Source of the DNA: Sulfurimonas sp.
GTDB taxonomy: Bacteria; Campylobacterota; Campylobacteria; Campylobacterales; Sulfurimonadaceae
Length of the DNA: 64,000 bases
Assembly (NCBI GenBank): GCA_028687935.1
Contig: JAQTZE010000007.1
Span: 62,001 to 126,000, forward strand
Reading direction: 5' to 3'
The position numbers and the translations under genes were made by a program. Below are positions 1 through 64,000 of this stretch, piece after piece. Within the stretch, counting starts at the first letter, position 1; the number at the start of each line of letters is the position of its first letter. Below the pieces are notes generated by a model that saw only the letters and a list, made by a program, of their open reading frames with translations, had not been told where the DNA came from and did no database searches.

Positions 1-71
1 ACTACATTTAGGGCTCACAAACCTAAGTATTTTTTATAAAACTTCACAAACTACAATCATATGGAAATCTT

Positions 72-848
72 ATGTCAAACTCAATAGAAATCATCTCATG
101 GAACGTCAATGGCATACGTGCTGTAGCGAACAAAGAAGCGCTTAAATGGATAGATGAGCGACAGACTGATATCTTATGTCTCCAAGAGATAAAAGCGCTT
201 GAGGAGCAGATACCGCAAGACCTTTTTGCTAAAGAGTATCAAGAGAGCTTTGTAAACTCCGCAACCAAAAAAGGCTACAGCGGCACGATGACATGGAGTA
301 CACTTCAAAGTGATTATCACTCAACATGTGATCATGTAGATACCACGGCAGAAGGTCGAATCGTTGAGACCCATTATGGCGATATCGCCCTTTTTAATGT
401 CTATTTTCCCAATGGACAAAAAGATGAAGAGCGCTTGGCGCATAAGATGAAGTTTTATGATAACTTTTTAGCCCACTGTGAAGCCTTACGCAAAGAGGGA
501 AAATCTATCATCATCTGTGGAGATGTCAATACAGCTCATAAAGAGATAGACCTCAAAAACCCAAAAGCAAACTCGAAAACTTCGGGCTTTTTACCAATAG
601 AGCGAGAGTGGATAGACAAACTGCTTGACCATGGATATATTGATACCTTTCGATACGTCAACGGAGACGAAGCTGATCGATATAGTTGGTGGTCGTATCG
701 TGCCTCTGCTAGAGTTAACAATGTCGGCTGGAGAATAGATTATTTCTTCATCTCAGAAGATTTAGCAGAAAACCTTGAAGATGCGTTTATCCTTGATTAT
801 ATTGAAGGCTCAGACCATTGCCCAGTCGGAATTAGGCTCAGTATTTAA
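72..848 (+). CDS. xthA: Exodeoxyribonuclease III / AP endonuclease
   Basis: Cleaves DNA 5' of abasic sites in base-excision repair and has 3'-exonuclease activity. The 258 residues have the usual length and the whole endonuclease/exonuclease/phosphatase motif series in order: SWNVNGIRA at the N-terminus, CLQEIK with the metal-binding Glu, GDVNTAH, RIDYFF and the C-terminal SDHCPVG with the catalytic Asp-His. The ATG at 72 gives a full N-terminus, although only a weak purine stretch precedes it. The gene is convergent with mogA and leaves no spacer between the two stops. Family assignment is secure from the motifs. Confidence 0.95.
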   Translation: MSNSIEIISWNVNGIRAVANKEALKWIDERQTDILCLQEIKALEEQIPQDLFAKEYQESFVNSATKKGYSGTMTWSTLQSDYHSTCDHVDTTAEGRIVETHYGDIALFNVYFPNGQKDEERLAHKMKFYDNFLAHCEALRKEGKSIIICGDVNTAHKEIDLKNPKANSKTSGFLPIEREWIDKLLDHGYIDTFRYVNGDEADRYSWWSYRASARVNNVGWRIDYFFISEDLAENLEDAFILDYIEGSDHCPVGIRLSI

Positions 849-1382
849 CTACTTTGCCTTTGGTCTGAAAGCTTTTATTACATCTTCATTTGTCTCTATA
901 AACGGTCCTTCAATAAGGTCTATACAGTAAGGAACAGCTGGAAAAACCGCATCCAAACATTCCCGAATAGATTTTGGTTTACCAGGAAGATTAATAATGA
1001 GAGATTTTCCTCGTATACCAGCAGTCTGACGTGATAAAATGGCTGTAGGGACATATTGCAGACTCACCTGACGCATAAGTTCACCAAAACCAGGCATCAT
1101 CTTTTGACATACATTTTCAGTTGCCTCAGGCGTTACATCTCGAAGCGCCGGACCAGTTCCACCCGTTGTCACGACCAAACAACATCCTGCCTCATCACAC
1201 AGCTCTTTCATAGTCGCTTCAAGTATATCTTGCTCATCAGGAATACATCTATAGACTATCTCAAACTCACTTTTGAGATAATCTTTCATAGTTTCTTGAA
1301 TAGCAACTCCAGAAATATCTTCATAGATACCTTTACTAGCTCTGTCACTCGCGGTTATTACACCTATTTTAATTTCACTCAT
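849..1382 (-). CDS. mogA: Molybdopterin adenylyltransferase MogA
   Basis: Adenylates molybdopterin before molybdenum insertion (molybdenum cofactor synthesis). The 177-residue MoCF-domain protein shows TTGGTGPALRDVTPEA, the nucleotide/pterin loop typical of MogA/MoaB, and INLPGKPKSIREC near the C-terminus. The RDVTPEA form and length favour MogA over MoaB. A good Shine-Dalgarno (AGGAGAG) sits just upstream of the ATG. It is the last gene of the minus-strand run that starts at aroB, 8 nt after bioV. Confidence 0.88.
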   Translation of the reverse strand: MSEIKIGVITASDRASKGIYEDISGVAIQETMKDYLKSEFEIVYRCIPDEQDILEATMKELCDEAGCCLVVTTGGTGPALRDVTPEATENVCQKMMPGFGELMRQVSLQYVPTAILSRQTAGIRGKSLIINLPGKPKSIRECLDAVFPAVPYCIDLIEGPFIETNEDVIKAFRPKAK

Positions 1383-1390
1383 TTTCTCTC

Positions 1391-1912
1391 CTAATCTCTT
1401 TGTAAAAAATGATTTGCATCTTTCATATATGTCACTGTCGCATTACTTAAAAAAAATACTCGCGCTGCGTTTACATCGATAATCTGATCCTCACCGCCAA
1501 GATAAACTTCTATCTTGACACCTTTATGATGGAGCCATGCAAGATCTGAGAGAAGCCATTTATACTCCAAAAGCTCTTCAAGTTCTTGAGGTGATGTCTC
1601 TTTATGCAATATCTCACTGCGTTTATAAGGCAAAAAGGATGTTGCTATAAACTGATCGAGATACGCTTCTTTACTTTTTGTATAGGCGAGTCTTTGCAGC
1701 CGTTTAAACTTCTCTGTTTTTGTCTGAAAAAACGCAGGAGAGAAAAGTTGCAATGTATCCACTCTTTGCGCTCTTTCAAGCTCTTCTTTTACATATTTCA
1801 AGGCTTTGATAGCACCATAACTAAAACCACAAACGCAGTAATCAGAGTCTATAATAAAATTCTCAAAAAAATGAGACTCATCTGTAAGAGAAAATCCGCT
1901 ATAAAACTTCAT
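1391..1912 (-). CDS. bioV: Pimeloyl-ACP methyl ester esterase, BioV type
   Basis: Probable small alpha/beta hydrolase that frees pimeloyl-ACP from its methyl ester for biotin synthesis; BioV is the Helicobacter-type functional replacement for BioH. The 173 residues contain the nucleophile elbow GFSYG (Ser31), an acid in GGEDQ (Asp142) and a C-terminal His in DANHF (His168), a plausible complete triad. The start MKFYSGF matches what I recall of the Helicobacter family. The ATG lies inside the end of the ftsH-like gene (14-nt overlap). The family call rests on motif and layout, not on a search. Confidence 0.72.
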   Translation of the reverse strand: MKFYSGFSLTDESHFFENFIIDSDYCVCGFSYGAIKALKYVKEELERAQRVDTLQLFSPAFFQTKTEKFKRLQRLAYTKSKEAYLDQFIATSFLPYKRSEILHKETSPQELEELLEYKWLLSDLAWLHHKGVKIEVYLGGEDQIIDVNAARVFFLSNATVTYMKDANHFLQRD

Positions 1913-3551
1913 CTAATAACTTTCGAACCTCGTCCTTTGTGATACTCTCACGTTCATAAAGAACTTTTTCTACAAGATTTACAACAACAATCATCGACTC
2001 AAGCAGATCTTTTGTCTCCATATACAGCCTTTGTAGATAGACCTCTTCTTCTTTTTGATGTGCAATAAGAGAAATGCCCATACCGTACTCTTCGAGCATT
2101 TTTATCGTCAGCTCTTTGGCTTCATCGAGGTCATCTTTTGCGCTGCTTCCATGTTCATCATATTTGATTGCACACGCCGCTACTCCAGCAAGAAGCATCT
2201 TTATTCGCGATTCAAGCTCATGTTTGATAAGAGGCTCATTTGTCGTCGGTGTAAGCTTTTCGTTGGAGAGCATAAGCTTCTCAAACGCAAGGTCAAAATA
2301 GGTAGCACAGACAGCTTTTGCAGCCTGATATGTGATACGGTATTTCTTCTGCTCATCACTCAAAATAGAGAGTTTTTTCTTCCCAAACATCACCTTATCT
2401 TTGACCTGATGGAAATGCTCAATCGTGACTTTAAAATCTTTTTGTCTTAAAGAAAGAAGTGCTGCTTCATTGACCAAAGCAGCAAGTGCAGCTCCGTTAA
2501 AGCCAACCGTCATATTTGCAAGCGTTTTTACCTCAAGCTCATGTGGTACTTTCTCCAGATATTTTGAGAGTATCGCTTCACGCTCGCTCTTTGTAGGAAG
2601 CTCTACAAAAACTCTTCTATCAAATCTACCTGCACGCAGAAGTGCTGAGTCGAGGACTTCTATCTTGTTTGTCGCAGCAAGGACTATAACACCGCTTGAA
2701 CCCTCAAATCCATCCATCTCTGTTAGGAGCTGATTGAGTGTTGCTTCTCTCTCATCGTTTCTCTGTCCATCGCGTTTCTTGCCTACTGCATCTATCTCAT
2801 CGATAAAGATAATAGCCGGTGCATTTTTCTTTGCAGCCGCAAAGAGTTCATGGACACGTTTTGCTCCCATCCCCACATATATTTGCACAAATGAAGCCCC
2901 ACTTTGATAATAAAATGGCACACCACACTCATATGCTACAGCTTTTGCTATCATTGTTTTACCCACACCAGGAGGGCCTACGAGTAAAACGCCACGAGGT
3001 AATCTCGCTCCAAAACTTTTATAGCGTTTTGGGTTGCGCATAAAGTCAATGATCTCTTCAAGCTCCATCTTCACATCTGCGATACCGCCGATATCACTAA
3101 AGGTAACATCGCTTTTAATAGCTTCTATCGGACCGCTTGGTTCTGTACTTTGAGAAGAAGATGTGCTGACGCTACCTGCATTTATACTAAAAATTGCAAA
3201 ACCTCTTTTTTCAAACCATTTCACTCCAAGAGAGCCCAAGCCTAAAATAAGGACGAGATACAAAGCATAAAGAAGAAAATTTGAATCACTGCCCACTTCC
3301 ACCTTATAGTCGACAAACATCTTTGGAGTGACTTGGGAAGAGGCAATTTTATAAAAATCTTTTTGCGTTTTGAGATAAACATACTCTTTGGTTACAACAA
3401 CTTTTTCGACGCTTTTATTGCCTAAAATTTTCACAGCATCACGAAGCGTGATTGAACTTGCGTTGTCCCTAAAGATAGCAAAAAGAATAAGTGCAATAAC
3501 AAAAAACGCAGAGACTACAAGAATAATCCTGTTTGTCTTAGAATTTAGCAT
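1899..3551 (-). CDS. FtsH-like membrane AAA+ protein lacking the zinc-protease motif
   Basis: A 550-residue protein with FtsH architecture: a TM helix at residues 9-27, a short extracytoplasmic segment, a second TM at about 93-112 and then a full AAA+ module. The module has Walker A GPPGVGKT (192-199), pore loop FVQIYVG (221-227), Walker B IIFIDEID (247-254) and the arginine-finger region ending GRFDRR. Where FtsH has HEAGH after a Tyr, this protein has Y-Q-A-A-K-A (408-413), so both His ligands and the catalytic Glu are gone. The zinc-peptidase fold remains recognisable (EEYGMG near the C-terminus). It is best read as an unfoldase or pseudoprotease, perhaps acting with the true FtsH encoded elsewhere. 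The reading frame is intact, so this is not a decayed gene. Confidence 0.85.
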   Translation of the reverse strand: MLNSKTNRIILVVSAFFVIALILFAIFRDNASSITLRDAVKILGNKSVEKVVVTKEYVYLKTQKDFYKIASSQVTPKMFVDYKVEVGSDSNFLLYALYLVLILGLGSLGVKWFEKRGFAIFSINAGSVSTSSSQSTEPSGPIEAIKSDVTFSDIGGIADVKMELEEIIDFMRNPKRYKSFGARLPRGVLLVGPPGVGKTMIAKAVAYECGVPFYYQSGASFVQIYVGMGAKRVHELFAAAKKNAPAIIFIDEIDAVGKKRDGQRNDEREATLNQLLTEMDGFEGSSGVIVLAATNKIEVLDSALLRAGRFDRRVFVELPTKSEREAILSKYLEKVPHELEVKTLANMTVGFNGAALAALVNEAALLSLRQKDFKVTIEHFHQVKDKVMFGKKKLSILSDEQKKYRITYQAAKAVCATYFDLAFEKLMLSNEKLTPTTNEPLIKHELESRIKMLLAGVAACAIKYDEHGSSAKDDLDEAKELTIKMLEEYGMGISLIAHQKEEEVYLQRLYMETKDLLESMIVVVNLVEKVLYERESITKDEVRKLLDEVL

Positions 3552-4785
3552 AATTAAACTCCTCTCTTACTTCATAATCACGCACATTTATCCAGTTGCC
3601 AAGGAGGTCATCATCAGACTCTACAAGGATTTTATTGAAGTTCTGATCAAAGCCTTGATAGAGTCCATCTTTAAAACTCTCAATCAAAACATCAAGCTCT
3701 TGCGTGGAGTTTTTTCTAAACGCAAAGTTTTTCTCTTTGATAAGCGCTTCAAGCTCATGCAGACGTTCTTTGGCAAGAGAACCACTCACTTCTGGCTTCA
3801 TTGTAGCTGATGGAGTCGTATCGCGTTTTGAGTAACTAAACGCATGCAAGTGTGTCAATGGAAGAGCATCTGCGTTTATCATCGCTTCTCTCCAGAGCAG
3901 CTCACTCTCACCAGGATGTCCTGTGATAAAATCTGTACCTATCGCATAGCCTTTATCACTTAAAAACTCAAAAAGTTCTCTGTCTTGCTTATAAACATTT
4001 CTTCTGTTCATAAGTTTGAGCATCGCGGGTGAAGTATGCTGCAAAGCGATATGAAGGTGTTTTTCTAGCCATGTCTCATCAAGTATCTCTTTAAACTCAT
4101 CGCTCATCTGAATAGGCTCTATGCTTCCAACACGGATACGTCGCACGCCACGAATCTGAGAAATCTTTTTCATAAGTTTAGCGAGTGAAGTTTTCGTATC
4201 TTGACCATAGCTTCCGACATTTGTTCCCGTGAGAATAAACTCTCCAAAACCATTGAGTGCAAGACGTGAGATTTGTTCAAGTATTTTGCCCTCGTCCATA
4301 CTTCTCGCATCCCCACGGACAAAAGGGATGATACAGTAAGAACAACGAAAGTTGCATCCCTCTTGGATCTTGATAAAAGCCCTGCTCTTGCCGATAAAAT
4401 CATCTACTATCACATCATCGATATGATTGAGATCTCCCGGATCATAAAAGGGCTGCTCTTTTTTGAGCATAAAATCTATCTTTTGTTTTTCACTCTGTCC
4501 AAAAACGCCATGAACGCGCTTCTCACTGAGAAGTTTTTCACCCTTTGTATGTGCCCCACAACCAGTTAAAAATATTTTGGCTTCAGAACTTTTCTCAAGT
4601 CCTGAGATATAGGAGCGCACATGTGTATCCGCACCGTTTGTGACAGTACACGAGTTGATAACGACCACATCTGCTTCAGATTCATCTTGCGTGATATCAT
4701 ACTCTTGGAGTGAACTCATCATGACTTGAGAGTCATAAAGATTTGTTCTACAACCAAAAGTTTTGAAATAGACTTTTTTTCTCAT
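3538..4785 (-). CDS. mtaB: tRNA t6A37 methylthiotransferase MtaB (radical SAM)
   Basis: Adds the 2-methylthio group to t6A37 of ANN-decoding tRNAs. The 415-residue protein has the three-domain MiaB/MtaB layout. The N-terminal UPF0004 domain carries three Cys ligands (FGCRTN, NSCTVTNGAD, TGCGA); the radical-SAM core has CNFRCSYC; a TRAM-like C-terminal part follows. NSCTVTNGAD rather than NTC-IR points to MtaB over MiaB. The start codon directly follows the mscS stop, and the end overlaps the ftsH-like gene by 14 nt, which implies translational coupling. Confidence 0.87.
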   Translation of the reverse strand: MRKKVYFKTFGCRTNLYDSQVMMSSLQEYDITQDESEADVVVINSCTVTNGADTHVRSYISGLEKSSEAKIFLTGCGAHTKGEKLLSEKRVHGVFGQSEKQKIDFMLKKEQPFYDPGDLNHIDDVIVDDFIGKSRAFIKIQEGCNFRCSYCIIPFVRGDARSMDEGKILEQISRLALNGFGEFILTGTNVGSYGQDTKTSLAKLMKKISQIRGVRRIRVGSIEPIQMSDEFKEILDETWLEKHLHIALQHTSPAMLKLMNRRNVYKQDRELFEFLSDKGYAIGTDFITGHPGESELLWREAMINADALPLTHLHAFSYSKRDTTPSATMKPEVSGSLAKERLHELEALIKEKNFAFRKNSTQELDVLIESFKDGLYQGFDQNFNKILVESDDDLLGNWINVRDYEVREEFNYAKF

Positions 4786-6432
4786 CTAGATTACCTCATT
4801 TTCATCAGAAGGTTTTTCTCTTTTTTGCTCATTTTGAAGATGAAGTCTTTGTGTTGGGTAGGCAATAGTAATATCATCTTCAACATTAAACGCATCGATA
4901 ATTTCTGTACTAATAATACTTCGCAGAGTCAAAGTAGCATAGGCATTTGTAAGATACCAAGAGCTGATAGCAAGACCGTTTGGCTCAATAAAAGAAAAAA
5001 TACGAGGTTCTACATTCGTATTTTTCAGGCTGTAGTGACTTCGTATTTTGTTGAGTTGTTTTCTTGTGATATCTGTATAACCTTTGGAGTATTTTTTTGT
5101 AATTACTTTACAAATATGCATCGCTTTTTTATGATTTGACTCAAATGTTATCGTGATATCGATACCATCCCAGACAGTTTTGAGCGAAGAGTGCGAGTAG
5201 TTTGCAATCATTCTAGTGAAAACATAGTTGTTTGGTATAAAGATGATACGCCCAGCACGTCTGTTTGTTACGTAAGTCGTCAGTGTCACATCTTCAAGGA
5301 GTGTTATACGCAAGAGTGAAATATCCATCACATCTCCTACATACTCCGTACCTTCCATGATGACACGGATTCTATCTCCAACATGAATACTGCCACCAAA
5401 GACGATCACAAGCCAGCCAAGGATACTCATAAACCAATCTTTCATCGCAATAGCGATACCCGCAGAAGCAAATCCGAGGATGGTTACAAGATAATTTACA
5501 TTTTCTATATAATTAAAAAAGAGAATTAAAATAATAAGTGTCACGTTAACAAAATTTATAATTTTATTCGCCATATAAAATCTGTCATTATCGGTTATGT
5601 ATTTTTTGATAACAAACTTTAAAAGAGAGAAAATAATAAGAACAATCAGAATAACAATACCGATATTTCCCAGTCTATACATCTGTTTTTCTATATCTCT
5701 GTTGATATTGAGCTCAATGACTTCAAGTCTTTTTTCATAGACTTCAGCAGTGACCATCATAGTATCTAGCGCTATTTCAAATCTATCAAGCTGTTTAGAT
5801 TTCTCTTTCGCAGCTTCAGAATATTTTTCATCACTATCAATTTCCATGATCAGATCATAGAGCTCTTTTTCTTTGAGGATAAGCGATATCAGTTCTGTCA
5901 ACTGCTCTTTTTTTTGCTTAAAATCATTAAAGTCTGTATTGAAAGTCTTGATAACAGAGATCCCTGTAAAAATATCAAAAGGGTTGGTGATTGCAGGAAT
6001 CTCTTCAATCTCTGGAGGCGTTAAAAGTTTGGAAAAAAGTGCACCATCTTTATCTTTGAGCTGATCTATCTGTGAAGATAAGATTTTTTCTTTTGAAACC
6101 AAAGAGTTCAATTCATCCTTGTCAATGAGAGAGTTTCCTCTATTTTTAAGATAGGAGATTCTCTCTCGAATCTTTTTAAGACCATCTTTGACATCGATAG
6201 AGGCGAGATAAGAAGAGTAGCTTTTCATCCAAACTTTTTCTTCAGATATTTTTTTCTCGAGTTCAGATAACTTTGATAAGTATTCCCAGACTTTAGCCTT
6301 ACGCTCTTCTTCTTGTTTTTCTAGCTCTTGCGTTTGGTTATGCTCAGCTACTTTATTGGTTGCCAAGTTATCCTGCGCTTGGGCAGAAAGAAAAAAGAGA
6401 CTACAAGCGAGCAGTAAAAAGATTATTTTCAT
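4786..6432 (-). CDS. MscS-family mechanosensitive channel with periplasmic coiled-coil domain
   Basis: A 548-residue inner-membrane channel that probably releases solutes on hypo-osmotic shock. Order: cleavable signal peptide (first about 19 residues, ending SAQAQ), a long charged helical periplasmic region (about 25-240), three or more TM segments, and the MscS pore/beta domain. The last shows AGIAIAMKDWFMSILGW, then GDRIRVIMEGTEYVGDV and an IPNNYVF motif typical of MscS after TM3. The ATG overlaps the aroB stop (ATGA). Which MscS/MscK subtype it is cannot be settled by eye. Confidence 0.88.
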   Translation of the reverse strand: MKIIFLLLACSLFFLSAQAQDNLATNKVAEHNQTQELEKQEEERKAKVWEYLSKLSELEKKISEEKVWMKSYSSYLASIDVKDGLKKIRERISYLKNRGNSLIDKDELNSLVSKEKILSSQIDQLKDKDGALFSKLLTPPEIEEIPAITNPFDIFTGISVIKTFNTDFNDFKQKKEQLTELISLILKEKELYDLIMEIDSDEKYSEAAKEKSKQLDRFEIALDTMMVTAEVYEKRLEVIELNINRDIEKQMYRLGNIGIVILIVLIIFSLLKFVIKKYITDNDRFYMANKIINFVNVTLIILILFFNYIENVNYLVTILGFASAGIAIAMKDWFMSILGWLVIVFGGSIHVGDRIRVIMEGTEYVGDVMDISLLRITLLEDVTLTTYVTNRRAGRIIFIPNNYVFTRMIANYSHSSLKTVWDGIDITITFESNHKKAMHICKVITKKYSKGYTDITRKQLNKIRSHYSLKNTNVEPRIFSFIEPNGLAISSWYLTNAYATLTLRSIISTEIIDAFNVEDDITIAYPTQRLHLQNEQKREKPSDENEVI

Positions 6433-7481
6433 GCTTTTTTACCAAAGCCTTGAAGTACTTCTATAATCATTTCTTTACTACACTCATCAGTGATCTCAAC
6501 GCCTCCAATTGAAACGGGTAAGATAAACTTTATAGAGGAATCACTGCTCTTTTTATCAAGATAAAATGTCTCATAAAAGCTCTCTACATCAGCGATTACA
6601 TAAGAAGTTTCAAGATTATATTTCTCAAGAAGCAACTTCACCCTTTGTGCTTCTTCATCACTCATCAGTCCCATTTTTACAGCAGTTTGATTTGCCATAA
6701 CCATTCCAATAGCTACGGCTTCGCCGTGAAGATACTTTTTATACTGTGTTTCATTCTCGATTACATGTCCAAAAGTATGTCCATAGTTGAGTGCTGCACG
6801 AAGACCATGCTCTTTTTCATCTTCAGCGACGACAGAAGCTTTTGTTTGCACAGCCTGCATGATTGATTCTTGCAAAACAAGCGGATTTTTCAAATCAGCA
6901 CTCTCTAAAAACTCAAAAAAGTCTTTGTTAAATGTTACTGCCATCTTCACAACTTCTGCGATACCTGCGCCAAATTCTCGTTCAGGCAAAGTAGTTAAAA
7001 AATAAGGATCGATATAAACAGCTCGAGGTTGATGAAATGCACCAACAAGGTTTTTACCATAGCTATTATTCATGCCCGTTTTTCCGCCAACACTTGCGTC
7101 AACCTGCGATAATAGTGTCGTAGGAATCTGAATAAAATCGATCCCTCTTTGATAAATACTTGAAACATAGCCACACATATCACCAATTACGCCGCCGCCA
7201 AACGCAATGAGCATAGATTTTCTGTTAAAACGGTGATTAAAGAGGGATTCTAAAATAGTATCTATACTGGCTTGATTTTTGTACTCTTCTCCATCAGCAA
7301 CTGTGATGATATAGAGTTCTTTTGCGGAGATTTTACTCAGAAGATATCCAAGATGCAAACCTGCAACTTTTGGATTTGTAACAATAGCTACTTTTGTATC
7401 AAAATGTAATTTTGGAAGTGTATCGATTGAGATGTCATAAGAGTCGTCAACAACTCTTTTCAGCGGAATATTTACTAGCAT
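6429..7481 (-). CDS. aroB: 3-dehydroquinate synthase
   Basis: Converts DAHP to 3-dehydroquinate, the second step of the shikimate pathway. The 350 residues have normal AroB length. The NAD-binding and substrate signatures are in place: AFGGGVIGDMCGYVSS, QIPTTLLSQVDASVGGKTG, AEVVKM and the metal-site stretch NYGHTFGHVIE followed by LHGEAVAIGM. It is the first gene of the tightly packed run aroB-mscS-mtaB-ftsH-bioV-mogA. The 68-nt AT-rich leader before it may hold the operon promoter, but no single -10 element stands out. Confidence 0.95.
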   Translation of the reverse strand: MLVNIPLKRVVDDSYDISIDTLPKLHFDTKVAIVTNPKVAGLHLGYLLSKISAKELYIITVADGEEYKNQASIDTILESLFNHRFNRKSMLIAFGGGVIGDMCGYVSSIYQRGIDFIQIPTTLLSQVDASVGGKTGMNNSYGKNLVGAFHQPRAVYIDPYFLTTLPEREFGAGIAEVVKMAVTFNKDFFEFLESADLKNPLVLQESIMQAVQTKASVVAEDEKEHGLRAALNYGHTFGHVIENETQYKKYLHGEAVAIGMVMANQTAVKMGLMSDEEAQRVKLLLEKYNLETSYVIADVESFYETFYLDKKSSDSSIKFILPVSIGGVEITDECSKEMIIEVLQGFGKKA

Positions 7482-7549
7482 TTTTTATCCAATTTATAAA
7501 GTGTATAAGAGGATATATAATACTTAAATAAGTGTAAATATAAGCTAAA

Positions 7550-8956
7550 TTAGAGCTGCATAGGGATGAAAATCTGATGATAATCATCGAGTTTATGATA
7601 AAGTTTCTCACTATCAGTGGAGAAAATAGAGTAGACTCTTCGCTTGGTTAACTTACTCGTAAACGGTAAGATTTGCACAAAATTATCTTTTTTCTTCAAA
7701 ACTCGAATAGGATTGTCATTATCTTTGATCACTTTAATAGACTTAGAAAAAATAGCCGAAAGGTTATTATAATGTTCAACTACCTGCTCAATAATCTCTT
7801 GATGTTCATTTTCGTAGTTGTAAAGTTCTATATTAAAGCCCATCTGTACAGAGATATCAAAGATAGTCGTCGATACTTTTTCAAGATCTCTGTTATCCGC
7901 TAAAATAAGTGCAACATCTTTGACAGATGCAAAAGGACGGTCAGAAATCTTGAGTACAGGTACATGTGCGTCATAAAGTAGTTTTCTTATTTTATAGCTT
8001 GAGAACATCTCTTTAGAGACGATTACAAGACCAATATGATAAGTTTTCACATCGCTGTAAAAGAGAGATTGCAGCTCTTTTTGTTCATATTCTATATCGA
8101 TGATAACATTGTCATCTCTACAATTTTTAATATAGCGAAGAACAGATATATTGCCTGGATTGACTACTTTAATAATAAGATTATGTTTAAACTTTTTATG
8201 CGCAAAAACAGCGCGTCTGACGAGCTCTTTAATGGTTGCATGGTTGACAACATTCATATCTATCAGGAGATAAAGATTCGATCCAAATGGCTCTGGAAAC
8301 TGCCCAAGTTCACGTTTAATAGCACGATAAACTGACTTTAAAACATCAGGATCACCAACTAGGAGCAAGAGATCATTGGGTTGGATCATTCTGCGTCTAG
8401 AAGGCATCACAAGCTTTCTATCTCTATATATTGCAACAATACGCCAATTTTTTTGCTCGATTACTCCTATATGTCTGTAGACAAAAGAGCTTCCAAATGG
8501 CACTAAAACTTCCATAATCTCGCCAGCACCTATACCGACGTTTTGAGCGATTACTGGAACATTAGGTAGATAATCCAAAAGTCGTGAAGAGAGGATCTCT
8601 TTTGTATTAACCATAACAACATTGGCGTCTTCGTTTTCTAGGCTCCATTTGTTAAGAACCACAATACGGAGTTGCTTTTTGACTGCTCTAATATTTTTAA
8701 TAGTCATCTCGGCATCACTTTGGATATCCATTGCAATGAGAACCTGCACAAACTCCATCTTAAGGAGATTGGCTAATTTATGAAAACTAGTCGGATCAAA
8801 CTCATAAAATTTAAACCTAGCAGGATTTGCATCTTCAAATTCAACAGCTTTAGGTTGTACAACATAATAGATATTTTCACTTGTATATGTCTTTATTACA
8901 CGTCTAATAAAATGTGAACCGACATTTCCATCACTGATAATCAAAATCTTTTTCAT
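7550..8956 (-). CDS. TrkA-type protein with RCK_N and RCK_C domains (COG3400-like)
   Basis: A 468-residue cytosolic protein. The N-terminus MKKILIISDGNVGSHFIRRV is a Rossmann-type RCK_N beta-alpha unit. Residues about 140-215 look like an RCK_C ligand-binding domain (GEIMEVLVPFGSSF, then a PNDLLLLVGDPD strand typical of TrkA_C). The C-terminal half looks like a second Rossmann-like repeat. It probably regulates ion transport, but no channel or Trk membrane subunit is adjacent. It has its own TATAAT-like promoter (8986-8991). This 1.4-kb gene has none of the AAACGCA motifs. Confidence 0.72.
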   Translation of the reverse strand: MKKILIISDGNVGSHFIRRVIKTYTSENIYYVVQPKAVEFEDANPARFKFYEFDPTSFHKLANLLKMEFVQVLIAMDIQSDAEMTIKNIRAVKKQLRIVVLNKWSLENEDANVVMVNTKEILSSRLLDYLPNVPVIAQNVGIGAGEIMEVLVPFGSSFVYRHIGVIEQKNWRIVAIYRDRKLVMPSRRRMIQPNDLLLLVGDPDVLKSVYRAIKRELGQFPEPFGSNLYLLIDMNVVNHATIKELVRRAVFAHKKFKHNLIIKVVNPGNISVLRYIKNCRDDNVIIDIEYEQKELQSLFYSDVKTYHIGLVIVSKEMFSSYKIRKLLYDAHVPVLKISDRPFASVKDVALILADNRDLEKVSTTIFDISVQMGFNIELYNYENEHQEIIEQVVEHYNNLSAIFSKSIKVIKDNDNPIRVLKKKDNFVQILPFTSKLTKRRVYSIFSTDSEKLYHKLDDYHQIFIPMQL

Positions 8957-8985
8957 AACAATCTTTATTCTAAAATTTTTCAGCC

Positions 8986-8991
8986 ATTATA
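8986..8991 (-). promoter_or_regulatory. Probable -10 element for the TrkA-type gene
   Basis: On the minus strand a TATAAT hexamer in the context GTGCTATAATGG lies about 30 nt upstream of the ATG at 8956. Epsilonproteobacterial housekeeping promoters rely mainly on an extended -10 like this. No clear -35 is seen. Confidence 0.5.
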
Positions 8992-9014
8992 GCACTATTC
9001 ATAATAGATTAACT

Positions 9015-9029
9015 TATAATAACTATAAT
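9015..9029 (+). promoter_or_regulatory. Twin -10 elements for the rhodanese gene
   Basis: Two TATAAT hexamers (9015-9020 and 9024-9029) lie 29-43 nt upstream of the ATG at 9058, in AT-rich sequence with an AAGGA ribosome-binding site between. Either could be used. Confidence 0.5.
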
Positions 9030-9057
9030 ACCACATAAAAAATAAGGATAAAAAGAT

Positions 9058-9561
9058 ATGAAATACCTCCTATCACTATTAATGTTCCTCTCTTTTGCAA
9101 ACGCATACGAGGGAGATTTAACAGCTAAAGAAGCATTTGAAATGCAAAAAGAAGGCAAAGCTATCATCGTAGATGTCAGAACTACTGTCGAGTTTTTATA
9201 TACAGGTCATGGTGAAGGTTTTATTAACATTCCAGCTTACTATTGGACATACGATCCAAAGTCAATTGAGACGCGTGTTCAGAGTGCTGATTATGAAGTA
9301 AAAAATGAGAAAATCAAAGATCATAAGTCAACTATGAAGCTCTATAACGCAAAAGAACTTATCAATAAAAACTTTGTAAACGAAGTAATGCAAGCGATGA
9401 AGATGCAAGGGGTTGAGAGTGTTATCCTTGTATGCCGTAGCGGACCACGTTCAAGCGCAGCAGCTGAAATACTTGCAAAAGAAGGCATCACTGCATATAA
9501 TATGGAAGATGGATTTATCAATGGATGGACGAAAGAGAGCCTTCCATGGGGCGGTCAATAA
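9058..9561 (+). CDS. Periplasmic rhodanese-domain protein
   Basis: A single-domain rhodanese (167 residues) with a short signal peptide ending at about FANA. The domain shows AIIVDVRTTVEFLYTGHGEG, where the usual DVR-EY-GHI start is widened. Its active-site loop is VCRSGPRSSAAAEILAKEG with the persulfide Cys, followed by the NMEDGFINGW closing motif. It would act in the periplasm on sulfane sulfur or thiol substrates. The ribosome-binding site AAGGAT is well placed. Monocistronic with its own promoter. Confidence 0.88.
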   Translation: MKYLLSLLMFLSFANAYEGDLTAKEAFEMQKEGKAIIVDVRTTVEFLYTGHGEGFINIPAYYWTYDPKSIETRVQSADYEVKNEKIKDHKSTMKLYNAKELINKNFVNEVMQAMKMQGVESVILVCRSGPRSSAAAEILAKEGITAYNMEDGFINGWTKESLPWGGQ

Positions 9562-9581
9562 TTTTTAAATAAGCCTAGCTT

Positions 9582-9770
9582 TTACTCCAACAAAGATTCC
9601 AAAAAGGATTTTTCTTTTTTGGAATCATCCTCTTTTTTCACTCTCTCATCAACAAAATCTGGATCACCGTTTTCGTACTCTTTTTTGAAGACTTTCTTGA
9701 TATGCTTTTTAGGCTTTATCTCAATATAACCACTATCTACTTTTCTACTAGCACCTTGAGGAACACACAT
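9582..9770 (-). CDS. Small highly charged protein of unknown function
   Basis: A 62-residue Lys/Glu/Asp-rich protein (MCVPQGASRK at the N-terminus, then a charged tail ending FLESLLE). I do not recognise it. It is supported by a near-ideal Shine-Dalgarno (AGGAGATATT then ATG) and by occupying an otherwise empty gap between the rhodanese gene and the 10,279 gene. No membrane segment or Cys cluster is present. Confidence 0.6.
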   Translation of the reverse strand: MCVPQGASRKVDSGYIEIKPKKHIKKVFKKEYENGDPDFVDERVKKEDDSKKEKSFLESLLE

Positions 9771-9844
9771 AATATCTCCTTATGAAGCTTTTACTCATGG
9801 TACAACTTAAAAACTTAACGCTTGCTAAAAATATTTTTTATGAT

Positions 9845-10279
9845 TTATTTTTTTACTTCTTTCATTATCAGTTTTGGAAAAGGATTTCTCTCTTGACATA
9901 CGATACTTTTAGGAGCTACAAAAGTTTTCCTAACAACTTCTTTTGTAGCTATATTCATGGGCTTTGATGGCTCTTTTACTGCTTGCGTTTTAAAGATATT
10001 TTTTTGTTTTAGAGAGAGGATTTTTTCTTCTTGGAGTTTGAGGAGCGTCTCTTTTTCTTCAAGTATCTGTTGCAATTCTTGATTTTTTTCTGCAAATATA
10101 TTTGGAGTCTGTACAGATACATCTGCGACTATAGAATCTTTTCTTTGCGTTTGCAGTTGTTTATTACATGATTCATAGTCGCTACGCAGAGTTTGAATCT
10201 CTTGTACAACTGCTTCTACTCTTTCTATATCATCACCAAAAATGGGCAAAGAAAATAGTAGAAAAAGCCAAGATTTCAC
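9845..10279 (-). CDS. Exported coiled-coil protein of unknown function
   Basis: Begins with a hydrophobic signal sequence (KSWLFLLFSLPIFG), followed by a long heptad-like helix rich in Glu, Gln, Leu and Lys (about residues 20-95) and a basic C-terminus. I chose the GTG at 10,279, which puts the signal sequence at the N-terminus and follows the trmA stop immediately. The reading frame stays open to a TTG at 10,297 that would add six residues. Function is not recognisable; periplasmic location is inferred. Likely last gene of the motA operon. Confidence 0.6.
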   Translation of the reverse strand: MKSWLFLLFSLPIFGDDIERVEAVVQEIQTLRSDYESCNKQLQTQRKDSIVADVSVQTPNIFAEKNQELQQILEEKETLLKLQEEKILSLKQKNIFKTQAVKEPSKPMNIATKEVVRKTFVAPKSIVCQERNPFPKLIMKEVKK

Positions 10280-10280
10280 G

Positions 10281-11390
10281 CTAATCTTTACGTACAAGTT
10301 TTACACCCATCTCTACATGATGTGTATAGGGAAACTGATCAAAGAGCGCCATATCTACGACTTTATGCGTTTTACAAAGCAGTTCTAGATCTCTTTGGAG
10401 TGTTTCAGGATTGCACGATATATATAGGATATGATCATGTCTTGCGGCAAAGTGACATGATTTATCATCCATACCACTTCGTGGCGGATCCACGAAGATA
10501 CTTTTCATATTATATGCATTGATATCTATATCACCCATACGTCTAAACTCTCTCACCCCATCAAGCGCTTCGACAAACTCTTCAACACTCATTCTTACAA
10601 ACTCTATATTATGCACATCATTGAGTGCCATATTTGTTTTGGCTGCGTTTATTGAGGATTTTGATATCTCTGTAGCGAGTACTTTATGAAACTTTTTTGC
10701 AAAAGGTATAGTAAAATTCCCTGCCCCACAGTAAAGCTCAAGCAGATCACCTTCTATATCAGAGAGATTCTTCAAAGCCCAGCTAATCATCTGCTCATTT
10801 ACTCTTGCGTTTGGCTGCGTAAAGCTATTTTCTATATAGTTAAATTTATAAATTTTCCCATCAACAGATAAAGACTCTGTTACAAAATCCTGCCCGATGA
10901 CGACTTTTTGCTTTCTTGAGCGACCGATAATATATATACCAAGGGTTGCAGCTATTTTTGTAGCTTTTTCCTGCCAAGAAGCATCTAAGGCTCTATGATA
11001 TATAAGGGAAACAACCATTTCACCGCTGCTAGCACTTAAAAAATCTGCACCAAAGAGCTTAAAACCTATCGTTTCTTCTTCTATTGCTTTTAAAAGTCGA
11101 GGCATAATGTTTGCTATATGTTCATTAACCTGAGGGCACTCTTCGACGATGACAACACCTTTGTGTTCAAGGTGATTCATCGCATAATGTATCTCTTCAT
11201 CGAGATGCCAAATCTTAAACTCACTCCGTGAACGGTAATGAGACTCTGGAGATTTAAAAAGAGCTATTTCCCCTTCATAAAAGGATTTAAAACGTTCTTG
11301 ATTTAGTTTTTTCTTTGTATCTAGCTGCGTTTCATAACCATCCTCATACAGACGGCATGCACCACATTGACCAAAATATTTACATTCCAC
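10281..11390 (-). CDS. trmA: tRNA (uracil-5-)-methyltransferase TrmA
   Basis: SAM-dependent enzyme forming T54 in tRNA. The 369 residues show no TRAM domain, which matches TrmA rather than RlmC/RlmD. Key signatures are the N-terminal Cys-rich start (CKYFGQCGACRLY), SFTQPNARVNEQM, SAM motif ELYCGAGNFTIPF, DPPRSGMD and the catalytic-Cys motif ISCNPETLQRDL. The CxxCGAC start is more usual in RlmD/RumA types and may mark an Fe-S or structural site in this lineage. Follows fliP by 8 nt. Confidence 0.88.
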   Translation of the reverse strand: MECKYFGQCGACRLYEDGYETQLDTKKKLNQERFKSFYEGEIALFKSPESHYRSRSEFKIWHLDEEIHYAMNHLEHKGVVIVEECPQVNEHIANIMPRLLKAIEEETIGFKLFGADFLSASSGEMVVSLIYHRALDASWQEKATKIAATLGIYIIGRSRKQKVVIGQDFVTESLSVDGKIYKFNYIENSFTQPNARVNEQMISWALKNLSDIEGDLLELYCGAGNFTIPFAKKFHKVLATEISKSSINAAKTNMALNDVHNIEFVRMSVEEFVEALDGVREFRRMGDIDINAYNMKSIFVDPPRSGMDDKSCHFAARHDHILYISCNPETLQRDLELLCKTHKVVDMALFDQFPYTHHVEMGVKLVRKD

Positions 11391-11398
11391 ACTATTTC

Positions 11399-12133
11399 CT
11401 ATTTGATTGAAGCTATAAGGTTACCGATAAGAAGGTTCCATCCATCAATGAGGACAAAGATAAGTATCTTAAAGGGCAGAGATATCATAACTGGAGGAAG
11501 CATCATCATACCCATTGACATAAGGATAGAAGCAACTACCATGTCGATAACCAAAAATGGTAAGAAGAGTAAAAATCCTATCTCAAAAGAAGTTTTAAGC
11601 TCACTGATAATAAACGCAGGGATTACAACAGATAAAGGAACATCTGCAACACTCTTTGGATTTTCCATCTTACGTATTCTAAAGAAAAGTGCCAAATCTT
11701 TTTCTCTAGTATTTCGTATCATAAAGTTTTTAAAAGGAAGCGTTGTCTTATCAAATGCCTCTTCATAACCAATTTTTTCTTCCATATATGGCTTAATACC
11801 GCTTTCGTATGCTTGTGTTCCAACTGGTTCCATCACAAAAAAAGTAAGTATCATCGCAAGCATGACCAAAAGTTGTGTTGGAGGGACTTGCTGTGTTCCA
11901 AGTGCCTGACGTAAAAATCCAAAAACAATAACAAAACGGGTAAAAGTTGTCATAACAAGGACGAGACTCGGTGCTAAAAAAAGAAGTGTTAAGACAACAA
12001 GAACATTTAATGAAGAGACAAGCTGTTGTGGTGTTTGAGGTGAAGCGAGCTGAAAATTCATCGTAGGAATTGCAGCACTCTCAGCAGCCACAGCAGTTAC
12101 CAATCCAATAAGGACTAAAAGTATTCTAAACAT
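11399..12133 (-). CDS. fliP: Flagellar type III export protein FliP
   Basis: Core membrane subunit of the flagellar export gate. The 244 residues start with a signal peptide (ending AVAAESA). They carry the conserved LTLLFLAPSLVLVMTTFTRFVIVFGFLRQALG block, the QVPPTQLLVMLAMILTFFVM stretch, and C-terminal TM pairs with SMGMMMLPPVMISLPFKI. These are diagnostic for FliP. Its ATG overlaps the motB stop (TAATG), so it is translationally coupled to motB. Confidence 0.96.
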   Translation of the reverse strand: MFRILLVLIGLVTAVAAESAAIPTMNFQLASPQTPQQLVSSLNVLVVLTLLFLAPSLVLVMTTFTRFVIVFGFLRQALGTQQVPPTQLLVMLAMILTFFVMEPVGTQAYESGIKPYMEEKIGYEEAFDKTTLPFKNFMIRNTREKDLALFFRIRKMENPKSVADVPLSVVIPAFIISELKTSFEIGFLLFLPFLVIDMVVASILMSMGMMMLPPVMISLPFKILIFVLIDGWNLLIGNLIASIK

Positions 12134-12909
12134 TATTCAGCTGCAGCTTGATCAAGTATTGATGTTTTTGCTTTAGATTCTTGATCTGATTTTTTACCAA
12201 AAAAATGTATCTCAACGCGACGATTTTTCTCTCTTCCGCTCTCAGTTGCGTTTGTTGCCAAAGGTCTAAACTCTGCAAAACCTGCTGCGTTTATCCTATC
12301 AGGAGCCACACCGTCTAAAAGAAGTTCTTGAAGTACTGAAATAGCCCTTGCCGAGGAGAGTTCCCAGTTGTCTTTAAATGGTCCCATTGAAGCAGGACCA
12401 CCACTATCTGTGTGACCTTGCACACTTACTTCCATATTATTTGGTAATTCTTGGATGATAAGTGCTACACGTTTTAAAAATAGAAGTGAATCTTCATTAT
12501 CTATCGTTGCACTGCCTGATTTGAACAAAAGTGATGCAGGAAGTTGGATAACAAAACCTTCTTGCGCCTCTTCTAAAGAGATAGCAGAACCTTTGCCTTT
12601 TTCCATCATCTCATTAGCATCCGTAACGGCTTGTTGGACTTTATTTACAGATTCTGTACTCTCATCCTGTGCCTCAATCGGCGTTGATTCTTGAATACGG
12701 CGGTTGGAGATTTCTGTCTTAGTTCCACCTTCAAGAACACTCATAGCACCAGAGAGAGAACCTATCGCTTCAGATATTTTTTTTGCATCCATACTTGACA
12801 TCGAAAGAAGAAGTACGAAAAAGCACAGGAGCAGAGACATCAAGTCCCCAAACGCAGCCAGCCAAGCAGGCAGACATTCAGGACAATCGGGACATTTTTT
12901 CTTAGCCAT
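12133..12909 (-). CDS. motB: Flagellar stator protein MotB
   Basis: Anchors the stator to peptidoglycan and carries the proton-binding Asp. The N-terminus is Cys-rich (KKKCPDCPECLP), then AAFGDLMSLLLCFFVLLLSM with the essential Asp22 in the single TM helix, then a plug/linker. The OmpA-like domain follows (VQGHTDSGGPAS and ELSSARAISVLQELLLDGV, DRINAAGFAEFRPLA and the ENRRVEIHF-type end). Coupled to motA (TAATG) and to fliP. Confidence 0.96.
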   Translation of the reverse strand: MAKKKCPDCPECLPAWLAAFGDLMSLLLCFFVLLLSMSSMDAKKISEAIGSLSGAMSVLEGGTKTEISNRRIQESTPIEAQDESTESVNKVQQAVTDANEMMEKGKGSAISLEEAQEGFVIQLPASLLFKSGSATIDNEDSLLFLKRVALIIQELPNNMEVSVQGHTDSGGPASMGPFKDNWELSSARAISVLQELLLDGVAPDRINAAGFAEFRPLATNATESGREKNRRVEIHFFGKKSDQESKAKTSILDQAAAE

Positions 12910-13673
12910 TATTCAAACTGACTTACACGCTGATTTGGTGCGAGATAACTGAGGAGTTTTGCTTCCAAAACTCTTGGAGCATCACCAGATTGGATGGACA
13001 TAATCCCTGCTAAAATCATCTCTTTAACCAAAGTCTCTTCATCATTTCTGATTGATAAAATATTATAAATTGGTGTTCCAAAAACGTTCCCGATAATAGC
13101 CCCGTACATAGTCGTAAGGAGTGCAACGGCCATTGAAGGCCCGATCGCCGAAGGGTCAGCCATATTCAGAAGCATCGCAACGAGACCGATAAGCGTACCA
13201 ACCATACCCATCGCACCTGCGAGACCTGCCCACTGATTGAAGATAGAACCGTTTATTTTATGACGTGTACTTGTTTGATCCATCTCTATCTCTAGTAGTT
13301 CACGGATTGTATCTGGTTCGCTTCCATCTATTGCCATAGAGAGACCTTTTTTCAAAAAGAGGTTCTCTTCATTGTTGACTTCAGATTCAAGTGCCAAAAT
13401 CCCATCTTTTCTTGCTTTTGTAGCAAACTCAACAAGTTTTTTGATAAGTGCAGCCACATCCTCTTCAGGAGGCTTGATAGCAATCATGAAGATTTTTGTA
13501 AAGGCCTTCATTTGTGCTGGCTTGAAAGAGATCATGAGCGCACCGATACTACCACCGACAACGATCAAAACAGATGGAATATCGATGTATGCGCCAACAC
13601 CAACACCCATGGCCATAGCACCTAAAAGAAGTGCCATAATTAAAACTATACCAATAACTGTACCTAAATCCAT
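12909..13673 (-). CDS. motA: Flagellar stator protein MotA
   Basis: Proton-channel half of the flagellar stator. Four TM helices are evident, with the family block GGSIGALMISFKPAQMKAF near the N-terminus, the cytoplasmic charge region, and the WAGLAGAMGMVGTLIGLVAML and YGAIIGNVFGTPIYN stretches of TM3-TM4. The ATG at 13,673 has an AAGG ribosome-binding site and gives the normal MDLGTVIGI start; an in-frame TTG 15 nt upstream is less likely. First gene of motA-motB-fliP-trmA. Confidence 0.95.
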   Translation of the reverse strand: MDLGTVIGIVLIMALLLGAMAMGVGVGAYIDIPSVLIVVGGSIGALMISFKPAQMKAFTKIFMIAIKPPEEDVAALIKKLVEFATKARKDGILALESEVNNEENLFLKKGLSMAIDGSEPDTIRELLEIEMDQTSTRHKINGSIFNQWAGLAGAMGMVGTLIGLVAMLLNMADPSAIGPSMAVALLTTMYGAIIGNVFGTPIYNILSIRNDEETLVKEMILAGIMSIQSGDAPRVLEAKLLSYLAPNQRVSQFE

Positions 13674-13783
13674 TCTAAACCTTAGCAATTAATAATTGGC
13701 TTATAATACCACAAAAAATATTAGGTCAAACACTAAAAAGAATTTTTTTCGTCACTTTTCTTCATCTACTCTCACTAAAAGGG

Positions 13784-13789
13784 TATAAT
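13784..13789 (+). promoter_or_regulatory. -10 element of the glycan cluster
   Basis: TATAAT in the extended context GGGTATAATTC, 34 nt upstream of the ATG at 13,823, is a strong candidate promoter for the plus-strand run that starts there. A second TATAAT lies near 13,700. Confidence 0.55.
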
Positions 13790-13822
13790 TCATCCTCAAA
13801 ACAATCATGCGGACACCCTAAT

Positions 13823-15220
13823 ATGTATAATTACCTAACTCAAAAACCAAAACAAAGTGCCTACTTAATCATTCTCTTTTTAGCACTTTTCAGTACACTT
13901 TATAATGCTTTTTTACCTCTGCACGGAGATGAGGCCTATTATTGGATGTGGAGTCATCATCTGCAAACTGGCTACTACGACCATCCGCCTATGATTGCTT
14001 ATCTTATCTCTCTTACAAACTTTATCTCAGAATCCGAGTGGGGCGTGAGACTTGTTAATGTTTTCTCTTTTTCTATTGCTGCTGTTTACATCTTTAAACT
14101 CAGCTCTGAGATATTTAATGAACACATTGCCCTAAACGCAGTCATTATTTTTTCAAGTGTTATCCTTGTCCATGCCGGATATATTATTACAACACCCGAT
14201 TCTCCGCTTATTTTATTTTGGACTTTAAGCCTTTATTATAGCTACAAAGCGCTCTTTCATAAGAAGTGGAGTGACTTTATTTTAGCCGGCTGTATGCTTG
14301 GTTTTATGATGCTCAGCAAATATACTTCTATACTTTTTATCTTTAGTATTATTTTATTTATTCTCCTTAAACGCAGGGACATACTATTTAATATAAAATT
14401 CTATATTGCTATTATAATTGCCGTTGCAGTCGTATCTCCTATGCTGCTTTGGAACTATCAACATGAATGGATAAGTTTTAACTTTCAACTTGACCATGGC
14501 TCATCTGAGAGCTTTACTATTTCTCTCTCAAGTGCTTTAGAGTATATCCTCGGGCAGTTTATAGTTTTTTCTCCTGTGTTTGCTGCTGTGCTTTTTTTCT
14601 ATCTCGCGAAAGAGAAACTTTATATAAAAGAAGAGAAACTTTTTTTTCTAGCACTTGTTACTGCAACTACCCTACTCTTTTTTCTCTATAAAAGTCTTTT
14701 CAAATCCATGGCACTCAATTATGCAGCTCCAGCGTATGTCAGTGCCGTCATCTTACTCGCATATATCATTGCACAGTATAATCTCCAAAAAGCTTTTAAA
14801 ATCGGTCTTTATATAGCTCTATTTTTTACTATAATTGGGCGTTTTGGCCTACTTTTTTATCTGGAAATTTTTCAAGACAGAATGTATGGAAATAAAGAAG
14901 CTGTAGCGCTTGTGCAAAAACACGCACAAATTGGTGATAAATTTTACGGTGACCATCTTACCATTGCAGCACTTTTAAACTTTTATCTCCAAGGACATCC
15001 CCAAACAGACCTCGCGGTATCATCACGATTTTCCCAGTATGATATGTGGAGAGAAAAAGAGTATCTCAAAGATGGTCTTGTCCTCACAACAGACCCCGAA
15101 GAACTCTCTCTTACAAAGCGCTATAAAAGTGTAGAACTTTTAGAAACACTCACGGTACAAAAAGGTCCCAAGGGGAGTAAAACTTTTTATATCTATCGTG
15201 TTCATGATGCTATAAACTGA
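13823..15220 (+). CDS. GT39-family membrane glycosyltransferase (PMT_2/ArnT-like), copy 1
   Basis: A 465-residue polytopic membrane protein that should move a sugar from a polyprenyl-phosphate donor onto a surface acceptor. The first periplasmic loop carries the diagnostic acidic motif GDEAYYWMWSHHLQTGYYDHPPMIAYL, part of the GT39 DE...DHPP signature. About ten further hydrophobic segments follow, including LSKYTSILFI. It shares the DHPPM and LSKYT blocks with the second GT39 at 17,409, so the two are paralogues. The acceptor is unknown; lipid A, glycan or protein are all possible. Confidence 0.85.
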   Translation: MYNYLTQKPKQSAYLIILFLALFSTLYNAFLPLHGDEAYYWMWSHHLQTGYYDHPPMIAYLISLTNFISESEWGVRLVNVFSFSIAAVYIFKLSSEIFNEHIALNAVIIFSSVILVHAGYIITTPDSPLILFWTLSLYYSYKALFHKKWSDFILAGCMLGFMMLSKYTSILFIFSIILFILLKRRDILFNIKFYIAIIIAVAVVSPMLLWNYQHEWISFNFQLDHGSSESFTISLSSALEYILGQFIVFSPVFAAVLFFYLAKEKLYIKEEKLFFLALVTATTLLFFLYKSLFKSMALNYAAPAYVSAVILLAYIIAQYNLQKAFKIGLYIALFFTIIGRFGLLFYLEIFQDRMYGNKEAVALVQKHAQIGDKFYGDHLTIAALLNFYLQGHPQTDLAVSSRFSQYDMWREKEYLKDGLVLTTDPEELSLTKRYKSVELLETLTVQKGPKGSKTFYIYRVHDAIN

Positions 15221-15271
15221 TATTTAATAACTTTTGGATAAAATACAAACCAATTTAGAATATGGTAGCTG

Positions 15272-16177
15272 ATGAAAAATATTATTAAACTCTTAATTAC
15301 GATTGCTCTGTTTTACTCCTTATTTCAGTATATAGACTTCGAAGAACTCTACACAATACTCTACAAAAGCCATGGTGGCTGGATACTTTTAGCGCTTATC
15401 TTACAGCTTGGAAGTACCTATCTTGCCGCATATAGATGGTTTAAGATCTCGCAACTTCTGGTCTTCAAAGAGAAGCTTTCTTTTTATGTACAAAGTTACT
15501 TCAAAGGCTCTTTTTTCAATCAGGTTCTGCCAAGCAGTATCGGTGGCGACGCTGTAAAGATAGTTGATTTGGTACAAAAAGGCTATGATAAAAAAGACTC
15601 ATTTTATGACGTTTTTGTCGATAGAGTTGTCGGTCTTGTAGGACTTTTGGTTCTCAACCTTCTAGCAACGATTATATTTTTTGGAACTTTTGACAAAGAT
15701 TTTTCTCTGCTTATTATCTTGATTACTCTTGGCGGAATAATCGGATTTATCGCACTTTTTCATCTTGAAAAGATCAAGTTTCTTGGAAAATATAAATTTT
15801 TAGACCTTTTTCATAGACTCGCACGCAGACTCAATGCGCTCTATCCCGATAGAGCGACACTTATAAAACATATAGCCATATCTGTTCTTGTACACCTTTT
15901 CTCAGTTCTGACTATGTATGCTCTTTCTCTGAGCATCGATTTACACCTGAGTTTTCAGATCTTTTTAATAGCCGTACCTCCTGTATTTTTACTCACGATT
16001 GTGCCTATCTCATTAGCTGGATGGGGTATTCGTGAGGGAGCTATGATAGGGATCTTTTTGCTTATCGGGGCAGATCAGACAAAAGTTTTGGCTATGAGTA
16101 TCATCTATGGATTACTCCTTATTATTAGTTCGCTTCCAGGTTCATATTTCTGGATTAAAAGTAAAAAAGTTACATAA
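15272..16177 (+). CDS. Flippase-like membrane protein, LPG synthase TM family (PF03706)
   Basis: A 301-residue protein with about eight TM helices. Family features are the early RWFKISQLL region after TM2, the FFNQVLPSSIGGDAVKI block (the conserved N-P-x-x-x-GGD signature) and a C-terminal ISLAGWGIREGAMI stretch. These proteins resemble the membrane half of MprF and often sit with glycosyltransferases. Transport or transfer of a lipid-linked intermediate is an inference from context. Spacing of 51 nt after the GT39 gene suggests co-transcription. Confidence 0.8.
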   Translation: MKNIIKLLITIALFYSLFQYIDFEELYTILYKSHGGWILLALILQLGSTYLAAYRWFKISQLLVFKEKLSFYVQSYFKGSFFNQVLPSSIGGDAVKIVDLVQKGYDKKDSFYDVFVDRVVGLVGLLVLNLLATIIFFGTFDKDFSLLIILITLGGIIGFIALFHLEKIKFLGKYKFLDLFHRLARRLNALYPDRATLIKHIAISVLVHLFSVLTMYALSLSIDLHLSFQIFLIAVPPVFLLTIVPISLAGWGIREGAMIGIFLLIGADQTKVLAMSIIYGLLLIISSLPGSYFWIKSKKVT

Positions 16178-16201
16178 AACGCAACAAAGGAAAGAAGAAA
16201 A

Positions 16202-17434
16202 ATGAATGTAGATACAATGAGAAATATTGACCATTATGCGGGTGTTCCACTCACATTTTTAGGGACTTTGGTTAAAAAAGCAGTCAATCTCATCTCTCCA
16301 GAGCAAAGAGTCAAACCTAAAAATGTTCTCTTGATTGAACTCTCAGAGATGGGAAGCGCTATCATCGTTGACCCTGCTATGAGAAAACTTCAAGCAAATA
16401 TCGATGGAGAACTCTTTTTTGTCATCTTTTCAAAAAACAAAGTTTCACTCCAGCTTTTGGGCACTGTTGCTGAAGAAAATATCTTTACAATTGATGAAAG
16501 CTCTATTGTCAATCTCATCAAAAGTTCTCTAGAATTCCTAAAATGGTGTCGTGAAAACGAGATAGATTCTGTAATAGATTTGGAACTCTTCTCGCGTTTT
16601 ACTGCACTTTTGACTGCTACATGTGGTGCTGTAAACCGTGTGGGTTTTCATGCTTTTCACAACGAAGGGCTTTACAGAGGGGACTTTTTAACACGTAAAG
16701 TTGCGTATAATCCACATCAGCACATCGCAAAAAACTTCATCTCTCTTGTAGATGCACTCTTAAATGACAAAGAGGAGTTGCCTCATACAAAAAGAGTCAT
16801 CCCTGATTCGGAGATAGTTATCGCAAAAGCCAAGATAGAAGAGGATGATAAACTTGATGTTTTAGATGTTATTGCTACTATGTATGAAGGTTTTGATAGA
16901 GAGAAAAATCCTATCATCCTCGTCAATTCAAATGCTTCAGATCTTTTACCACAACGACGTTGGAAAAGAGAAAACTATGGTGATGTTATCAAAAAAATCT
17001 TGGCATACAATGAAAACGCAATAGTTCTTCTCACAGGTGCTCCAGCGGAAAAAGATGGTGCAGGGCTTTTAGCGAACTATGTCAATGATAAACGCTGTAT
17101 CAACTTCGCAGGCGGAGTAAAATTTTTACAACTTCCTGCACTTTACAGTGTGAGTGCGTTTATGCTTACAAATGACTCAGGTCCAGCACACTTTGCATCT
17201 ATCACAGATATGCATACCTTTGTTATCTTTGGACCTGAAACACCTGCTCTTTATGGTTCTCTTGGACCTACAACACCTATTTATGCGGGTATGGCATGTA
17301 GTCCATGCGTAAGCGCATCAAACCATAGAAAAACGCCATGTTCTGATAACCAATGTATTCAGATCATCACACCTGACTGGGTATTTAACACGCTTCAATT
17401 TAAACTCGATGAACTTAACATTTCCAGAGTATAG
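16202..17434 (+). CDS. Glycosyltransferase family 9 (heptosyltransferase-like)
   Basis: A 410-residue cytoplasmic GT-B enzyme. It has the ADP-heptose transferase layout: N-terminal NVLLIELSEMGSAI (nucleotide-binding start), central QRRWKRENYGDVIKKI, then LTGAPAEKDG and the C-terminal donor site LTNDSGPAHFASITDMHTFVIFGPETPALYG. A distinctive Cys-rich tail (CSPCVSASNHRKTPCSDNQC) follows and also occurs in some GT9 proteins that have a pyranosyl donor. An N-terminal hydrophobic patch may dock it to the membrane. Good ribosome-binding site (AAAGGAAAG). Confidence 0.85.
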   Translation: MNVDTMRNIDHYAGVPLTFLGTLVKKAVNLISPEQRVKPKNVLLIELSEMGSAIIVDPAMRKLQANIDGELFFVIFSKNKVSLQLLGTVAEENIFTIDESSIVNLIKSSLEFLKWCRENEIDSVIDLELFSRFTALLTATCGAVNRVGFHAFHNEGLYRGDFLTRKVAYNPHQHIAKNFISLVDALLNDKEELPHTKRVIPDSEIVIAKAKIEEDDKLDVLDVIATMYEGFDREKNPIILVNSNASDLLPQRRWKRENYGDVIKKILAYNENAIVLLTGAPAEKDGAGLLANYVNDKRCINFAGGVKFLQLPALYSVSAFMLTNDSGPAHFASITDMHTFVIFGPETPALYGSLGPTTPIYAGMACSPCVSASNHRKTPCSDNQCIQIITPDWVFNTLQFKLDELNISRV

Positions 17435-18851
17435 ACTTTTTTTATATTTCATCACTTTAGTAGCTATTCTTCGAATAGTTATTGCTCCTTTTGTGAGCCT
17501 TGGAGTCGATGAAGCACACTATGTTTTATATGGCTTGCACCTTGATCTGAGCTATTTTGACCATCCGCCTATGGTTGGATGGATGCAATATGGGGCTATC
17601 TATCTTCTTGGCGTGAGTGAACTCTCAGCACGTGTTTGGGCGATTCTCATCGGCTTGATCGTACCTTTTTTCATCTATAAACTTATCTATGATGCCTCAA
17701 AAAATGCCTCTTTTGCGCTTATGGGTGTCTTGGCTTTGCACGCTTCGTTTATATTTAATGCACTTTTTTTAATGCTTTTACCTGATACGCTTCTCTTCTT
17801 GCTTGTCTTACCTATTATCTTTACAGTTATAGCAATAGAAAAAAACAACTCTTTGTGGATGTGGCTGCTTTTGGGCTTACTTCTTGGCTTTGCAGGTTTG
17901 TCAAAATATACTGCCATCTTATTTATCGTGCCTATAGCCTTATACTTTTTTATCAAACAAAGATATGATCTTTTAACAAGCCCTGCAATTATTCCTGCCG
18001 CTATGATTGCACTTATCATGATCTCACCCGTCATCCTTTGGAATATCCAAAATGACTGGGCAAGTTTTGCCTATCAGAGCGATCATGTCGTCGGTGAGAG
18101 CGGGATAAACGCAACTGCGTTTATAAGCTCTTTGGCTGCACAGTTTGGAGCATACAATCCTTTCTTGTTTCCGCTTGCGTTTTTTGGGCTCTATAAGGCT
18201 CTACACAGCGAAGATGATACGCTATTTTTAACGGCTCTCTTTGGTCTGGTTCTTTTTATGTTCTTTAGCTTTGCATCGCTCTATAAAACTGCCCTACCAC
18301 ATTGGACTGCTCTATTTTATATGCTCTTTATCCCTATTGGAAGCTACTATATTCTGCTTGCATCGAGAAAACCTGCGCGTGTCTATCTGAAGTTTGTCAT
18401 AGGCTTTGGTATTTTTATTTCACTCTATCTTTATGGAGAACTTGTCTTTAAATTTACACCTATGCCGGCATATAAATCGGTACACCGTGATATATACGGT
18501 TGGAGTGAGATTATGACAAAAGCAAACGCACATATACACAACACAAAAACCCAAGCCCTTGCCGTAACCAACTGGACAGTGGCATCACGCGCGATTTATT
18601 ATAATTTGCACAACAAAAGCAGCGTCTATCTTATAGATGATCGAAGAGATCAGTTTGACTTTTGGGAAAAAAGCTCTCCAATTGGAAAAGATTTGATATT
18701 TATCAACACACATTTTTACCACAAGACTATCTATGAACTCGCTAAATGCGATAAAACTACAAAAATAGAGAACTTTGATATCGTACTCAACTCTAAAAAA
18801 GTAAACTCTATCGAGCTTGTAAAATGTAGCAATTTTCAAGGTCTGCGATGA
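17409..18851 (+). CDS. GT39-family membrane glycosyltransferase, copy 2
   Basis: A 480-residue polytopic protein paralogous to the 13,823 gene. The acidic loop reads LGVDEAHYVLYGLHLDLSYFDHPPMVGW, and LSKYTAILFIVP lies about 150 residues in. It starts inside the last codons of the GT9 gene (26-nt overlap); no later start keeps the first TM helix, so the ATG at 17,409 is preferred. Two GT39 enzymes bracketing a GT9 suggest sequential decoration of one lipid-linked glycan or of lipid A. Confidence 0.85.
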   Translation: MNLTFPEYRLFLYFITLVAILRIVIAPFVSLGVDEAHYVLYGLHLDLSYFDHPPMVGWMQYGAIYLLGVSELSARVWAILIGLIVPFFIYKLIYDASKNASFALMGVLALHASFIFNALFLMLLPDTLLFLLVLPIIFTVIAIEKNNSLWMWLLLGLLLGFAGLSKYTAILFIVPIALYFFIKQRYDLLTSPAIIPAAMIALIMISPVILWNIQNDWASFAYQSDHVVGESGINATAFISSLAAQFGAYNPFLFPLAFFGLYKALHSEDDTLFLTALFGLVLFMFFSFASLYKTALPHWTALFYMLFIPIGSYYILLASRKPARVYLKFVIGFGIFISLYLYGELVFKFTPMPAYKSVHRDIYGWSEIMTKANAHIHNTKTQALAVTNWTVASRAIYYNLHNKSSVYLIDDRRDQFDFWEKSSPIGKDLIFINTHFYHKTIYELAKCDKTTKIENFDIVLNSKKVNSIELVKCSNFQGLR

Positions 18852-19522
18852 TCCTCTCAAAACGCAGCCTTTTTCTCTTTTTGGGCATTATGGTTACGCT
18901 CATACTTACGAGCTACTTTTTTGCAGATAAAGCGATTGCCAAATATTTTTTAGCTAACATCCCTACTTATGAGCATATTGGAGATATGATAAGTATCGCC
19001 GGTGAGTCACACTGGTACATCGCTACTGGAATTTTGGGTTTCGTGTTTTTCAAATACTATAAAAAAAACAGACTCCTTGAGCAAAGATTTCTTTTTCTGC
19101 TCTACGTCAACCTTTTTTCAGGAATCATCAATCTTCTTTTAAAATGGCTCTTTTCACGTATCAGACCATGGGGTCTTCGAGAAGGACATAATGAGTATGG
19201 TTTTTTACTCTTTCAAAACTTTGACATGGGTTTTATAGAGAAGATGAAGTATCATTTTCTCACGCTTTTTGAGTCTCCAACCACCTACTCTTCTTTTCCC
19301 TCGGGACATACAACGACAGTCGTTGCAGTGGCAATATATCTCAGTTTACTTTTTCCAAAATATAAAGTTCTTTGGTTTACTTTTGCCATTATCATGGCTC
19401 TGAGCAGAGTTTTGGCTAACGATCATTTTCTCAGTGATATATTCGCAGGTATCATCGTCGGTTCACTCTCTACGCTCTTTTTATATTCTAAAATGAAGGA
19501 CAAATTTGAAAAAACTATTTAA
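18848..19522 (+). CDS. PAP2-superfamily membrane phosphatase
   Basis: A 224-residue integral-membrane acid phosphatase with the three signature motifs: KWLFSRIRP (KX6RP), SFPSGHTTT (PSGH) and SRVLANDHFLSDIFAG (SRX5HX3D). Likely activities are dephosphorylation of undecaprenyl pyrophosphate or of lipid A phosphate (LpxE-like), facing the periplasm. The start overlaps the preceding gene by ATGA, so expression is coupled to the GT39. The substrate cannot be chosen from sequence alone. Confidence 0.88.
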   Translation: MILSKRSLFLFLGIMVTLILTSYFFADKAIAKYFLANIPTYEHIGDMISIAGESHWYIATGILGFVFFKYYKKNRLLEQRFLFLLYVNLFSGIINLLLKWLFSRIRPWGLREGHNEYGFLLFQNFDMGFIEKMKYHFLTLFESPTTYSSFPSGHTTTVVAVAIYLSLLFPKYKVLWFTFAIIMALSRVLANDHFLSDIFAGIIVGSLSTLFLYSKMKDKFEKTI

Positions 19523-20813
19523 AAAATCACTCCTATTTTTACTCCTTATCGTTTTCGTTTACGGCCTTGCTAGACTTATTGACGTTGCGTATGGCAGTTA
19601 TATTTTTGTAGAACGTCAGCCTTATATGGTGATGCAAACACCAAACGCGGTGACACTCAAATGGCAAACACCAGAAGAAGAGATAGGGATGCTCTCGTAT
19701 GGTCTTGCAGCAGATGCACTTGATACAAAACTCACAGAAAACGCAGCTACACAAAAACATAGCCTCACACTCTCAAATCTACAAGAGTGTAGCCGCTATT
19801 TTTATGCTGTAGATGCGAACTCTTTGAAGATTGACAATGTAGGCAGAAGCTTCACCACACCTTGTCAAAACGCAGCCTCACAAAGAGTCTGGGTCATAGG
19901 TGACAGCGGAAAAAGAGGCAAAGACCAACAAGATGTCTATCAAAGCATGCTCTCCTACATCGATCATAATCTCTCAAATCTTGATATGTGGCTTTTACTC
20001 GGAGACAATGCTTACAAAAGCGGCACACAGCATGACTACAACGAGGGTTTCTTTGAAGCATATCCAGAACTTCTCAAACGCTTTGCTCCATGGGCACTGA
20101 TGGGCAACCACGATGCAAGACGCTGGGCTTTTTATGATATCTTCGACTTTGCAGTTGATGGCCAAAACGGAGGAGTTCCAAGTAAAGATGAGCGTTTTTA
20201 CAGCGTCAATAATGGCAATCTTCATCTTGTTATGCTTGATAGTGAAACAGCCGATAGAGACGCTGATGGTGCAATGGCTTCATGGCTGAAAAAAGATCTA
20301 GAAGCCAACACAAAACCGTGGGTTGTCGTTGCGTTTCATACACCTCCCTACTCAGATGGCGGACATCATTCTGATAGTGACTATGACAGTGGCGGTCGAC
20401 TCAAAGATATGCGCGAAAACTTTGTGCCGATTTTTGATGCATATGGCGTAGACTTAGTTCTCAGCGGACATTCACATGACTATGAACGTTCAAAACTGAT
20501 GCTCGGCCATCTTGGTAAAGGTGAGAGTTTTGATGCAAAACAACATCTCGTTCAAGATACAGACACTTGCTACACAAAACCTTTGGAGAAAACAAAAAAT
20601 AGCGGGACAATCTATCAGGTTTGTGGCTCTTCTTCAAAAGTCGATAAAGCAAAATTAAATCACCCTGCACTCCCTTTTAGTCTGCAGGAGATGGGTTCAC
20701 TTATCTTAGAGATAACACCTACAACACTCAGCTCAAAATTTCTAAACAAAGATGGTAAGATAACAGACCAATTTATCATCAAAAAAAATAATACACTTTG
20801 CACGGAGAAATAA
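19506..20813 (+). CDS. Exported metallophosphoesterase, purple-acid-phosphatase-like
   Basis: Signal-anchor N-terminus (LFKKSLLFLLLIVFVYGLARL), then a fibronectin-III-like purple-acid-phosphatase domain (VMQTPNAVTLKWQTPEEE). The calcineurin-type core carries the full metal set: GDSG, LLGDNAYKSG, MGNHDARR, FHTPPYSDGGHH and SGHSHDYERS. The TTG start at 19,506 has an AAGGAC ribosome-binding site and a 17-nt overlap with the PAP2 gene. It probably hydrolyses phosphomonoesters in the periplasm. Pairing with a PAP2 enzyme suggests phosphate trimming of surface glycolipid. Confidence 0.82.
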   Translation: MKKLFKKSLLFLLLIVFVYGLARLIDVAYGSYIFVERQPYMVMQTPNAVTLKWQTPEEEIGMLSYGLAADALDTKLTENAATQKHSLTLSNLQECSRYFYAVDANSLKIDNVGRSFTTPCQNAASQRVWVIGDSGKRGKDQQDVYQSMLSYIDHNLSNLDMWLLLGDNAYKSGTQHDYNEGFFEAYPELLKRFAPWALMGNHDARRWAFYDIFDFAVDGQNGGVPSKDERFYSVNNGNLHLVMLDSETADRDADGAMASWLKKDLEANTKPWVVVAFHTPPYSDGGHHSDSDYDSGGRLKDMRENFVPIFDAYGVDLVLSGHSHDYERSKLMLGHLGKGESFDAKQHLVQDTDTCYTKPLEKTKNSGTIYQVCGSSSKVDKAKLNHPALPFSLQEMGSLILEITPTTLSSKFLNKDGKITDQFIIKKNNTLCTEK

Positions 20814-22130
20814 ATGAACAAAGATAAAATAAGTATAGTAATCCTCGCAGCCGGAAAAGGCAGCCGTATGAAATCATCCAAAGCAAAAGTGCTCCACTCT
20901 ATCAGCGGCAAGCCTATGCTCTATCATATCATCAAAGCTTCCCGTGAGCTCTCAAACGATATCACAGTGGTCATAGCGCACCAAAAAGAAGCAGTGCAAA
21001 AACAGATGCAAAGCTATTTTGATGATATCAATTTTGTCATCCAAGATGCAGAAAACTTTCCAGGAACGGGTGGTGCGATGAAAAACATAGCACCAAAAAA
21101 TGAAAAAGTTTTGGTCTTAAACGGTGATATGCCGCTTATCACTGCAAAAGCTCTTGAAGGCTTTTTGCACAATGATGCAGATATCATCATGTCTATCTTT
21201 GATTTGCAAAATCCAGACGGATACGGCAGAGTCATCATCGAGAAAAATCATGTGCAAAAGATTGTCGAACAAAAAGATGCAACCGAACTAGAACTCCAAG
21301 TGAGCACGGTAAACGCAGGTATCTATGCTTTTTCAAAAGAAGTGATAGAAAAATATATCCCACTACTCAAAAATAACAATGCACAAAAAGAGTACTACCT
21401 TACAGACGTCATTTCTATGGCACGTATGGATGGCTTGAAAATTTCTCCTCTGCTCGTAGATGAAGAGCATTTCAAAGGTGTCAACTCCAAAAAAGATTTG
21501 GCTGATGCAGAAGAGATCATGCAAAATCGTATCAAAACAGAGTGGATGAACGCAGGTGTCATTATGCAACTGCCACAAACGACCTATATCGAAGAGAGTG
21601 TTGCGTTTGAGGGTGAATGTATCGTTGAAAACGGCTGCCGTATCACGGGTAAATCTTGCATCATAAACTCCCACATCAAAGCAGGAAGTGTGATAGAAGA
21701 GAGCATCGTCAAAAACTCAGATGTGGGACCAATGGCGCACCTTCGTCCCGCTTCAGAGATAGAAGATACCCATATTGGCAACTTCGTAGAGATCAAAAAA
21801 AGCACACTCAAAGGGGTGAAAGCAGGACATCTCAGCTATATCGGTGATGCAGAAGTCGGCGAAGGTACGAACATTGGTGCAGGAACAATTACTTGTAACT
21901 ATGACGGTATCAAAAAGTATAAGACCATCATCGGAAAAAATGTTTTTATCGGAAGCGACTCTCAGCTCGTAGCCCCTGTGATAATAGAAGATGATGTGAT
22001 GATAGCCGCAGGAACAACTGTCTCAAGCGGTACAGTTGCAAAAGGTTCACTGGCAATTAGCAGAACTAAACTCAGAATAGTCCAAGATTTTTATTATAAA
22101 TTTTTTAATAAAAATAACACAAAAATTTAG
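20814..22130 (+). CDS. glmU: Bifunctional GlmU: GlcN-1-P acetyltransferase / GlcNAc-1-P uridylyltransferase
   Basis: Makes UDP-GlcNAc for peptidoglycan and lipid A. The N-terminal pyrophosphorylase has [20 protein letters not shown]. The C-terminal half is a left-handed beta-helix of hexapeptide repeats ending in an acetyl-CoA site ([37 protein letters not shown]). The 438 residues are standard. The ribosome-binding site CGGAG precedes the ATG, directly after the previous stop. First gene of the glmU-to-truA run. Confidence 0.97.
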
Positions 22131-22146
22131 CCAAAAAGATTGAAGA

Positions 22147-23415
22147 ATGAATATTCCATCAGATTTACTCAAAAATAAAAAAATACTCCTCGGTGTAACG
22201 GGCTCTATCGCTGTGTATAAGTCTATAGAACTCGCGCGTCTTTTTGTCAAAGCCGGTGCGGATGTCAAAGTGGTCATGAGCGAAGCGGCCAAAAAATTTG
22301 TCACACCCCTTACCTTTGAGACGATCACATCCAATCAAGTCCTTGATGACACGAACGAATCTTGGGTAAATGATCATAACCATATCAAAGCAACGCAGTG
22401 GGCGGATCTTTTTGTTATCGCTCCTGCGACTGCAAATACCCTTGCAAAGCTCGCGAACGCAATCGCTGATACGATGCTGCTTCAGTGTGCCCTTGCCTAT
22501 CCTGATAAAAAAGTAGTCGCGCCCTCCGCTAACACACATATGCTCAAAAATCCTATCACGCAGGCAAACCTGAAGATGCTTGCCATCGCAAACTATGCTG
22601 TAGTCGATACGCAGACAAAAGAGCTCGCATGTAAAACAACGGGTGATGGCGCTATGGCAGAGCCTTTGGATATCTTTTTCGCCTGTGCCAAAGAGCTTTT
22701 AGTCGATGAATTTTGGAGAGATCGCATGGTTATCGTCACAGGTGGCGGGACACTTGAAAAGATAGATGATGTGCGTTATATCTCCAATTTCTCAAGCGGA
22801 AAAATGGCCTCTTCTTTAGCAACAGCACTCTACTGTAGAGGTGCGGATGTCAATCTCATCGCTACACGCTTTGAGCCAAATCTTCCAAAAGAGATGCACA
22901 CCATCGATGTCTCAAGCAGTGCAGAGATGATGGAGTATCTTGTCGATTCGATACGTATCGCAAAAAAAGGAAAACTCTCCAAAGCTACGCTTATGAGAGA
23001 TGAGCAGATACATCTTATCCAGAAAAAACCCTATCTCTTTATGGCGGCAGCGGTGAGCGACTATGTGCCTGCGTTTACCCAAAGCGGCAAGCTCAAAAAA
23101 GAACTTTTGGGAGAGAGTTTTGCACTCACGCTCAAAGAGAACGTTGATATTTTAAGCGCAATTGACAAAGAAGGTATCACAACTGTTGCGTTTAAAGCGG
23201 AGATGGATCCGATAAACGCAGTGCAAAACGCAACAAATCTCTTAGAAAGAAAGCATGTTGATGCCGTTTGTCTAAATCTTTTAGTCAATTCTGATAGCTT
23301 TGGCACGGATACAAACGCAGTCGATTTCATCACCAAAGAGAAGCGCGAAACGCTCAAAGAAGCCGATAAATTCACCCTCTCATTTGATATCTTAGAACAC
23401 GCAAAGAGCTTATGA
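22147..23415 (+). CDS. coaBC: Bifunctional phosphopantothenoylcysteine decarboxylase/synthetase
   Basis: Two consecutive steps of coenzyme A synthesis. The CoaC half (1 to about 190) has the FMN-binding start LLGVTGSIAVYKSIEL, the active-site His region NHIKATQWADL, and the Cys loop ACKTTGDGAMAEP, a lineage variant of ACGxxGxGRM. The CoaB half has IVTGGGTLEKIDDVRYISNFSSGKM and the Lys-containing KLKK block. The 422 residues fit a complete CoaBC fusion. The stop overlaps the next gene by ATGA. Confidence 0.95.
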   Translation: MNIPSDLLKNKKILLGVTGSIAVYKSIELARLFVKAGADVKVVMSEAAKKFVTPLTFETITSNQVLDDTNESWVNDHNHIKATQWADLFVIAPATANTLAKLANAIADTMLLQCALAYPDKKVVAPSANTHMLKNPITQANLKMLAIANYAVVDTQTKELACKTTGDGAMAEPLDIFFACAKELLVDEFWRDRMVIVTGGGTLEKIDDVRYISNFSSGKMASSLATALYCRGADVNLIATRFEPNLPKEMHTIDVSSSAEMMEYLVDSIRIAKKGKLSKATLMRDEQIHLIQKKPYLFMAAAVSDYVPAFTQSGKLKKELLGESFALTLKENVDILSAIDKEGITTVAFKAEMDPINAVQNATNLLERKHVDAVCLNLLVNSDSFGTDTNAVDFITKEKRETLKEADKFTLSFDILEHAKSL

Positions 23416-24161
23416 ATATAAGCCAACTCAGCGCGCTCACAAAGCTTTTAAGCACAAACCCCAATGAGGCAAAAGCGCTGATAAAACTTGTCAGCGTCGA
23501 TGTACTCAAATCCTTGGGAGAGTCGAAGTACACGATAGCGCTCGAGAACAAAACACTCACAGCCCAAAGTGATAAGCCACTCAGCGAAGGGGCAAAGTAC
23601 TGGTCACAACTGAGCCAAACTAAAGACGCCACACCAAAACTCTCCAATCTCTTCAAGATGCCAGAACTGCTGGGTACCTTTAAAGGCGCAGGGATAGAGT
23701 ATTCACTCAAAGAGCTGCACACACTCCTAAGCTCCAAAAAACCCGAAGCGCTTTTAAAACAAAATATACTCGAACACTTAAGCACCGCGGCGACAAAAGA
23801 GGAGTTTTCTTCTGCTTCAACGCTCTTGCTCTCTTTGCAAAACCATACTTTTACGATTCCACTTGCGTTTCATAACTATTTTTCTTTAGTGCAATTTAAA
23901 AAAAGGTACAATACGAAAACAAAAAAAAGACATATAGATTTTTATGCAGCCTTAGAACTTCTAGGCCCGATTTCTGGGATGATCACGCTTGATGAGAGTA
24001 CGATTGAGATAGATTTGAGTGTTGCGTTTGTACAAACAAAAATATTTTTGGAAAATGATTTGAAGAACCTCTCATACAATAGCGTCACCATAACACTCGT
24101 AGAAAATATAGAACCACTTTATGAGACAAAACTCACCTCTCTTTTGGACATCAGCATATGA
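23412..24161 (+). CDS. Hypothetical protein between coaBC and uppS, possibly FliK C-domain-like
   Basis: A 249-residue, mostly helical protein with a beta-rich C-terminus (LLGPISGMITLDESTIEIDLSVAF) that vaguely recalls the FliK hook-length-control C-domain pattern of LGPV-V-L--. No membrane segment or signal peptide is present. ATGA overlaps on both sides (with coaBC and uppS) show it is a genuine coupled gene. Flagellar involvement is only a suggestion. Searching the last 100 residues against PF02120 would decide. Confidence 0.5.
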   Translation: MNISQLSALTKLLSTNPNEAKALIKLVSVDVLKSLGESKYTIALENKTLTAQSDKPLSEGAKYWSQLSQTKDATPKLSNLFKMPELLGTFKGAGIEYSLKELHTLLSSKKPEALLKQNILEHLSTAATKEEFSSASTLLLSLQNHTFTIPLAFHNYFSLVQFKKRYNTKTKKRHIDFYAALELLGPISGMITLDESTIEIDLSVAFVQTKIFLENDLKNLSYNSVTITLVENIEPLYETKLTSLLDISI

Positions 24162-24835
24162 ATGAAGTCAAACATATCGCCATCATCATGGACGGAAATG
24201 GCCGTTGGGCAGAATTGCAAGGCAAAAAAAGAGTCAAAGGCCATGAAGCTGGGGCTAAAGTCGTCAAAGAGATTACAAAATTTTGTTCCAAAGCTAAAGA
24301 TATAGAGAGACTCACGCTCTATGCGTTTTCCACAGAAAACTGGAAACGACCGCGTTTGGAAGTAGAATTTTTGATGAAACTTCTTGAACAATATCTCAAA
24401 AGCGAGTTGCAGGATTATCTTGATAATAATGTCCGTTTTGAACCTATTGGAGATATCCGTGCATTTTCAAAATCTCTGCAAAAAACCATCAAAGAGATCG
24501 AAGAAAAAACAGCACATTGTGATGGACTTGTCCAATCTCTTGCCCTTAATTACGGTGCGCAAGATGAAATCCTGAGAACTGTGAATAGACTCAAAAATAC
24601 AGAGGGTGAGATAACGCAGGAGATGTTTAGCAATGCACTTGATTGTAAAAGTGATGTCGATTTGCTTATCCGCACAGGCGGCGATCATAGACTCTCCAAC
24701 TTTTTGCTTTGGCAAGTAGCATATGCGGAACTTTTCTTTACTGATACGCTTTGGCCAGACTTTACAACAACAGAACTTGAAAAAATCATCCAAGATTTCA
24801 CAGGTATCGAACGCCGTTTTGGAGGCCTCAAATGA
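24158..24835 (+). CDS. uppS: Undecaprenyl diphosphate synthase
   Basis: cis-prenyltransferase making the C55 carrier lipid for peptidoglycan and surface glycans. The 225 residues contain IAIIMDGNGRWAE (catalytic Asp and substrate loop), RVKGHEAGAK, LYAFSTENWKRP and the C-terminal RTGGDHRLSNFLLWQVAYAELFFTDTLWPD. All canonical motifs are intact. Coupled by 4-nt overlaps to the gene before and to pilD. It supplies the carrier probably used by the glycan cluster upstream. Confidence 0.97.
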   Translation: MNEVKHIAIIMDGNGRWAELQGKKRVKGHEAGAKVVKEITKFCSKAKDIERLTLYAFSTENWKRPRLEVEFLMKLLEQYLKSELQDYLDNNVRFEPIGDIRAFSKSLQKTIKEIEEKTAHCDGLVQSLALNYGAQDEILRTVNRLKNTEGEITQEMFSNALDCKSDVDLLIRTGGDHRLSNFLLWQVAYAELFFTDTLWPDFTTTELEKIIQDFTGIERRFGGLK

Positions 24836-25650
24836 TAGAATCCATCCTCGCCCTACTCTTTGGTATTCTCTTTGGCTCTTTTTTAAATGTCGTCATCTTG
24901 CGTATTCCAAAGGATGAGAGTATCGTTTTTGGGGCTTCACACTGCTACAGTTGTAACAATGCGCTCAAACCATGGCACAATATCCCACTCTTTTCATGGA
25001 TTTTTCTCGGGGGAAAATGTGCTTTTTGTAAGTGCAAGATATCTGCACAATATCCAATTATAGAGCTCTTAACTGGTCTTTTATTTCTCGTTCTCGCAAA
25101 TAAATATGCTTTGAGTTTTCCTCTGCTGATGTTGGCTCTTAGTTTTTCTATGCTTTTAGCGCTTTCTATGATAGATTTTAAGTACAAGATGGTTCCAGAT
25201 AGCCTCAATCTTTTAGCAATATTTTTTGCTATCTTTGGAGCATGGAGCATTCAAGGTGTGTTGCTGAATTTTCAAAACGCCCTTCTTTTAGCAGGTGGAT
25301 TTACGCTGCTGCGTTTTACACTCTCATACCTGCTCACATCCTCAGCACAGCGCGCTGCAAAGAAAACGCAGACTTCATGGACGAAAAACTACCATACCTA
25401 TCCCTATATCGAAGCGATGGGAGAAGGCGATATCATGGTTGCAGCGACCATGGGCGCACTTTTAGGTGTCAAGCTTGCCCTTGTCGCTATCTTTTTATCT
25501 GCCTTGCTTGCACTGCCTATTATGCTTGCGCTGCTGGGTCGTTCAAAAGAAGAACAACGCGTTCCTTTTGTACCATTTCTAGCGCTTGCAACTTTTATAG
25601 TTTTCATCTACGATACGCCTATCATGGCTTATATTGAGGCTAATTACTAA
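24832..25650 (+). CDS. pilD: Type IV prepilin peptidase / N-methyltransferase
   Basis: Aspartic membrane protease (family A24) that processes prepilins of type IV pili, type II secretion or competence pseudopili. Features: GSFLNVVILRIP in the first helix, the cytoplasmic zinc-binding Cys quartet (CYSC at 38-41, CAFC at 63-66), DFKYKMVPD with the first catalytic Asp, and GEGDIMVAATMGALLG with the second. At 272 residues both the methyltransferase and peptidase parts are present. Its presence is relevant to the candidate DNA-uptake motif described in the findings. Confidence 0.92.
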   Translation: MIESILALLFGILFGSFLNVVILRIPKDESIVFGASHCYSCNNALKPWHNIPLFSWIFLGGKCAFCKCKISAQYPIIELLTGLLFLVLANKYALSFPLLMLALSFSMLLALSMIDFKYKMVPDSLNLLAIFFAIFGAWSIQGVLLNFQNALLLAGGFTLLRFTLSYLLTSSAQRAAKKTQTSWTKNYHTYPYIEAMGEGDIMVAATMGALLGVKLALVAIFLSALLALPIMLALLGRSKEEQRVPFVPFLALATFIVFIYDTPIMAYIEANY

Positions 25651-25651
25651 A

Positions 25652-26671
25652 ATGCATAGACTAAAAAAATATATCCTTAGTAATCTCTCTATTTTATTTA
25701 TCTCTATATTTTTGCCGCTTTTTTCCATCGCATCGGTGATTTTTCTCATCAAACTTGCGACCTATACGGCAGTTATTCAGCTCTCACTCTGGGAGATGAG
25801 TAAGCTTTACTTTTTTATTCTCCCAGAGATCTTGTTTTACACCCTACCTGTGACATTTTTCGTAGCAGCGGCGCTTTCACTCTTCAAGCTCTCCAATGAA
25901 AATGAGGTCGTCGTCATCTTCTCACTCGGCATCCATCCCAAGTTTATACTTCGAACGCTTTTTATTCCTGCGTTTTTACTCTCAGCTTTACTTACTTTTA
26001 ATTTTCTCATTCTTTTTCCCCATACAACAGTGCTCTCAAGCAACTTTGTCTCTTATAAAAAAAGTGAGGCGCAATTCAATCTCTCAGCTTCTGAATTTGG
26101 CCATAGTTTTGGAGAATGGCTTTTGTATCTTGGCAAAAAAAATGCAGATGGTACTTTTGGAGATGTCTTTTTGTTTAACAAAAACAAAAAAGAAGAGATA
26201 CTCATCGGTTCACGTACAGCAGAAGTTATAAATGATGGAGGAATACTGCGCTTGAAGCTCACTGATGGTGAAGGCTACAGCTACTCTAAAAAAACTTTTT
26301 CTCAGATAAACTTCAAAACAATGTTTATTAATGACACCATGAAAACGGACTTGACAAAATATAGAACACCTCTTGCCTACTGGCTCTCAAGTGAGCGCAA
26401 AGAGAGTAAAAAGCATATGCTTATCACAGATACTCTTTTGAGCCTTTTCCCAGTTCTGAGCCTCTTTCTCGTTGCAAGTATCGGCATCGTCCATATGCGA
26501 CACCAAAAAGCACGTATCTATCTCTATCTCTTCTTGGGCATACTTATCTACTATGGCGCGACACTACTACTTCAAAAATTCTTTGGATACTACACTATCC
26601 CTCTCGTTGCGTTTACATGGTTGATATTGACTTATATTCTTTATAGAAGAACTATCGTCGCGAGATTTTAG
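25652..26671 (+). CDS. lptF: LptF/LptG-family lipopolysaccharide export permease
   Basis: Inner-membrane permease of the Lpt machine that moves LPS to the outer membrane. It has three N-terminal TM helices (LFISIFLPLFSIASVIFLIK and the LPEILFYTLPVTFFVAAALSLFKLSNENE block typical of LptF/G), a periplasmic beta-jellyroll middle, and three C-terminal TM helices. The ATG at 25,652 follows the pilD stop by one base; the longer TTG frame is rejected because it sits inside pilD. Whether it is LptF or LptG is inferred from lineage habit. Confidence 0.8.
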   Translation: MHRLKKYILSNLSILFISIFLPLFSIASVIFLIKLATYTAVIQLSLWEMSKLYFFILPEILFYTLPVTFFVAAALSLFKLSNENEVVVIFSLGIHPKFILRTLFIPAFLLSALLTFNFLILFPHTTVLSSNFVSYKKSEAQFNLSASEFGHSFGEWLLYLGKKNADGTFGDVFLFNKNKKEEILIGSRTAEVINDGGILRLKLTDGEGYSYSKKTFSQINFKTMFINDTMKTDLTKYRTPLAYWLSSERKESKKHMLITDTLLSLFPVLSLFLVASIGIVHMRHQKARIYLYLFLGILIYYGATLLLQKFFGYYTIPLVAFTWLILTYILYRRTIVARF

Positions 26672-27382
26672 ATGCGCGTGGCTCTTACTCTTGCCTACAA
26701 TGGCACTTCGTTTTTAGGCTCACAAACGCAGAGTGAGACTTCTAATACTATACTTGGCAAGCTTGAGAGTGTTCTACGTGCTCTGGGTATTGATGAGAGA
26801 GCCATTGCAAGCGGACGTACAGACAAAGGTGTTCATGCGACTGGACAGGTGTGTCACATCGATTTGCCTGCGTTTTGGTCGGATTTAGACAAACTCCAAG
26901 ATGTTCTCAATCAAAAACTCCCAAAGAGTATTCGTGTAAGCAAGATAAACGCAGTAGACGCTGCGTTTCATGCACGCTACAGCGCAAAGAGAAGAGTCTA
27001 CCGCTACATCATCAAACAAGCAGAGTCAAATCCATTTGAAGATGATTTTATCACTTTTGACAAAAATATTGATTTTGAAAATGTTGCAAAAAATATCAAA
27101 CTTTTTGTAGGGGAACATGATTTTGTAGGTTTTATGAAAACAGGAAGCGATGTTGGCTCTACAATACGAGTTATCTACAAAGCATTTTGCTACAGACACA
27201 AAGGCAGTATCGTTCTCAATTTTGAAGCAAATGGATTTTTACGAAGTCAGATTCGGCTCATGGTAGGAGCACTTTTGAAGTTAAACGCAAGAGAGATAGA
27301 AGAACAGCTCATGTACAAAGAAAAACATAAATTCAAGCCAGCACCCTCAAACGGGCTTTATCTGGCTCGGATAAAGTATTGA
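26672..27382 (+). CDS. truA: tRNA pseudouridine synthase A
   Basis: Makes pseudouridine at tRNA positions 38-40. The 236 residues carry AYNGTSFLGSQ, the catalytic ASGRTDKGVHATGQV with the nucleophilic Asp, FHARYSAKRRVYRYII and a C-terminal GLYLARIKY. The ATG directly follows the lptF stop. The gene contains a perfect inverted pair of the AAACGCAG motif (26,947-26,968). Confidence 0.96.
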   Translation: MRVALTLAYNGTSFLGSQTQSETSNTILGKLESVLRALGIDERAIASGRTDKGVHATGQVCHIDLPAFWSDLDKLQDVLNQKLPKSIRVSKINAVDAAFHARYSAKRRVYRYIIKQAESNPFEDDFITFDKNIDFENVAKNIKLFVGEHDFVGFMKTGSDVGSTIRVIYKAFCYRHKGSIVLNFEANGFLRSQIRLMVGALLKLNAREIEEQLMYKEKHKFKPAPSNGLYLARIKY

Positions 27383-27390
27383 TATAAAGA

Positions 27391-28641
27391 TTACGGAGCC
27401 ACTGGGACTGGCGTAGTATCGAAATCTTGTGGAGCATTATGAAGTGCCTGATCAACAATCATTTTCAAGTCCGCAAATACTTTGTCAGCGAGAGTGCTGT
27501 ATAAAATAGCATCATCTTTTGTAAGAACACCACTTCCAAGTGCTTTTTCAACCGCACCTTCAAACATCGTATTAAACATAAAGTTAGGGTTCAAGAAACT
27601 GATACTGAGTGTCTGATTTGTATCATCGTTTTCATCCACATAGACGGTTATCTCACAAGGAAGTGCCGTTATATATTCATTTCCAAGTTTTGTCGCCATT
27701 GATGCATATTTTGGAGAACACGCTTCTACCACAAAAACGCCAGGAATAGCTAGAGGACTAAGTCTTCCACTTCTCCAAGCAGAACCATCTGACAATAATC
27801 CCTGCTGAATATTAGTATCTGCTGTAGCAGTAGCAGTTCCAAGGACATCAATAATCTCCTGTGCAAGTGCTTTATCGTCCGTTCCTTTGATAAATGCACC
27901 ACTTGACTTTGTATATGAATAGACAATATAAGGATTTTTATACGAGAGTCTTTCTATATCAGCCGCTGTCCACTTTGGTCCCATTGCCAATGTTGATGGA
28001 GTATAAACTTCACTGTTGTCATTCAAGGCTGCTATAACCATTCCTCGAATCTCACTCTTCACTTTACTTGCCACACTTTGAAGTCCCGCTTTTTGCGTAT
28101 CATTCAAATCAGCAAAAAAAACGGAGAAGATGGCATCTGCATCGAGCATATCTACATAGATATTTGTCCCATCACTATGTACTGAGACTTCACACGGAAG
28201 TGCTGAACCATGAAAACGACCTGTATTTGTAGCTTGCGTAGCATATGCTCCATTACACAACTCGATTACACGGCTTGTTCCCGTACTTGTTGCTACTCCC
28301 ATCCCTGGAATAGGCAATAAGTCTGCCTCCTCATATGCTTCAGGAAGACCTGTCACAGAATCTGTTGATGCAGGATTTGCACCTGCAACTACCCAGTTTG
28401 TAGGATACCCAAGTGTTACATTTTCATCTGTTGTCACAACATATGTAGCAATAGTATTTGCCAAAGCAGGTACATCTGTCCAAGTACCTGAGAGTACCGC
28501 GATTCTCTCATAGGGAGAAATCGTAGCCTCAGCAGCGGCAGGTGCTGCAGTAGCTGTACTATCATCCCCGCATCCCATAAAACCAACCAAAAATATAGAG
28601 CTTAACACCAACGAACCTAAAAGTTTTGTCTGTAATTTCAT
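27391..28641 (-). CDS. Lipoprotein with two tandem DUF302-like domains
   Basis: A 416-residue exported protein. The signal peptide ends in a lipobox (GFMGC, with Cys at about residue 24), followed by an Ala/Thr-rich linker. Two repeated domains follow. Each has an ELCNGAYATQ or EACSPKYASM strand, then ALPCE(V/I)(S/T)V and a F-F or F-MF motif typical of DUF302. Conserved Cys pairs (CNGA...LPCE; CSPK...LPCE) may form disulfides or bind a ligand. Function unknown. The ribosome-binding site AGAGGAAG is good. It lies downstream of a two-component system. Confidence 0.72.
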   Translation of the reverse strand: MKLQTKLLGSLVLSSIFLVGFMGCGDDSTATAAPAAAEATISPYERIAVLSGTWTDVPALANTIATYVVTTDENVTLGYPTNWVVAGANPASTDSVTGLPEAYEEADLLPIPGMGVATSTGTSRVIELCNGAYATQATNTGRFHGSALPCEVSVHSDGTNIYVDMLDADAIFSVFFADLNDTQKAGLQSVASKVKSEIRGMVIAALNDNSEVYTPSTLAMGPKWTAADIERLSYKNPYIVYSYTKSSGAFIKGTDDKALAQEIIDVLGTATATADTNIQQGLLSDGSAWRSGRLSPLAIPGVFVVEACSPKYASMATKLGNEYITALPCEITVYVDENDDTNQTLSISFLNPNFMFNTMFEGAVEKALGSGVLTKDDAILYSTLADKVFADLKMIVDQALHNAPQDFDTTPVPVAP

Positions 28642-28724
28642 AAAGAACTTCCTCTGTTTTTAAATATTGAGGACAGTTTACAGAACTAAAATGAAAAAAT
28701 CATGAAAATAAAAAAAACTTATAC

Positions 28725-29951
28725 TTAGCAGCTTTGCAAAAGCTGATCTTTAAAGATTATCGTCGTGCAGAAAAAGCCATCTGTCTCTTTTACACTGTAG
28801 GAGTATTCAAGTTGTTCTGCAAGTCTTTCTATCAGTTTGGAGCCGATGTGTGAACTAAAGAGTATCTCATCACTATGTTCTCCTATCTCATTGATAATCT
28901 CAAGTTTACGTGCGTCTGCATCGACATACGTATAAATAGTTGTACCGTTTTTAGTGTGCATAAAGATATTTTCAAATACAGCTTGCATTACACGTCCCAT
29001 TGCTTCTTTATGGATATAGAGCATAAAATCTTTTTGTAGATTGGAGACCATCTTAAGCTCCTTTTTTTCCAATACTGGGCGAAAAAGCTGTTGCATCATG
29101 TCACATTGATTTTGCATCTGTACGTACTCTTTTGCCTGTTTTATATCCCACTCTATAGCTTTTAAAAAGATAAGTTCGCGTAGTTTATTGCTGATGGTTG
29201 CGATATCTTTGAAGCTCTCTTTGACAAATGTCTCTTTTGGCATCTCACTTTTATCAAAAAGAGAGAGTCTTGCTTTTAAGATAGCAATAGGCGTTTTTAT
29301 CTCATGCGCTGCTTCTTTGAAGATATCTTGCTTTTCTTTACAAAGGATCTTGTTGTTTTGCTGGAGTTCGAGTATCGCCTCTTTGAGTGCATTGACTTCA
29401 TAACTACCGCTACACTTTGGCTCTAAAGAGCTTTGTGAAGAGGCATTGTGGCAGTAGTTTACTAGACATTTCAAAGGATGGAGAAGCTTTGTTAGAAGAA
29501 GGTACAAAAGACCAACAATAAACGCAAATCCCATGAGTAGAGCTATCCCAAGCTCCACAAGAAGATTATATACTTTCTTATCTATGATCTCAGAAGAAGA
29601 TACTATTATCAAATAGCAACCATCTGGAAGCTTTTTAGAGACTTGCAACTCAGAGATATTGACATCCAAAGAATCAGAAAAATGAAACTCTAAATCTCTC
29701 ATATAGTTTACAAAATTTGCTTCATGGTAGTGATCGCCCGAAAGAAATATCTCTTTTATCATCTGTGGAGACTCAGCATAGAGCCCATGTTGCACCACAT
29801 CATCTGCGATGATATGCATCGTATTGAGTAGATCATCTTCCAGAGACTTTTTGTATTCTGCAAGGAGAAAAAACGCCAGTACAGATACAAGCAAGGCTGT
29901 GCTTATGCTCATATAGATGAGGATAGTAGCTTGTATGGAGTATCTATTCAA
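28725..29951 (-). CDS. Membrane sensor histidine kinase with weak catalytic boxes
   Basis: Two TM helices (about residues 9-32 and 134-156 from the chosen start) flank a periplasmic sensor region. A HAMP-like linker and an H-box EAAHEIKTPIAIL with the phospho-acceptor His follow. The ATPase part is reduced: an N-box-like VMQAVFENIFMHTKNG, but no classical DxGxG. I chose TTG at 29,951, with GAGG ribosome-binding sequence and an 8-nt overlap with the regulator gene. Partner of the 29,944 response regulator; the signal is unknown. Confidence 0.78.
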   Translation of the reverse strand: MNRYSIQATILIYMSISTALLVSVLAFFLLAEYKKSLEDDLLNTMHIIADDVVQHGLYAESPQMIKEIFLSGDHYHEANFVNYMRDLEFHFSDSLDVNISELQVSKKLPDGCYLIIVSSSEIIDKKVYNLLVELGIALLMGFAFIVGLLYLLLTKLLHPLKCLVNYCHNASSQSSLEPKCSGSYEVNALKEAILELQQNNKILCKEKQDIFKEAAHEIKTPIAILKARLSLFDKSEMPKETFVKESFKDIATISNKLRELIFLKAIEWDIKQAKEYVQMQNQCDMMQQLFRPVLEKKELKMVSNLQKDFMLYIHKEAMGRVMQAVFENIFMHTKNGTTIYTYVDADARKLEIINEIGEHSDEILFSSHIGSKLIERLAEQLEYSYSVKETDGFFCTTIIFKDQLLQSC

Positions 29952-30591
29952 TGATGTATCCTCGCGTTTTGACTGTTTTGATAAGAGCAAGAGGTAATTT
30001 TTTTCTTATATGCCCTATCGTGACATCAAGTGTATTGGAAGAGATATTTTGCGGGTTGAGATAGAGTGCGTCAAGGAGTTCATCTTTGGAGAGTATCTGC
30101 CCTCGTTTTTGCAGAAGATAAAAGAGAAGCTCACTCTCTTTTTTACTCAGTGCTATCGGCTCGCCTTGATACTCGAGAGTTTTGAGATTTGTGTCACATA
30201 CCAGTCCCCCTATCTCAAAACGCGGCAAAGGCTGATTTCTTCGGCTAAGAGCGTAAATACGTGCGAGGAGTTCTTCATTGTCAAAAGGTTTATCAAGATA
30301 ATCATCAGCACCAAGGTTAAGCCCTTCTATCTTGTCTGAGATACTGTCATAAGCACTGATGACAATCACTCCGCTTGCAGAGTTTTTGCTTTTTATCTCT
30401 GTTATGAGTTTTAGACCTACATCATCCCCCTGGATATTTCTATCCAAAAGTATTACATCATAATGAAATCTACCAATAAAATCTCTAGCTTCTTGCATCG
30501 TACTTACTGTATCCACACATAGATGCAGACTCAGATAAGCACTTACAAGCTCTGCAAGTAATACATCATCTTCAAGCATTAGTATACGCAT
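29944..30591 (-). CDS. OmpR-family response regulator
   Basis: Receiver domain (1 to about 115) with MLEDD, the phospho-acceptor in VILLDRN and the Lys in DKPFDNEELLARI, then a winged-helix output domain. Output signatures are ALSKKESELLFYLLQ, GQILSKDELLDALY and TLDVTIGHIRKKLP ending KTVKTRGYIIE. 215 residues, standard length. It precedes and overlaps its kinase. The likely target is unknown; the adjacent DUF302 lipoprotein and the LTA-synthase-like gene are candidates by position. Confidence 0.9.
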   Translation of the reverse strand: MRILMLEDDVLLAELVSAYLSLHLCVDTVSTMQEARDFIGRFHYDVILLDRNIQGDDVGLKLITEIKSKNSASGVIVISAYDSISDKIEGLNLGADDYLDKPFDNEELLARIYALSRRNQPLPRFEIGGLVCDTNLKTLEYQGEPIALSKKESELLFYLLQKRGQILSKDELLDALYLNPQNISSNTLDVTIGHIRKKLPLALIKTVKTRGYIIE

Positions 30592-30608
30592 AAACGCACC
30601 TCCTTAAG

Positions 30609-32630
30609 CTACTTCTTCACATCTTCTCTTTTGTTAAAGTGAGGGATATATTTACTCGTCTCATAGATACCATACATCAGATCTTTCATCTTTTGTGTAA
30701 GTTCTGGCTCTTCTTTGGAGTGGTCTGCAAGCGGATCTTGACTATGAATATCAAAGAGTCCTGCCCCGCTTCCATCTGCACGCGTTCTGTAGTAGTATTT
30801 TTCACCTACAAGCCCTATGATAGGGTTAGACGAGTGAGTGATAGTAAAGGCGTATCTATTGTCATCAAAACGCGTATCAAACATATCACGTCCAAGTGTT
30901 GTAGCTGTGTATGGAATATTTGCCATCGACGCAATAGTTGGCATCGCGTCTACTTCTGAGACCACTTTTTCATATACTTTTGGCTCTTTGATAAGCGGTG
31001 AGTAGATGATAAAAGGAACACGCAGCGCACCTAAATCGAGTCTGCTGCTTCCCTCGCCTGGAGTCACATGTTGTCCTGTACTTCCAGAGATACCGTGATC
31101 GCCCCAAAATACAAAGATAGTATTTTTGTAGTAGTCACTCTCACGCGCTAGTTTCATAAAATGTCCTACAGAGTAGTCCATAAATCTAAATGAGTTAAAC
31201 TCTTTGACTGAACCAAAACCATACTTTTGAACCTCTGCGTCTGTTACATCGTCACGGACTTCAAAGCCATAACTCTCATCAGGAATAGTATAAGGTCTAT
31301 GGTTTCCAGAAGTCTGGATGATGGCAAAAAACGGCTCTTTTGCCTCTTTGAGTGATTTATCCGCTTCACGGAAAAGATCGATGTCGGAGATACCCCAAAC
31401 ATCTGTGCGAGGAGCTTCATAGCTCTCTTCTTCATGGAGGTTCAGATCATCCATTGACTGATTGAGCATACCACGGATATTTCCCCATGAAGCTGAACCG
31501 CCTATGAAATAGTGCTTCTCATACCCTTTAAAATCTTCGATGATACTGTGTTGATTGACTATGAGCGGGTTACGGCTTGAAGTTCCTTGGAGTTCCACAT
31601 CAGGGAGACTCGTGATCGTACAGTAGATAGAGCGCGCCGTTCCTGTTGCAGGTGTGAAATAGTTTTTGAAATACAAACCATTATCTGCAAGCTCTTTGAC
31701 ATGAGGAGAAGGATTGATTGGATTGCCTGAAACACTTGATTTGTAAGCAGCAAAAGACTCCATGATGACGATAACGACATTTGGTTTTTCACCAACTGCA
31801 TGCAGAGGCTTGATATCACGCTTAAAATTCATACTCGTTGCGTTTGCATCATCTACTTGTAAAAAGTCTGCCAAAATCGGATAATACGCACCTACTTTTT
31901 CTTTATCATAACTCACACGACCATTTTTCCATGTATCAAAAAAGTAGTGTAGCGGGTTGTATGCAAGCTGAGTAGCAAAAGGATGTTTTGAAAACGCAGC
32001 CTCACTCCAACGCAGTGGGTATTGATCTAACTTGCCATAGCCTGCGATGAACATCACAACAAAACCGACAAGACCAAAGGCAGCAGCTTTACCGATACTA
32101 AGTTGCACATCTTCTTGTTTGGCAATTTTTTGAAAAAGTTTGTGTGTCAAATAGATAAACGCAAGGTTTGCTCCAAGCATTCCAAACGCGATAGTGAAAA
32201 CAGGATAGCTCTCCCACACCATCTCAGCCGATATCGCTGCGTTTTCTAAGAATCTGAGCACTGTAAAATCAATACGAGTATTAAGATAGGCATAGTGCCC
32301 GAAGTCAAAAACATAAAACGCAACAAAAACGCTAAAAAGCAAACTCAAATACGTTAGCCAAAAATAGCGCATAGCTTTGTATGCAAAAGGACTCAACCAC
32401 TTGATCCATCCAAGAAAGAAAAGCGGTGCGACCATGATGACAACCATACGCAAATCAAAACGCAGTCCAAGCCACAGTGACTTGAGCAGATCAGAAAATA
32501 TCAACGGTGATTCAGGATCATTAAACGCAAGATAAAAGGCAAAACGCATCAGGGTAAAAAGCAGTGTAAGTGACACTAAAAACAGAAGGATAAATCTAAA
32601 AATTTTGGGGAGTTTTAAAAATAGGTGCAT
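30609..32630 (-). CDS. LTA-synthase-family membrane sulfatase (phosphoglycerol or phosphoethanolamine transferase type)
   Basis: A 673-residue protein with five N-terminal TM helices (residues about 10-210) and a periplasmic alkaline-phosphatase-fold domain. Metal and nucleophile motifs are VVIVIMESFAAY, the Thr nucleophile region PATGTARSIYC, WGDHGIS and HVTPGEGSSR. Gram-negative members move phosphoglycerol or phosphoethanolamine onto periplasmic glucans or surface glycans. The substrate is not predictable here. It has its own -10 element. The operon relation to the downstream regulator gene (18-nt gap) is plausible. Confidence 0.85.
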   Translation of the reverse strand: MHLFLKLPKIFRFILLFLVSLTLLFTLMRFAFYLAFNDPESPLIFSDLLKSLWLGLRFDLRMVVIMVAPLFFLGWIKWLSPFAYKAMRYFWLTYLSLLFSVFVAFYVFDFGHYAYLNTRIDFTVLRFLENAAISAEMVWESYPVFTIAFGMLGANLAFIYLTHKLFQKIAKQEDVQLSIGKAAAFGLVGFVVMFIAGYGKLDQYPLRWSEAAFSKHPFATQLAYNPLHYFFDTWKNGRVSYDKEKVGAYYPILADFLQVDDANATSMNFKRDIKPLHAVGEKPNVVIVIMESFAAYKSSVSGNPINPSPHVKELADNGLYFKNYFTPATGTARSIYCTITSLPDVELQGTSSRNPLIVNQHSIIEDFKGYEKHYFIGGSASWGNIRGMLNQSMDDLNLHEEESYEAPRTDVWGISDIDLFREADKSLKEAKEPFFAIIQTSGNHRPYTIPDESYGFEVRDDVTDAEVQKYGFGSVKEFNSFRFMDYSVGHFMKLARESDYYKNTIFVFWGDHGISGSTGQHVTPGEGSSRLDLGALRVPFIIYSPLIKEPKVYEKVVSEVDAMPTIASMANIPYTATTLGRDMFDTRFDDNRYAFTITHSSNPIIGLVGEKYYYRTRADGSGAGLFDIHSQDPLADHSKEEPELTQKMKDLMYGIYETSKYIPHFNKREDVKK

Positions 32631-32659
32631 TCGTTCTCTTTGTTGGTAAAATATTTGGA

Positions 32660-32665
32660 ATTTTA
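32660..32665 (-). promoter_or_regulatory. -10 element for the LTA-synthase-like gene
   Basis: On the minus strand TAAAAT in the context GTGTAAAATTCC, 30 nt upstream of the ATG at 32,630. Confidence 0.45.
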
Positions 32666-32709
32666 CACTCTTTTTAGTTACCCTTATATTAATAATTTAA
32701 AATGAAAGA

Positions 32710-33174
32710 ATGACCATGTTTGAAAACACAAAAATGCCAGAAGGCATGAACGCCGAAACACTTGAACACCTGATGGATCCAAAAAACTACGGCAAGCTGG
32801 ATAACCCTAGCTGTGTCGGTGTTGCTGTAGATGAAAAAACGGGTGAGTATGTCATCTTTTACACACTCTTAGAGGGTGATGCCATAAAAGATGCAAAATT
32901 TGCGACAAACGGCTGCCAAGACACTGTTGTTATCGGTTCTATGTTTAGTGAGATGATCATAGGGAACAATACTGCTTACGCGCAAGGCGCTATCAAAAAG
33001 ATGCATGAAAAACTTGGTGTCATGTCCCAGCAGCAACAGGTCTGTGCAGATATCGTCTTCTCCGCCTTTGTCGCTTCGATGATAAACTACGAACATAAAC
33101 AAGAAGGAAAGGAAGAAGAGATGCACGTACTGAAGATGAAAGAGAGCTGTGAGGGAGAAAATATCCATGAATAA
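32710..33174 (+). CDS. NifU/IscU-type iron-sulfur cluster scaffold homologue
   Basis: A 154-residue protein of the NifU_N family. The three ligand Cys are visible: NPSCVGVAVD, FATNGCQDTVVIGS and QQQQVCADIVFSA. The LEHLMDPKNYGKLDNP start is typical of the family. A second in-frame ATG lies at 32,716. It may serve as a Fe-S scaffold or a relative with a different metal role. The neighbour at 33,167 is ferritin-like and overlaps by 8 nt, suggesting a joint iron function. No NifS partner is adjacent. Confidence 0.8.
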   Translation: MTMFENTKMPEGMNAETLEHLMDPKNYGKLDNPSCVGVAVDEKTGEYVIFYTLLEGDAIKDAKFATNGCQDTVVIGSMFSEMIIGNNTAYAQGAIKKMHEKLGVMSQQQQVCADIVFSAFVASMINYEHKQEGKEEEMHVLKMKESCEGENIHE

Positions 33175-33976
33175 GCTTTATAAAAAGAAACACGAACTAT
33201 GGTTGCATATCACTTTTGCCTCTTTTGCTATCAACGATGAGGAGATCAAATCACGACTCTATGACTTTTCTCTCATTGCGTTTCGCCATATGAAGTGGCT
33301 TGGGACGGATATTTTATGTAACGCTCAAGACTACAACTACGACAGAGATATGAAGCTCTTCAAACGCCACAGTGTTTTTGAGATTTTGCATGCGCTTGTT
33401 ACAGAGATAAAAGAGACCTCTGCACTCTATCCACAGAGTATTTTAGGTGAGAGAATGGGAACAGATGATGCCTATCTGCTTGAATACCTTGCACAGATAC
33501 TACACAATGAGACAAACAACAAAGAAGTGACTGCGTTTAATATGAAACGCAAGTGGCTGGATAAAAATCTCGCTCAAGAGCAGATAGATGCACTGACGAT
33601 GTTTTTGTTTGAAGAGTCCTACAAAGAGTATGAACTTATCCTAGTGTATGCCTTTATGCAGGCACGAACGGATGAGGCTTTAGAGTTTAATATTTTTCAA
33701 GATCTCATAGATGAGTCACATTTTCACCTCAAATCTTTTGGAAATATGATGGCAAAAATGGGTATCTTGGCACTGCCGAGAGAACTGCATCCAATGACTT
33801 ATATCATCAAAGATCTCGAGAAGTTTGTCACAGATGGCATAGCCGAAGAAGAAGCGGCAAAAGTAATGTGTAAAGAGCTCAGCGACGCCATCAAAGACGA
33901 AGAACTCTCAAAGTTTTTTGACTTTATCAACTTTCAAGAGAGCTATCATATCGAACTTATGAAGAAGCTCCTCTAA
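33167..33976 (+). CDS. Putative ferritin-like diiron protein
   Basis: All-helical protein of 269 residues. Two halves each show helix pairs with Glu/His motifs reminiscent of ferritin-like four-helix bundles: NDEEIKSRLYDFSLIAFRHMKWLG in the first; FEESYKEYELILVYAF with DLIDESHFHLKSFGN and FQESYHIEL in the second. No signal peptide. I do not recognise a named family, so the ferritin-like call is inferred. The ATG at 33,167 overlaps the end of the NifU-like gene (ATGAATAA). The 3' end overlaps the convergent VanZ-like gene by 20 nt. Confidence 0.55.
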   Translation: MNKLYKKKHELWLHITFASFAINDEEIKSRLYDFSLIAFRHMKWLGTDILCNAQDYNYDRDMKLFKRHSVFEILHALVTEIKETSALYPQSILGERMGTDDAYLLEYLAQILHNETNNKEVTAFNMKRKWLDKNLAQEQIDALTMFLFEESYKEYELILVYAFMQARTDEALEFNIFQDLIDESHFHLKSFGNMMAKMGILALPRELHPMTYIIKDLEKFVTDGIAEEEAAKVMCKELSDAIKDEELSKFFDFINFQESYHIELMKKLL

Positions 33977-34307
33977 AAAACTTTTTATAGATCCAATAGG
34001 CAGCGATGCCTATGGCGATACCTAGACTATCCGCAAAAACATCCAAAAATGAGAAATATCTTCCAGGGATAAAGTACTGCACGGTCTCTATCAAGACTCC
34101 AAACGCAAGTAAAACAATGATTTTAAACCAAATTGAAAGCTTTTTATAGCTAAAACTGAGTAAAAGGTAGAGAACAAAAAACGCAGCAAAATGGTTTGCT
34201 TTATCCCAAACGTTTTCTACCATCTCTATCTTTGCAGTCGTTGTTGCAAGAAAGATAATAACTGCCAATGTAAAATAAAATAGCAGTCGAAAAAAAATTT
34301 GTATCAA
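33957..34307 (-). CDS. VanZ-like small membrane protein
   Basis: About 116 residues with four TM helices and the VanZ signature DKANHFAAFFVLYLLL and GVLIETVQYFIPGRYFSFLDVFADSLGIAIG. The TTG start at 34,307 overlaps the hydrolase stop (TTGA) and has a GGAG ribosome-binding site 8 nt upstream. The longer frame to 34,349 is rejected because it has no site. Function in this phylum is unknown. It is the last gene of a two-gene unit with the hydrolase. Confidence 0.8.
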   Translation of the reverse strand: MIQIFFRLLFYFTLAVIIFLATTTAKIEMVENVWDKANHFAAFFVLYLLLSFSYKKLSIWFKIIVLLAFGVLIETVQYFIPGRYFSFLDVFADSLGIAIGIAAYWIYKKFFRGASS

Positions 34308-35086
34308 TGTAACGCTCCGTTTATTGTGTTGATAACTTCTGTGTCCCAAAGTAGTTCTTTGTGACTTAACTTCTCAAACTCTCTATAGTGTGTGAGATTT
34401 TTAATATGATTTTTAAGATTTCTTGCGTTTTTGATAAAGGTCGTCTCATCATCTTTACTCACAAAAAGATAGGTTTGCGCGTCGATATCTTTGACAAATG
34501 CTCTATTATCAAACTTATAGCGCAAGAACCATGCTGGAACAATTGCGTATTTTTCTTTGGCTAAAAGAGCCAAAGAGTCAAATGAACCGACCAGAAAAAC
34601 TCCCTTGACTTTTTGTTTGCTTGCTATATATGAAGTGACCAAAGAGCCAAGAGAAAAGCCTAAAAGATAAAAATCTCCATAATTTTCTTGGACTTTTCTT
34701 GCTATCAAAAGTCCGTCTGAGAGAATATTTTTCTCACTCACCACTCCGCCGCTTCTACCGTAGGAGCGATAGTTGAAGGTGATGATACGCGCATGAGGAA
34801 AAGAGAGTGAAAGCTTTTTAATAAGCCCTACACTATCATGCGAGCGCCCTCCAAAGAAAAGCAGTGTGGCGTCAATAGAGCTGCGTTTTACATCGAACTC
34901 TTTTGGCTCATACACGACACCTTCGAGCTCCACTCCATCATCTGTCATAATACTCAACATCTCAAACGCATCATCAAGCACTTCCTCTCGATAATACAGA
35001 GGCGAAAAAACCATAAAATACTGCCATTGATAAAAAGCAATCATCAAAACAATAAAAGTAAAAAGGAAAAAAGCAAGGTATATCAT
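34304..35086 (-). CDS. Membrane-anchored alpha/beta hydrolase
   Basis: 260 residues with an N-terminal membrane anchor (IYLAFFLFTFIVLMIAFYQW) and an alpha/beta-hydrolase fold. The nucleophile elbow is LGFSLGSLV (Ser), the acid is probably in SKDDETT, and the His in LSHKELLW. The NYRSYGRSGG block after the oxyanion strand is typical of the BEM46/YfhR-like serine hydrolases. The substrate is unknown. Coupled to the VanZ-like gene downstream. Confidence 0.82.
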   Translation of the reverse strand: MIYLAFFLFTFIVLMIAFYQWQYFMVFSPLYYREEVLDDAFEMLSIMTDDGVELEGVVYEPKEFDVKRSSIDATLLFFGGRSHDSVGLIKKLSLSFPHARIITFNYRSYGRSGGVVSEKNILSDGLLIARKVQENYGDFYLLGFSLGSLVTSYIASKQKVKGVFLVGSFDSLALLAKEKYAIVPAWFLRYKFDNRAFVKDIDAQTYLFVSKDDETTFIKNARNLKNHIKNLTHYREFEKLSHKELLWDTEVINTINGALH

Positions 35087-35133
35087 AATGACGATTATAC
35101 TCTATATAAACTTTCTTCTTAGAATTATCAGTG

Positions 35134-35139
35134 TATAAT
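35134..35139 (+). promoter_or_regulatory. -10 element for the 35,174 gene
   Basis: TATAAT in the extended form GTGTATAATTCGCCCC, 35 nt upstream of the ATG at 35,174, with an AGGAC ribosome-binding site between. One of the clearest promoters in the window. Confidence 0.6.
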
Positions 35140-35173
35140 TCGCCCCTAAAAAGAACTATCAATAGGACAAAAA

Positions 35174-35923
35174 ATGCAAACATTCGGAAAATTTTCAACT
35201 AATTTTGATTCAGAATTTTTAATCGAACACTTTATCTATATAAATGAGAGAGATGAAGAAAACCAAGATATAAAAATCACCCTCGAAGAGTTTAAAGCAC
35301 TTCTTGAGAAAAAACGCAAAACAGTTGCTGGAACGATATTTTTGTACAATCCCACTATCGCACCTATTGGATACAAAACAACTTCAAAACTCTCGCTTCA
35401 AGGCTATGAGTTTGATGAAAAATACTGTGAACTCGAAGCAAACGAGATCGTAAATCTCTGCTCTCAATCTATCCGTGAAGGCTACAGAGGCAAGCTTATA
35501 GAGATGAAATATCTCTTCAATCTCAACAAGCCAAATATCGAACCTACTTTTGTCCTCGAAGAGTTTGAGTCTGATTTAGATAGATACTCTTCAAACCAAC
35601 TCACGCGTTTTGATAAAAATCTCAACTATCAAGATTATCTCAATATCCGCCTGAGTGGAAAATTTGTCTTTTTTGCCTGTGGAAGCAAGCATGACAGACA
35701 CCACAAAGAGATTATTAAGTATGTTAAAAACATCGCTGCACAAGCTGTAAAACTTGGTAAAGATGTCTCATTTATCCACGACAACAACCATCCTGCACAA
35801 GATTGTGTAGAAGAGATCTACTTCCTCGAGCCGCTTATCCCTGGAAAAATGCGTGACAAACGCATCTATGCTTTTAAGGGTGCGTTTAAGACAAATCCCC
35901 CAACTATCAAAAAAATAGACTAA
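35174..35923 (+). CDS. Conserved-looking protein of unknown function
   Basis: A 249-residue soluble protein with no signal peptide or TM segment and no motif I can name. Features are an acidic N-terminal half, a stretch GKFVFFACGSKHDRHHKEIIKYVKNIA with clustered Cys/His, and FIHDNNHPAQDCVEEIYFLEP near the C-terminus. The second half has alternating strand/helix character that could be a small Rossmann-like domain. Strong own promoter; monocistronic. Confidence 0.6.
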   Translation: MQTFGKFSTNFDSEFLIEHFIYINERDEENQDIKITLEEFKALLEKKRKTVAGTIFLYNPTIAPIGYKTTSKLSLQGYEFDEKYCELEANEIVNLCSQSIREGYRGKLIEMKYLFNLNKPNIEPTFVLEEFESDLDRYSSNQLTRFDKNLNYQDYLNIRLSGKFVFFACGSKHDRHHKEIIKYVKNIAAQAVKLGKDVSFIHDNNHPAQDCVEEIYFLEPLIPGKMRDKRIYAFKGAFKTNPPTIKKID

Positions 35924-35933
35924 ATCTCCCTGC

Positions 35934-35961
35934 CACTTAAACGGACGCGTTCGTGCAAGTG
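35934..35961. repeat. 28-bp imperfect palindrome between convergent genes
   Basis: CACTT and AAGTG form the outer arms and ACGGACG/CGTTCGT the inner ones. Eleven of 14 positions pair Watson-Crick and one is a G-T wobble. It is GC-rich against its surroundings and centred in the 48-nt gap between the 35,174 and 35,972 genes. It could be a bidirectional transcript-end hairpin (there is no U-tract) or a protein site. Confidence 0.55.
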
Positions 35962-35971
35962 AACAATATAG

Positions 35972-37090
35972 TTAGAGCTTTTTCGCCCATCTGGCAAAAA
36001 ATCTCGCCGGAAGAAGTCTCGGGCTTATCTTCTTTTCACTCAAAATATACTCAGACAATATCTTCGCCAAATAGGGCGCAAGAACAAATCCATATCCTCC
36101 ATTGCCATTTATCATCGTAAGATTTGGATAGTAGCTATAGCTCTCATAATCAGGTGTTTTTGTATGTAAACGCAGGCTTTTATTTTGCAGGGTTGCGTTT
36201 GAGAGGACTAAGGGCCCAACGATAGGAATATAATCGAACGAGCCTGAGCGCAAACCTGTGTAATCTCTGATGATTTCCACATCTTCAAGTTTTAAAGTGC
36301 GTGCAGCCTTGGCTAAAAGTTCTGCTCTTCCCTCTTCTAGGTCATAAGGTTCTGTGGACGTTTGCGGATGATAGTGAACGTTGTGTGTCGCACCGATAGC
36401 CACAACACCCTCTTTGCTCGGTGATATAGAGACAAACTGATGGAGTGAATAGGGATTTTGCGTAGTCGTTTTGATATCGATACGATGTCCCCAAATACCG
36501 CGAAGCTGGATGTAGGGTTCATCTAGCAGACTCTCATACGCTCCAGTTGCCAAAACGACCTCTTTTGCACAGTACTCTTCATTGATATTCCACATTCCTT
36601 CATCATAAACAAGCGACTCAACTTTCTCTTTGACGAATTTTGCAGATTTTGCCAAGGCTTGACACATCGCTTCTGCGTTTACAAGGCCTGCGTTTATTGA
36701 GATATTCTCCTGCGTTTGTGCCTCTTGCGTGATTGCATTTATTATCTCTTTGGATGGAGTGAGAAGTTCGAGCTGCGTTTGTTCTTTGTAAGTGCGTAAC
36801 GACTCAGCATCTTCGTCATTTTGTGCAATATGTAGCAGCGCTCTTTTGCTAAGCAGATGAGGAAAATTTGTCTCATAAAAATCCATACTGTAGAGGAATG
36901 CCTCATGTAAAAGCTCTTTGAGCTCCCCTGCTTTTGAAAACTTTGGAGAGATAAAAGCTCCTGCCGCACCGCTACCTCCGCCAGCCACAGAACACATATC
37001 AATTAATATCACTTTTTTTCCAGCTTGTGTCAATTCAAAGGCAATACTGCATCCATTTATTCCCGCACCGATTATCGCTACATCATACAC
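35972..37090 (-). CDS. FAD-dependent oxidoreductase, DAO family (DadA/MnmC-oxidase-like)
   Basis: A 372-residue flavoprotein. The dinucleotide-binding start is VAIIGAGINGCSIAFELTQAGKKVILID, followed by GSGAAGAFISPKF. C-terminal DAO motifs are YTGLRSGSFDYIPIVGP and NGNGGYGFVLAPYLAKIL. The SG-AAG-F--PK and GLR...IPIVGP patterns resemble the oxidase half of MnmC (tRNA wobble uridine), though the methylase half is absent. Amino-acid oxidation is the alternative. GTG start; it diverges from a possible small membrane ORF. Confidence 0.75.
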   Translation of the reverse strand: MYDVAIIGAGINGCSIAFELTQAGKKVILIDMCSVAGGGSGAAGAFISPKFSKAGELKELLHEAFLYSMDFYETNFPHLLSKRALLHIAQNDEDAESLRTYKEQTQLELLTPSKEIINAITQEAQTQENISINAGLVNAEAMCQALAKSAKFVKEKVESLVYDEGMWNINEEYCAKEVVLATGAYESLLDEPYIQLRGIWGHRIDIKTTTQNPYSLHQFVSISPSKEGVVAIGATHNVHYHPQTSTEPYDLEEGRAELLAKAARTLKLEDVEIIRDYTGLRSGSFDYIPIVGPLVLSNATLQNKSLRLHTKTPDYESYSYYPNLTMINGNGGYGFVLAPYLAKILSEYILSEKKISPRLLPARFFARWAKKL

Positions 37091-37204
37091 ATGGCATCCA
37101 TTCTCTCTTTTTTAGAAGCTTACTATATCTTTTTCTTTCTTATTGTTGCGTTTATGTACATCTTTTACGAGTATAATAACAAAGAGAAAAAAGGATACCT
37201 ATGA
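37091..37204 (+). CDS. Possible 37-residue membrane micropeptide
   Basis: Open frame MASILSFLEAYYIF..., with one hydrophobic helix (IFFFLIVAFMYIF) followed by a charged tail (YNNKEKKGYL). Its stop overlaps the ATG of the VF530-family gene (ATGA), the coupling seen in real operons here. Against it, there is no ribosome-binding site before the ATG, and the start abuts the divergent flavoprotein start. A DUS-like TGCGTTT lies inside it. Confidence 0.35.
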   Translation: MASILSFLEAYYIFFFLIVAFMYIFYEYNNKEKKGYL

Positions 37205-37434
37205 GCGAAGAAGAAAAAAATAAAAACAACCCACTTCACGGCGTAAAGCTTCAAGAGATATTAGAACAGCTTGTAAAAAGATACGGATATAAAGAACTTG
37301 GGAAGCAAGTAGAAGTACGATGTTTTTTGTTTGATCCGACAATCAATTCGTGTTTGAAGTTTTTACGCAAAACACCTTGGGCAAGGACAAAAATAGAGTC
37401 GCTTTATATCGCGACCTTTAAAAGAGAGAGTTAA
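37201..37434 (+). CDS. VF530-family (DUF2132) small DNA-binding protein
   Basis: 77 residues matching the VF530 pattern: NPLHGVKLQEILEQLVKRYGY, then VEVRCFLFDPTINSCLKFLRKTPWAR. VF530-type proteins adopt a small double-stranded-DNA-binding-like fold; the biological role is not established. The ribosome-binding site AAGGAT is optimally placed. The 3' end overlaps the convergent glyS stop by 4 nt. Confidence 0.85.
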   Translation: MSEEEKNKNNPLHGVKLQEILEQLVKRYGYKELGKQVEVRCFLFDPTINSCLKFLRKTPWARTKIESLYIATFKRES

Positions 37435-39449
37435 ATACTCACCTCTTTTATATCTGCGATTTTGAGGATGCTTTTGTAGATTGAAGCTACCAAAGATTTT
37501 CTATTATTTTTGACAGCCGCGTCTTCTGCGTTTACCATGACATCACTAAAGAACTGATCAAGCTCAGGCTTAAGCCCTAAAAGTGCATCAAGTTCCTCTT
37601 CATAACTGACATATGATTTTACGCTCACTTCATTATAACGTGCGAAGAGTGCACTTTCCGCTGCGTTTTCAAAGAGTTTTGTATCTACACTAAGTACTGC
37701 GCCGAGGTCGATATCTTTTGTAATATTTGCCACACGTTTGAATGTTGAAGAGACCTCTGCAAAACCTTCAGAATCAACAAGCGTATTCAAGGCTTCTATC
37801 TTTTTACCAAGATTTAAAAGTTCACGCTCACCTGAAGCAAGAACTGCCTCTACGATAGAAGGATTTACTTTGAAGTATTGTTTTACACGCTCAAGGAAGA
37901 AGCTCTCAAGTTTTTGCATATCTATCTTCTCATAGCCTGCGCTCAGCATTTTGAGAGTTTCTACAATATCAAACGCAAGATTATGCTCTTTGGTAATACG
38001 GACAAGTCCATTGACCGCGCGACGAAGGGCAAACGGATCACGAGAACCTGTTGGTATCTGGTTGACACTAAAGAGCGCTAAAAGCGTATCAAGCTTGATA
38101 CTCATCGCCACAATCGCACTCAGAGGCGTTGAAGGAAGCGCACTCTCTTCCCCATCTGGTAAATACTGCTCACGGATAGCCGTTGCTACTGCTGCGTTTT
38201 CACCTTGCGCCACTGCATAGTACGCACCCATAAGTCCTTGAAGTTCTGTAAATTCATAGACCATCTCAGAGCTTAAATCTGCTTTTGCTAAAGCGATAGC
38301 ACGCAAAAGATCTTCTTTGCTCGCAGCAGGTTTATAGGTATCAAAAAGTGCCAAAGCAATCTTCTCTTCGCGTTTTATCTTATCCGCAACACTTCCAAGA
38401 CCTTTGAAAAACGCAACCTTCTCAAGCGCAGTTGTGCTGAGACCATTTTTGAGGTCATTATCATAAAAGAAGAGTCCATCAGCCAAACGCGGGCGCAGTA
38501 CTCTCTCGTTTCCTTCTACAACTTTTGAGAAATCATTTGTGAGTGCGTTTGAAACAACCACAAATTTATTGATAAGTTTGCCCTCTTGAAAAACAGGGAA
38601 ATATCTCTGGTGCTCTTTCATTGAGACGATGATAACTTCTGGAGGGAGTCTCAAAAATGCTTCGTCAAAAGAGCCTAAAAGTGGCGTAGGATTTTCTGTG
38701 ATAGCTACGACTTCATCAAGCAGGTCAGCATCGACTTCGATTGTGATGCCATTTTCTTTTTCAAGTCTACTAAACGCAGCCAAAATATCTTCACGTCTTT
38801 GCTCTGGATAGAGTGTCACCCCACCCTTTTTGAGTATCTCAAAATACTCTTTTGCTCCAGCAACAGGAGTCGCTTCAAAGTTGCTGATACGGTGTACAAA
38901 AGTATGTTTTGCTGAGCGAACTCCAAAAAGTTCTACAGCAACAAGCTCATCGTCAAAAAGGACATTGACCCATCTGATAGGACGAATAAAGCTTTCACTC
39001 ATACTTCCCCATCGCATAGATTTACCAAAGTCAAGTGAAGTGATCCACGCTTGTAATATCTCAGCTAAAAGCTCAGTTGAAGGTCGTCCTTTGAGATCTT
39101 TTTTATAGTAAAGCACCTCTTTGCCATCTTTTTCTGCTGAGCCTATCTCTTCAAGTGAAACGCCGCATTTTCTTGCAAAACCTTCAGCCGCAGGAGTCAC
39201 TTTACCGTCTTTAAACGCAACACTCAAAGGAGCACCAAAGAACTCTTCTACGCTGTCCTCTTGCGAAGTTTTAAACTCATTGTGCCAAATCACCAAACGT
39301 CTTGGAGTATAGTAAAACTCAAACTCGCCAAAAAGAGAGTAACTCTCTAAAATAGCAGCATATTTTTTCTCAATATTTTTTAATTCTTTTAAAAGGGGAA
39401 CCGCAGGAAGCTCTTCAACGCCTATCTCAATCAGTAATGGTTTCAACAT
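37431..39449 (-). CDS. glyS: Glycyl-tRNA synthetase beta subunit
   Basis: 672 residues, beta chain of the bacterial alpha2beta2 enzyme. N-terminal LLIEIGVEELPAVPL, RRLVIWHNEF, SKSMRWGSMSESFIRPIRW-type core, ENPTPLLGSFDEAFLRLPPEVIIVSMKEHQRYFPVF, and RPRLADGLFFYDNDLK are all diagnostic of GlyS. The catalytic alpha subunit (glyQ) is not in the window, which is usual for this phylum. Confidence 0.97.
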   Translation of the reverse strand: MLKPLLIEIGVEELPAVPLLKELKNIEKKYAAILESYSLFGEFEFYYTPRRLVIWHNEFKTSQEDSVEEFFGAPLSVAFKDGKVTPAAEGFARKCGVSLEEIGSAEKDGKEVLYYKKDLKGRPSTELLAEILQAWITSLDFGKSMRWGSMSESFIRPIRWVNVLFDDELVAVELFGVRSAKHTFVHRISNFEATPVAGAKEYFEILKKGGVTLYPEQRREDILAAFSRLEKENGITIEVDADLLDEVVAITENPTPLLGSFDEAFLRLPPEVIIVSMKEHQRYFPVFQEGKLINKFVVVSNALTNDFSKVVEGNERVLRPRLADGLFFYDNDLKNGLSTTALEKVAFFKGLGSVADKIKREEKIALALFDTYKPAASKEDLLRAIALAKADLSSEMVYEFTELQGLMGAYYAVAQGENAAVATAIREQYLPDGEESALPSTPLSAIVAMSIKLDTLLALFSVNQIPTGSRDPFALRRAVNGLVRITKEHNLAFDIVETLKMLSAGYEKIDMQKLESFFLERVKQYFKVNPSIVEAVLASGERELLNLGKKIEALNTLVDSEGFAEVSSTFKRVANITKDIDLGAVLSVDTKLFENAAESALFARYNEVSVKSYVSYEEELDALLGLKPELDQFFSDVMVNAEDAAVKNNRKSLVASIYKSILKIADIKEVSI

Positions 39450-39543
39450 ATCATAATCTCTTTGTATTGTAATTGCCGCGATTTTATCTATTTTTTGGTT
39501 AAAAAGTGCTGTTTAATCCTTTTTATATTATCATTATCCATCA

Positions 39544-41520
39544 ATGAATTGGACATCACTTTTGTATAAAATACTTTTATTTCTTCTACTCACAAACTTT
39601 CTCTATGCTATTCCAACAATTACTATTGATACTCAAGAGCTAAAAATAGATAATTTTACACTCGAATATTTTACCGATAATGCAGAAAACTTGACTATTA
39701 CAGATCTCAAAAACAGTTATTTTACAAATATTGCTCATAGTAATATCTCTTTTAAAATTAGTAATCCAGTAGCATGGTTACGATTTAATATTCACAATAA
39801 CACAAATAAAAGCAGAATATTTTATCTGCATAACCATTTTGGATATCTCTCCACTCAATTGGATTTTTATGAAATAGATTCAAAAAAAATCTCGCAAGAA
39901 TTAAATATAGACTTTAATAATGTTGCAGATTCTCAAAAAAAAATGTATGCAGCAGATGCGATTTTTAACATTTATTTAGAAGCAAATCAAACCAAAACCA
40001 TCTATATAAAAAGTAAAATGAACGATATCCATATCATGCACTATGTACTCTATGATTTACAATCATCAAGAAAAAATCTCAGCAGCAAAAACACCTATGA
40101 ACTCATATTTGTTGGGATATTCATAGGATTAACACTCTATTATTTGATACTTGCTATTGCTACTAGATACAAAGAGTATATATATTTCATACTCTTTTTA
40201 TTAAGTGTTACATCTTGGGAGCTCCAAATATCAGGTTCCTTAGCGCGGAGTATAGGCTTTTACTATAATACAGACACTATCTATTTCGCTCTTATATTAT
40301 TAGCAGTGCCCGTTTTTTTGATGCAGTTTTTCAAAACAATTCTCATCACAAAAGTCAAATATCCTTTACTAGAAAAACTTTTTAACTCTGTTATTTTTCT
40401 CTTTTTAGCTCTTTTATTACTAGGTATTTTCTCTCCTCAAATCGCCATAAGTCTTGGCACATATCTCTTCATCTACATGTTTATTATTTTATTTATAGCA
40501 AGCTATATCTTGATAAAAAAAGCCGATCCATTGGCTCTATACTTTTTGATAGGAAATAGTTTATTTTCCATTTTAGCCTTTATCAGTGATCTCTTTTATC
40601 TGGGTTATTTGAGATACAATATTTTCATCTTTCACGCTGTCAATGTGGGCTTGCTAATAGAATTTGTCGCGCTTGGATTTATGCTTTCTTGGAAAGTGCG
40701 CCAATATCAAAGTGATGAAACAGAACTATCAATACAAAAAGAACTCCGAATAATCAATGAAGCACTTGAAGTAAAAATTGAGCAAGAGCTCAAACTCTCT
40801 CAAGAAAAAGATAAAGCGATGTTCGCACAAAGAAAGATGGCAAGTATGGGCGAGATGATAGAAAATATCGCACATCAATGGAGACAACCACTCTCAGAAG
40901 TAAATGCCTGCGTTTTGGCAATAGACACAATCGTCTATCAACAATATAAAAGTGATGATGCAATAGAAAAAGAACTTAAAAATATAGAAAATCTTACAAA
41001 ATACATGTCTGATACTATTGATCATTTCAAAAACTTTTTTGACAATAATAAAACAAAAAAATATTTCAAACTTGAAGATTTACTGAACAGTTCTCTTTTG
41101 CTTTTACAAAATGAGTTTAACAAAAATTCTATAGAAGTCATCAAAGACATTCGAACGAATATTCAGTATAAGGGGTATATGGACGAGCTGCAACAAGTAC
41201 TGCTTATCCTCTTCAATAATGCCCGTGATGTCTTTCTTGCAAGAAATATCCAAAATCCTACACTTGTCATAACTATCAGCACGACAGCCAAAGATATTTT
41301 GATTTCTATTTGGGATAATGGGAAAGGGATTGATGAAGATATTATCGACAAAATCTTTGATCCTTATTTTAGTACCAAGCATAAAGCCAAAGGAACTGGC
41401 TTAGGTTTATATATGTCAAAAGTTATTATTGAAGATAGTATGCGAGGAAAAATAAGTGTCAAAAATTCAAAAGTCGGGGCATGTTTTTCTATTTTACTCC
41501 CCATTGAAAAGGAACTTTAA
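39544..41520 (+). CDS. 7TMR-DISM sensor histidine kinase
   Basis: A 658-residue membrane kinase. The signal peptide is followed by a periplasmic DISMED2-like carbohydrate-binding domain (NPVAWLRFNIHNNTNKSRIFYLH), seven TM helices (about 180-385), a coiled coil and the kinase. Kinase motifs: MASMGEMIENIAHQWRQPLSEVNA (H-box), NNARDVF (N-box), IWDNGKGID (G1), FDPYFSTKHKAKGTGLGLYMSK (F/G2). All boxes are intact. Its stop overlaps the ATG of the response regulator by one base (TAATG). Confidence 0.92.
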   Translation: MNWTSLLYKILLFLLLTNFLYAIPTITIDTQELKIDNFTLEYFTDNAENLTITDLKNSYFTNIAHSNISFKISNPVAWLRFNIHNNTNKSRIFYLHNHFGYLSTQLDFYEIDSKKISQELNIDFNNVADSQKKMYAADAIFNIYLEANQTKTIYIKSKMNDIHIMHYVLYDLQSSRKNLSSKNTYELIFVGIFIGLTLYYLILAIATRYKEYIYFILFLLSVTSWELQISGSLARSIGFYYNTDTIYFALILLAVPVFLMQFFKTILITKVKYPLLEKLFNSVIFLFLALLLLGIFSPQIAISLGTYLFIYMFIILFIASYILIKKADPLALYFLIGNSLFSILAFISDLFYLGYLRYNIFIFHAVNVGLLIEFVALGFMLSWKVRQYQSDETELSIQKELRIINEALEVKIEQELKLSQEKDKAMFAQRKMASMGEMIENIAHQWRQPLSEVNACVLAIDTIVYQQYKSDDAIEKELKNIENLTKYMSDTIDHFKNFFDNNKTKKYFKLEDLLNSSLLLLQNEFNKNSIEVIKDIRTNIQYKGYMDELQQVLLILFNNARDVFLARNIQNPTLVITISTTAKDILISIWDNGKGIDEDIIDKIFDPYFSTKHKAKGTGLGLYMSKVIIEDSMRGKISVKNSKVGACFSILLPIEKEL

Positions 41521-42209
41521 TGGAAGAAGCAAAAAATTACAGCGTTTTATATGTAGAAGATGAAGTTGATATCAGAGCAAAATATTCACTCTATCTCAAG
41601 CGTTTTTTTAAAAATGTTTATGAAGCCGGTGATGGGAAAGAAGCCTACAAAATATATAAAGAGAAAAAGCCTGACATCATGGTTATTGATATCCATTTAC
41701 CGCTTATGAGTGGTTTGGAACTTTTGAGAATGATTAGAGTAAACGACCACAATACAAAAGCCATCATGCTCACTGCTCACTCAGATACCAAATATTTACT
41801 GGATTCTATAGAACTACGATTGACAAAATATCTTATCAAGCCTGTGGATAGAGAGACCTTACATGGTGCGCTCATGTTAGCCACAGAAGAGCTTACAAAA
41901 TTTAATAGTTATTCAAGACAATTGCTTAACTTCCATGATGGGTATCGTTGGGATTGTAATTCAAGAGAACTTTTTTGCGAGAATGAGCTTGTCTCTTTGA
42001 CAAAAAATGAGACAGAATTTTTCTCACTCCTTGCACTCAGACCAAACCAAACAATCTCTTATGACAATATTTGCTATACAATTTGGCCTGATGATATTAA
42101 CGATAAGCACTCAGCGCTTAAGACACTTGTCAAAGGCTTACGTAAAAAACTCCCCGAGGAGACGCTTGAGAATATCCGCTCCTCTGGCTATAAACTCAAT
42201 ATCGTTTAA
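41520..42209 (+). CDS. OmpR-type response regulator, partner of the 7TMR-DISM kinase
   Basis: Receiver domain with VLYVEDEVD, the phospho-acceptor in IMVIDIHLPLMSG and the Lys in YLIKPVDRETL, then a winged-helix domain (VSLTKNETEFFSLLALRPNQTIS, LKTLVKGLRKKLPEETLENI, SSGYKLNIV). 229 residues. Translationally coupled to its kinase. The superoxide reductase downstream has its own leader, so it need not be in this unit. Confidence 0.9.
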   Translation: MEEAKNYSVLYVEDEVDIRAKYSLYLKRFFKNVYEAGDGKEAYKIYKEKKPDIMVIDIHLPLMSGLELLRMIRVNDHNTKAIMLTAHSDTKYLLDSIELRLTKYLIKPVDRETLHGALMLATEELTKFNSYSRQLLNFHDGYRWDCNSRELFCENELVSLTKNETEFFSLLALRPNQTISYDNICYTIWPDDINDKHSALKTLVKGLRKKLPEETLENIRSSGYKLNIV

Positions 42210-42274
42210 AATAAAAAAAAACTTAAATAAGACAAATATACTCTTGTTTATGTTAATCTAAAAGTTTTACGAGT

Positions 42275-42280
42275 TACAAT
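42275..42280 (+). promoter_or_regulatory. -10 element for the superoxide reductase gene
   Basis: TACAAT in the context GAGTTACAATGC, 32 nt upstream of the ATG at 42,313, followed by the ribosome-binding site AAAGGAAT. Confidence 0.45.
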
Positions 42281-42312
42281 GCTGCAAATTAAATAAACCA
42301 AAAGGAATCCAT

Positions 42313-42699
42313 ATGCCAAAGATTAACAAATATGTTGATATCGACACTGTAGAAAGAGAAGCTAAAAAAGACTTAATTGACCGTCACTCTCCATTTATTC
42401 ACTGTGCAGAGACTGCAAAAGCTGGTGAGCCATTTGAAGTAACTGTAAAAATGGGTAACGAATATACGCATCCAGATGATTTTGATCACTATATCGAATC
42501 AGTAACTCTTTTCAACGGTGAGACTAAGTTAGCACAAGCTACTTATGTTCCTGGAACTCTTGGAAATGTTAAAGCACACAACACTACAACTTTTACTATC
42601 ATACCAACTGGTAAAAAACTTACTCTTATCGCTCATGGTTACTGTACTAAACACGGTGTTTGGGAAGGTACTCCTGTTGAAGTAACTGTAGAAGGTTAA
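42313..42699 (+). CDS. Superoxide reductase, desulfoferrodoxin/neelaredoxin family
   Basis: Reduces superoxide to peroxide at a mononuclear Fe(His)4Cys centre. The 128-residue single domain shows the ligands in order: RHSPFIH (His25), EYTHPDDFDHYI (His53, His59) and GYCTKHGVWEG (Cys111, His114). The Glu-Lys pair before the first His in classical enzymes is Asp-Arg here. No N-terminal rubredoxin-like domain, so it is the one-iron type. Own promoter and a strong terminator, so monocistronic and probably well expressed. Confidence 0.85.
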   Translation: MPKINKYVDIDTVEREAKKDLIDRHSPFIHCAETAKAGEPFEVTVKMGNEYTHPDDFDHYIESVTLFNGETKLAQATYVPGTLGNVKAHNTTTFTIIPTGKKLTLIAHGYCTKHGVWEGTPVEVTVEG

Positions 42700-42708
42700 T
42701 TTTTATCA

Positions 42709-42737
42709 TTATAAAACCCTCCAATGGGGTTTTATAA
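42709..42737 (+). terminator. Intrinsic terminator between convergent genes
   Basis: Perfect 11-bp stem TTATAAAACCC / GGGTTTTATAA with a 7-nt loop, then CTTTT. It lies 10 nt after the superoxide reductase stop and is symmetrical enough to also stop the convergent EAL gene. Confidence 0.85.
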
Positions 42738-42752
42738 CTTTTAATACTTACT

Positions 42753-44303
42753 CTATTTCTTCTTTAAATAAATCGAAGGTTCATCAATATAGTAACCTTG
42801 TGAATAATCAATCCCTAATTCTCTCACCTTATCCATTACCATACTTGAATGGACATACTCTGCTACCGTTTTTATACCTAATTTTTTGGCAAATTCAACA
42901 ATAGTCTCCACTACAATGTAAGCAGTATTATCTACATCGATATCTCTTATGATCGCTCCATCTATTTTAATATAGTCTGGGTTCATCTTTGTAAGGTAAG
43001 AGAAATTTGAATAGCCGTTTCCAAAATCATCTATCGCTATTTTGGCTCCAAAACGTCTCACTTCACTAATAAAACGCGTAACTTTTTGGAAATCTTGTAT
43101 AGCTTCTGATTCTAAAATCTCAAAAGTCACACGTGATGATGCAGAAGATGTTTTTAACTTCTCCATAATATAATAATAGATCTCTTCATTCATAATATCA
43201 TCGATAGAGAGGTTGATACTAAACTCAAAATTATTCTCTTCAAACATCTCAAAAGATTTATCGATGATTATTCTTGTGACCGTACTGTAAACTTTAATAT
43301 TTTTTGCCACAGGTATAAAGAGTAAAGGAGAGAGAATTTTTTCGTTTGCATCAAGCAGTCTTGCCAAGCATTCATATTTGACAATCTTCTGCGTTTTAGT
43401 ATCCATTATCGCTTGGAAATAAGGGAAAATTTTCGATTTATGCACAGCATCTCGTACGATTCCTGAGAGATAAAGATTACGTTCATATTCGAGTTCAAAA
43501 TTCATTCTGTTTTCATAAATCCAAAAAGGAGCACCGATCTGTTTTGCATATTTTAAAGCCATAGATACTTTTGAAAATATATTGTTTATTTGACTATTGA
43601 CACATGAAGCCATCGTCAAATCTAGATAAATATCTGTCCCTTGATAGACAATTTTGATATCTTGTATTTTTTTATACAGTTCTGAGAGATGCTCTTTGAG
43701 TTCATAAAATCCGAGACTATGATTGAGTACAACAGCGAATTCATCGCCTGTGAGTCTATAGATATTCTCTTGTGTTATCACTTCATTGAGATATTTACCA
43801 CATGCTTCGATGACATAATCTCCGACGATAAAACCATAAAAGTTATTGATAGTTCTGAAGTTATCTATGTTGATAATAATGAGACTAAAATCATCATACT
43901 CATCCAAATCTTTTCTGAGTTTGTACATATTTGGGAGGTTTGTAAGGTGATCCGTAAAATATCTGTTAAAAAGTTTGTCTCTATATTCTTCAAGCGTTGC
44001 GTTTTGATTTTTATTTTGGAGATAAAGTTTATGTACTATTGCATCACTCATCTCTTGCGCATCGTGTTCTGTTTCTACTACAAAGAGTTCTAATGCAGTT
44101 ATAAGTTTGTCATCGTGGTGGAGTAAAACTATTTTAGCTTTTGGAAGAGACTTCATAAGCTGCGTTTTAAGGTTCTGAACCAAGACTGTGTTGTGTAAAA
44201 ACGAAGATATGTGGACAAGTATCCGCTCCTCATACAGCTCCTCAATTTGAGCTATAACATCAGGAACTTCACTTGAAGAAGTGAGAGAAAAACTTTTAAC
44301 CAT
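42753..44303 (-). CDS. GGDEF/EAL-domain protein, probable c-di-GMP phosphodiesterase
   Basis: An N-terminal FIST-like or unknown domain (about 110 residues) precedes a degenerate GGDEF domain (YRLTGDEFAVVL, so TGDEF) and an EAL domain. EAL motifs: KYECLARL (ECL for EAL), FSINLSIDD, FEILESEA, IAIDDFGNGYSNFSYL, DYIKIDG and QGYYIDEP. The metal-binding acidic residues are kept, so hydrolysis is possible while the cyclase is probably dead. I chose the ATG at 44,303, which follows an AAGGAT ribosome-binding site, over an ATG seven codons upstream. Confidence 0.85.
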   Translation of the reverse strand: MVKSFSLTSSSEVPDVIAQIEELYEERILVHISSFLHNTVLVQNLKTQLMKSLPKAKIVLLHHDDKLITALELFVVETEHDAQEMSDAIVHKLYLQNKNQNATLEEYRDKLFNRYFTDHLTNLPNMYKLRKDLDEYDDFSLIIINIDNFRTINNFYGFIVGDYVIEACGKYLNEVITQENIYRLTGDEFAVVLNHSLGFYELKEHLSELYKKIQDIKIVYQGTDIYLDLTMASCVNSQINNIFSKVSMALKYAKQIGAPFWIYENRMNFELEYERNLYLSGIVRDAVHKSKIFPYFQAIMDTKTQKIVKYECLARLLDANEKILSPLLFIPVAKNIKVYSTVTRIIIDKSFEMFEENNFEFSINLSIDDIMNEEIYYYIMEKLKTSSASSRVTFEILESEAIQDFQKVTRFISEVRRFGAKIAIDDFGNGYSNFSYLTKMNPDYIKIDGAIIRDIDVDNTAYIVVETIVEFAKKLGIKTVAEYVHSSMVMDKVRELGIDYSQGYYIDEPSIYLKKK

Positions 44304-44452
44304 AAAAACATCCTTTTTCACCATACGATTAACCTTAAAACAATAATTGCTTTATTCTATCACATTTTTTTTATAAACCATATTTTATCTGTTGCCTTGG
44401 GAAGGAAGATTACCATAGTCAGCCAGATTGAAACAAGGATTTTTAATTTTGA

Positions 44453-44458
44453 TATAAT
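44453..44458 (+). promoter_or_regulatory. -10 element for the 44,511 gene
   Basis: TATAAT in the context TTTTGATATAATGG. It predicts a 5' leader of about 45 nt that contains the hairpin at 44,480-44,497. Confidence 0.55.
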
Positions 44459-44479
44459 GGCGTACATTTCAAACATATC

Positions 44480-44497
44480 ACCCTCATTTATGAGGGT
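44480..44497 (+). promoter_or_regulatory. Perfect hairpin in the 5' leader
   Basis: ACCCTCA / TGAGGGT with a TTTA loop (7-bp perfect stem), ending 13 nt before the ATG at 44,511. No U-tract follows, so it is not an ordinary terminator. It could control translation by masking the ribosome-binding site, or be an operator. Confidence 0.5.
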
Positions 44498-44510
44498 AAA
44501 AAGAGCATAG

Positions 44511-45623
44511 ATGGGTATAGTAATAATCGATTCTCTCATAGTCTTATATATATTTGTTCTATACAAATCATTTAATACAAAAGTTTCTCAAATCACATCA
44601 ATGAGATATTTCAAGCTAGCAAATTTCAACGGAAAAGTTATTCTGGCTGTATCACTTCTTGTATTGGCTGCACTGCTTATCATTCATGGTGGCGTTTATT
44701 GGGGCATTTCACTCTTTGCTACTGTATTTTCTTTTCTTGGCTTTCTCTCTCATGTCCCACTTGATGAACGTATAGAGACCTATATAGAACAAGTTGTCGT
44801 GATAAGTATATTTATACTTTTGCCCTATGCAAAATATTCGTATTCAGTGGTTCAAAAATTCAAAGTGCTTTTATTTGATCATTTACTTGAAAAATATAAT
44901 GCCAATATAGAGATTATAAAAGATAAATCATTCCCAGTACTCAATAATTTTATATTTACTAACAATGATTTTTTACATCAGGTAGAGCGAAACCTTGCAA
45001 GTACTGACCTAAAGTATTTTTCCCAAAATAATATTGATGATACATTTTATTTTCCAGAGAAAAATATCTATGTCACAGAATGTACACTCGATATAATAGA
45101 AAAGAGATATAAAATTGACAGCAAAGGCAAGGGAAGATGGAAACGTACCCAGCAAGAGAGCCTCTTTAATGGTTTGGTAATCATCCTCCCAAAAGAGAAA
45201 TACAATCCAGACTCAAAGGTTTCTGAACCTACATTTTTTAGAGTAGACAACACTTCTGCATCCATATCTACTGAGGCAAATCGTGCTTTGAAAAAGCATA
45301 ATATTATTTTAGAACTTTTTTATACATATTATTTTAGAAAAAGTAATGATGTTACCTATGATAATGATAATTTCACTCAAGAACTATTTGAACATTTTGA
45401 TAAAGAATTACAAAACTATGCTCAACAAAATGAGAGTATCAATGCTATAGCTCAAAAAATGAATATCAATTATATTATGGAAGATGGGACAAATATTTAT
45501 CTTTTTCATAAGGAAAATAGTATAGATTTATTTACACTCTATCAAAATCAAAGCGTAGATGGCTCCCTAGAGACTTTTGAAAATGATTTTAAGCTCTTGC
45601 TTGAAATCACGCAAGAGTTTTAG
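44511..45623 (+). CDS. DUF3137-like membrane protein
   Basis: A 370-residue protein with three or four N-terminal hydrophobic helices (residues 1-20, 42-80 and 92-106). A large cytoplasmic domain follows, where KGRWKRTQQESLFNGLVIILPKEKYNP resembles the charged LFKGLF-F core of DUF3137 proteins. Function unknown. Low-G+C and free of the AAACGCA motif, unlike most backbone genes around it. The assignment to DUF3137 is from pattern memory. Confidence 0.55.
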   Translation: MGIVIIDSLIVLYIFVLYKSFNTKVSQITSMRYFKLANFNGKVILAVSLLVLAALLIIHGGVYWGISLFATVFSFLGFLSHVPLDERIETYIEQVVVISIFILLPYAKYSYSVVQKFKVLLFDHLLEKYNANIEIIKDKSFPVLNNFIFTNNDFLHQVERNLASTDLKYFSQNNIDDTFYFPEKNIYVTECTLDIIEKRYKIDSKGKGRWKRTQQESLFNGLVIILPKEKYNPDSKVSEPTFFRVDNTSASISTEANRALKKHNIILELFYTYYFRKSNDVTYDNDNFTQELFEHFDKELQNYAQQNESINAIAQKMNINYIMEDGTNIYLFHKENSIDLFTLYQNQSVDGSLETFENDFKLLLEITQEF

Positions 45624-45643
45624 TTTATAAAGCCAAAAATTGC

Positions 45644-45676
45644 AAGAAAATAGATTTATAGAGCTGCTATTTTCTT
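45644..45676 (+). terminator. Probable terminator after the DUF3137-like gene
   Basis: 10-bp stem AAGAAAATAG / CTATTTTCTT with a 13-nt loop and a following T-rich stretch, 20 nt after the stop codon. Confidence 0.5.
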
Positions 45677-45769
45677 TATTCTCTTGCATCTATATTAGAA
45701 CACTTTAAGCCGAAAACAACCACACTTTAAATATACTCTCAGATATTTTCTTGATTAAAGGCATCGCTG

Positions 45770-46426
45770 TTGAAATCATTTCAAAACCTTATTCTCTTGC
45801 AAAATCTTTATCGTCTTAAGGCGCTTGGGTTTGAGTATGTGGATCATTTCAATATAAATGAAAAGACAACTTTTGATATTCCAAAGAGTCTCAGAGAACT
45901 CAATTCAAATATCAGCACCTGCCATCTCTGTGACCTAAGCAAAGCACGCACACAAAGTATGAGCGGTTTTGGAAATCAAAACGCAGATGTAATGTTTATC
46001 GATTTTTCTGTCTCTCAAACGCAGGATGAGCAGAACAATCATTATGCAGGCAGATCTGGAGAGACCTTAAAAAATATGATTGAAAATGTACTTTTGCTGC
46101 GTTTAGAGGATGTTTTCATAACGCATGCCATCAAATGCAAACCACTTAAATCCAATGTTCCCTCTTCGTCAGAATGGAACTCTTGTAAAAATTATATTTT
46201 TTCACAAATCGATTTCATCAAGCCAAAAGTTATTGTGACTTTAGGTAATGAAGCCTATGCAAAACTCAACTCTGATGAAGAGAATTTTGAGAGCGTGCGT
46301 GGACATGTGATAGATTTTATGGGTGCCAAACTTATCCCAATCTATCACCCGCAGCATTTACTTAGAAATCCAGAACTAAAAAAAGTGACCTTAAACGACT
46401 TAAAAACCATAAAGAGCTTCCTATGA
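45770..46426 (+). CDS. Uracil-DNA glycosylase superfamily, family 4-like
   Basis: 218 residues. The CHLCDLSKARTQSMSGFGN block gives the paired N-terminal Cys and KxR segment of Fe-S family-4 enzymes. AGRSGETLKNMI stands for PF-G--G-LL, FITHAIKCKPL for the N-x-VKCRPP segment with its Cys, and IPIYHPQHLLRNP for the catalytic HP-LLR end. The first motif (usually GE-PG-EE) is eroded to FIDFSVSQTQDEQ, so activity is uncertain. TTG start with AAAGG upstream. Overlaps the next gene by ATGA. Confidence 0.8.
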   Translation: MKSFQNLILLQNLYRLKALGFEYVDHFNINEKTTFDIPKSLRELNSNISTCHLCDLSKARTQSMSGFGNQNADVMFIDFSVSQTQDEQNNHYAGRSGETLKNMIENVLLLRLEDVFITHAIKCKPLKSNVPSSSEWNSCKNYIFSQIDFIKPKVIVTLGNEAYAKLNSDEENFESVRGHVIDFMGAKLIPIYHPQHLLRNPELKKVTLNDLKTIKSFL

Positions 46427-47619
46427 AAAAACTACTACTAATCGCCCTACTACCTCTATTGCTTGACGCAAAAAGTTCTCTGATATCTAGTATTCCTCTA
46501 CCAAAAACATATATCCAAAATACTGACCCATACGAGTGTGATGAAGATTGTATGCAAGCTTATTTGGATAAAGGAATGATCTTCTCATTTCTTGCTCATG
46601 CACAGAGTAAACTTTCAGATGAAAAACTCGATGAGATGCGTGTGATGAATATGGCTACCTTAAATGTGGGATCACAACAGATAAGTAATGAAAAAGTTCG
46701 TATAGCACTGCTTCTTCCTTATAAAAAAATAGGAAAATATGCATCATCTACGACAAACGCAGCCTTTGCTTATCTCATGACTAAAACGCAGCCTTTTGAG
46801 CTTAAAAGTTATAAGGTCGAGAGCGAAAGTGAAGATGATCTCAAAAGAGCGCTCAACAAGATAGAAGATGACGGATTCACTTTTGTCGTAGCGCCTCTTA
46901 CGCAAAACGGTGCAGATAGTATCGCAGCCATTAACCCTGATATCTATGTCTACATCCCCACAGTAAACAAAAAAGATGCAAAAAGTGCATCTTCATATAT
47001 CTATTATGGCGGTATTGACTACAAAGAACAGACAAATAAACTCTTGCAAGAAGCTGCCTCACCTTTGGCTATATTTTATGATGACTCGCTTATTAGTACA
47101 AAACTAGCAAATTATGAAGAGAGTGCCTTTAGCGGAGGAAGAAGTGTCAAATACTCCGTACCTGCGAGAACAACAAATCTCAAAAACTATCTTGATAAAA
47201 ATTACAAAATCGCAAACGGTTCTATCTTTATCAATACACCAATTGTAAAAACAGGGATGATTATGTCACAGATCACCCTCTATGACGTAAAATACAAAAA
47301 TATCCTCTCAACACAGATCAACTACGATCCGCTTCTGCTCTCTATGACACAGATTCATGACAGAAAAAAGATGCTAGTTGCAAATTCGATTATCGGTAAT
47401 ACCAATGTTCTGATAGAGACAAACTCGATTTTAAGTAATGATATCGTTTATGACTGGATCAACTACACAACTACCGTAGGAATTGACTACTTTTTTAACC
47501 GTATGACAAATGAAGATAGAGAGTATAACTTACCGATGGTAGGCAACCAACTCATCTACCAAATAGAGCTCCTTAGACCTTCTGTTTCGAAATTTGTACC
47601 TATGGATAGTCAACTCTAA
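46423..47619 (+). CDS. Periplasmic-binding-fold exported protein of unknown role
   Basis: 398 residues with a clear signal peptide (KKLLLIALLPLLLDA). A short Cys-containing N-terminal part (YECDEDCMQAYL) precedes a type I periplasmic-binding fold: VRIALLLPYKKIGKYASSTTNAAFAYLM, then VVAPLTQNGADSIAAINPDIYVYIPTVN. This resembles LpoA/Leu-Ile-Val-binding-like sensors. No transporter genes are nearby. The gene is coupled to the upstream glycosylase by ATGA, an odd pairing. Confidence 0.65.
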   Translation: MKKLLLIALLPLLLDAKSSLISSIPLPKTYIQNTDPYECDEDCMQAYLDKGMIFSFLAHAQSKLSDEKLDEMRVMNMATLNVGSQQISNEKVRIALLLPYKKIGKYASSTTNAAFAYLMTKTQPFELKSYKVESESEDDLKRALNKIEDDGFTFVVAPLTQNGADSIAAINPDIYVYIPTVNKKDAKSASSYIYYGGIDYKEQTNKLLQEAASPLAIFYDDSLISTKLANYEESAFSGGRSVKYSVPARTTNLKNYLDKNYKIANGSIFINTPIVKTGMIMSQITLYDVKYKNILSTQINYDPLLLSMTQIHDRKKMLVANSIIGNTNVLIETNSILSNDIVYDWINYTTTVGIDYFFNRMTNEDREYNLPMVGNQLIYQIELLRPSVSKFVPMDSQL

Positions 47620-47621
47620 GA

Positions 47622-47999
47622 TTATTCAAAAAGTCCTAAAAGAAGCTCTTTCGTTTTCATATCTATCTTTTGAGCTTTGCCTTCAAAAGAGATATGCGCA
47701 AGCGTAATAAAAAGTTCAAAAATCTTTTTCTCTCCTTTGTAAATACTCTGCTTGAGTCTAAAAGAAGCCGCTCGCATCTCCAGTAAATCCGTTGTTATCT
47801 CAAGCATATCACCAAGTTTGGCACTTGCCATATACTCCGCTTCAATCTTTTTTGCCACAAAATGCCCATTTTCTAAAACAGGACTTAAATCCCGACTAAA
47901 AAAAGCCTCACTCCGCGCTCTTTCACAAAAATTGAGATAGACAGAATGATACACTACCCCACCTGTATCTGTATCTTCGTAATAAACTCGTATTTGCAC
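47622..47999 (-). CDS. ybgC: YbgC-family acyl-CoA thioesterase
   Basis: 125-residue hot-dog thioesterase; the signature YYEDTDTGGVVYHSVYLNFCERARSE contains the catalytic Asp. Linked in many bacteria to phospholipid/Tol-Pal functions. The start is GTG at 47,999, where relatives usually have ATG. The upstream region is the integrase of the island, so the native promoter and possibly the original start may have been replaced on integration. Confidence 0.85.
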   Translation of the reverse strand: MQIRVYYEDTDTGGVVYHSVYLNFCERARSEAFFSRDLSPVLENGHFVAKKIEAEYMASAKLGDMLEITTDLLEMRAASFRLKQSIYKGEKKIFELFITLAHISFEGKAQKIDMKTKELLLGLFE

Positions 48000-48032
48000 T
48001 CTATAAACCCCTATATTAAAGCACTTTGATGG

Positions 48033-49211
48033 CTAAGAATTAGCCAATGTGTCAAAAATTGTGCCAAATTTCTCTAATTTCTGAAACCTTGTTGCTTCAT
48101 CTTCTTGGATAAACTTTGTGTATGTTGAAAGTGTAATTGAGACATCTTTATGACCTAAAGTTTTTGATACCCAAACTATATCAACACCTTGACTTATCAT
48201 CTGTGAAGCAAATGTATGTCTAAGATTATACAGAACTCTCTCTTTGATATTGTTTCGAGTGAGCAATCTTTTAAATGAAGCAGCAAGGGTATCGTGTGAA
48301 AAATATCTTTTGCCACTTCTTGTATAAAATAGATACTCTTTATCTCCAGTGAGCTTTTGTTGACTTAGTAACACTTCTAAAGTTTGAGGCAAGATATCCA
48401 CATATCGCATAGATGACATCGTTTTTGGTGTGCCATCTTTTCCAGCAACTCTTGTTTGCATTATTTTGATTTGCTTTTTATCAAAGAGTATATCTTGCCA
48501 TCTAAGAGCAACTGCTTCACCTGGTCTCATTCCTGTAAAAAGCATCAGTTTATAGAAGTTTTTATTGTGTTCAAAAAGTTGATTATCTTCTAAAATAAGC
48601 TTAATCTCTGCATTGTTAAAAGGCATCACATCCTCTTCTTCATCAAATAAAGAGTTTTGCTTTGATTTTTGTTTTGGTGCTTTTACTAATTGCATAGGAT
48701 TTTTAACGATTATTTCATTGATAAAAGCATCTTGCAAAATGTTGTAAAAGATTGAACGATACTTTTGAGCACTTGATGGTGTGAGAGTTGTAAGTAATCT
48801 ATTTTGCCAATCTTGTATATCCATCGGTTTTATAGCACTAATTTTTGTTTTACCAAAATATGGAACCACATAGTTTTTAAAAGCTGCCATTTTTCGCTCA
48901 TAAACATGAGGTTTAATATTTGGTTTATTAGCATTTATGCTTTTTATTCCAAACTCTTCAACTGTCATATCTTTTGGATCATCAAACTCCTCTTCTAAAG
49001 CAATATTTGCACCTGTAAGTCCAAGCATTAGCTCTGGAATAATCTCTTTTTTAATGATAAGTAAATTATCACTATTTGCTTTTAACGAAGTACTTCTTCG
49101 TTGTCTTTTATTATCGATGAAAAAATCCAAATTCCAATGACCACTTCGCTCAATAATCCTAAATCTAACATCTTGATAGATATATTTGACTGATTTTTGC
49201 TTTTTCATCAT
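48033..49211 (-). CDS. int: Tyrosine integrase
   Basis: 392 residues. N-terminal arm-binding-like and SAM-like core-binding domains (about 100-175), then the catalytic domain. Catalytic residues: Arg229 in FTGMRPGEAVALRW, a Lys near 263, Arg331 in LRHTFASQ, His354 in TLGHKD, and nucleophile Tyr364. The His of the HxxR motif is Tyr328 here, a variant that many active phage integrases share. It sits at the left boundary, transcribed toward ybgC, as expected for the element's own integrase. Confidence 0.93.
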   Translation of the reverse strand: MMKKQKSVKYIYQDVRFRIIERSGHWNLDFFIDNKRQRRSTSLKANSDNLLIIKKEIIPELMLGLTGANIALEEEFDDPKDMTVEEFGIKSINANKPNIKPHVYERKMAAFKNYVVPYFGKTKISAIKPMDIQDWQNRLLTTLTPSSAQKYRSIFYNILQDAFINEIIVKNPMQLVKAPKQKSKQNSLFDEEEDVMPFNNAEIKLILEDNQLFEHNKNFYKLMLFTGMRPGEAVALRWQDILFDKKQIKIMQTRVAGKDGTPKTMSSMRYVDILPQTLEVLLSQQKLTGDKEYLFYTRSGKRYFSHDTLAASFKRLLTRNNIKERVLYNLRHTFASQMISQGVDIVWVSKTLGHKDVSITLSTYTKFIQEDEATRFQKLEKFGTIFDTLANS

Positions 49212-49570
49212 CCTGCCCTCTTCATTTTCTCAAACATCTTTTTTGCATTTGGATTTGACAAAATCACCGGTTTTTCTTCTATCTCAACTTTGATAGGTTT
49301 TTTCATCTCCACTTGTCTTTTGATACCTGATTTTTTAAATGCAATAATTGCTTCAGGAATAAATCGAAGTTTATTTTTACCAACCTTTTCATAATGTAAC
49401 CCATCTTCCAAAACGCCATTTCTGATGTAGTGGTTGAGTGTAGGCTCTGTAATATCTAAAAATGTCAAAACATTTCGCTTGAGCTGTAGATTTGGCATAA
49501 ACATCTGTAAAGTATCTTGTATATCTTCAAATTTTTCAAGTAATAAATCTAATTTTTGTCCGTCATACAT
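49208..49570 (-). CDS. Helix-turn-helix protein, probable excisionase or AlpA-like
   Basis: About 120 residues. The middle part (LTFLDITEPTLNHYIRNGVLEDGLHYEKVGKNKLRFIPEAIIAFKK) has the MerR/excisionase winged-helix look, with a HTH followed by an R-F-P wing. The ATG at 49,570 has an ideal GAGGAAG site; the longer frame is rejected. The stop overlaps the integrase start by 4 nt, so it is co-translated with int. That layout fits a recombination directionality factor. Confidence 0.65.
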   Translation of the reverse strand: MYDGQKLDLLLEKFEDIQDTLQMFMPNLQLKRNVLTFLDITEPTLNHYIRNGVLEDGLHYEKVGKNKLRFIPEAIIAFKKSGIKRQVEMKKPIKVEIEEKPVILSNPNAKKMFEKMKRAG

Positions 49571-49642
49571 AATCTTCCTCCTATTCCTACAATACATTCA
49601 TATTTTTTGAGTTATCGTAAGCTATCTTATAAATCTCATTCA

Positions 49643-51049
49643 TTACAAACCCCTATTTATGGAGTTATCTTGGCTATCTGGGTTATCTAGTAGCTCAAAG
49701 ACCAATTTATTGTTTTGTCGTGGAATTCTTGTAGCTTTCCAGTATTTATCTTTACCACTTTGAATGATTTTATTGGCTTTATCTTTGTTGTAACCAGCAT
49801 CAATTAGAGTGCTTAAAATATCACTGTATTTTGGTTTTTCATTGCATGAAGCAATAAACCTTATGATCTCTTCTTTGATTTCCAAATCTTCATTTGTCTC
49901 CATTGCATAATCCACATCAACTTTTGTAAGTGTATTGTCTTGATTGTATTTAAAGGCTATGTAGTCTGATGTGTTATTTCTATCTTTTATGGGGATGAGG
50001 ATATAGGTCTGCTTATCTTCATTTTTTCTAAGCTCGAATGCTAAAGCAACATCTTCAGCAAATGCACTACTGCCTGCAAATTCTGAGTTAAACTCTTTTT
50101 GAAGTTTGTTTTGGTGATGCAAAAAGATAATCGTAGCACCATTTTTTCTTAGTTTTTTTAGCATTTTCATAAGTTTTGTTACATCCTTATGGCTATTCCT
50201 ATCACCTACAATGAAATTTTTAATTGAGTCAAAAACAATCAAACAATCAGTTAAATCTTTTTTCATCAATTCATTAATAATTTCAGTAAGTTTTGTTTGC
50301 GTAAGCTCTACAAAATAATTAAGTCTATTGCCAAATTTTTCTTTTAAAAGATGAATATTTCTTGTTTTTATTGTAAGTTCTGAGTTGTCGCCATCAAGAT
50401 AAAAAACTCGTTTTATTTTCTCTTCACTTAAAAACATATTACATAAAGCAACTGATAACAATGATTTACCAGTGCCAGGACGTGCAACTATCATAACGAT
50501 ATCATTTTTAACTATGAAATTATCATAAAGATACTCAACTTTTTTGTTCTTAATTCTCTCAACATCCAAATCTAAAGAACTGATATAGGCTTCAAATTTT
50601 TCATCAAATGCCTTTAAATCTCTTATCTCTCCATTTACATCTTGTTCCTCTTTTAAAGACTGTAAATGTCCAATAAGGGTAAAATCTCCCTCCTTGATTT
50701 TCGCAGCTGTGATTAACATTTGTCTATCTAAACTATGATGTTTCACTATTTGTGCCATATCAACGATATTTGCTATTGGACTTTTTGCTAATACCTCAAT
50801 AACCGCCTGTTCTGTGATTTCTTTATTCTGCAATAAAATAAAATTCTCATCAATAGGTTTATCATCATTAAACAATTTGATAATCGCTTTAAAAATAGCT
50901 CCATTTTGTTTATGTATAAAATCTTTTTCATCTAAAATTTTTACAACTTTCCCGATATTTTCAGCACTTGCGAATTGCATCATAGAGCTTAAAAGCCCTT
51001 GCTCTATTGCAAGTAAGAAACTATAATCATTGTCTTGGGTATAATTCAT
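49643..51049 (-). CDS. Replicative helicase, DnaB N-domain plus RepA/RecA-type ATPase
   Basis: 468 residues. The first about 110 match the DnaB N-terminal helical domain (FLLAIEQGLLSSMMQFA, IFKAIIKLFNDDKPIDENFI). A RecA-fold motor then shows Walker A MIVARPGTGKS (187-196), Walker B CLIVFDSIKNF, and a sensor strand IIFLHHQNK; a winged-helix tail ends the protein. This resembles hexameric helicases of plasmids and satellites (RepA of RSF1010 type, GP4d). Probably drives replication of the excised element. Good AAGGAAA ribosome-binding site. Confidence 0.8.
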   Translation of the reverse strand: MNYTQDNDYSFLLAIEQGLLSSMMQFASAENIGKVVKILDEKDFIHKQNGAIFKAIIKLFNDDKPIDENFILLQNKEITEQAVIEVLAKSPIANIVDMAQIVKHHSLDRQMLITAAKIKEGDFTLIGHLQSLKEEQDVNGEIRDLKAFDEKFEAYISSLDLDVERIKNKKVEYLYDNFIVKNDIVMIVARPGTGKSLLSVALCNMFLSEEKIKRVFYLDGDNSELTIKTRNIHLLKEKFGNRLNYFVELTQTKLTEIINELMKKDLTDCLIVFDSIKNFIVGDRNSHKDVTKLMKMLKKLRKNGATIIFLHHQNKLQKEFNSEFAGSSAFAEDVALAFELRKNEDKQTYILIPIKDRNNTSDYIAFKYNQDNTLTKVDVDYAMETNEDLEIKEEIIRFIASCNEKPKYSDILSTLIDAGYNKDKANKIIQSGKDKYWKATRIPRQNNKLVFELLDNPDSQDNSINRGL

Positions 51050-51061
51050 CTGTTTGTTTCC

Positions 51062-51739
51062 TTATGCAACTTCGGATTCAAATACAAAAACAAGCTGAGA
51101 GTGGCCGCTTTCAGTTTGTTCTTTTTTCAAATTTAGCTTTACTAAATCATTAGTCCCAAAAACATCTTTGATACTCAAATCAAACTTTTTACAAAGCTCT
51201 TCAATGTCCTCTTTATCAAGCGAATTATCAAAATATCCATCTTCCCAGATAAATTTCAAAGCTTTTATAATTTGCTTTTTTGGATGCTTTTGTAGTTTTT
51301 CAAACTCCAAAACATCTTCTATGTTGCTATAAGTAGTGCTAATCTCATCATTAAAAGCGATTTTGATTTTTGAGATATCTATGTACTCTTTATAAGCTGG
51401 ATTTGAAGTAAGATTGATAAAAGTGTTTATCCATCTATCAATAATCCAAGCAACGGTTTTTTGACTTGAACATAGATTGCTAAAGAGTTTGTTTTGAGAT
51501 TTAATCGCTTTTTCATACATCTTTGTAGCTCTATTTGTAAGATATTCATCCACAATAGGTGCTACATCATCAACATATGAAGTTAAAAACATTTTAGATG
51601 TTTGTGTTTCAAAAAACTCTTTGGCACTATCTTTTGCCCAAGGTAGAATTGATTTAAAAATATTTATATCTTTGAATATCATTGCAGGATTGCTAATCTT
51701 TGGTGCAAGATATTCGACGGCTATCTGTTTTGAGTGCAT
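51062..51739 (-). CDS. Hypothetical protein upstream of the helicase
   Basis: 225 residues, largely helical, no signal peptide or recognised motif. An Asp/Glu-rich helical stretch near the C-terminus is followed by LVFVFESEVA. Perfect AAGGAGA ribosome-binding site. Position directly upstream of the helicase (12-nt gap) and divergent from the XRE regulator suggests a replication-initiation or loader role, which is an inference from location only. First gene of the leftward operon controlled from 51,740-51,882. Confidence 0.55.
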   Translation of the reverse strand: MHSKQIAVEYLAPKISNPAMIFKDINIFKSILPWAKDSAKEFFETQTSKMFLTSYVDDVAPIVDEYLTNRATKMYEKAIKSQNKLFSNLCSSQKTVAWIIDRWINTFINLTSNPAYKEYIDISKIKIAFNDEISTTYSNIEDVLEFEKLQKHPKKQIIKALKFIWEDGYFDNSLDKEDIEELCKKFDLSIKDVFGTNDLVKLNLKKEQTESGHSQLVFVFESEVA

Positions 51740-51753
51740 TTTTTCTCCTTTCT

Positions 51754-51769
51754 ATATCGTTTACGATAT
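51754..51769. promoter_or_regulatory. Palindrome in the divergent control region
   Basis: ATATCGT-TT-ACGATAT, perfect 7-bp arms, 15 nt upstream of the leftward hypothetical gene. A likely binding site for a dimeric regulator. Its sequence differs from the CTTAAG sites at 51,808-51,842. Confidence 0.5.
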
Positions 51770-51807
51770 TATTAGTATTTGAAACTTTATCATCTATAAA
51801 TTTAAAT

Positions 51808-51842
51808 ATACCTTAAGCTATCACTTATATACTTTAAGATAT
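51808..51842. promoter_or_regulatory. Two operator-like sites 21 bp apart
   Basis: ATACCTTAAGCTAT (51,808-51,821) and ATACTTTAAGATAT (51,829-51,842) are near-palindromic and repeat with 21-bp centre spacing, i.e. two helical turns on the same face. They lie 41-75 nt before the XRE gene start. Probable operators for that regulator, forming a lambda-like switch. Confidence 0.55.
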
Positions 51843-51882
51843 TATTAGAAATTGATTGAATATTGTTTATTTAGGAAAGAAT

Positions 51883-52614
51883 ATGTATTTAAAAGAATTT
51901 AGAGAGCAGACTGGCTTATCACAAAAAGAATTTGCTGAGAAACTAGAATTAACACAAGTTACAATTGCCCGATATGAAACAGATAAAATGAATCCTACAA
52001 GTGCAGTAATTCAAAAATATATTGATGTTTTTGCTGCAAATCCAAGTTATCTTTTTTTAGGCTTAGAGCCAAAATTTTTAACTTTTGAAGACAATAATTT
52101 GACTCAAGAAAACCATGAAGTATTGAAAGATTTAAATTTACTTTTGTCTCAAGATGAATTAAATCTTGAATTAAACAGTATTCTGATTAACAAAGTACTT
52201 GATAAATTTATTCACAATAAAGAAGAAAGCTCAACAGTTGAAAAATTACTCAAAGCTTTGAAACTCGAAGGACATATTCCAGTAAGACCATTTTTATTTT
52301 TATACTATATTTTCAGATATATTGCTGAAAATAAGGCTGAATTAGAAAATATTGAATCTTATAAAAAGTATATTGTTGATCTTGTAAGTAGATATAAAGT
52401 TTTTACGATTAAAAACAATCCAGCATTCACGAATAAAATCAAACAAGAATTTGAAGCAAATATTGAATTGAACTTTACCGAGAAGGAGTGTAAACTGTTG
52501 ATTACTCATCCTGAGGAAACCATTAAAAAATTGGAATCAAAAATGACTCCAATGATAGTGTTAGCACATCGTAAAATTGATGTTAAAACTCTATTTCCTC
52601 CATTTGAAAAATAA
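51883..52614 (+). CDS. XRE/Cro-CI family transcriptional regulator
   Basis: About 243 residues. The N-terminal HTH (YLKEFREQTGLSQKEFAEKLELTQVTIARYETDKMNPTS) is a textbook Cro/CI domain. The C-terminal 180 residues are helical and lack the Ser/Lys cleavage residues of LexA-type repressors. The ATG at 51,883 has an AGGAAAG site, better than the TTG-type start nine codons earlier. Divergent from the replication/integration operon, so probably its repressor. Confidence 0.85.
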   Translation: MYLKEFREQTGLSQKEFAEKLELTQVTIARYETDKMNPTSAVIQKYIDVFAANPSYLFLGLEPKFLTFEDNNLTQENHEVLKDLNLLLSQDELNLELNSILINKVLDKFIHNKEESSTVEKLLKALKLEGHIPVRPFLFLYYIFRYIAENKAELENIESYKKYIVDLVSRYKVFTIKNNPAFTNKIKQEFEANIELNFTEKECKLLITHPEETIKKLESKMTPMIVLAHRKIDVKTLFPPFEK

Positions 52615-52617
52615 CTC

Positions 52618-52785
52618 TTAGTTAATATTTTTCTTTACAAAATGATAAAAAGCTGTATAGCTAATTTTTGTACCGGAATTTATTTTCGAGTTAATAATTT
52701 TCCATGTTGATGTTATTGAAGCTCCGCAATCAATTAACTCTCTGATTTCTCTTCTATACTTTTCCATTCTACTTTTTGCTGCCAT
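52618..52785 (-). CDS. 55-residue TraK-like DNA-binding protein
   Basis: Complete short gene with ATG at 52,785, AGGAGC ribosome-binding site and TAA at 52,618. It reads MAAKSRMEKYRREIRELIDC, then GASITSTWKIINSK, then KISYTAFYHFVKKNI. The G-x-S-x(3)-W-x(2)-I and ISYT-F--FV pattern matches TraK-type HTH domains of conjugative or mobilizable elements as I remember them. It also parallels the C-terminus of the 52,879 protein. The gene fills most of a gap that otherwise looks empty. Confidence 0.55.
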   Translation of the reverse strand: MAAKSRMEKYRREIRELIDCGASITSTWKIINSKINSGTKISYTAFYHFVKKNIN

Positions 52786-52878
52786 TTGTTGCTCCTATAT
52801 TGAATCTTTACCCATATTCATAATTTCAGATTTACCAAAATTATGAATACCTTGTAAATAAAATCAAACGAGGTGAAT

Positions 52879-53400
52879 ATGGAACAAAAAAACAACATTG
52901 TTGACAGTGGAACTCTCTCAAGTTTAGAGTTTCACACTAAGCTCTCCAAAGAGCAGAGAAAAACACTTATAAACTGGTTCAATAAACAAAACATCGAATT
53001 TCAAATACTGATATTTGATGAGCAAAAAAATCAGTTTTTTAAACTTAAAAATGAGGGAATTGATAAAAAGCTTTTATCTTTGGCTTCATATTTACTTGCT
53101 ATTAGGCACTTTTACGACAAAGAGCAGCTTTTAAAATCAAAGAATAAATCTCAGACTTTAAGTGAGCTTGGAGGTATCGCTAAAATAGAGCGAATAAAGC
53201 TTAAAAAAGAGAAACCAAAACAAAAGCTTCAAATGCTTTTATCGATGCATTCTGTTATTTTAGGACTGCATGATGATGGGTATAGCTTAAGAGATATAAA
53301 ACAACATTTACAAAGTAAATATAAAAAAACTATCTCACATACTTATCTATCCCAATACATAAACGAGCACATCATAAAAAAGGATGAGAAAAATGTATAA
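52879..53400 (+). CDS. Protein with C-terminal TraK-like HTH
   Basis: 173 residues. N-terminal helical part, a basic linker (IERIKLKKEKPKQKLQ), and a C-terminal HTH (LHDDGYSLRDIKQHLQS, then KTISHTYLSQYINEHI) like that of the 55-residue neighbour. I chose the ATG at 52,879, spaced properly from the CGAGG site; a GTG six bases earlier is too close. First of three plus-strand genes. Likely a DNA-binding factor of the element; mobilization is a guess. Confidence 0.55.
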   Translation: MEQKNNIVDSGTLSSLEFHTKLSKEQRKTLINWFNKQNIEFQILIFDEQKNQFFKLKNEGIDKKLLSLASYLLAIRHFYDKEQLLKSKNKSQTLSELGGIAKIERIKLKKEKPKQKLQMLLSMHSVILGLHDDGYSLRDIKQHLQSKYKKTISHTYLSQYINEHIIKKDEKNV

Positions 53401-53800
53401 CGAAACAACCTTTATAATGATGCAAATAGTTGTATTTTTTAGTGGAGTGATTGCTGGAGCTGGAATATTTTACTTTCTACAAGATAGATTTGCTCTTGGT
53501 ATTCAAAAGCTTCTTATGAACTACTCATTAGAGTTTCAAACCCAATTAGCTCAAAATGTTGATGAGATTGAGGAGCAATTTGCTGAGTATAAAAAATATC
53601 TCTTGAAAATGGCTAGTGAAAATGCAAAGGAGCAAAAAGATATTCAAGATAGTTTCAAACTTATAGATAATAGCCTCTCAAAGTTTCATACAGAGATAAA
53701 GTCAACTCATTATGTGAGACAATCTTTAGAAGATGAAATTACAAAACTAAAAAATATTATCAAACGACAAAACAAACACAATAAACAAAAGGAGCAATAA
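53393..53800 (+). CDS. Membrane-anchored coiled-coil protein
   Basis: 135 residues with one N-terminal TM helix (MMQIVVFFSGVIAGAGIFYFL) and a long heptad-rich cytoplasmic helix (QNVDEIEEQFAEYKKYLLKM onward) ending in a basic tail. The ATG overlaps the previous stop by 8 nt, so it is coupled. No recognisable family. Layout recalls small accessory membrane proteins of mobilization or replication modules. Confidence 0.55.
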   Translation: MYNETTFIMMQIVVFFSGVIAGAGIFYFLQDRFALGIQKLLMNYSLEFQTQLAQNVDEIEEQFAEYKKYLLKMASENAKEQKDIQDSFKLIDNSLSKFHTEIKSTHYVRQSLEDEITKLKNIIKRQNKHNKQKEQ

Positions 53801-54148
53801 ATGGCATTTTTATTCGATAAATTTAAAAATATGTTCAAAGAGAAAACTGGTGAGGAATTCACAAAAAATGAAAAAGAGTATGTGATAATTTATTTTGCAA
53901 ATAGCAATCCAAAGTCATCTTCTAAAACAATATTCTATAGTGCAATGCGTTGCTTAAGAGCATTTTATCCATTACCTGCAATTAAAGCTATGGTACAAAG
54001 TGAAGTAAAAGAAGCATTCAAAAAAGAGCAAGCACCAAAGCGTATTAAAAAGCTTTATAAAGAATTTGCGGAAATAATTTTTAACGCAGCTATGGAAAAA
54101 AATATTAGCAATACTATAAAGCGAAATGAAAAATCTAAAAGTCTATAA
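53801..54148 (+). CDS. Hypothetical protein of the plus-strand triplet
   Basis: 115 residues, basic and helical, with KTGEEFTKNEKEYVIIYFANSNPKSSSKTIFYS near the N-terminus and no membrane segment. The start follows the previous stop without a gap and has a GGAG site. Its last 6 nt overlap the convergent beta-lactamase gene. Function unknown. Confidence 0.5.
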   Translation: MAFLFDKFKNMFKEKTGEEFTKNEKEYVIIYFANSNPKSSSKTIFYSAMRCLRAFYPLPAIKAMVQSEVKEAFKKEQAPKRIKKLYKEFAEIIFNAAMEKNISNTIKRNEKSKSL

Positions 54149-54949
54149 ATCTTTCAACAATCCTAATGCGAATAAGCAATCTTTAGTTAAGCTTATTCGT
54201 TTTGGGGCATCATTTGCACCTTTCATATCGATATTTAAAGCAAAAATATAACTGCCCTCAGCATTTTCAACCCATCCTACAAACCAACCTATTCCACTAT
54301 CCGGGGCATTTTGCCAACCAGTTTTTGCATAGAGTTTATAATCATCAGCACTTTCAAGCAGTAAAATCTGTTTTACATCTCTTTGAGTCTCTTTGGAGAT
54401 AGGAAGTTGTTCCCCGACTAATTTTTTCAAAAACTCCACCTGCTCAAGAGCACTAATTTTAAGCGGACCATCGAGCCAAAAACGATCTACTACCTCTCCA
54501 GTATCAGCGTTTCCATACTCAAAAATTTTTAAATAATGTTTCATTCTTTCTAAGCCGATTCTTCTAGCGAGCTCTTGATAAATTGGTACATTTGAAATCG
54601 CTATTGCTTTTCGTAGTCCCATATCTTCTTTCCAGCTTGCAATAAATGGATTTTTTGGTCCAAGATAAGGGAGATGTTCATCTACACTTTTGACTGCTTT
54701 TGTCTCTAATCCTATGAGTGAATTTGCGATTTTAAAAGTCGATGCAGGTGTATATCTTCTTTGTGCTCTTGCTTGATCATGGATGATTAGCTTCTCTTTT
54801 TGCATATCATAAAGCACAAAGGTTGCGTTAGTATCTGCTTTGCTAAAAACCTCTTCTATCTTTTGACTGAGCTCATTTGCAAAAAGAGTTGTCGTGGTGG
54901 AGATTATAAATATAAATGAGAAAATAAGACTATGCATAAATGGTTTCAT
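54143..54949 (-). CDS. Class D (OXA-type) beta-lactamase
   Basis: 268 residues with a signal peptide (to about TLFA). All class D motifs are present: PAS70-T-F-K73 (nucleophile and carbamylated Lys), S119-N-V, Y145-G-N, W158-L-D-G-P and K209-T-G. An active periplasmic serine beta-lactamase is expected. The spectrum cannot be read from motifs; FEYGNAD and KTGW are shared by narrow and broad types. AAGGAA ribosome-binding site. The gene lies as cargo between the accessory triplet and a structured non-coding gap. Confidence 0.93.
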   Translation of the reverse strand: MKPFMHSLIFSFIFIISTTTTLFANELSQKIEEVFSKADTNATFVLYDMQKEKLIIHDQARAQRRYTPASTFKIANSLIGLETKAVKSVDEHLPYLGPKNPFIASWKEDMGLRKAIAISNVPIYQELARRIGLERMKHYLKIFEYGNADTGEVVDRFWLDGPLKISALEQVEFLKKLVGEQLPISKETQRDVKQILLLESADDYKLYAKTGWQNAPDSGIGWFVGWVENAEGSYIFALNIDMKGANDAPKRISLTKDCLFALGLLKDL

Positions 54950-54969
54950 TTGAAAATTCCTTACTATTA

Positions 54970-54984
54970 TGATAAATTTTATCA
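54970..54984. promoter_or_regulatory. Palindrome before the beta-lactamase gene
   Basis: TGATAAA-T-TTTATCA, perfect 7-bp arms, 20 nt upstream of the beta-lactamase ATG. Could be an operator or overlap the core promoter. Confidence 0.4.
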
Positions 54985-54990
54985 GAAAAA

Positions 54991-55039
54991 TACAAAGCTT
55001 TACTATAAATGGCTGTCAATTCTTTTGTAAAGCTTTGTA
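54991..55039. repeat. 13-bp perfect inverted repeat, TACAAAGCTTTAC / GTAAAGCTTTGTA
   Basis: Arms 54,991-55,003 and 55,027-55,039 with a 23-nt spacer. Each arm contains an AAAGCTTT palindrome, so four half-sites occur. May be a recombination site, a transcript hairpin upstream of the beta-lactamase, or the scar of a cassette end. Confidence 0.55.
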
Positions 55040-55511
55040 AAAAAAGGTGTAAAATCAAGCTCTCCTCTTTTTGTAAATTATCCCTTCAAAATCCCCTAAA
55101 ATAAAGTATTTTTCTTACCATCTAAAAAAACAAGGAAACGGGGAGCAAAAAATCTTATCGCAAATCTTTTTTTCTACTAACGGTTATACTTGACAAATTT
55201 GGTGTTAGAATTTTCTTTTTTATAACCCTTACCAAAAGTAAGCATTGATTCAAACAATGACTAAAGTTGAGCTAGGTGGAGGAGTTTGCCAGAATCTTTT
55301 TTTTCTAGACTATTTAAAAACTGTGAAGCAAAATGTAAAGTTTTCAGATACTTTTCAAAACTGTATAGCCACCTTGGTGGTAGGAGAAATGCCTAAATTT
55401 AGTTTTATTAGATCTATGAAAAATCTAATCTTTGTTTGATGCTTTCAAAGTGAAAAAAAGTAGAAGGACTCAACACATACCTGTAAATAGAGGCAGGAAA
55501 ATTATAGATAA
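55040..55511. other. Non-coding stretch between beta-lactamase and second recombinase
   Basis: About 470 nt without a convincing gene. It holds poly-T runs, a TTGACA hexamer near 55,190, a small hairpin CCACC-TT-GGTGG near 55,369-55,380, and CCTG...CAGG near 55,480. A 64-codon frame at 55,245-55,439 lacks a ribosome-binding site. Could encode a small RNA or recombination sites for the following recombinase; nothing is certain. Confidence 0.4.
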
Positions 55512-56453
55512 ATGGAAAAAACAAAAATGAGAGGAAGTGTATATTATCAAACAGCAGTACTTACAAAGCTCATATTCTTTGAAGGTGCAAAAAAATCTGA
55601 TAGAGTAAATCCAAATCATGAGCATTATGGATGTGTATCATCTTTTAAAACGATGGAGAGTTATAGAAATGTTTGGAATAACTTTTTTAACTACATCAAA
55701 GAGCATTTTAAACTAAAAAACTGTGAACTTATAACTGATGAGCATATCAAAAGCTATATTGAGTATAAGATAGAATACTATCCTTCTAAACAGTATTTAG
55801 AAAAAATCACATCTGCTCTTGGAAAGCTAGAGATTGCACTTAATCGCTACTCAAAAGAGAAATATCAATTTCCAATTATCTATGATTTTAAAATAAGACA
55901 AGAACTTTTAAACAATGCTAGAGATTTAAAACTTGTGGCAAACAACTATCATAACAGGGTTTATGATAATCCATATCTTATCATAGAAAATCTATCCAAT
56001 CAAAAACACCAACTAGCTGCAACCATACAGCTTGAAGGTGGTGCACGAAGTGAAGGAGTGACACTTATCAAAGAGGAGCAACTAAATGCTATAAAAATTG
56101 ATGAGATAACGAGCAAAAGTATTGGAGTACTTGAGACTAAAGAAAAAGGTGGAAAAGTTGGCGATGTATTTGTATCAATCAAAACTTATGAAACTTTGCA
56201 AAACTTCTTTTTACAAAATGACACTTCATATTTTAAAATCTCTTACCAAGAGTACATTGATGATATTAAAACAACTTGCCAAAAGCTCAACACTCCTCAT
56301 CATGGCTCACATGGTTTTAGATGGACTTTTGCACAAAATCGTGTAAGGGAGTATCAAAATCATGGCTATACTTATGAACAAGCCTTACAAGGTGTTAGCT
56401 GGGAGATGAAACACTATAGAGCAAGTATAACCGAGCACTATCTTGGACACTAA
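55512..56453 (+). CDS. Second, divergent tyrosine recombinase
   Basis: 313 residues. N-terminal SAM-like core-binding domain (SYRNVWNNFFNYIKEHF), then a compact catalytic domain: Arg179 in EGGARSEG, Lys at 210-214 in TKEKGGK, His267 and Arg270 in SHGFRW, His301 in EMKHYRAS and nucleophile Tyr310 only three residues from the C-terminus. All catalytic residues are present. It shows little likeness to the 48,033 integrase. It may act as a resolvase or invertase of the element rather than its main integrase. Confidence 0.75.
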   Translation: MEKTKMRGSVYYQTAVLTKLIFFEGAKKSDRVNPNHEHYGCVSSFKTMESYRNVWNNFFNYIKEHFKLKNCELITDEHIKSYIEYKIEYYPSKQYLEKITSALGKLEIALNRYSKEKYQFPIIYDFKIRQELLNNARDLKLVANNYHNRVYDNPYLIIENLSNQKHQLAATIQLEGGARSEGVTLIKEEQLNAIKIDEITSKSIGVLETKEKGGKVGDVFVSIKTYETLQNFFLQNDTSYFKISYQEYIDDIKTTCQKLNTPHHGSHGFRWTFAQNRVREYQNHGYTYEQALQGVSWEMKHYRASITEHYLGH

Positions 56454-56483
56454 AAAATAAACCATTACAAAGGAAAAACAAAC

Positions 56484-56828
56484 ATGCAACCACTGATTAT
56501 CAAAGAGTATTTAACGGCTATCAAACTAGATGAAGAAAACAACCTTCTATTTGCATATGACATCAAAGATAACATCATAGATGAGCAAAGTGAAGGGATT
56601 TTAAGTGAAGTAAATGAGCTAATGTACCAAAAAATTGCATCATATTTTCATATTAAGCCTGAGGATTATGGTGTTTCGATTGGCAATAAAGTAACCAAAG
56701 AAGATGAAATTCAGGAATTTTTGGAAATTGCCAAAATCATAAAAGAAAGAGTTCTTGATAAAAAAGAACCTATCAAAATGGTAACAGAGGCTGAAATGTT
56801 GGAATATTTAGAGAAAAGATTGAAGTGA
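56484..56828 (+). CDS. Small acidic protein downstream of the second recombinase
   Basis: 114 residues, Glu/Asp/Lys-rich, no TM segment: IIKEYLTAIKLDEENNLLFAY at the start and TEAEMLEYLEKRLK at the end. Good AAAGGAAA ribosome-binding site, 30 nt after the recombinase. Probably co-expressed with it as an accessory factor. Not recognised. Confidence 0.5.
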   Translation: MQPLIIKEYLTAIKLDEENNLLFAYDIKDNIIDEQSEGILSEVNELMYQKIASYFHIKPEDYGVSIGNKVTKEDEIQEFLEIAKIIKERVLDKKEPIKMVTEAEMLEYLEKRLK

Positions 56829-56888
56829 TTTTTTTGCTAAAACAGTGATATTTGAGCTAAATTTTGGTAAAATTTTTCTTGAATATCA

Positions 56889-56928
56889 AGCCCTAAGACG
56901 GGAGCGACTCTGCTAGTTCTTGAGGGCT
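56889..56928. repeat. Stem-loop between the 56,484 gene and hsdR
   Basis: AGCCCTAAGA pairs with TCTTGAGGGCT (10 bp, one bulged G) around a GC-rich loop. No U-tract follows on either strand, so it is not a standard terminator. It lies 9 nt past the hsdR stop. Confidence 0.5.
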
Positions 56929-56936
56929 GAAAAAAT

Positions 56937-59900
56937 TTATCCTACTATATCATTCGCTATCATCTCGGCTTGTTTTAGTACTGTTTCTGTAGCAAGAGCC
57001 TGCATATCTGGTGGATAGCCAAATTGTCTAAGCACTCTTTTTACTGCAATTTTTAGTTTTGCTCGTACACTCTCTTTTATTGTCCAGTCAATACTTGCAT
57101 TTTCTCGCACTTTTTGAGTAAGCACCACGGCAAGTTCCCGCAACACCTCTTTACTCATAAGCTCTTTTGCGCTTTCATTGTTTGCAACTGCTGTGTAAAA
57201 AGCATACTCAAAATCAGTAAGTCCCAACTCTTTTGGCTCTTTATCCATCGATTTTATGTCTTTACTTATATTAATAAGCTCATCTATCACTTCAACAGCT
57301 GTAATAATTTTGTTGTGGTATTTTTTGATAGAGTTTTCAAGCATCTCCATCAAAGACTTACTTTGTATTAGATTTGTTTTTGATCTTGTTTTTATCTCAT
57401 CATTTAAAAGCTTTTTAAGTACTTCAAGAGCTATATTTTTATGCTTCATATTTTTTACTTCAAGTAAAAATTCTTCTGAAAGTATTGAAATATCAGGCTT
57501 TTTAATACCGCTTGCATCAAATATATCTATCACTTGCTCTGTTACGAGAGCTTGGTCGATTACCTGTCGTATGGTTGTTTCTATCTCTTCATCACTTCTC
57601 GTTTCTTTACTTTCAAATTTTACAAGTCTTGCTTTTACTGCTTGGAAAAATGCGATTTCATCTTTTGCATCCATAGCCTGATCGTGAGGTATGGCAATAG
57701 CAAATGCCTGTGAAAGTGCCGTTACTTCCTCAATATATCTTTTTTTACCATCTTCAAGCCCCAAAATATGTTCTTCTGCTTCAAGTATCAAAGATAGCTT
57801 TCCTCTTGTATCAAGCTCAAAGTATTGCTCATAGGCAAATCCATGATACATTTGAGAAACCACTTCTAACTTTTCAAGCATAAGCGCTACTGCTTGCTCT
57901 TGAGCAAGTGCAGGATCTCCTTTCCCTCCACTATCACTATAAAAAGAAAGAGCTTTTTTCAAGTCACTCGCAATCCCTAGATAATCAACTACAAGACCAC
58001 CTGGTTTATCTTTGTAAACCCTATTTACCCTTGCAATCGCTTGCATAAGGTTGTGTCCTTTCATGGGCTTATCTATGTAAAGTGTATGCATAGATGGAGC
58101 ATCAAATCCTGTAAGCCACATATCCCTTACGATTACAAGTTTTAGCTCATCATTTACATCTTTCATACGATTTGCTAAATCACGACGCTGTTGCTTAGAG
58201 GTATGATGTTTTGCCATAAGAGCTCCATCGGAACTGCTTGCCGTCATGATCACTTTTATAACGCCTTTATCCAAATCATCACTATGCCAAGCTGGTCTTA
58301 AAGCGATTATTTCATTATAAAGCTCTACTGCGATTCTTCTACTCATAGAGACAATCATCCCTTTACCGTCAAACACCTCTTGACGATTTTCAAAGTGAGC
58401 TACTATATCAGCGGCTACCTCTTTTATTCTGTTCTTGCTTCCAATGAGAGCTTCAAGTTTTGTCCATTTTGATTTGGCTTTTTGCGTTTGATCCATCTCT
58501 TCATAAGACAAATCATCGTCAAGCTCTTTAACTAATTCTTTTCCCTCATCACTTAGGTTGATTTTTGCAAGTCGGCTTTCATAGTAGATTTTTACCGTCG
58601 CACCGTCTTCCACTGCTTGAGAAATATCATAAATATCTACATACTCCCCAAATACTGCTGGTGTGTTGACATCTGTACTCTCAATTGGTGTTCCTGTAAA
58701 TCCTAGATAAGTAGCATTTGGTAAAGCATCTCTTAAATATTTTGCAAAACCATACACTACTTTTTTTCCTATGACATTGCCATTTTCGTCTTTGTCATCT
58801 ACTGTTTTAGGTTTAAATCCATACTGTGTACGATGTGCTTCATCGGCTATTACTACAATATTTCTTCTGTCTGAGAGCATATCATAGACATTTCCCTCCT
58901 CAGGCTGAAACTTTTGAATAGTCGTAAATATCACTCCACCGCTTGCAACTTTGAGCTTTTGTTTTAAATCTTCTCTATCTTCTATTTGCATCGGTTCTTG
59001 TCTTAGCAGATTGCCACAGCTTGCAAAGGTATCAAAAAGCTGATCGTCCAAATCATTTCTATCAGTGATGACAAGAACGGTAGGATTATTGAGTGCTAGG
59101 ACTATTTTACCTGTATAAAAGACCATTGAGAGTGATTTTCCGCTTCCTTGTGTATGCCAAACAACACCACCTTTTTTATCTCCGCCCTCACTACTTGCGA
59201 TTAAGGTTCTTTGGACTGCTTTATTTACTGCGTAGTATTGGTGATACGCTGCTAATTTTTTAACCGTTTCAATAGTTACGATGCCGTTTTTATCCTCTTT
59301 TTTTGATTTCTCAAAAACTATAAAACTTCGCACCAAATCAAGTAATACAAGAGGATTTAACATACCTTTTATAAGTGTTTCTATCTGAGGAATGAGCCTT
59401 GAAGCTTCACTTTCCCCATCGCTTGTCTTCCAAGCCATATAACGACTAAGTCCAGCTGAGATAGTTCCAGCTTTTGCCTCTATACCGTCACTTATCACAC
59501 AAAAAGCATTGTAAGTAAAAAGCGATGGGATGAGCGATTTGTAAGTGCCGATTTGATTGTGGGCTGATTTTATCGTAGCATTTTCATCAACTGCATTTTT
59601 TAGCTCAATCACCACCAAAGGTAAGCCATTTACAAAAATGATGATATCTGGTCGTTTGTTATGTCCGTTTTCAATGATAGTAAATTGATTTGCCACTACA
59701 AAATCATTATTACTAATATCTTCAAAATCCACTAGATGCACTATCTCCCCACGAGTGATGCCATCTCTTTGCACATCAACTTTTACACCCTCTACTAAAA
59801 GCTTGTGAAAGGTTTCATTGTCGCTTAAGAGTTCACTTGATTTGATTCGCTCAATCTGTTTAATAGCATCTTCTATAGCACTCTGTGGTAAAGATGGATT

Positions 59901-60050
59901 GATTTTCTCTACAGCATTTATAAGTCTACCTTTGAGCAATACCTCTTCATGGTTTCTCTCAAGTTCTGGAGCATAGATGTAGTTGTAACCGAGCTTTTCA
60001 AAAAGCTCTATCGCAAAAAGTTCTATTTCATTTTCTGTAATTTTTGTCAT
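56937..60050 (-). CDS. hsdR: Type I restriction enzyme, R (motor/nuclease) subunit
   Basis: 1,037 residues. The N-terminal nuclease has the PD-(D/E)xK series RPDIIIF with Asp135 and VIELK with Glu149/Lys151. The SF2 translocase has Walker A TQGSGKS (300-306), DEAH (403-406), GFTGTPIE and helicase motifs to LTGFDAPSMHTLYIDK. The C-terminal helical part would contact HsdM/HsdS. No hsdM or hsdS is downstream, so they must lie beyond the right edge, upstream in the same operon. The start overlaps the HNH gene stop (ATGA). Confidence 0.93.
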   Translation of the reverse strand: MTKITENEIELFAIELFEKLGYNYIYAPELERNHEEVLLKGRLINAVEKINPSLPQSAIEDAIKQIERIKSSELLSDNETFHKLLVEGVKVDVQRDGITRGEIVHLVDFEDISNNDFVVANQFTIIENGHNKRPDIIIFVNGLPLVVIELKNAVDENATIKSAHNQIGTYKSLIPSLFTYNAFCVISDGIEAKAGTISAGLSRYMAWKTSDGESEASRLIPQIETLIKGMLNPLVLLDLVRSFIVFEKSKKEDKNGIVTIETVKKLAAYHQYYAVNKAVQRTLIASSEGGDKKGGVVWHTQGSGKSLSMVFYTGKIVLALNNPTVLVITDRNDLDDQLFDTFASCGNLLRQEPMQIEDREDLKQKLKVASGGVIFTTIQKFQPEEGNVYDMLSDRRNIVVIADEAHRTQYGFKPKTVDDKDENGNVIGKKVVYGFAKYLRDALPNATYLGFTGTPIESTDVNTPAVFGEYVDIYDISQAVEDGATVKIYYESRLAKINLSDEGKELVKELDDDLSYEEMDQTQKAKSKWTKLEALIGSKNRIKEVAADIVAHFENRQEVFDGKGMIVSMSRRIAVELYNEIIALRPAWHSDDLDKGVIKVIMTASSSDGALMAKHHTSKQQRRDLANRMKDVNDELKLVIVRDMWLTGFDAPSMHTLYIDKPMKGHNLMQAIARVNRVYKDKPGGLVVDYLGIASDLKKALSFYSDSGGKGDPALAQEQAVALMLEKLEVVSQMYHGFAYEQYFELDTRGKLSLILEAEEHILGLEDGKKRYIEEVTALSQAFAIAIPHDQAMDAKDEIAFFQAVKARLVKFESKETRSDEEIETTIRQVIDQALVTEQVIDIFDASGIKKPDISILSEEFLLEVKNMKHKNIALEVLKKLLNDEIKTRSKTNLIQSKSLMEMLENSIKKYHNKIITAVEVIDELINISKDIKSMDKEPKELGLTDFEYAFYTAVANNESAKELMSKEVLRELAVVLTQKVRENASIDWTIKESVRAKLKIAVKRVLRQFGYPPDMQALATETVLKQAEMIANDIVG

Positions 60051-60886
60051 TGTGAATATCCTCCATTACAATACCATTGATTTTGTGACAATGCTTGATA
60101 CATTGCAGTTTCCCAAGAATTTTTATGCCTACTTGCAAAACTTACAAATTTTTTATGTAATTCTTGTTGTATTTGTACAGTAGTTGAATTGAATAAAATA
60201 AACTCTTCCCTCAAATCTGCTATTGCATTTGCAGCCTCTATAGAAAATCTTCTAGCTAGTTTATAGTTATTAAAATGCGACTCTATCCTATCTTTGTCCA
60301 CTGAACTCAAGCTTACAGGGCAATTTATATAGAATTCTATTGATACTGGAGAAGTTTGTAATACTCTTGCAAACAACCATTGTACAGTTGTAAAATTATC
60401 GTAATAAGGATGTAGAGTCTGTGCATTTTGTGTAGTTGCATAACTTGCCAATTTTCCAGTATTACAATCTTTACAACTTGCTACTAAATTGTAAGGCAAT
60501 ACTGTAAATGCAGGGAATTCAGCTTTAGGTAAATAATGATCTAGTGTTGAGACTTGACCAATACCACAAAATGGGCATCTGCCTAATGGAGCCAAAGATA
60601 ATAGTTTATTATAAATTTTTCTACCTCTTTTATTTTTAACCATATTATTTTCATACAATGTTTTCATATCACCTTTTAGGATACTACCATATACTGTCAT
60701 ATGAGTTGAAGCTGGTAATAAATATAAATTAGCGATGTTCGCATTTGCATCATAACCTACAGATTGAGTATTTATGAAATTTGCAATTGATTTAAAATTA
60801 TTTCTTTTAACTCTATCGTTAAAACTAGAATAACATGCTACATAAGTTTTAATTGGTAAAAGGTTTGGTTTTGGAATCACTTTCAT
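60047..60886 (-). CDS. HNH endonuclease, PtuB-like
   Basis: 279 residues. Central HNH module: CPFC zinc knuckle (104-107), TLDHYLPK with Asp116/His117, PYNLVASCKDCN with Asn133 and second Cys pair 138-141. Flanking regions are helical with no other domain. It starts one base into the ATPase stop (TAATG) and overlaps hsdR (ATGA). An AAA ATPase followed by an HNH nuclease is the Septu (PtuA-PtuB) arrangement. Identity as Septu is inferred from gene pair and motifs. Confidence 0.8.
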   Translation of the reverse strand: MKVIPKPNLLPIKTYVACYSSFNDRVKRNNFKSIANFINTQSVGYDANANIANLYLLPASTHMTVYGSILKGDMKTLYENNMVKNKRGRKIYNKLLSLAPLGRCPFCGIGQVSTLDHYLPKAEFPAFTVLPYNLVASCKDCNTGKLASYATTQNAQTLHPYYDNFTTVQWLFARVLQTSPVSIEFYINCPVSLSSVDKDRIESHFNNYKLARRFSIEAANAIADLREEFILFNSTTVQIQQELHKKFVSFASRHKNSWETAMYQALSQNQWYCNGGYSQ

Positions 60887-62382
60887 TACAACGATTCTCC
60901 AGAATTATTTAATAACGCTCTTAATAATAACTTTGCTTCAATTCCTAACTGATCATTATATTTTTGAATAATCTGTTCATAACTTTTTCCACTTACTACA
61001 TCTTCATTAAGCAACTTATAAAAACCAGATTCATTAACCTCCAAACCGAATACTTCACGAGTCAACTTTCCAATAGTTTCACCAAAAGTTTCACTTTCAA
61101 ATCGTTCTGCGTTTGCTTCTAATCCAAATCTACTAAGTTTCCATATACAACTTTTAGGTATTTCTTGAGCTATTACGGGAGAATGTGTCGCTATGATTGC
61201 TACAGCATTTCTATTTATCAATAAATCAGATAAAGCTCTAATAAATGCAGATAAAAGAGGAGGATGAAGATGAGCCTCAGGCTCATCTAATAATACCAAC
61301 GTCTTTTCTTCAATTTTTTCTACCAACCTTGTTATTGTAAGTAAAACAATGGAATGACCTGAACTTAATCTTTTATACAATTGTTTAGTTCTTCGTTCAT
61401 TTAAAGTACTTTCTATTAATTGAGTAATATTTATTTCATTGAAAAGAGGATCTGACTCTAAACTTCTTACTGCATTTAGCCATTTTTCTTTTTTCCCAAC
61501 ACTAAAACAATGATTTATACTATTAAAAAACTCCTGTGCTAATTCATCATGATTTTTTATTGTCTCTACATCTTCTTTTTTCAAACCTATATATGAATAA
61601 CTAGGATATTCTCTTTCCTTATAAGGTTTAAATGGATCAAATGCACTGTAAGATACAGACATTACTTTTGAAAAAAATTCTACAGAATTTCCAAATACAT
61701 CAACTACCTGCTGAAATTCTCCTTGAGCATCTTGAGAACTAATAAAACTTTTAACCATATTATTTAATAAATGTGTTTTTCCTACACCATTTCTACCTAT
61801 TAACACATGTACATTTGTTGGTGGATTAGATTCTGGTTCTACATTAAATGATAGTTGATAACCTGCCTCTGTTGCTGTTTGAATAGTTCTATAAGAAAAA
61901 TTATACTGTGTTAATATTGCACCACCATCTAAAATTCTTCTATACTGCCCATTTAAGGTAACCAAACTTGTATCCCTTAATAACGATGTTTGTGTTACAG
62001 ATTCTTGTAATGCCCTTGATTGAAGTTCTTGGTCAAATACAATATCTTTAATTTTTATCAAAAACAATTCTTTTAATTGTGGATTCAAATCCTGAATAAT
62101 TGAATAATATTCATCACTTTGTCCTAAAGAAAAATATCTATCATCCAACTGTTCAAATTCTTCTTCTAATTCAATTCTTTCATCTGTTGTCTGTCCAAAA
62201 TTCGCAATTTTCACATATCCCAAATCATGTTTAATTCCATTTTCATCAAAAAGTGTTATTTGATATAATGTACGATAACTAAAATCATTCCAGTTATCTA
62301 GTATCAAGTAAACTGAAAGTCTGCAACTTTCTGGAATTCTAAAGCCTCTTTGTTTTTTATAAAAAATTAACTGCATTTTCAT
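60886..62382 (-). CDS. AAA/ABC-type ATPase, PtuA-like
   Basis: 498 residues. The first 190 form a non-ATPase beta-rich region. Walker A GRNGVGKT (196-203), an ABC-like signature LSSGHS (339-344), Walker B TLVLLDEPEAHLHP and switch His in ATHSP (400) follow. No TOPRIM domain, which excludes OLD/Gabija GajA, and no SMC coiled coil. It pairs with the HNH gene. Start is the ATG at 62,382 or 62,376; the latter has better spacing from GGAAA. Confidence 0.82.
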   Translation of the reverse strand: MKMQLIFYKKQRGFRIPESCRLSVYLILDNWNDFSYRTLYQITLFDENGIKHDLGYVKIANFGQTTDERIELEEEFEQLDDRYFSLGQSDEYYSIIQDLNPQLKELFLIKIKDIVFDQELQSRALQESVTQTSLLRDTSLVTLNGQYRRILDGGAILTQYNFSYRTIQTATEAGYQLSFNVEPESNPPTNVHVLIGRNGVGKTHLLNNMVKSFISSQDAQGEFQQVVDVFGNSVEFFSKVMSVSYSAFDPFKPYKEREYPSYSYIGLKKEDVETIKNHDELAQEFFNSINHCFSVGKKEKWLNAVRSLESDPLFNEINITQLIESTLNERRTKQLYKRLSSGHSIVLLTITRLVEKIEEKTLVLLDEPEAHLHPPLLSAFIRALSDLLINRNAVAIIATHSPVIAQEIPKSCIWKLSRFGLEANAERFESETFGETIGKLTREVFGLEVNESGFYKLLNEDVVSGKSYEQIIQKYNDQLGIEAKLLLRALLNNSGESL

Positions 62383-62423
62383 TTTCCATATATTTATATT
62401 CTCTGCATAATCTACACATCATT

Positions 62424-64000
62424 TTAAAGAGATTCATTTATTTTTTCAATTTCATATAACAATAAATCATTGCCTTTTTTATTCATATACTCAATAGTTT
62501 TTTTAATTACAGACTGTTCATCTAAACCATCATCAATATTTTTTTGTAGTTTTTCAATGGCAGACTTAGGAATTCCATATTCTGATAATATTGTTAAATT
62601 ATCTTGTATAAAATCATTTTCAAGTTGACTTGCATACCAAGTATAGTTACCTGGCGTTATATTATTTTGCTTACACACATATAATTGTAATTCATGAACT
62701 ACACTAAGCCATTTTGGAACTTTATATTGAAACCAGTGCCTTAGTATTTGAAAAGATTCTCTAATAGCTTCATTTAATATATCAGTGTCATTTAATTTTG
62801 GAAATCTATCTTTTTCTTTAAAAAAAATATAAGTTGAATCGATCAAGTACTTAACACTTTTTTTAATTCCATAGTCAAATGTAACTTTAGTAATTCTCTT
62901 TTTTGTCATTGGAGATGTTGTTTCTCCTTCTTTTAGAAGATTATCCCAACATAATTCTAAAACATATTTAAGTTGTTCATAATTTGGAGAACCATTCCAT
63001 ACTACTAAATTTCTTTTCTTATGAATATCAAATTTTAGTTGATTTAAAATATTTATTTGGCCATTTACTAAAACACCATTCTTTTTAAAAATTTCTTTTT
63101 CTGCAAATGGAAGTTGCTTTAATTTTTTATATTGCTCTCGATTTTTATTTTTTATATCAGATTCATCTATTGCTATTTCTATTTCAGGAGAAAATTCCTT
63201 AGGATTTTCACTTTGTTCAAAGAATGGAATATCAATAATAATTCTTTCTTGCTCGGGAGGTGCTTTAAAATTATAAATCTTTCCAACATAATGAATCATC
63301 ATCCTTCCAGATCTACCTTTGATGTTTGAATAATCAAAAAAATCTATAGGCTTTCCACCTTTTGTTGAGTCAAAAACAATAATATTTTTTGCACTAGTAT
63401 TTACTCCTTCAATAATTGTTGAAGTACAAAATAAATATTTTAATTTTTCATCATTAAAATACTTAATCATAGATGAGTTTATATGTTTTTGGAGAGCACC
63501 ATCGTTGATTCCAATGTGATATTCCAAAAAGTTAATTAAATTCCATTTTTCATCAACATATAACTTAATCCATTCAATAAGTGAAATATTGTTGTTTTTC
63601 TGAAAATCCATCCTTGCTAAATATTTAGTAAATTTATAAGCCAAATCTCTCACTCTATTTGGTGAAGAACAATAAATAATACTTTGTTCATCTTTTAGCT
63701 CATACAGTAGATTAAATAATACATTTTCCTTATATTCTTTATATTTACGAGGTTGTGAAAATTTATCTTGATGTTCTGGATAAATATCGATAATTTTATT
63801 ATCTATCAATGAGTAATCAGTTTTATAAAATAGAGCATTAAATTGTTCTTCAAAACCAATAGATATTCCTTCAATATTTGGTCCAAGTAAATAGAATTGA
63901 GGATTATAATTTTTCAATAGGTAATAAAAAGCATTATTTAAATGATCTGCTCTTTCATCGTCTCTAGCTGTACTTAGCTTATAAAATTCATCAATAACTA
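62424..64000 (-). CDS. Ski2-like SF2 helicase, 5' end cut by the window (Hachiman HamB/AbpB-like)
   Basis: The frame is open through the right edge; codons beyond 63,917 continue it as VIDEFYKLSTARDDERADHL, so the motif II box DEFY is visible and the true start lies outside. Other helicase motifs: IIYCSSPNRVRDLAYKF (IV), FCTSTIIEGVNTSAKNIIVFD (V) and NIKGRSGRMM (VI). The C-terminal 270 residues are lineage-specific. In defence islands such helicases pair with a DUF1837 protein (Hachiman/AbpAB), whose gene would be next upstream. That partner is not visible, so the identity is a prediction. Confidence 0.72.
   Translation of the reverse strand, partial: VIDEFYKLSTARDDERADHLNNAFYYLLKNYNPQFYLLGPNIEGISIGFEEQFNALFYKTDYSLIDNKIIDIYPEHQDKFSQPRKYKEYKENVLFNLLYELKDEQSIIYCSSPNRVRDLAYKFTKYLARMDFQKNNNISLIEWIKLYVDEKWNLINFLEYHIGINDGALQKHINSSMIKYFNDEKLKYLFCTSTIIEGVNTSAKNIIVFDSTKGGKPIDFFDYSNIKGRSGRMMIHYVGKIYNFKAPPEQERIIIDIPFFEQSENPKEFSPEIEIAIDESDIKNKNREQYKKLKQLPFAEKEIFKKNGVLVNGQINILNQLKFDIHKKRNLVVWNGSPNYEQLKYVLELCWDNLLKEGETTSPMTKKRITKVTFDYGIKKSVKYLIDSTYIFFKEKDRFPKLNDTDILNEAIRESFQILRHWFQYKVPKWLSVVHELQLYVCKQNNITPGNYTWYASQLENDFIQDNLTILSEYGIPKSAIEKLQKNIDDGLDEQSVIKKTIEYMNKKGNDLLLYEIEKINESL

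What the first reader, a model, noticed from the sequence alone, without database searches (positions are those of the whole stretch)
54143..55511. OXA beta-lactamase beside structured DNA and a second recombinase
A complete class D enzyme is bracketed on one side by a 13-bp perfect inverted repeat and a long non-coding stretch that ends at a second tyrosine recombinase. The pattern could represent a cassette captured at a site used by that recombinase. If so, the AAAGCTTT-containing repeat would be its recognition site.
Basis: inference. Interest (0 to 1): 0.55.

Follow-up and report, generated by a model that had tools for sequence, protein, structure and literature searches.

The report
Recombinase module with unknown structured RNA
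A beta-lactamase gene sits as a passenger beside the control region of an unusual recombinase in a mobile DNA island of an environmental bacterium, and that control region is a conserved unit with repeated binding-site-like DNA and a folded RNA that had no match in the RNA family library searched.

Summary
In detail: a complete class D beta-lactamase gene (54143-54949, minus), a perfect 13-bp inverted repeat (54991-55003 / 55027-55039), then a non-coding stretch up to a divergent tyrosine recombinase (conserved start 55527). Comparison of 62 distinct recombinase loci changes the reading. The non-coding stretch belongs to the recombinase, not to the beta-lactamase: it holds four TGT-type direct repeats about 11 bp apart, a promoter-like stretch and a structured RNA that ends just before the recombinase. 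In 30 related loci the RNA ends in an H-type pseudoknot with strong compensatory change; Rfam has no match. A close relative has nothing at that place, another has an AbiE-like pair, so the gene is a passenger in a variable slot of a 22.7-kb defence-gene island. No recombination site marks its far end, so cassette capture is not shown. Inverted repeats at the same place in a few relatives keep 'recombinase site' open. What the RNA does is unknown.

The parts
47977..47999 (.). left copy of the 23-bp direct repeat (att) that bounds the whole island; the other copy lies 22.7 kb on, beyond the window (L061:15688-15710)
   Evidence: exact repeat on the joined contig
48033..49211 (-). first tyrosine recombinase, integrase of the island
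   Evidence: Pfam Phage_integrase 87.5 bits
52873..53400 (+). F1: helical protein with C-terminal HTH-like part, first gene of the upstream module
   Evidence: profile finds F1 in 42 of 62 loci; AF2 model pLDDT 84.7, no PDB fold match at E<=0.001
53384..53800 (+). F14: small protein with N-terminal membrane segment and coiled coil (by eye)
53801..54148 (+). F8: small protein, last gene before the variable slot; its 3' end overlaps the beta-lactamase 3' end
54143..54949 (-). class D beta-lactamase gene, passenger in the slot between F8 and the array
   Evidence: absent from the slot in L083, replaced by an AbiE-like pair in L084
54991..55003 (+). left arm of the inverted repeat, in 62 loci found only in the two that carry the beta-lactamase
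55014..55053 (+). array of four direct TGTNNN repeats (spacing 12, 10, 12); contains the right arm of the inverted repeat (55027-55039)
   Evidence: strict form in 34 of 62 loci, 0-1 loci per round in 10 shuffle rounds
55134..55143 (+). GGAAACGGGG box, similar boxes by eye in many loci
   Evidence: position; listings
55190..55211 (+). promoter-like stretch TTGACA...TTAGAAT; its TTGACA is the reverse complement of the first array unit TGTCAA
   Evidence: position; by eye
55218..55500 (+). structured RNA (type A), with hairpins 55228-55242 and 55243-55259 and the 3' motif GGACTCAACACATACCTG...CAGG (55466-55497); transcript ends are inferred
   Evidence: alignment of 10 type-A loci: 35 consensus pairs, 6 with changes on both sides
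55527..56453 (+). second, divergent tyrosine recombinase (REC); listed ORF begins at 55512
56484..56828 (+). small ORF directly after REC
56849..56932 (+). conserved hairpin element after the small ORF, also nearly unchanged in L019 although REC there is only 60% identical
56937..62382 (-). start of the defence cargo: type I restriction subunit R and a PDC-M01B / PtuA-like pair
   Evidence: PADLOC models

Best explanation
The non-coding stretch is the control and probable recombination region of a conserved mobile-element module made of an HTH-like protein (F1), a structured RNA and an active-looking divergent tyrosine recombinase (REC). The four TGT repeats, together with a half-site in the promoter, are most likely bound by REC (or by F1), so that the site at which the module acts also switches the promoter that makes the RNA and REC. 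The RNA is probably cut from or acts within that transcript to control or assist REC. The beta-lactamase gene is a passenger that entered the cargo slot next to this region. Shown: module, array, RNA covariation, slot with and without the gene. Inferred: who binds the array, that REC recombines there, transcription, and the role of the RNA.
For: 62 distinct REC loci. The RNA 3' motif matches a pattern in 55 of 62 and, more loosely, by eye in 5 more (L005, L009, L014, L028, L112); L090 and L116 lack it. Strict array in 34 of 62 loci against 0-1 in shuffles; 10 such arrays elsewhere in 816 kb of context. Pseudoknot: 90.5% of cells paired, 8 of 10 pairs with changes on both sides, covariation 0.375 against 0.177 shuffled and at most 0.107 when slid. 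RNA model R1 hits 20 of 398 genomes of the order; REC is in the 3-kb locus in 28 of 30 fetched loci, several of them two hits at one place, and in one more REC stands behind an AbiE-like pair. Catalytic residues invariant in 21 of 21. REC model resembles integron integrase 2a3v and XerH. Slot: L083 empty, L084 AbiE-like pair, L001/L002 beta-lactamase. Of 10 plasmid records fetched with REC relatives, 8 have 440-880 bp without a listed gene upstream; F1-like proteins lie nearby in several.
Against: No expression, binding or recombination data. R1 does not detect the window's own RNA (type A); types A and B are linked only by the 3' motif and position. Folding of the window stretch alone is no better than shuffles (z -0.23). 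A 64-aa ORF overlaps the RNA in L001, L002 and L084, though cut to 50 aa in L083 and absent in L004, L007, L088. 28 of 62 loci fail the strict array pattern, and 28 of 34 array loci have no inverted repeat of score 10. R1 locus L170 has no REC on its contig piece. The plasmid gene table is incomplete, so gene-free gaps there are not certain. No rearrangement at the site was observed.
Confidence: 0.55

Rival explanations
1. Integron-like capture: REC inserts gene cassettes at a core site next to the array, with the array acting as extra binding sites as in attI, and the beta-lactamase gene is such a cassette, read away from the recombinase as integron cassettes are.
For: Right half CTGTCAAYTCTTTTGTAAAG kept and left half different between L083/L084, L001/L002 and L004; core-like inverted repeats with 5-8 bp spacers in L083, L084, L019, L113; best PDB hit is an integron integrase; attI1 is described as two inverted plus two further binding sites (PMC10500605, passages seen).
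Against: No site at the far end of the gene; about 30 bp of the presumed old left half are gone; in L084 the insertion lies outside a core-like repeat that is kept; ends of shared cargo blocks show no common motif by eye; no integron integrase model hit.
Confidence: 0.12
2. The array is only an operator for F1 or another regulator, and REC acts at some other site.
For: F1 is HTH-like and lies upstream on the same strand in 32 of 62 loci; recombinase-fold repressors such as MrpR bind repeated elements (PMC10516654, abstract).
Against: Array, RNA and REC stay together where F1 was not found in the listed context (L008, L009) or lies on the other side of REC (L092, L101); no other array was seen in the island.
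Confidence: 0.25
3. The RNA is simply a cis-acting leader that controls translation of REC, with the pseudoknot close to the start codon.
For: In 53 of 55 loci the 3' motif starts 42-117 nt before the REC start; no terminator was seen after it by eye.
Against: In L107, L113 and L181 an intact pseudoknot is separated from REC by a gene pair whose second member is AbiEii.
Confidence: 0.3
4. The inverted repeat is a chance or promoter feature of the beta-lactamase 5' flank.
For: Left arm only with the gene; the 74% relative in G121 has a loosely similar stretch at that place, 8 of 13 by eye.
Against: Perfect match to array units, unchanged in both carriers; 0 of 60 and 0 of 20 shuffles as good.
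Confidence: 0.3

Closest known systems
Integron (IntI, attI, attC)
   Same: tyrosine recombinase with an upstream site region of repeats, passenger gene read away from it; REC model's best PDB hit is an integron integrase
   Different: no attC-like site at the passenger's end, no cassette array shown, no integron integrase model match, structured RNA present
XerH/difH single-recombinase system of Campylobacterota
   Same: site near the recombinase gene (PMC5357621, passages seen); fold close to XerH
   Different: no sequence match of the REC profile to any PDB chain up to E 0.1; here in islands and plasmids, with direct-repeat array and RNA
ColE1 cer site with Rcd RNA
   Same: a resolution site that also encodes a small RNA (PMC5357621, passage seen)
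   Different: Rcd is 70 nt and works with XerCD; here the RNA is longer, pseudoknotted in type B and paired with its own recombinase
IS110 recombinase with bridge RNA
   Same: non-coding RNA encoded beside a recombinase (PMC11208158, start of abstract in listing)
   Different: IS110 enzymes are not tyrosine integrases of this fold (recalled); no guide-target pairing was demonstrated here
Tn4430 TnpI and its resolution site (recalled, nothing read)
   Same: tyrosine recombinase with inverted core plus direct repeats upstream of its own gene
   Different: no RNA recalled; not tested here
MrpR/YopR recombinase-fold repressor
   Same: same fold group and a repeated DNA element
   Different: MrpR has lost recombinase function (abstract); REC keeps the six catalytic residues

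Membership tests
Class D beta-lactamase | score above curated model cut-off and active-site motifs | tested here: met
   289.2 bits against 250; STFK, YGN, KTG by eye
Tyrosine recombinase | R-K-H-R-H-Y catalytic residues and catalytic fold | tested here: met
   invariant in 21 of 21; fold hits
Integron | integron-type integrase | tested here: not met
   TIGR02249 not among matches of REC nor among families matched by the 21 members at E<=0.01
Integron | attC-like site at the end of each inserted gene | tested here: not met
   none seen at the beta-lactamase 3' end; hairpin element after REC occurs with few genes
Integron | attI-like site with inverted core and direct repeats | tested here: inconclusive
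   direct repeats in 34 of 62, inverted repeat of score 10 in 6 of those 34
Xer/dif dimer resolution | acts at a dif-like site in a chromosome or plasmid | not testable with these tools
   needs a recombination assay
Bridge-RNA recombinase | RNA loops complementary to target and donor DNA | not tested
   no mapped target or donor junction for REC
Known Rfam RNA | match to a covariance model | tested here: not met
   0 matches at E<=1 in window 50000-60000; in 9 relatives one hit at 26.3 bits against a gathering score of 58

The most novel reading that the evidence does not exclude
The pseudoknotted RNA is a required partner of the tyrosine recombinase, shaping or directing strand exchange at the repeat array: an RNA-assisted tyrosine recombinase in islands of Campylobacterota, with distant plasmid relatives in other phyla that keep a long gene-free stretch in the same place.
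Probability: 0.12. Interest if true: 0.92.

Novelty: new variant of a known kind. Interest (0 to 1): 0.6.

Why it matters
Tyrosine recombinases are among the best-studied DNA enzymes, and I recall none that travels with a large folded RNA. If the RNA controls or assists REC, it would be a new layer of control on mobile defence islands, or a new RNA-protein recombination machine. The locus also shows how a beta-lactamase gene can enter such an island next to defence genes without being a classical cassette.

Tried and rejected
Cassette array after REC: several cargo blocks are shared between loci at different distances from REC, but their ends show no common motif by eye, so I dropped it. The hairpin element after the small ORF was tested as an attC analogue: 38 of 200 family genomes pass E 0.01, but long matches are only in G000, G095 and G105; G042 has a fragment at a contig end and G188 a degraded copy after another ORF; the rest are short weak matches. 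REC in viral contigs: 38 pattern hits, none confirmed; in phage records: no match at E 1e-5. F1 fold search: nothing at E<=0.001. Guide-target pairing of the RNA was only looked at by eye and gave nothing consistent. Paper searches listed nothing that I recognised as this module from titles and abstract starts; the library holds open-access papers only.

Rows dropped and limits: A1 holds 21 REC sequences, the window's and 20 of the other 29 loci L002-L030 (L004, L007, L011, L013, L017, L021, L022, L023, L026 left out). A2 holds 30 of 31 type-B pseudoknot loci chosen by eye (L114 left out for a long linker); A3 holds the 16 compact ones of 31; A5/A6 hold 10 type-A loci (L082, cut short, and L092 left out, and the more distant type-A loci such as L008-L011 were not used). 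'Further pair types' in A2 and A3 did not exceed shuffles (242/500 and 495/500), and 'pairs with a change on both sides' in A3 only weakly (53/500). In A3 the middle hairpin is poorly paired (58%). Regions for the plasmid repeat scan were chosen after reading the sequences. E-values of F1 hits are for a set of about 20 proteins; three of the nine hits are weak (0.002-0.009).

Full report
What is there. The window lies in a genome whose genus-mates in the search include contigs labelled Sulfurimonas (equal contig lengths; inference). From 47977 to 70709 on the contig lies one integrative island: a 23-bp exact direct repeat bounds it, the integrase at 48033-49211 stands at its left end, and a second, similar element follows at once. 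Its cargo right of the second recombinase is defence genes by PADLOC models: a type I restriction system, a Septu-like pair, HamA/HamB and a weak, partial Argonaute-like match.

The beta-lactamase. It is a complete class D enzyme gene. Matches to it occur in 40 of 200 family genomes including the window's own, but beyond that own gene only G095 (91%) and G121 (74%) are close. In G095 it sits at the same place of the same module; in G121 it lies on a 5.9-kb contig beside an arsR-family gene, and REC was not found on that contig. Compared with L083, which has the same module at about 90% nucleotide identity, the window has 873 bp between the aligned blocks at this place (54140-55012) where L083 has 26 bp. 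L084 has an AbiE-like pair there, L004 three small ORFs, L026 and L120 other genes. So the gene is a passenger in a slot that takes various genes.

The inverted repeat. The right arm is part of the direct-repeat array; the left arm occurs only in the two carriers of the beta-lactamase (2 of 62 loci; right arm in 4 of 62). The full repeat was in 1 of 60 genomes searched, the window's own (G095 was not among the 60). With two mismatches allowed the window has 8 matches to an arm against 3.2 expected; one of them, 54046-54058, lies on the far side of the beta-lactamase, but inside the F8 coding region and also in L083. At the array start, inverted repeats of score 10 or more occur in 6 of 34 strict-array loci (L001, L002, L083, L084, L019, L113) against 0.35 expected, with spacers of 5-8 bp in four and 23 bp in the two carriers. 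In REC relatives on plasmids of other phyla, inverted repeats with 10-18 bp arms lie in the gene-free stretch before REC in most of those scanned; a CGCTATGTA / TACATAGCG pair is shared by Vibrio, Aeromonas and Citrobacter plasmids (regions picked after reading; pAFAEC shows none above its shuffles).

The array. A strict pattern of four TGT units 10-13 bp apart is found in 34 of 62 loci and in 0 or 1 loci per round of 10 shuffle rounds. The unit differs by subfamily (TGTAAA, TGTTTA, TGTCCA; TTTCAT-like in others, by eye), and a matching half-site in the opposite sense lies just upstream of the -10-like box in many loci (by eye). Outside this place such arrays are rare: 10 in 816 kb of context on both strands. 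This is what one expects of a site whose binding protein also controls the promoter, as reported for integrase genes whose att site overlaps the promoter (PMC2951348, abstract).

The RNA. Between promoter and REC lies a conserved structured sequence. In 30 type-B loci its end is an H-type pseudoknot with compensatory changes; the whole type-B RNA has a second possible pseudoknot whose pairs hardly vary and so are untested. The window has the type-A form: 10 such loci give a consensus of 35 pairs, 6 with changes on both sides, and a conserved terminal hairpin. Both types end in a GA..GACTYAAC motif plus hairpin or pseudoknot before REC; 55 of 62 loci match by pattern, in 53 of them 42-117 nt before the REC start. 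A covariance model of type B finds 20 of 398 genomes of the order, nearly always with REC beside it (28 of 30 loci; L157 with REC behind an AbiE-like pair; L170 without REC on the piece fetched). It does not find the window's RNA. Rfam has no match. Against: plain folding of the window stretch is no better than shuffles, and a 64-aa ORF overlaps it in three near relatives, though not beyond.

REC. It is below Pfam's cut-offs; 8 of 21 members give weak XerA-like and 6 of 21 weak XerD-like matches. The six catalytic residues are invariant. The AF2 model (pLDDT 89.3, pTM 0.58) is closest to the integron integrase 2a3v and to XerH, with recombinase-fold repressors lower in the list. REC matches occur in 45 of 200 family genomes at E<=0.001, the window's own included, in 64 loci of the named collection, 58 of them labelled Campylobacterota or Epsilonproteobacteria groups (Woesearchaeota and Rhodobacterales labels at 91-95% identity look like misbinned contigs), and in 21 plasmid records. 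None was confirmed in phages or viral contigs.

Plasmid relatives. I fetched 10 of 21 records. pAFAEC carries REC with the RNA (R1 45 bits) in a 609-bp gap. Seven others (pGLOV01, paDPRO, p1J502, Aeromonas p1, pTRACA63, pSRC8, a Citrobacter plasmid) have 444-879 bp without listed genes before REC or before a short ORF and REC; pSulSP and pCORI-2 do not. PLSDB's gene table is incomplete, so these gaps are provisional. F1-like proteins lie beside REC in several (E from 7e-17 to 3e-5 in six, weaker in three). In pGLOV01 the end of the stretch can be drawn as a pseudoknot of the same form (by eye). This suggests, without proving, that HTH protein, RNA-like stretch and REC are an old unit.

Reading. 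The safest statement is that the non-coding stretch is the conserved site-and-RNA region of the recombinase module and that the beta-lactamase is a passenger. What REC does there (resolution, excision, inversion, capture) and what the RNA does are open.

Noticed in passing
L061:15722-19163 (contig beyond the window): A second integrative element of the same type follows the first in tandem, starting next to the second copy of the 23-bp att sequence.
   Followed up: partly
window 56484-56932; L019, L002, L082, L083, L084: Small ORF plus 85-bp hairpin element directly after REC, nearly identical between loci whose REC differs by 40%.
   Followed up: partly
L201:2100-2160: A degraded copy of the 85-bp hairpin follows a different ORF (71 aa) that resembles an ORF near the right end of the window's island.
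   Followed up: no
L107, L113, L181, L084: AbiEii-containing gene pairs are recurrent cargo: between the RNA pseudoknot and REC in three loci, and in the beta-lactamase slot in L084.
   Followed up: partly
L204, L205, L208: Plasmids of Vibrio, Aeromonas and Citrobacter share an inverted repeat CGCTATGTA...TACATAGCG in the gene-free stretch before REC.
   Followed up: no
L082, L084, L116, L121, L127: Module contigs filed under unrelated taxa (Woesearchaeota, Rhodobacterales, Lutibacter, Gracilibacteria) may be misbinned.
   Followed up: no
L147 (plasmid pAFAEC): REC lies among many small hypothetical and regulator-like genes on a 140-kb Aliarcobacter plasmid.
   Followed up: no
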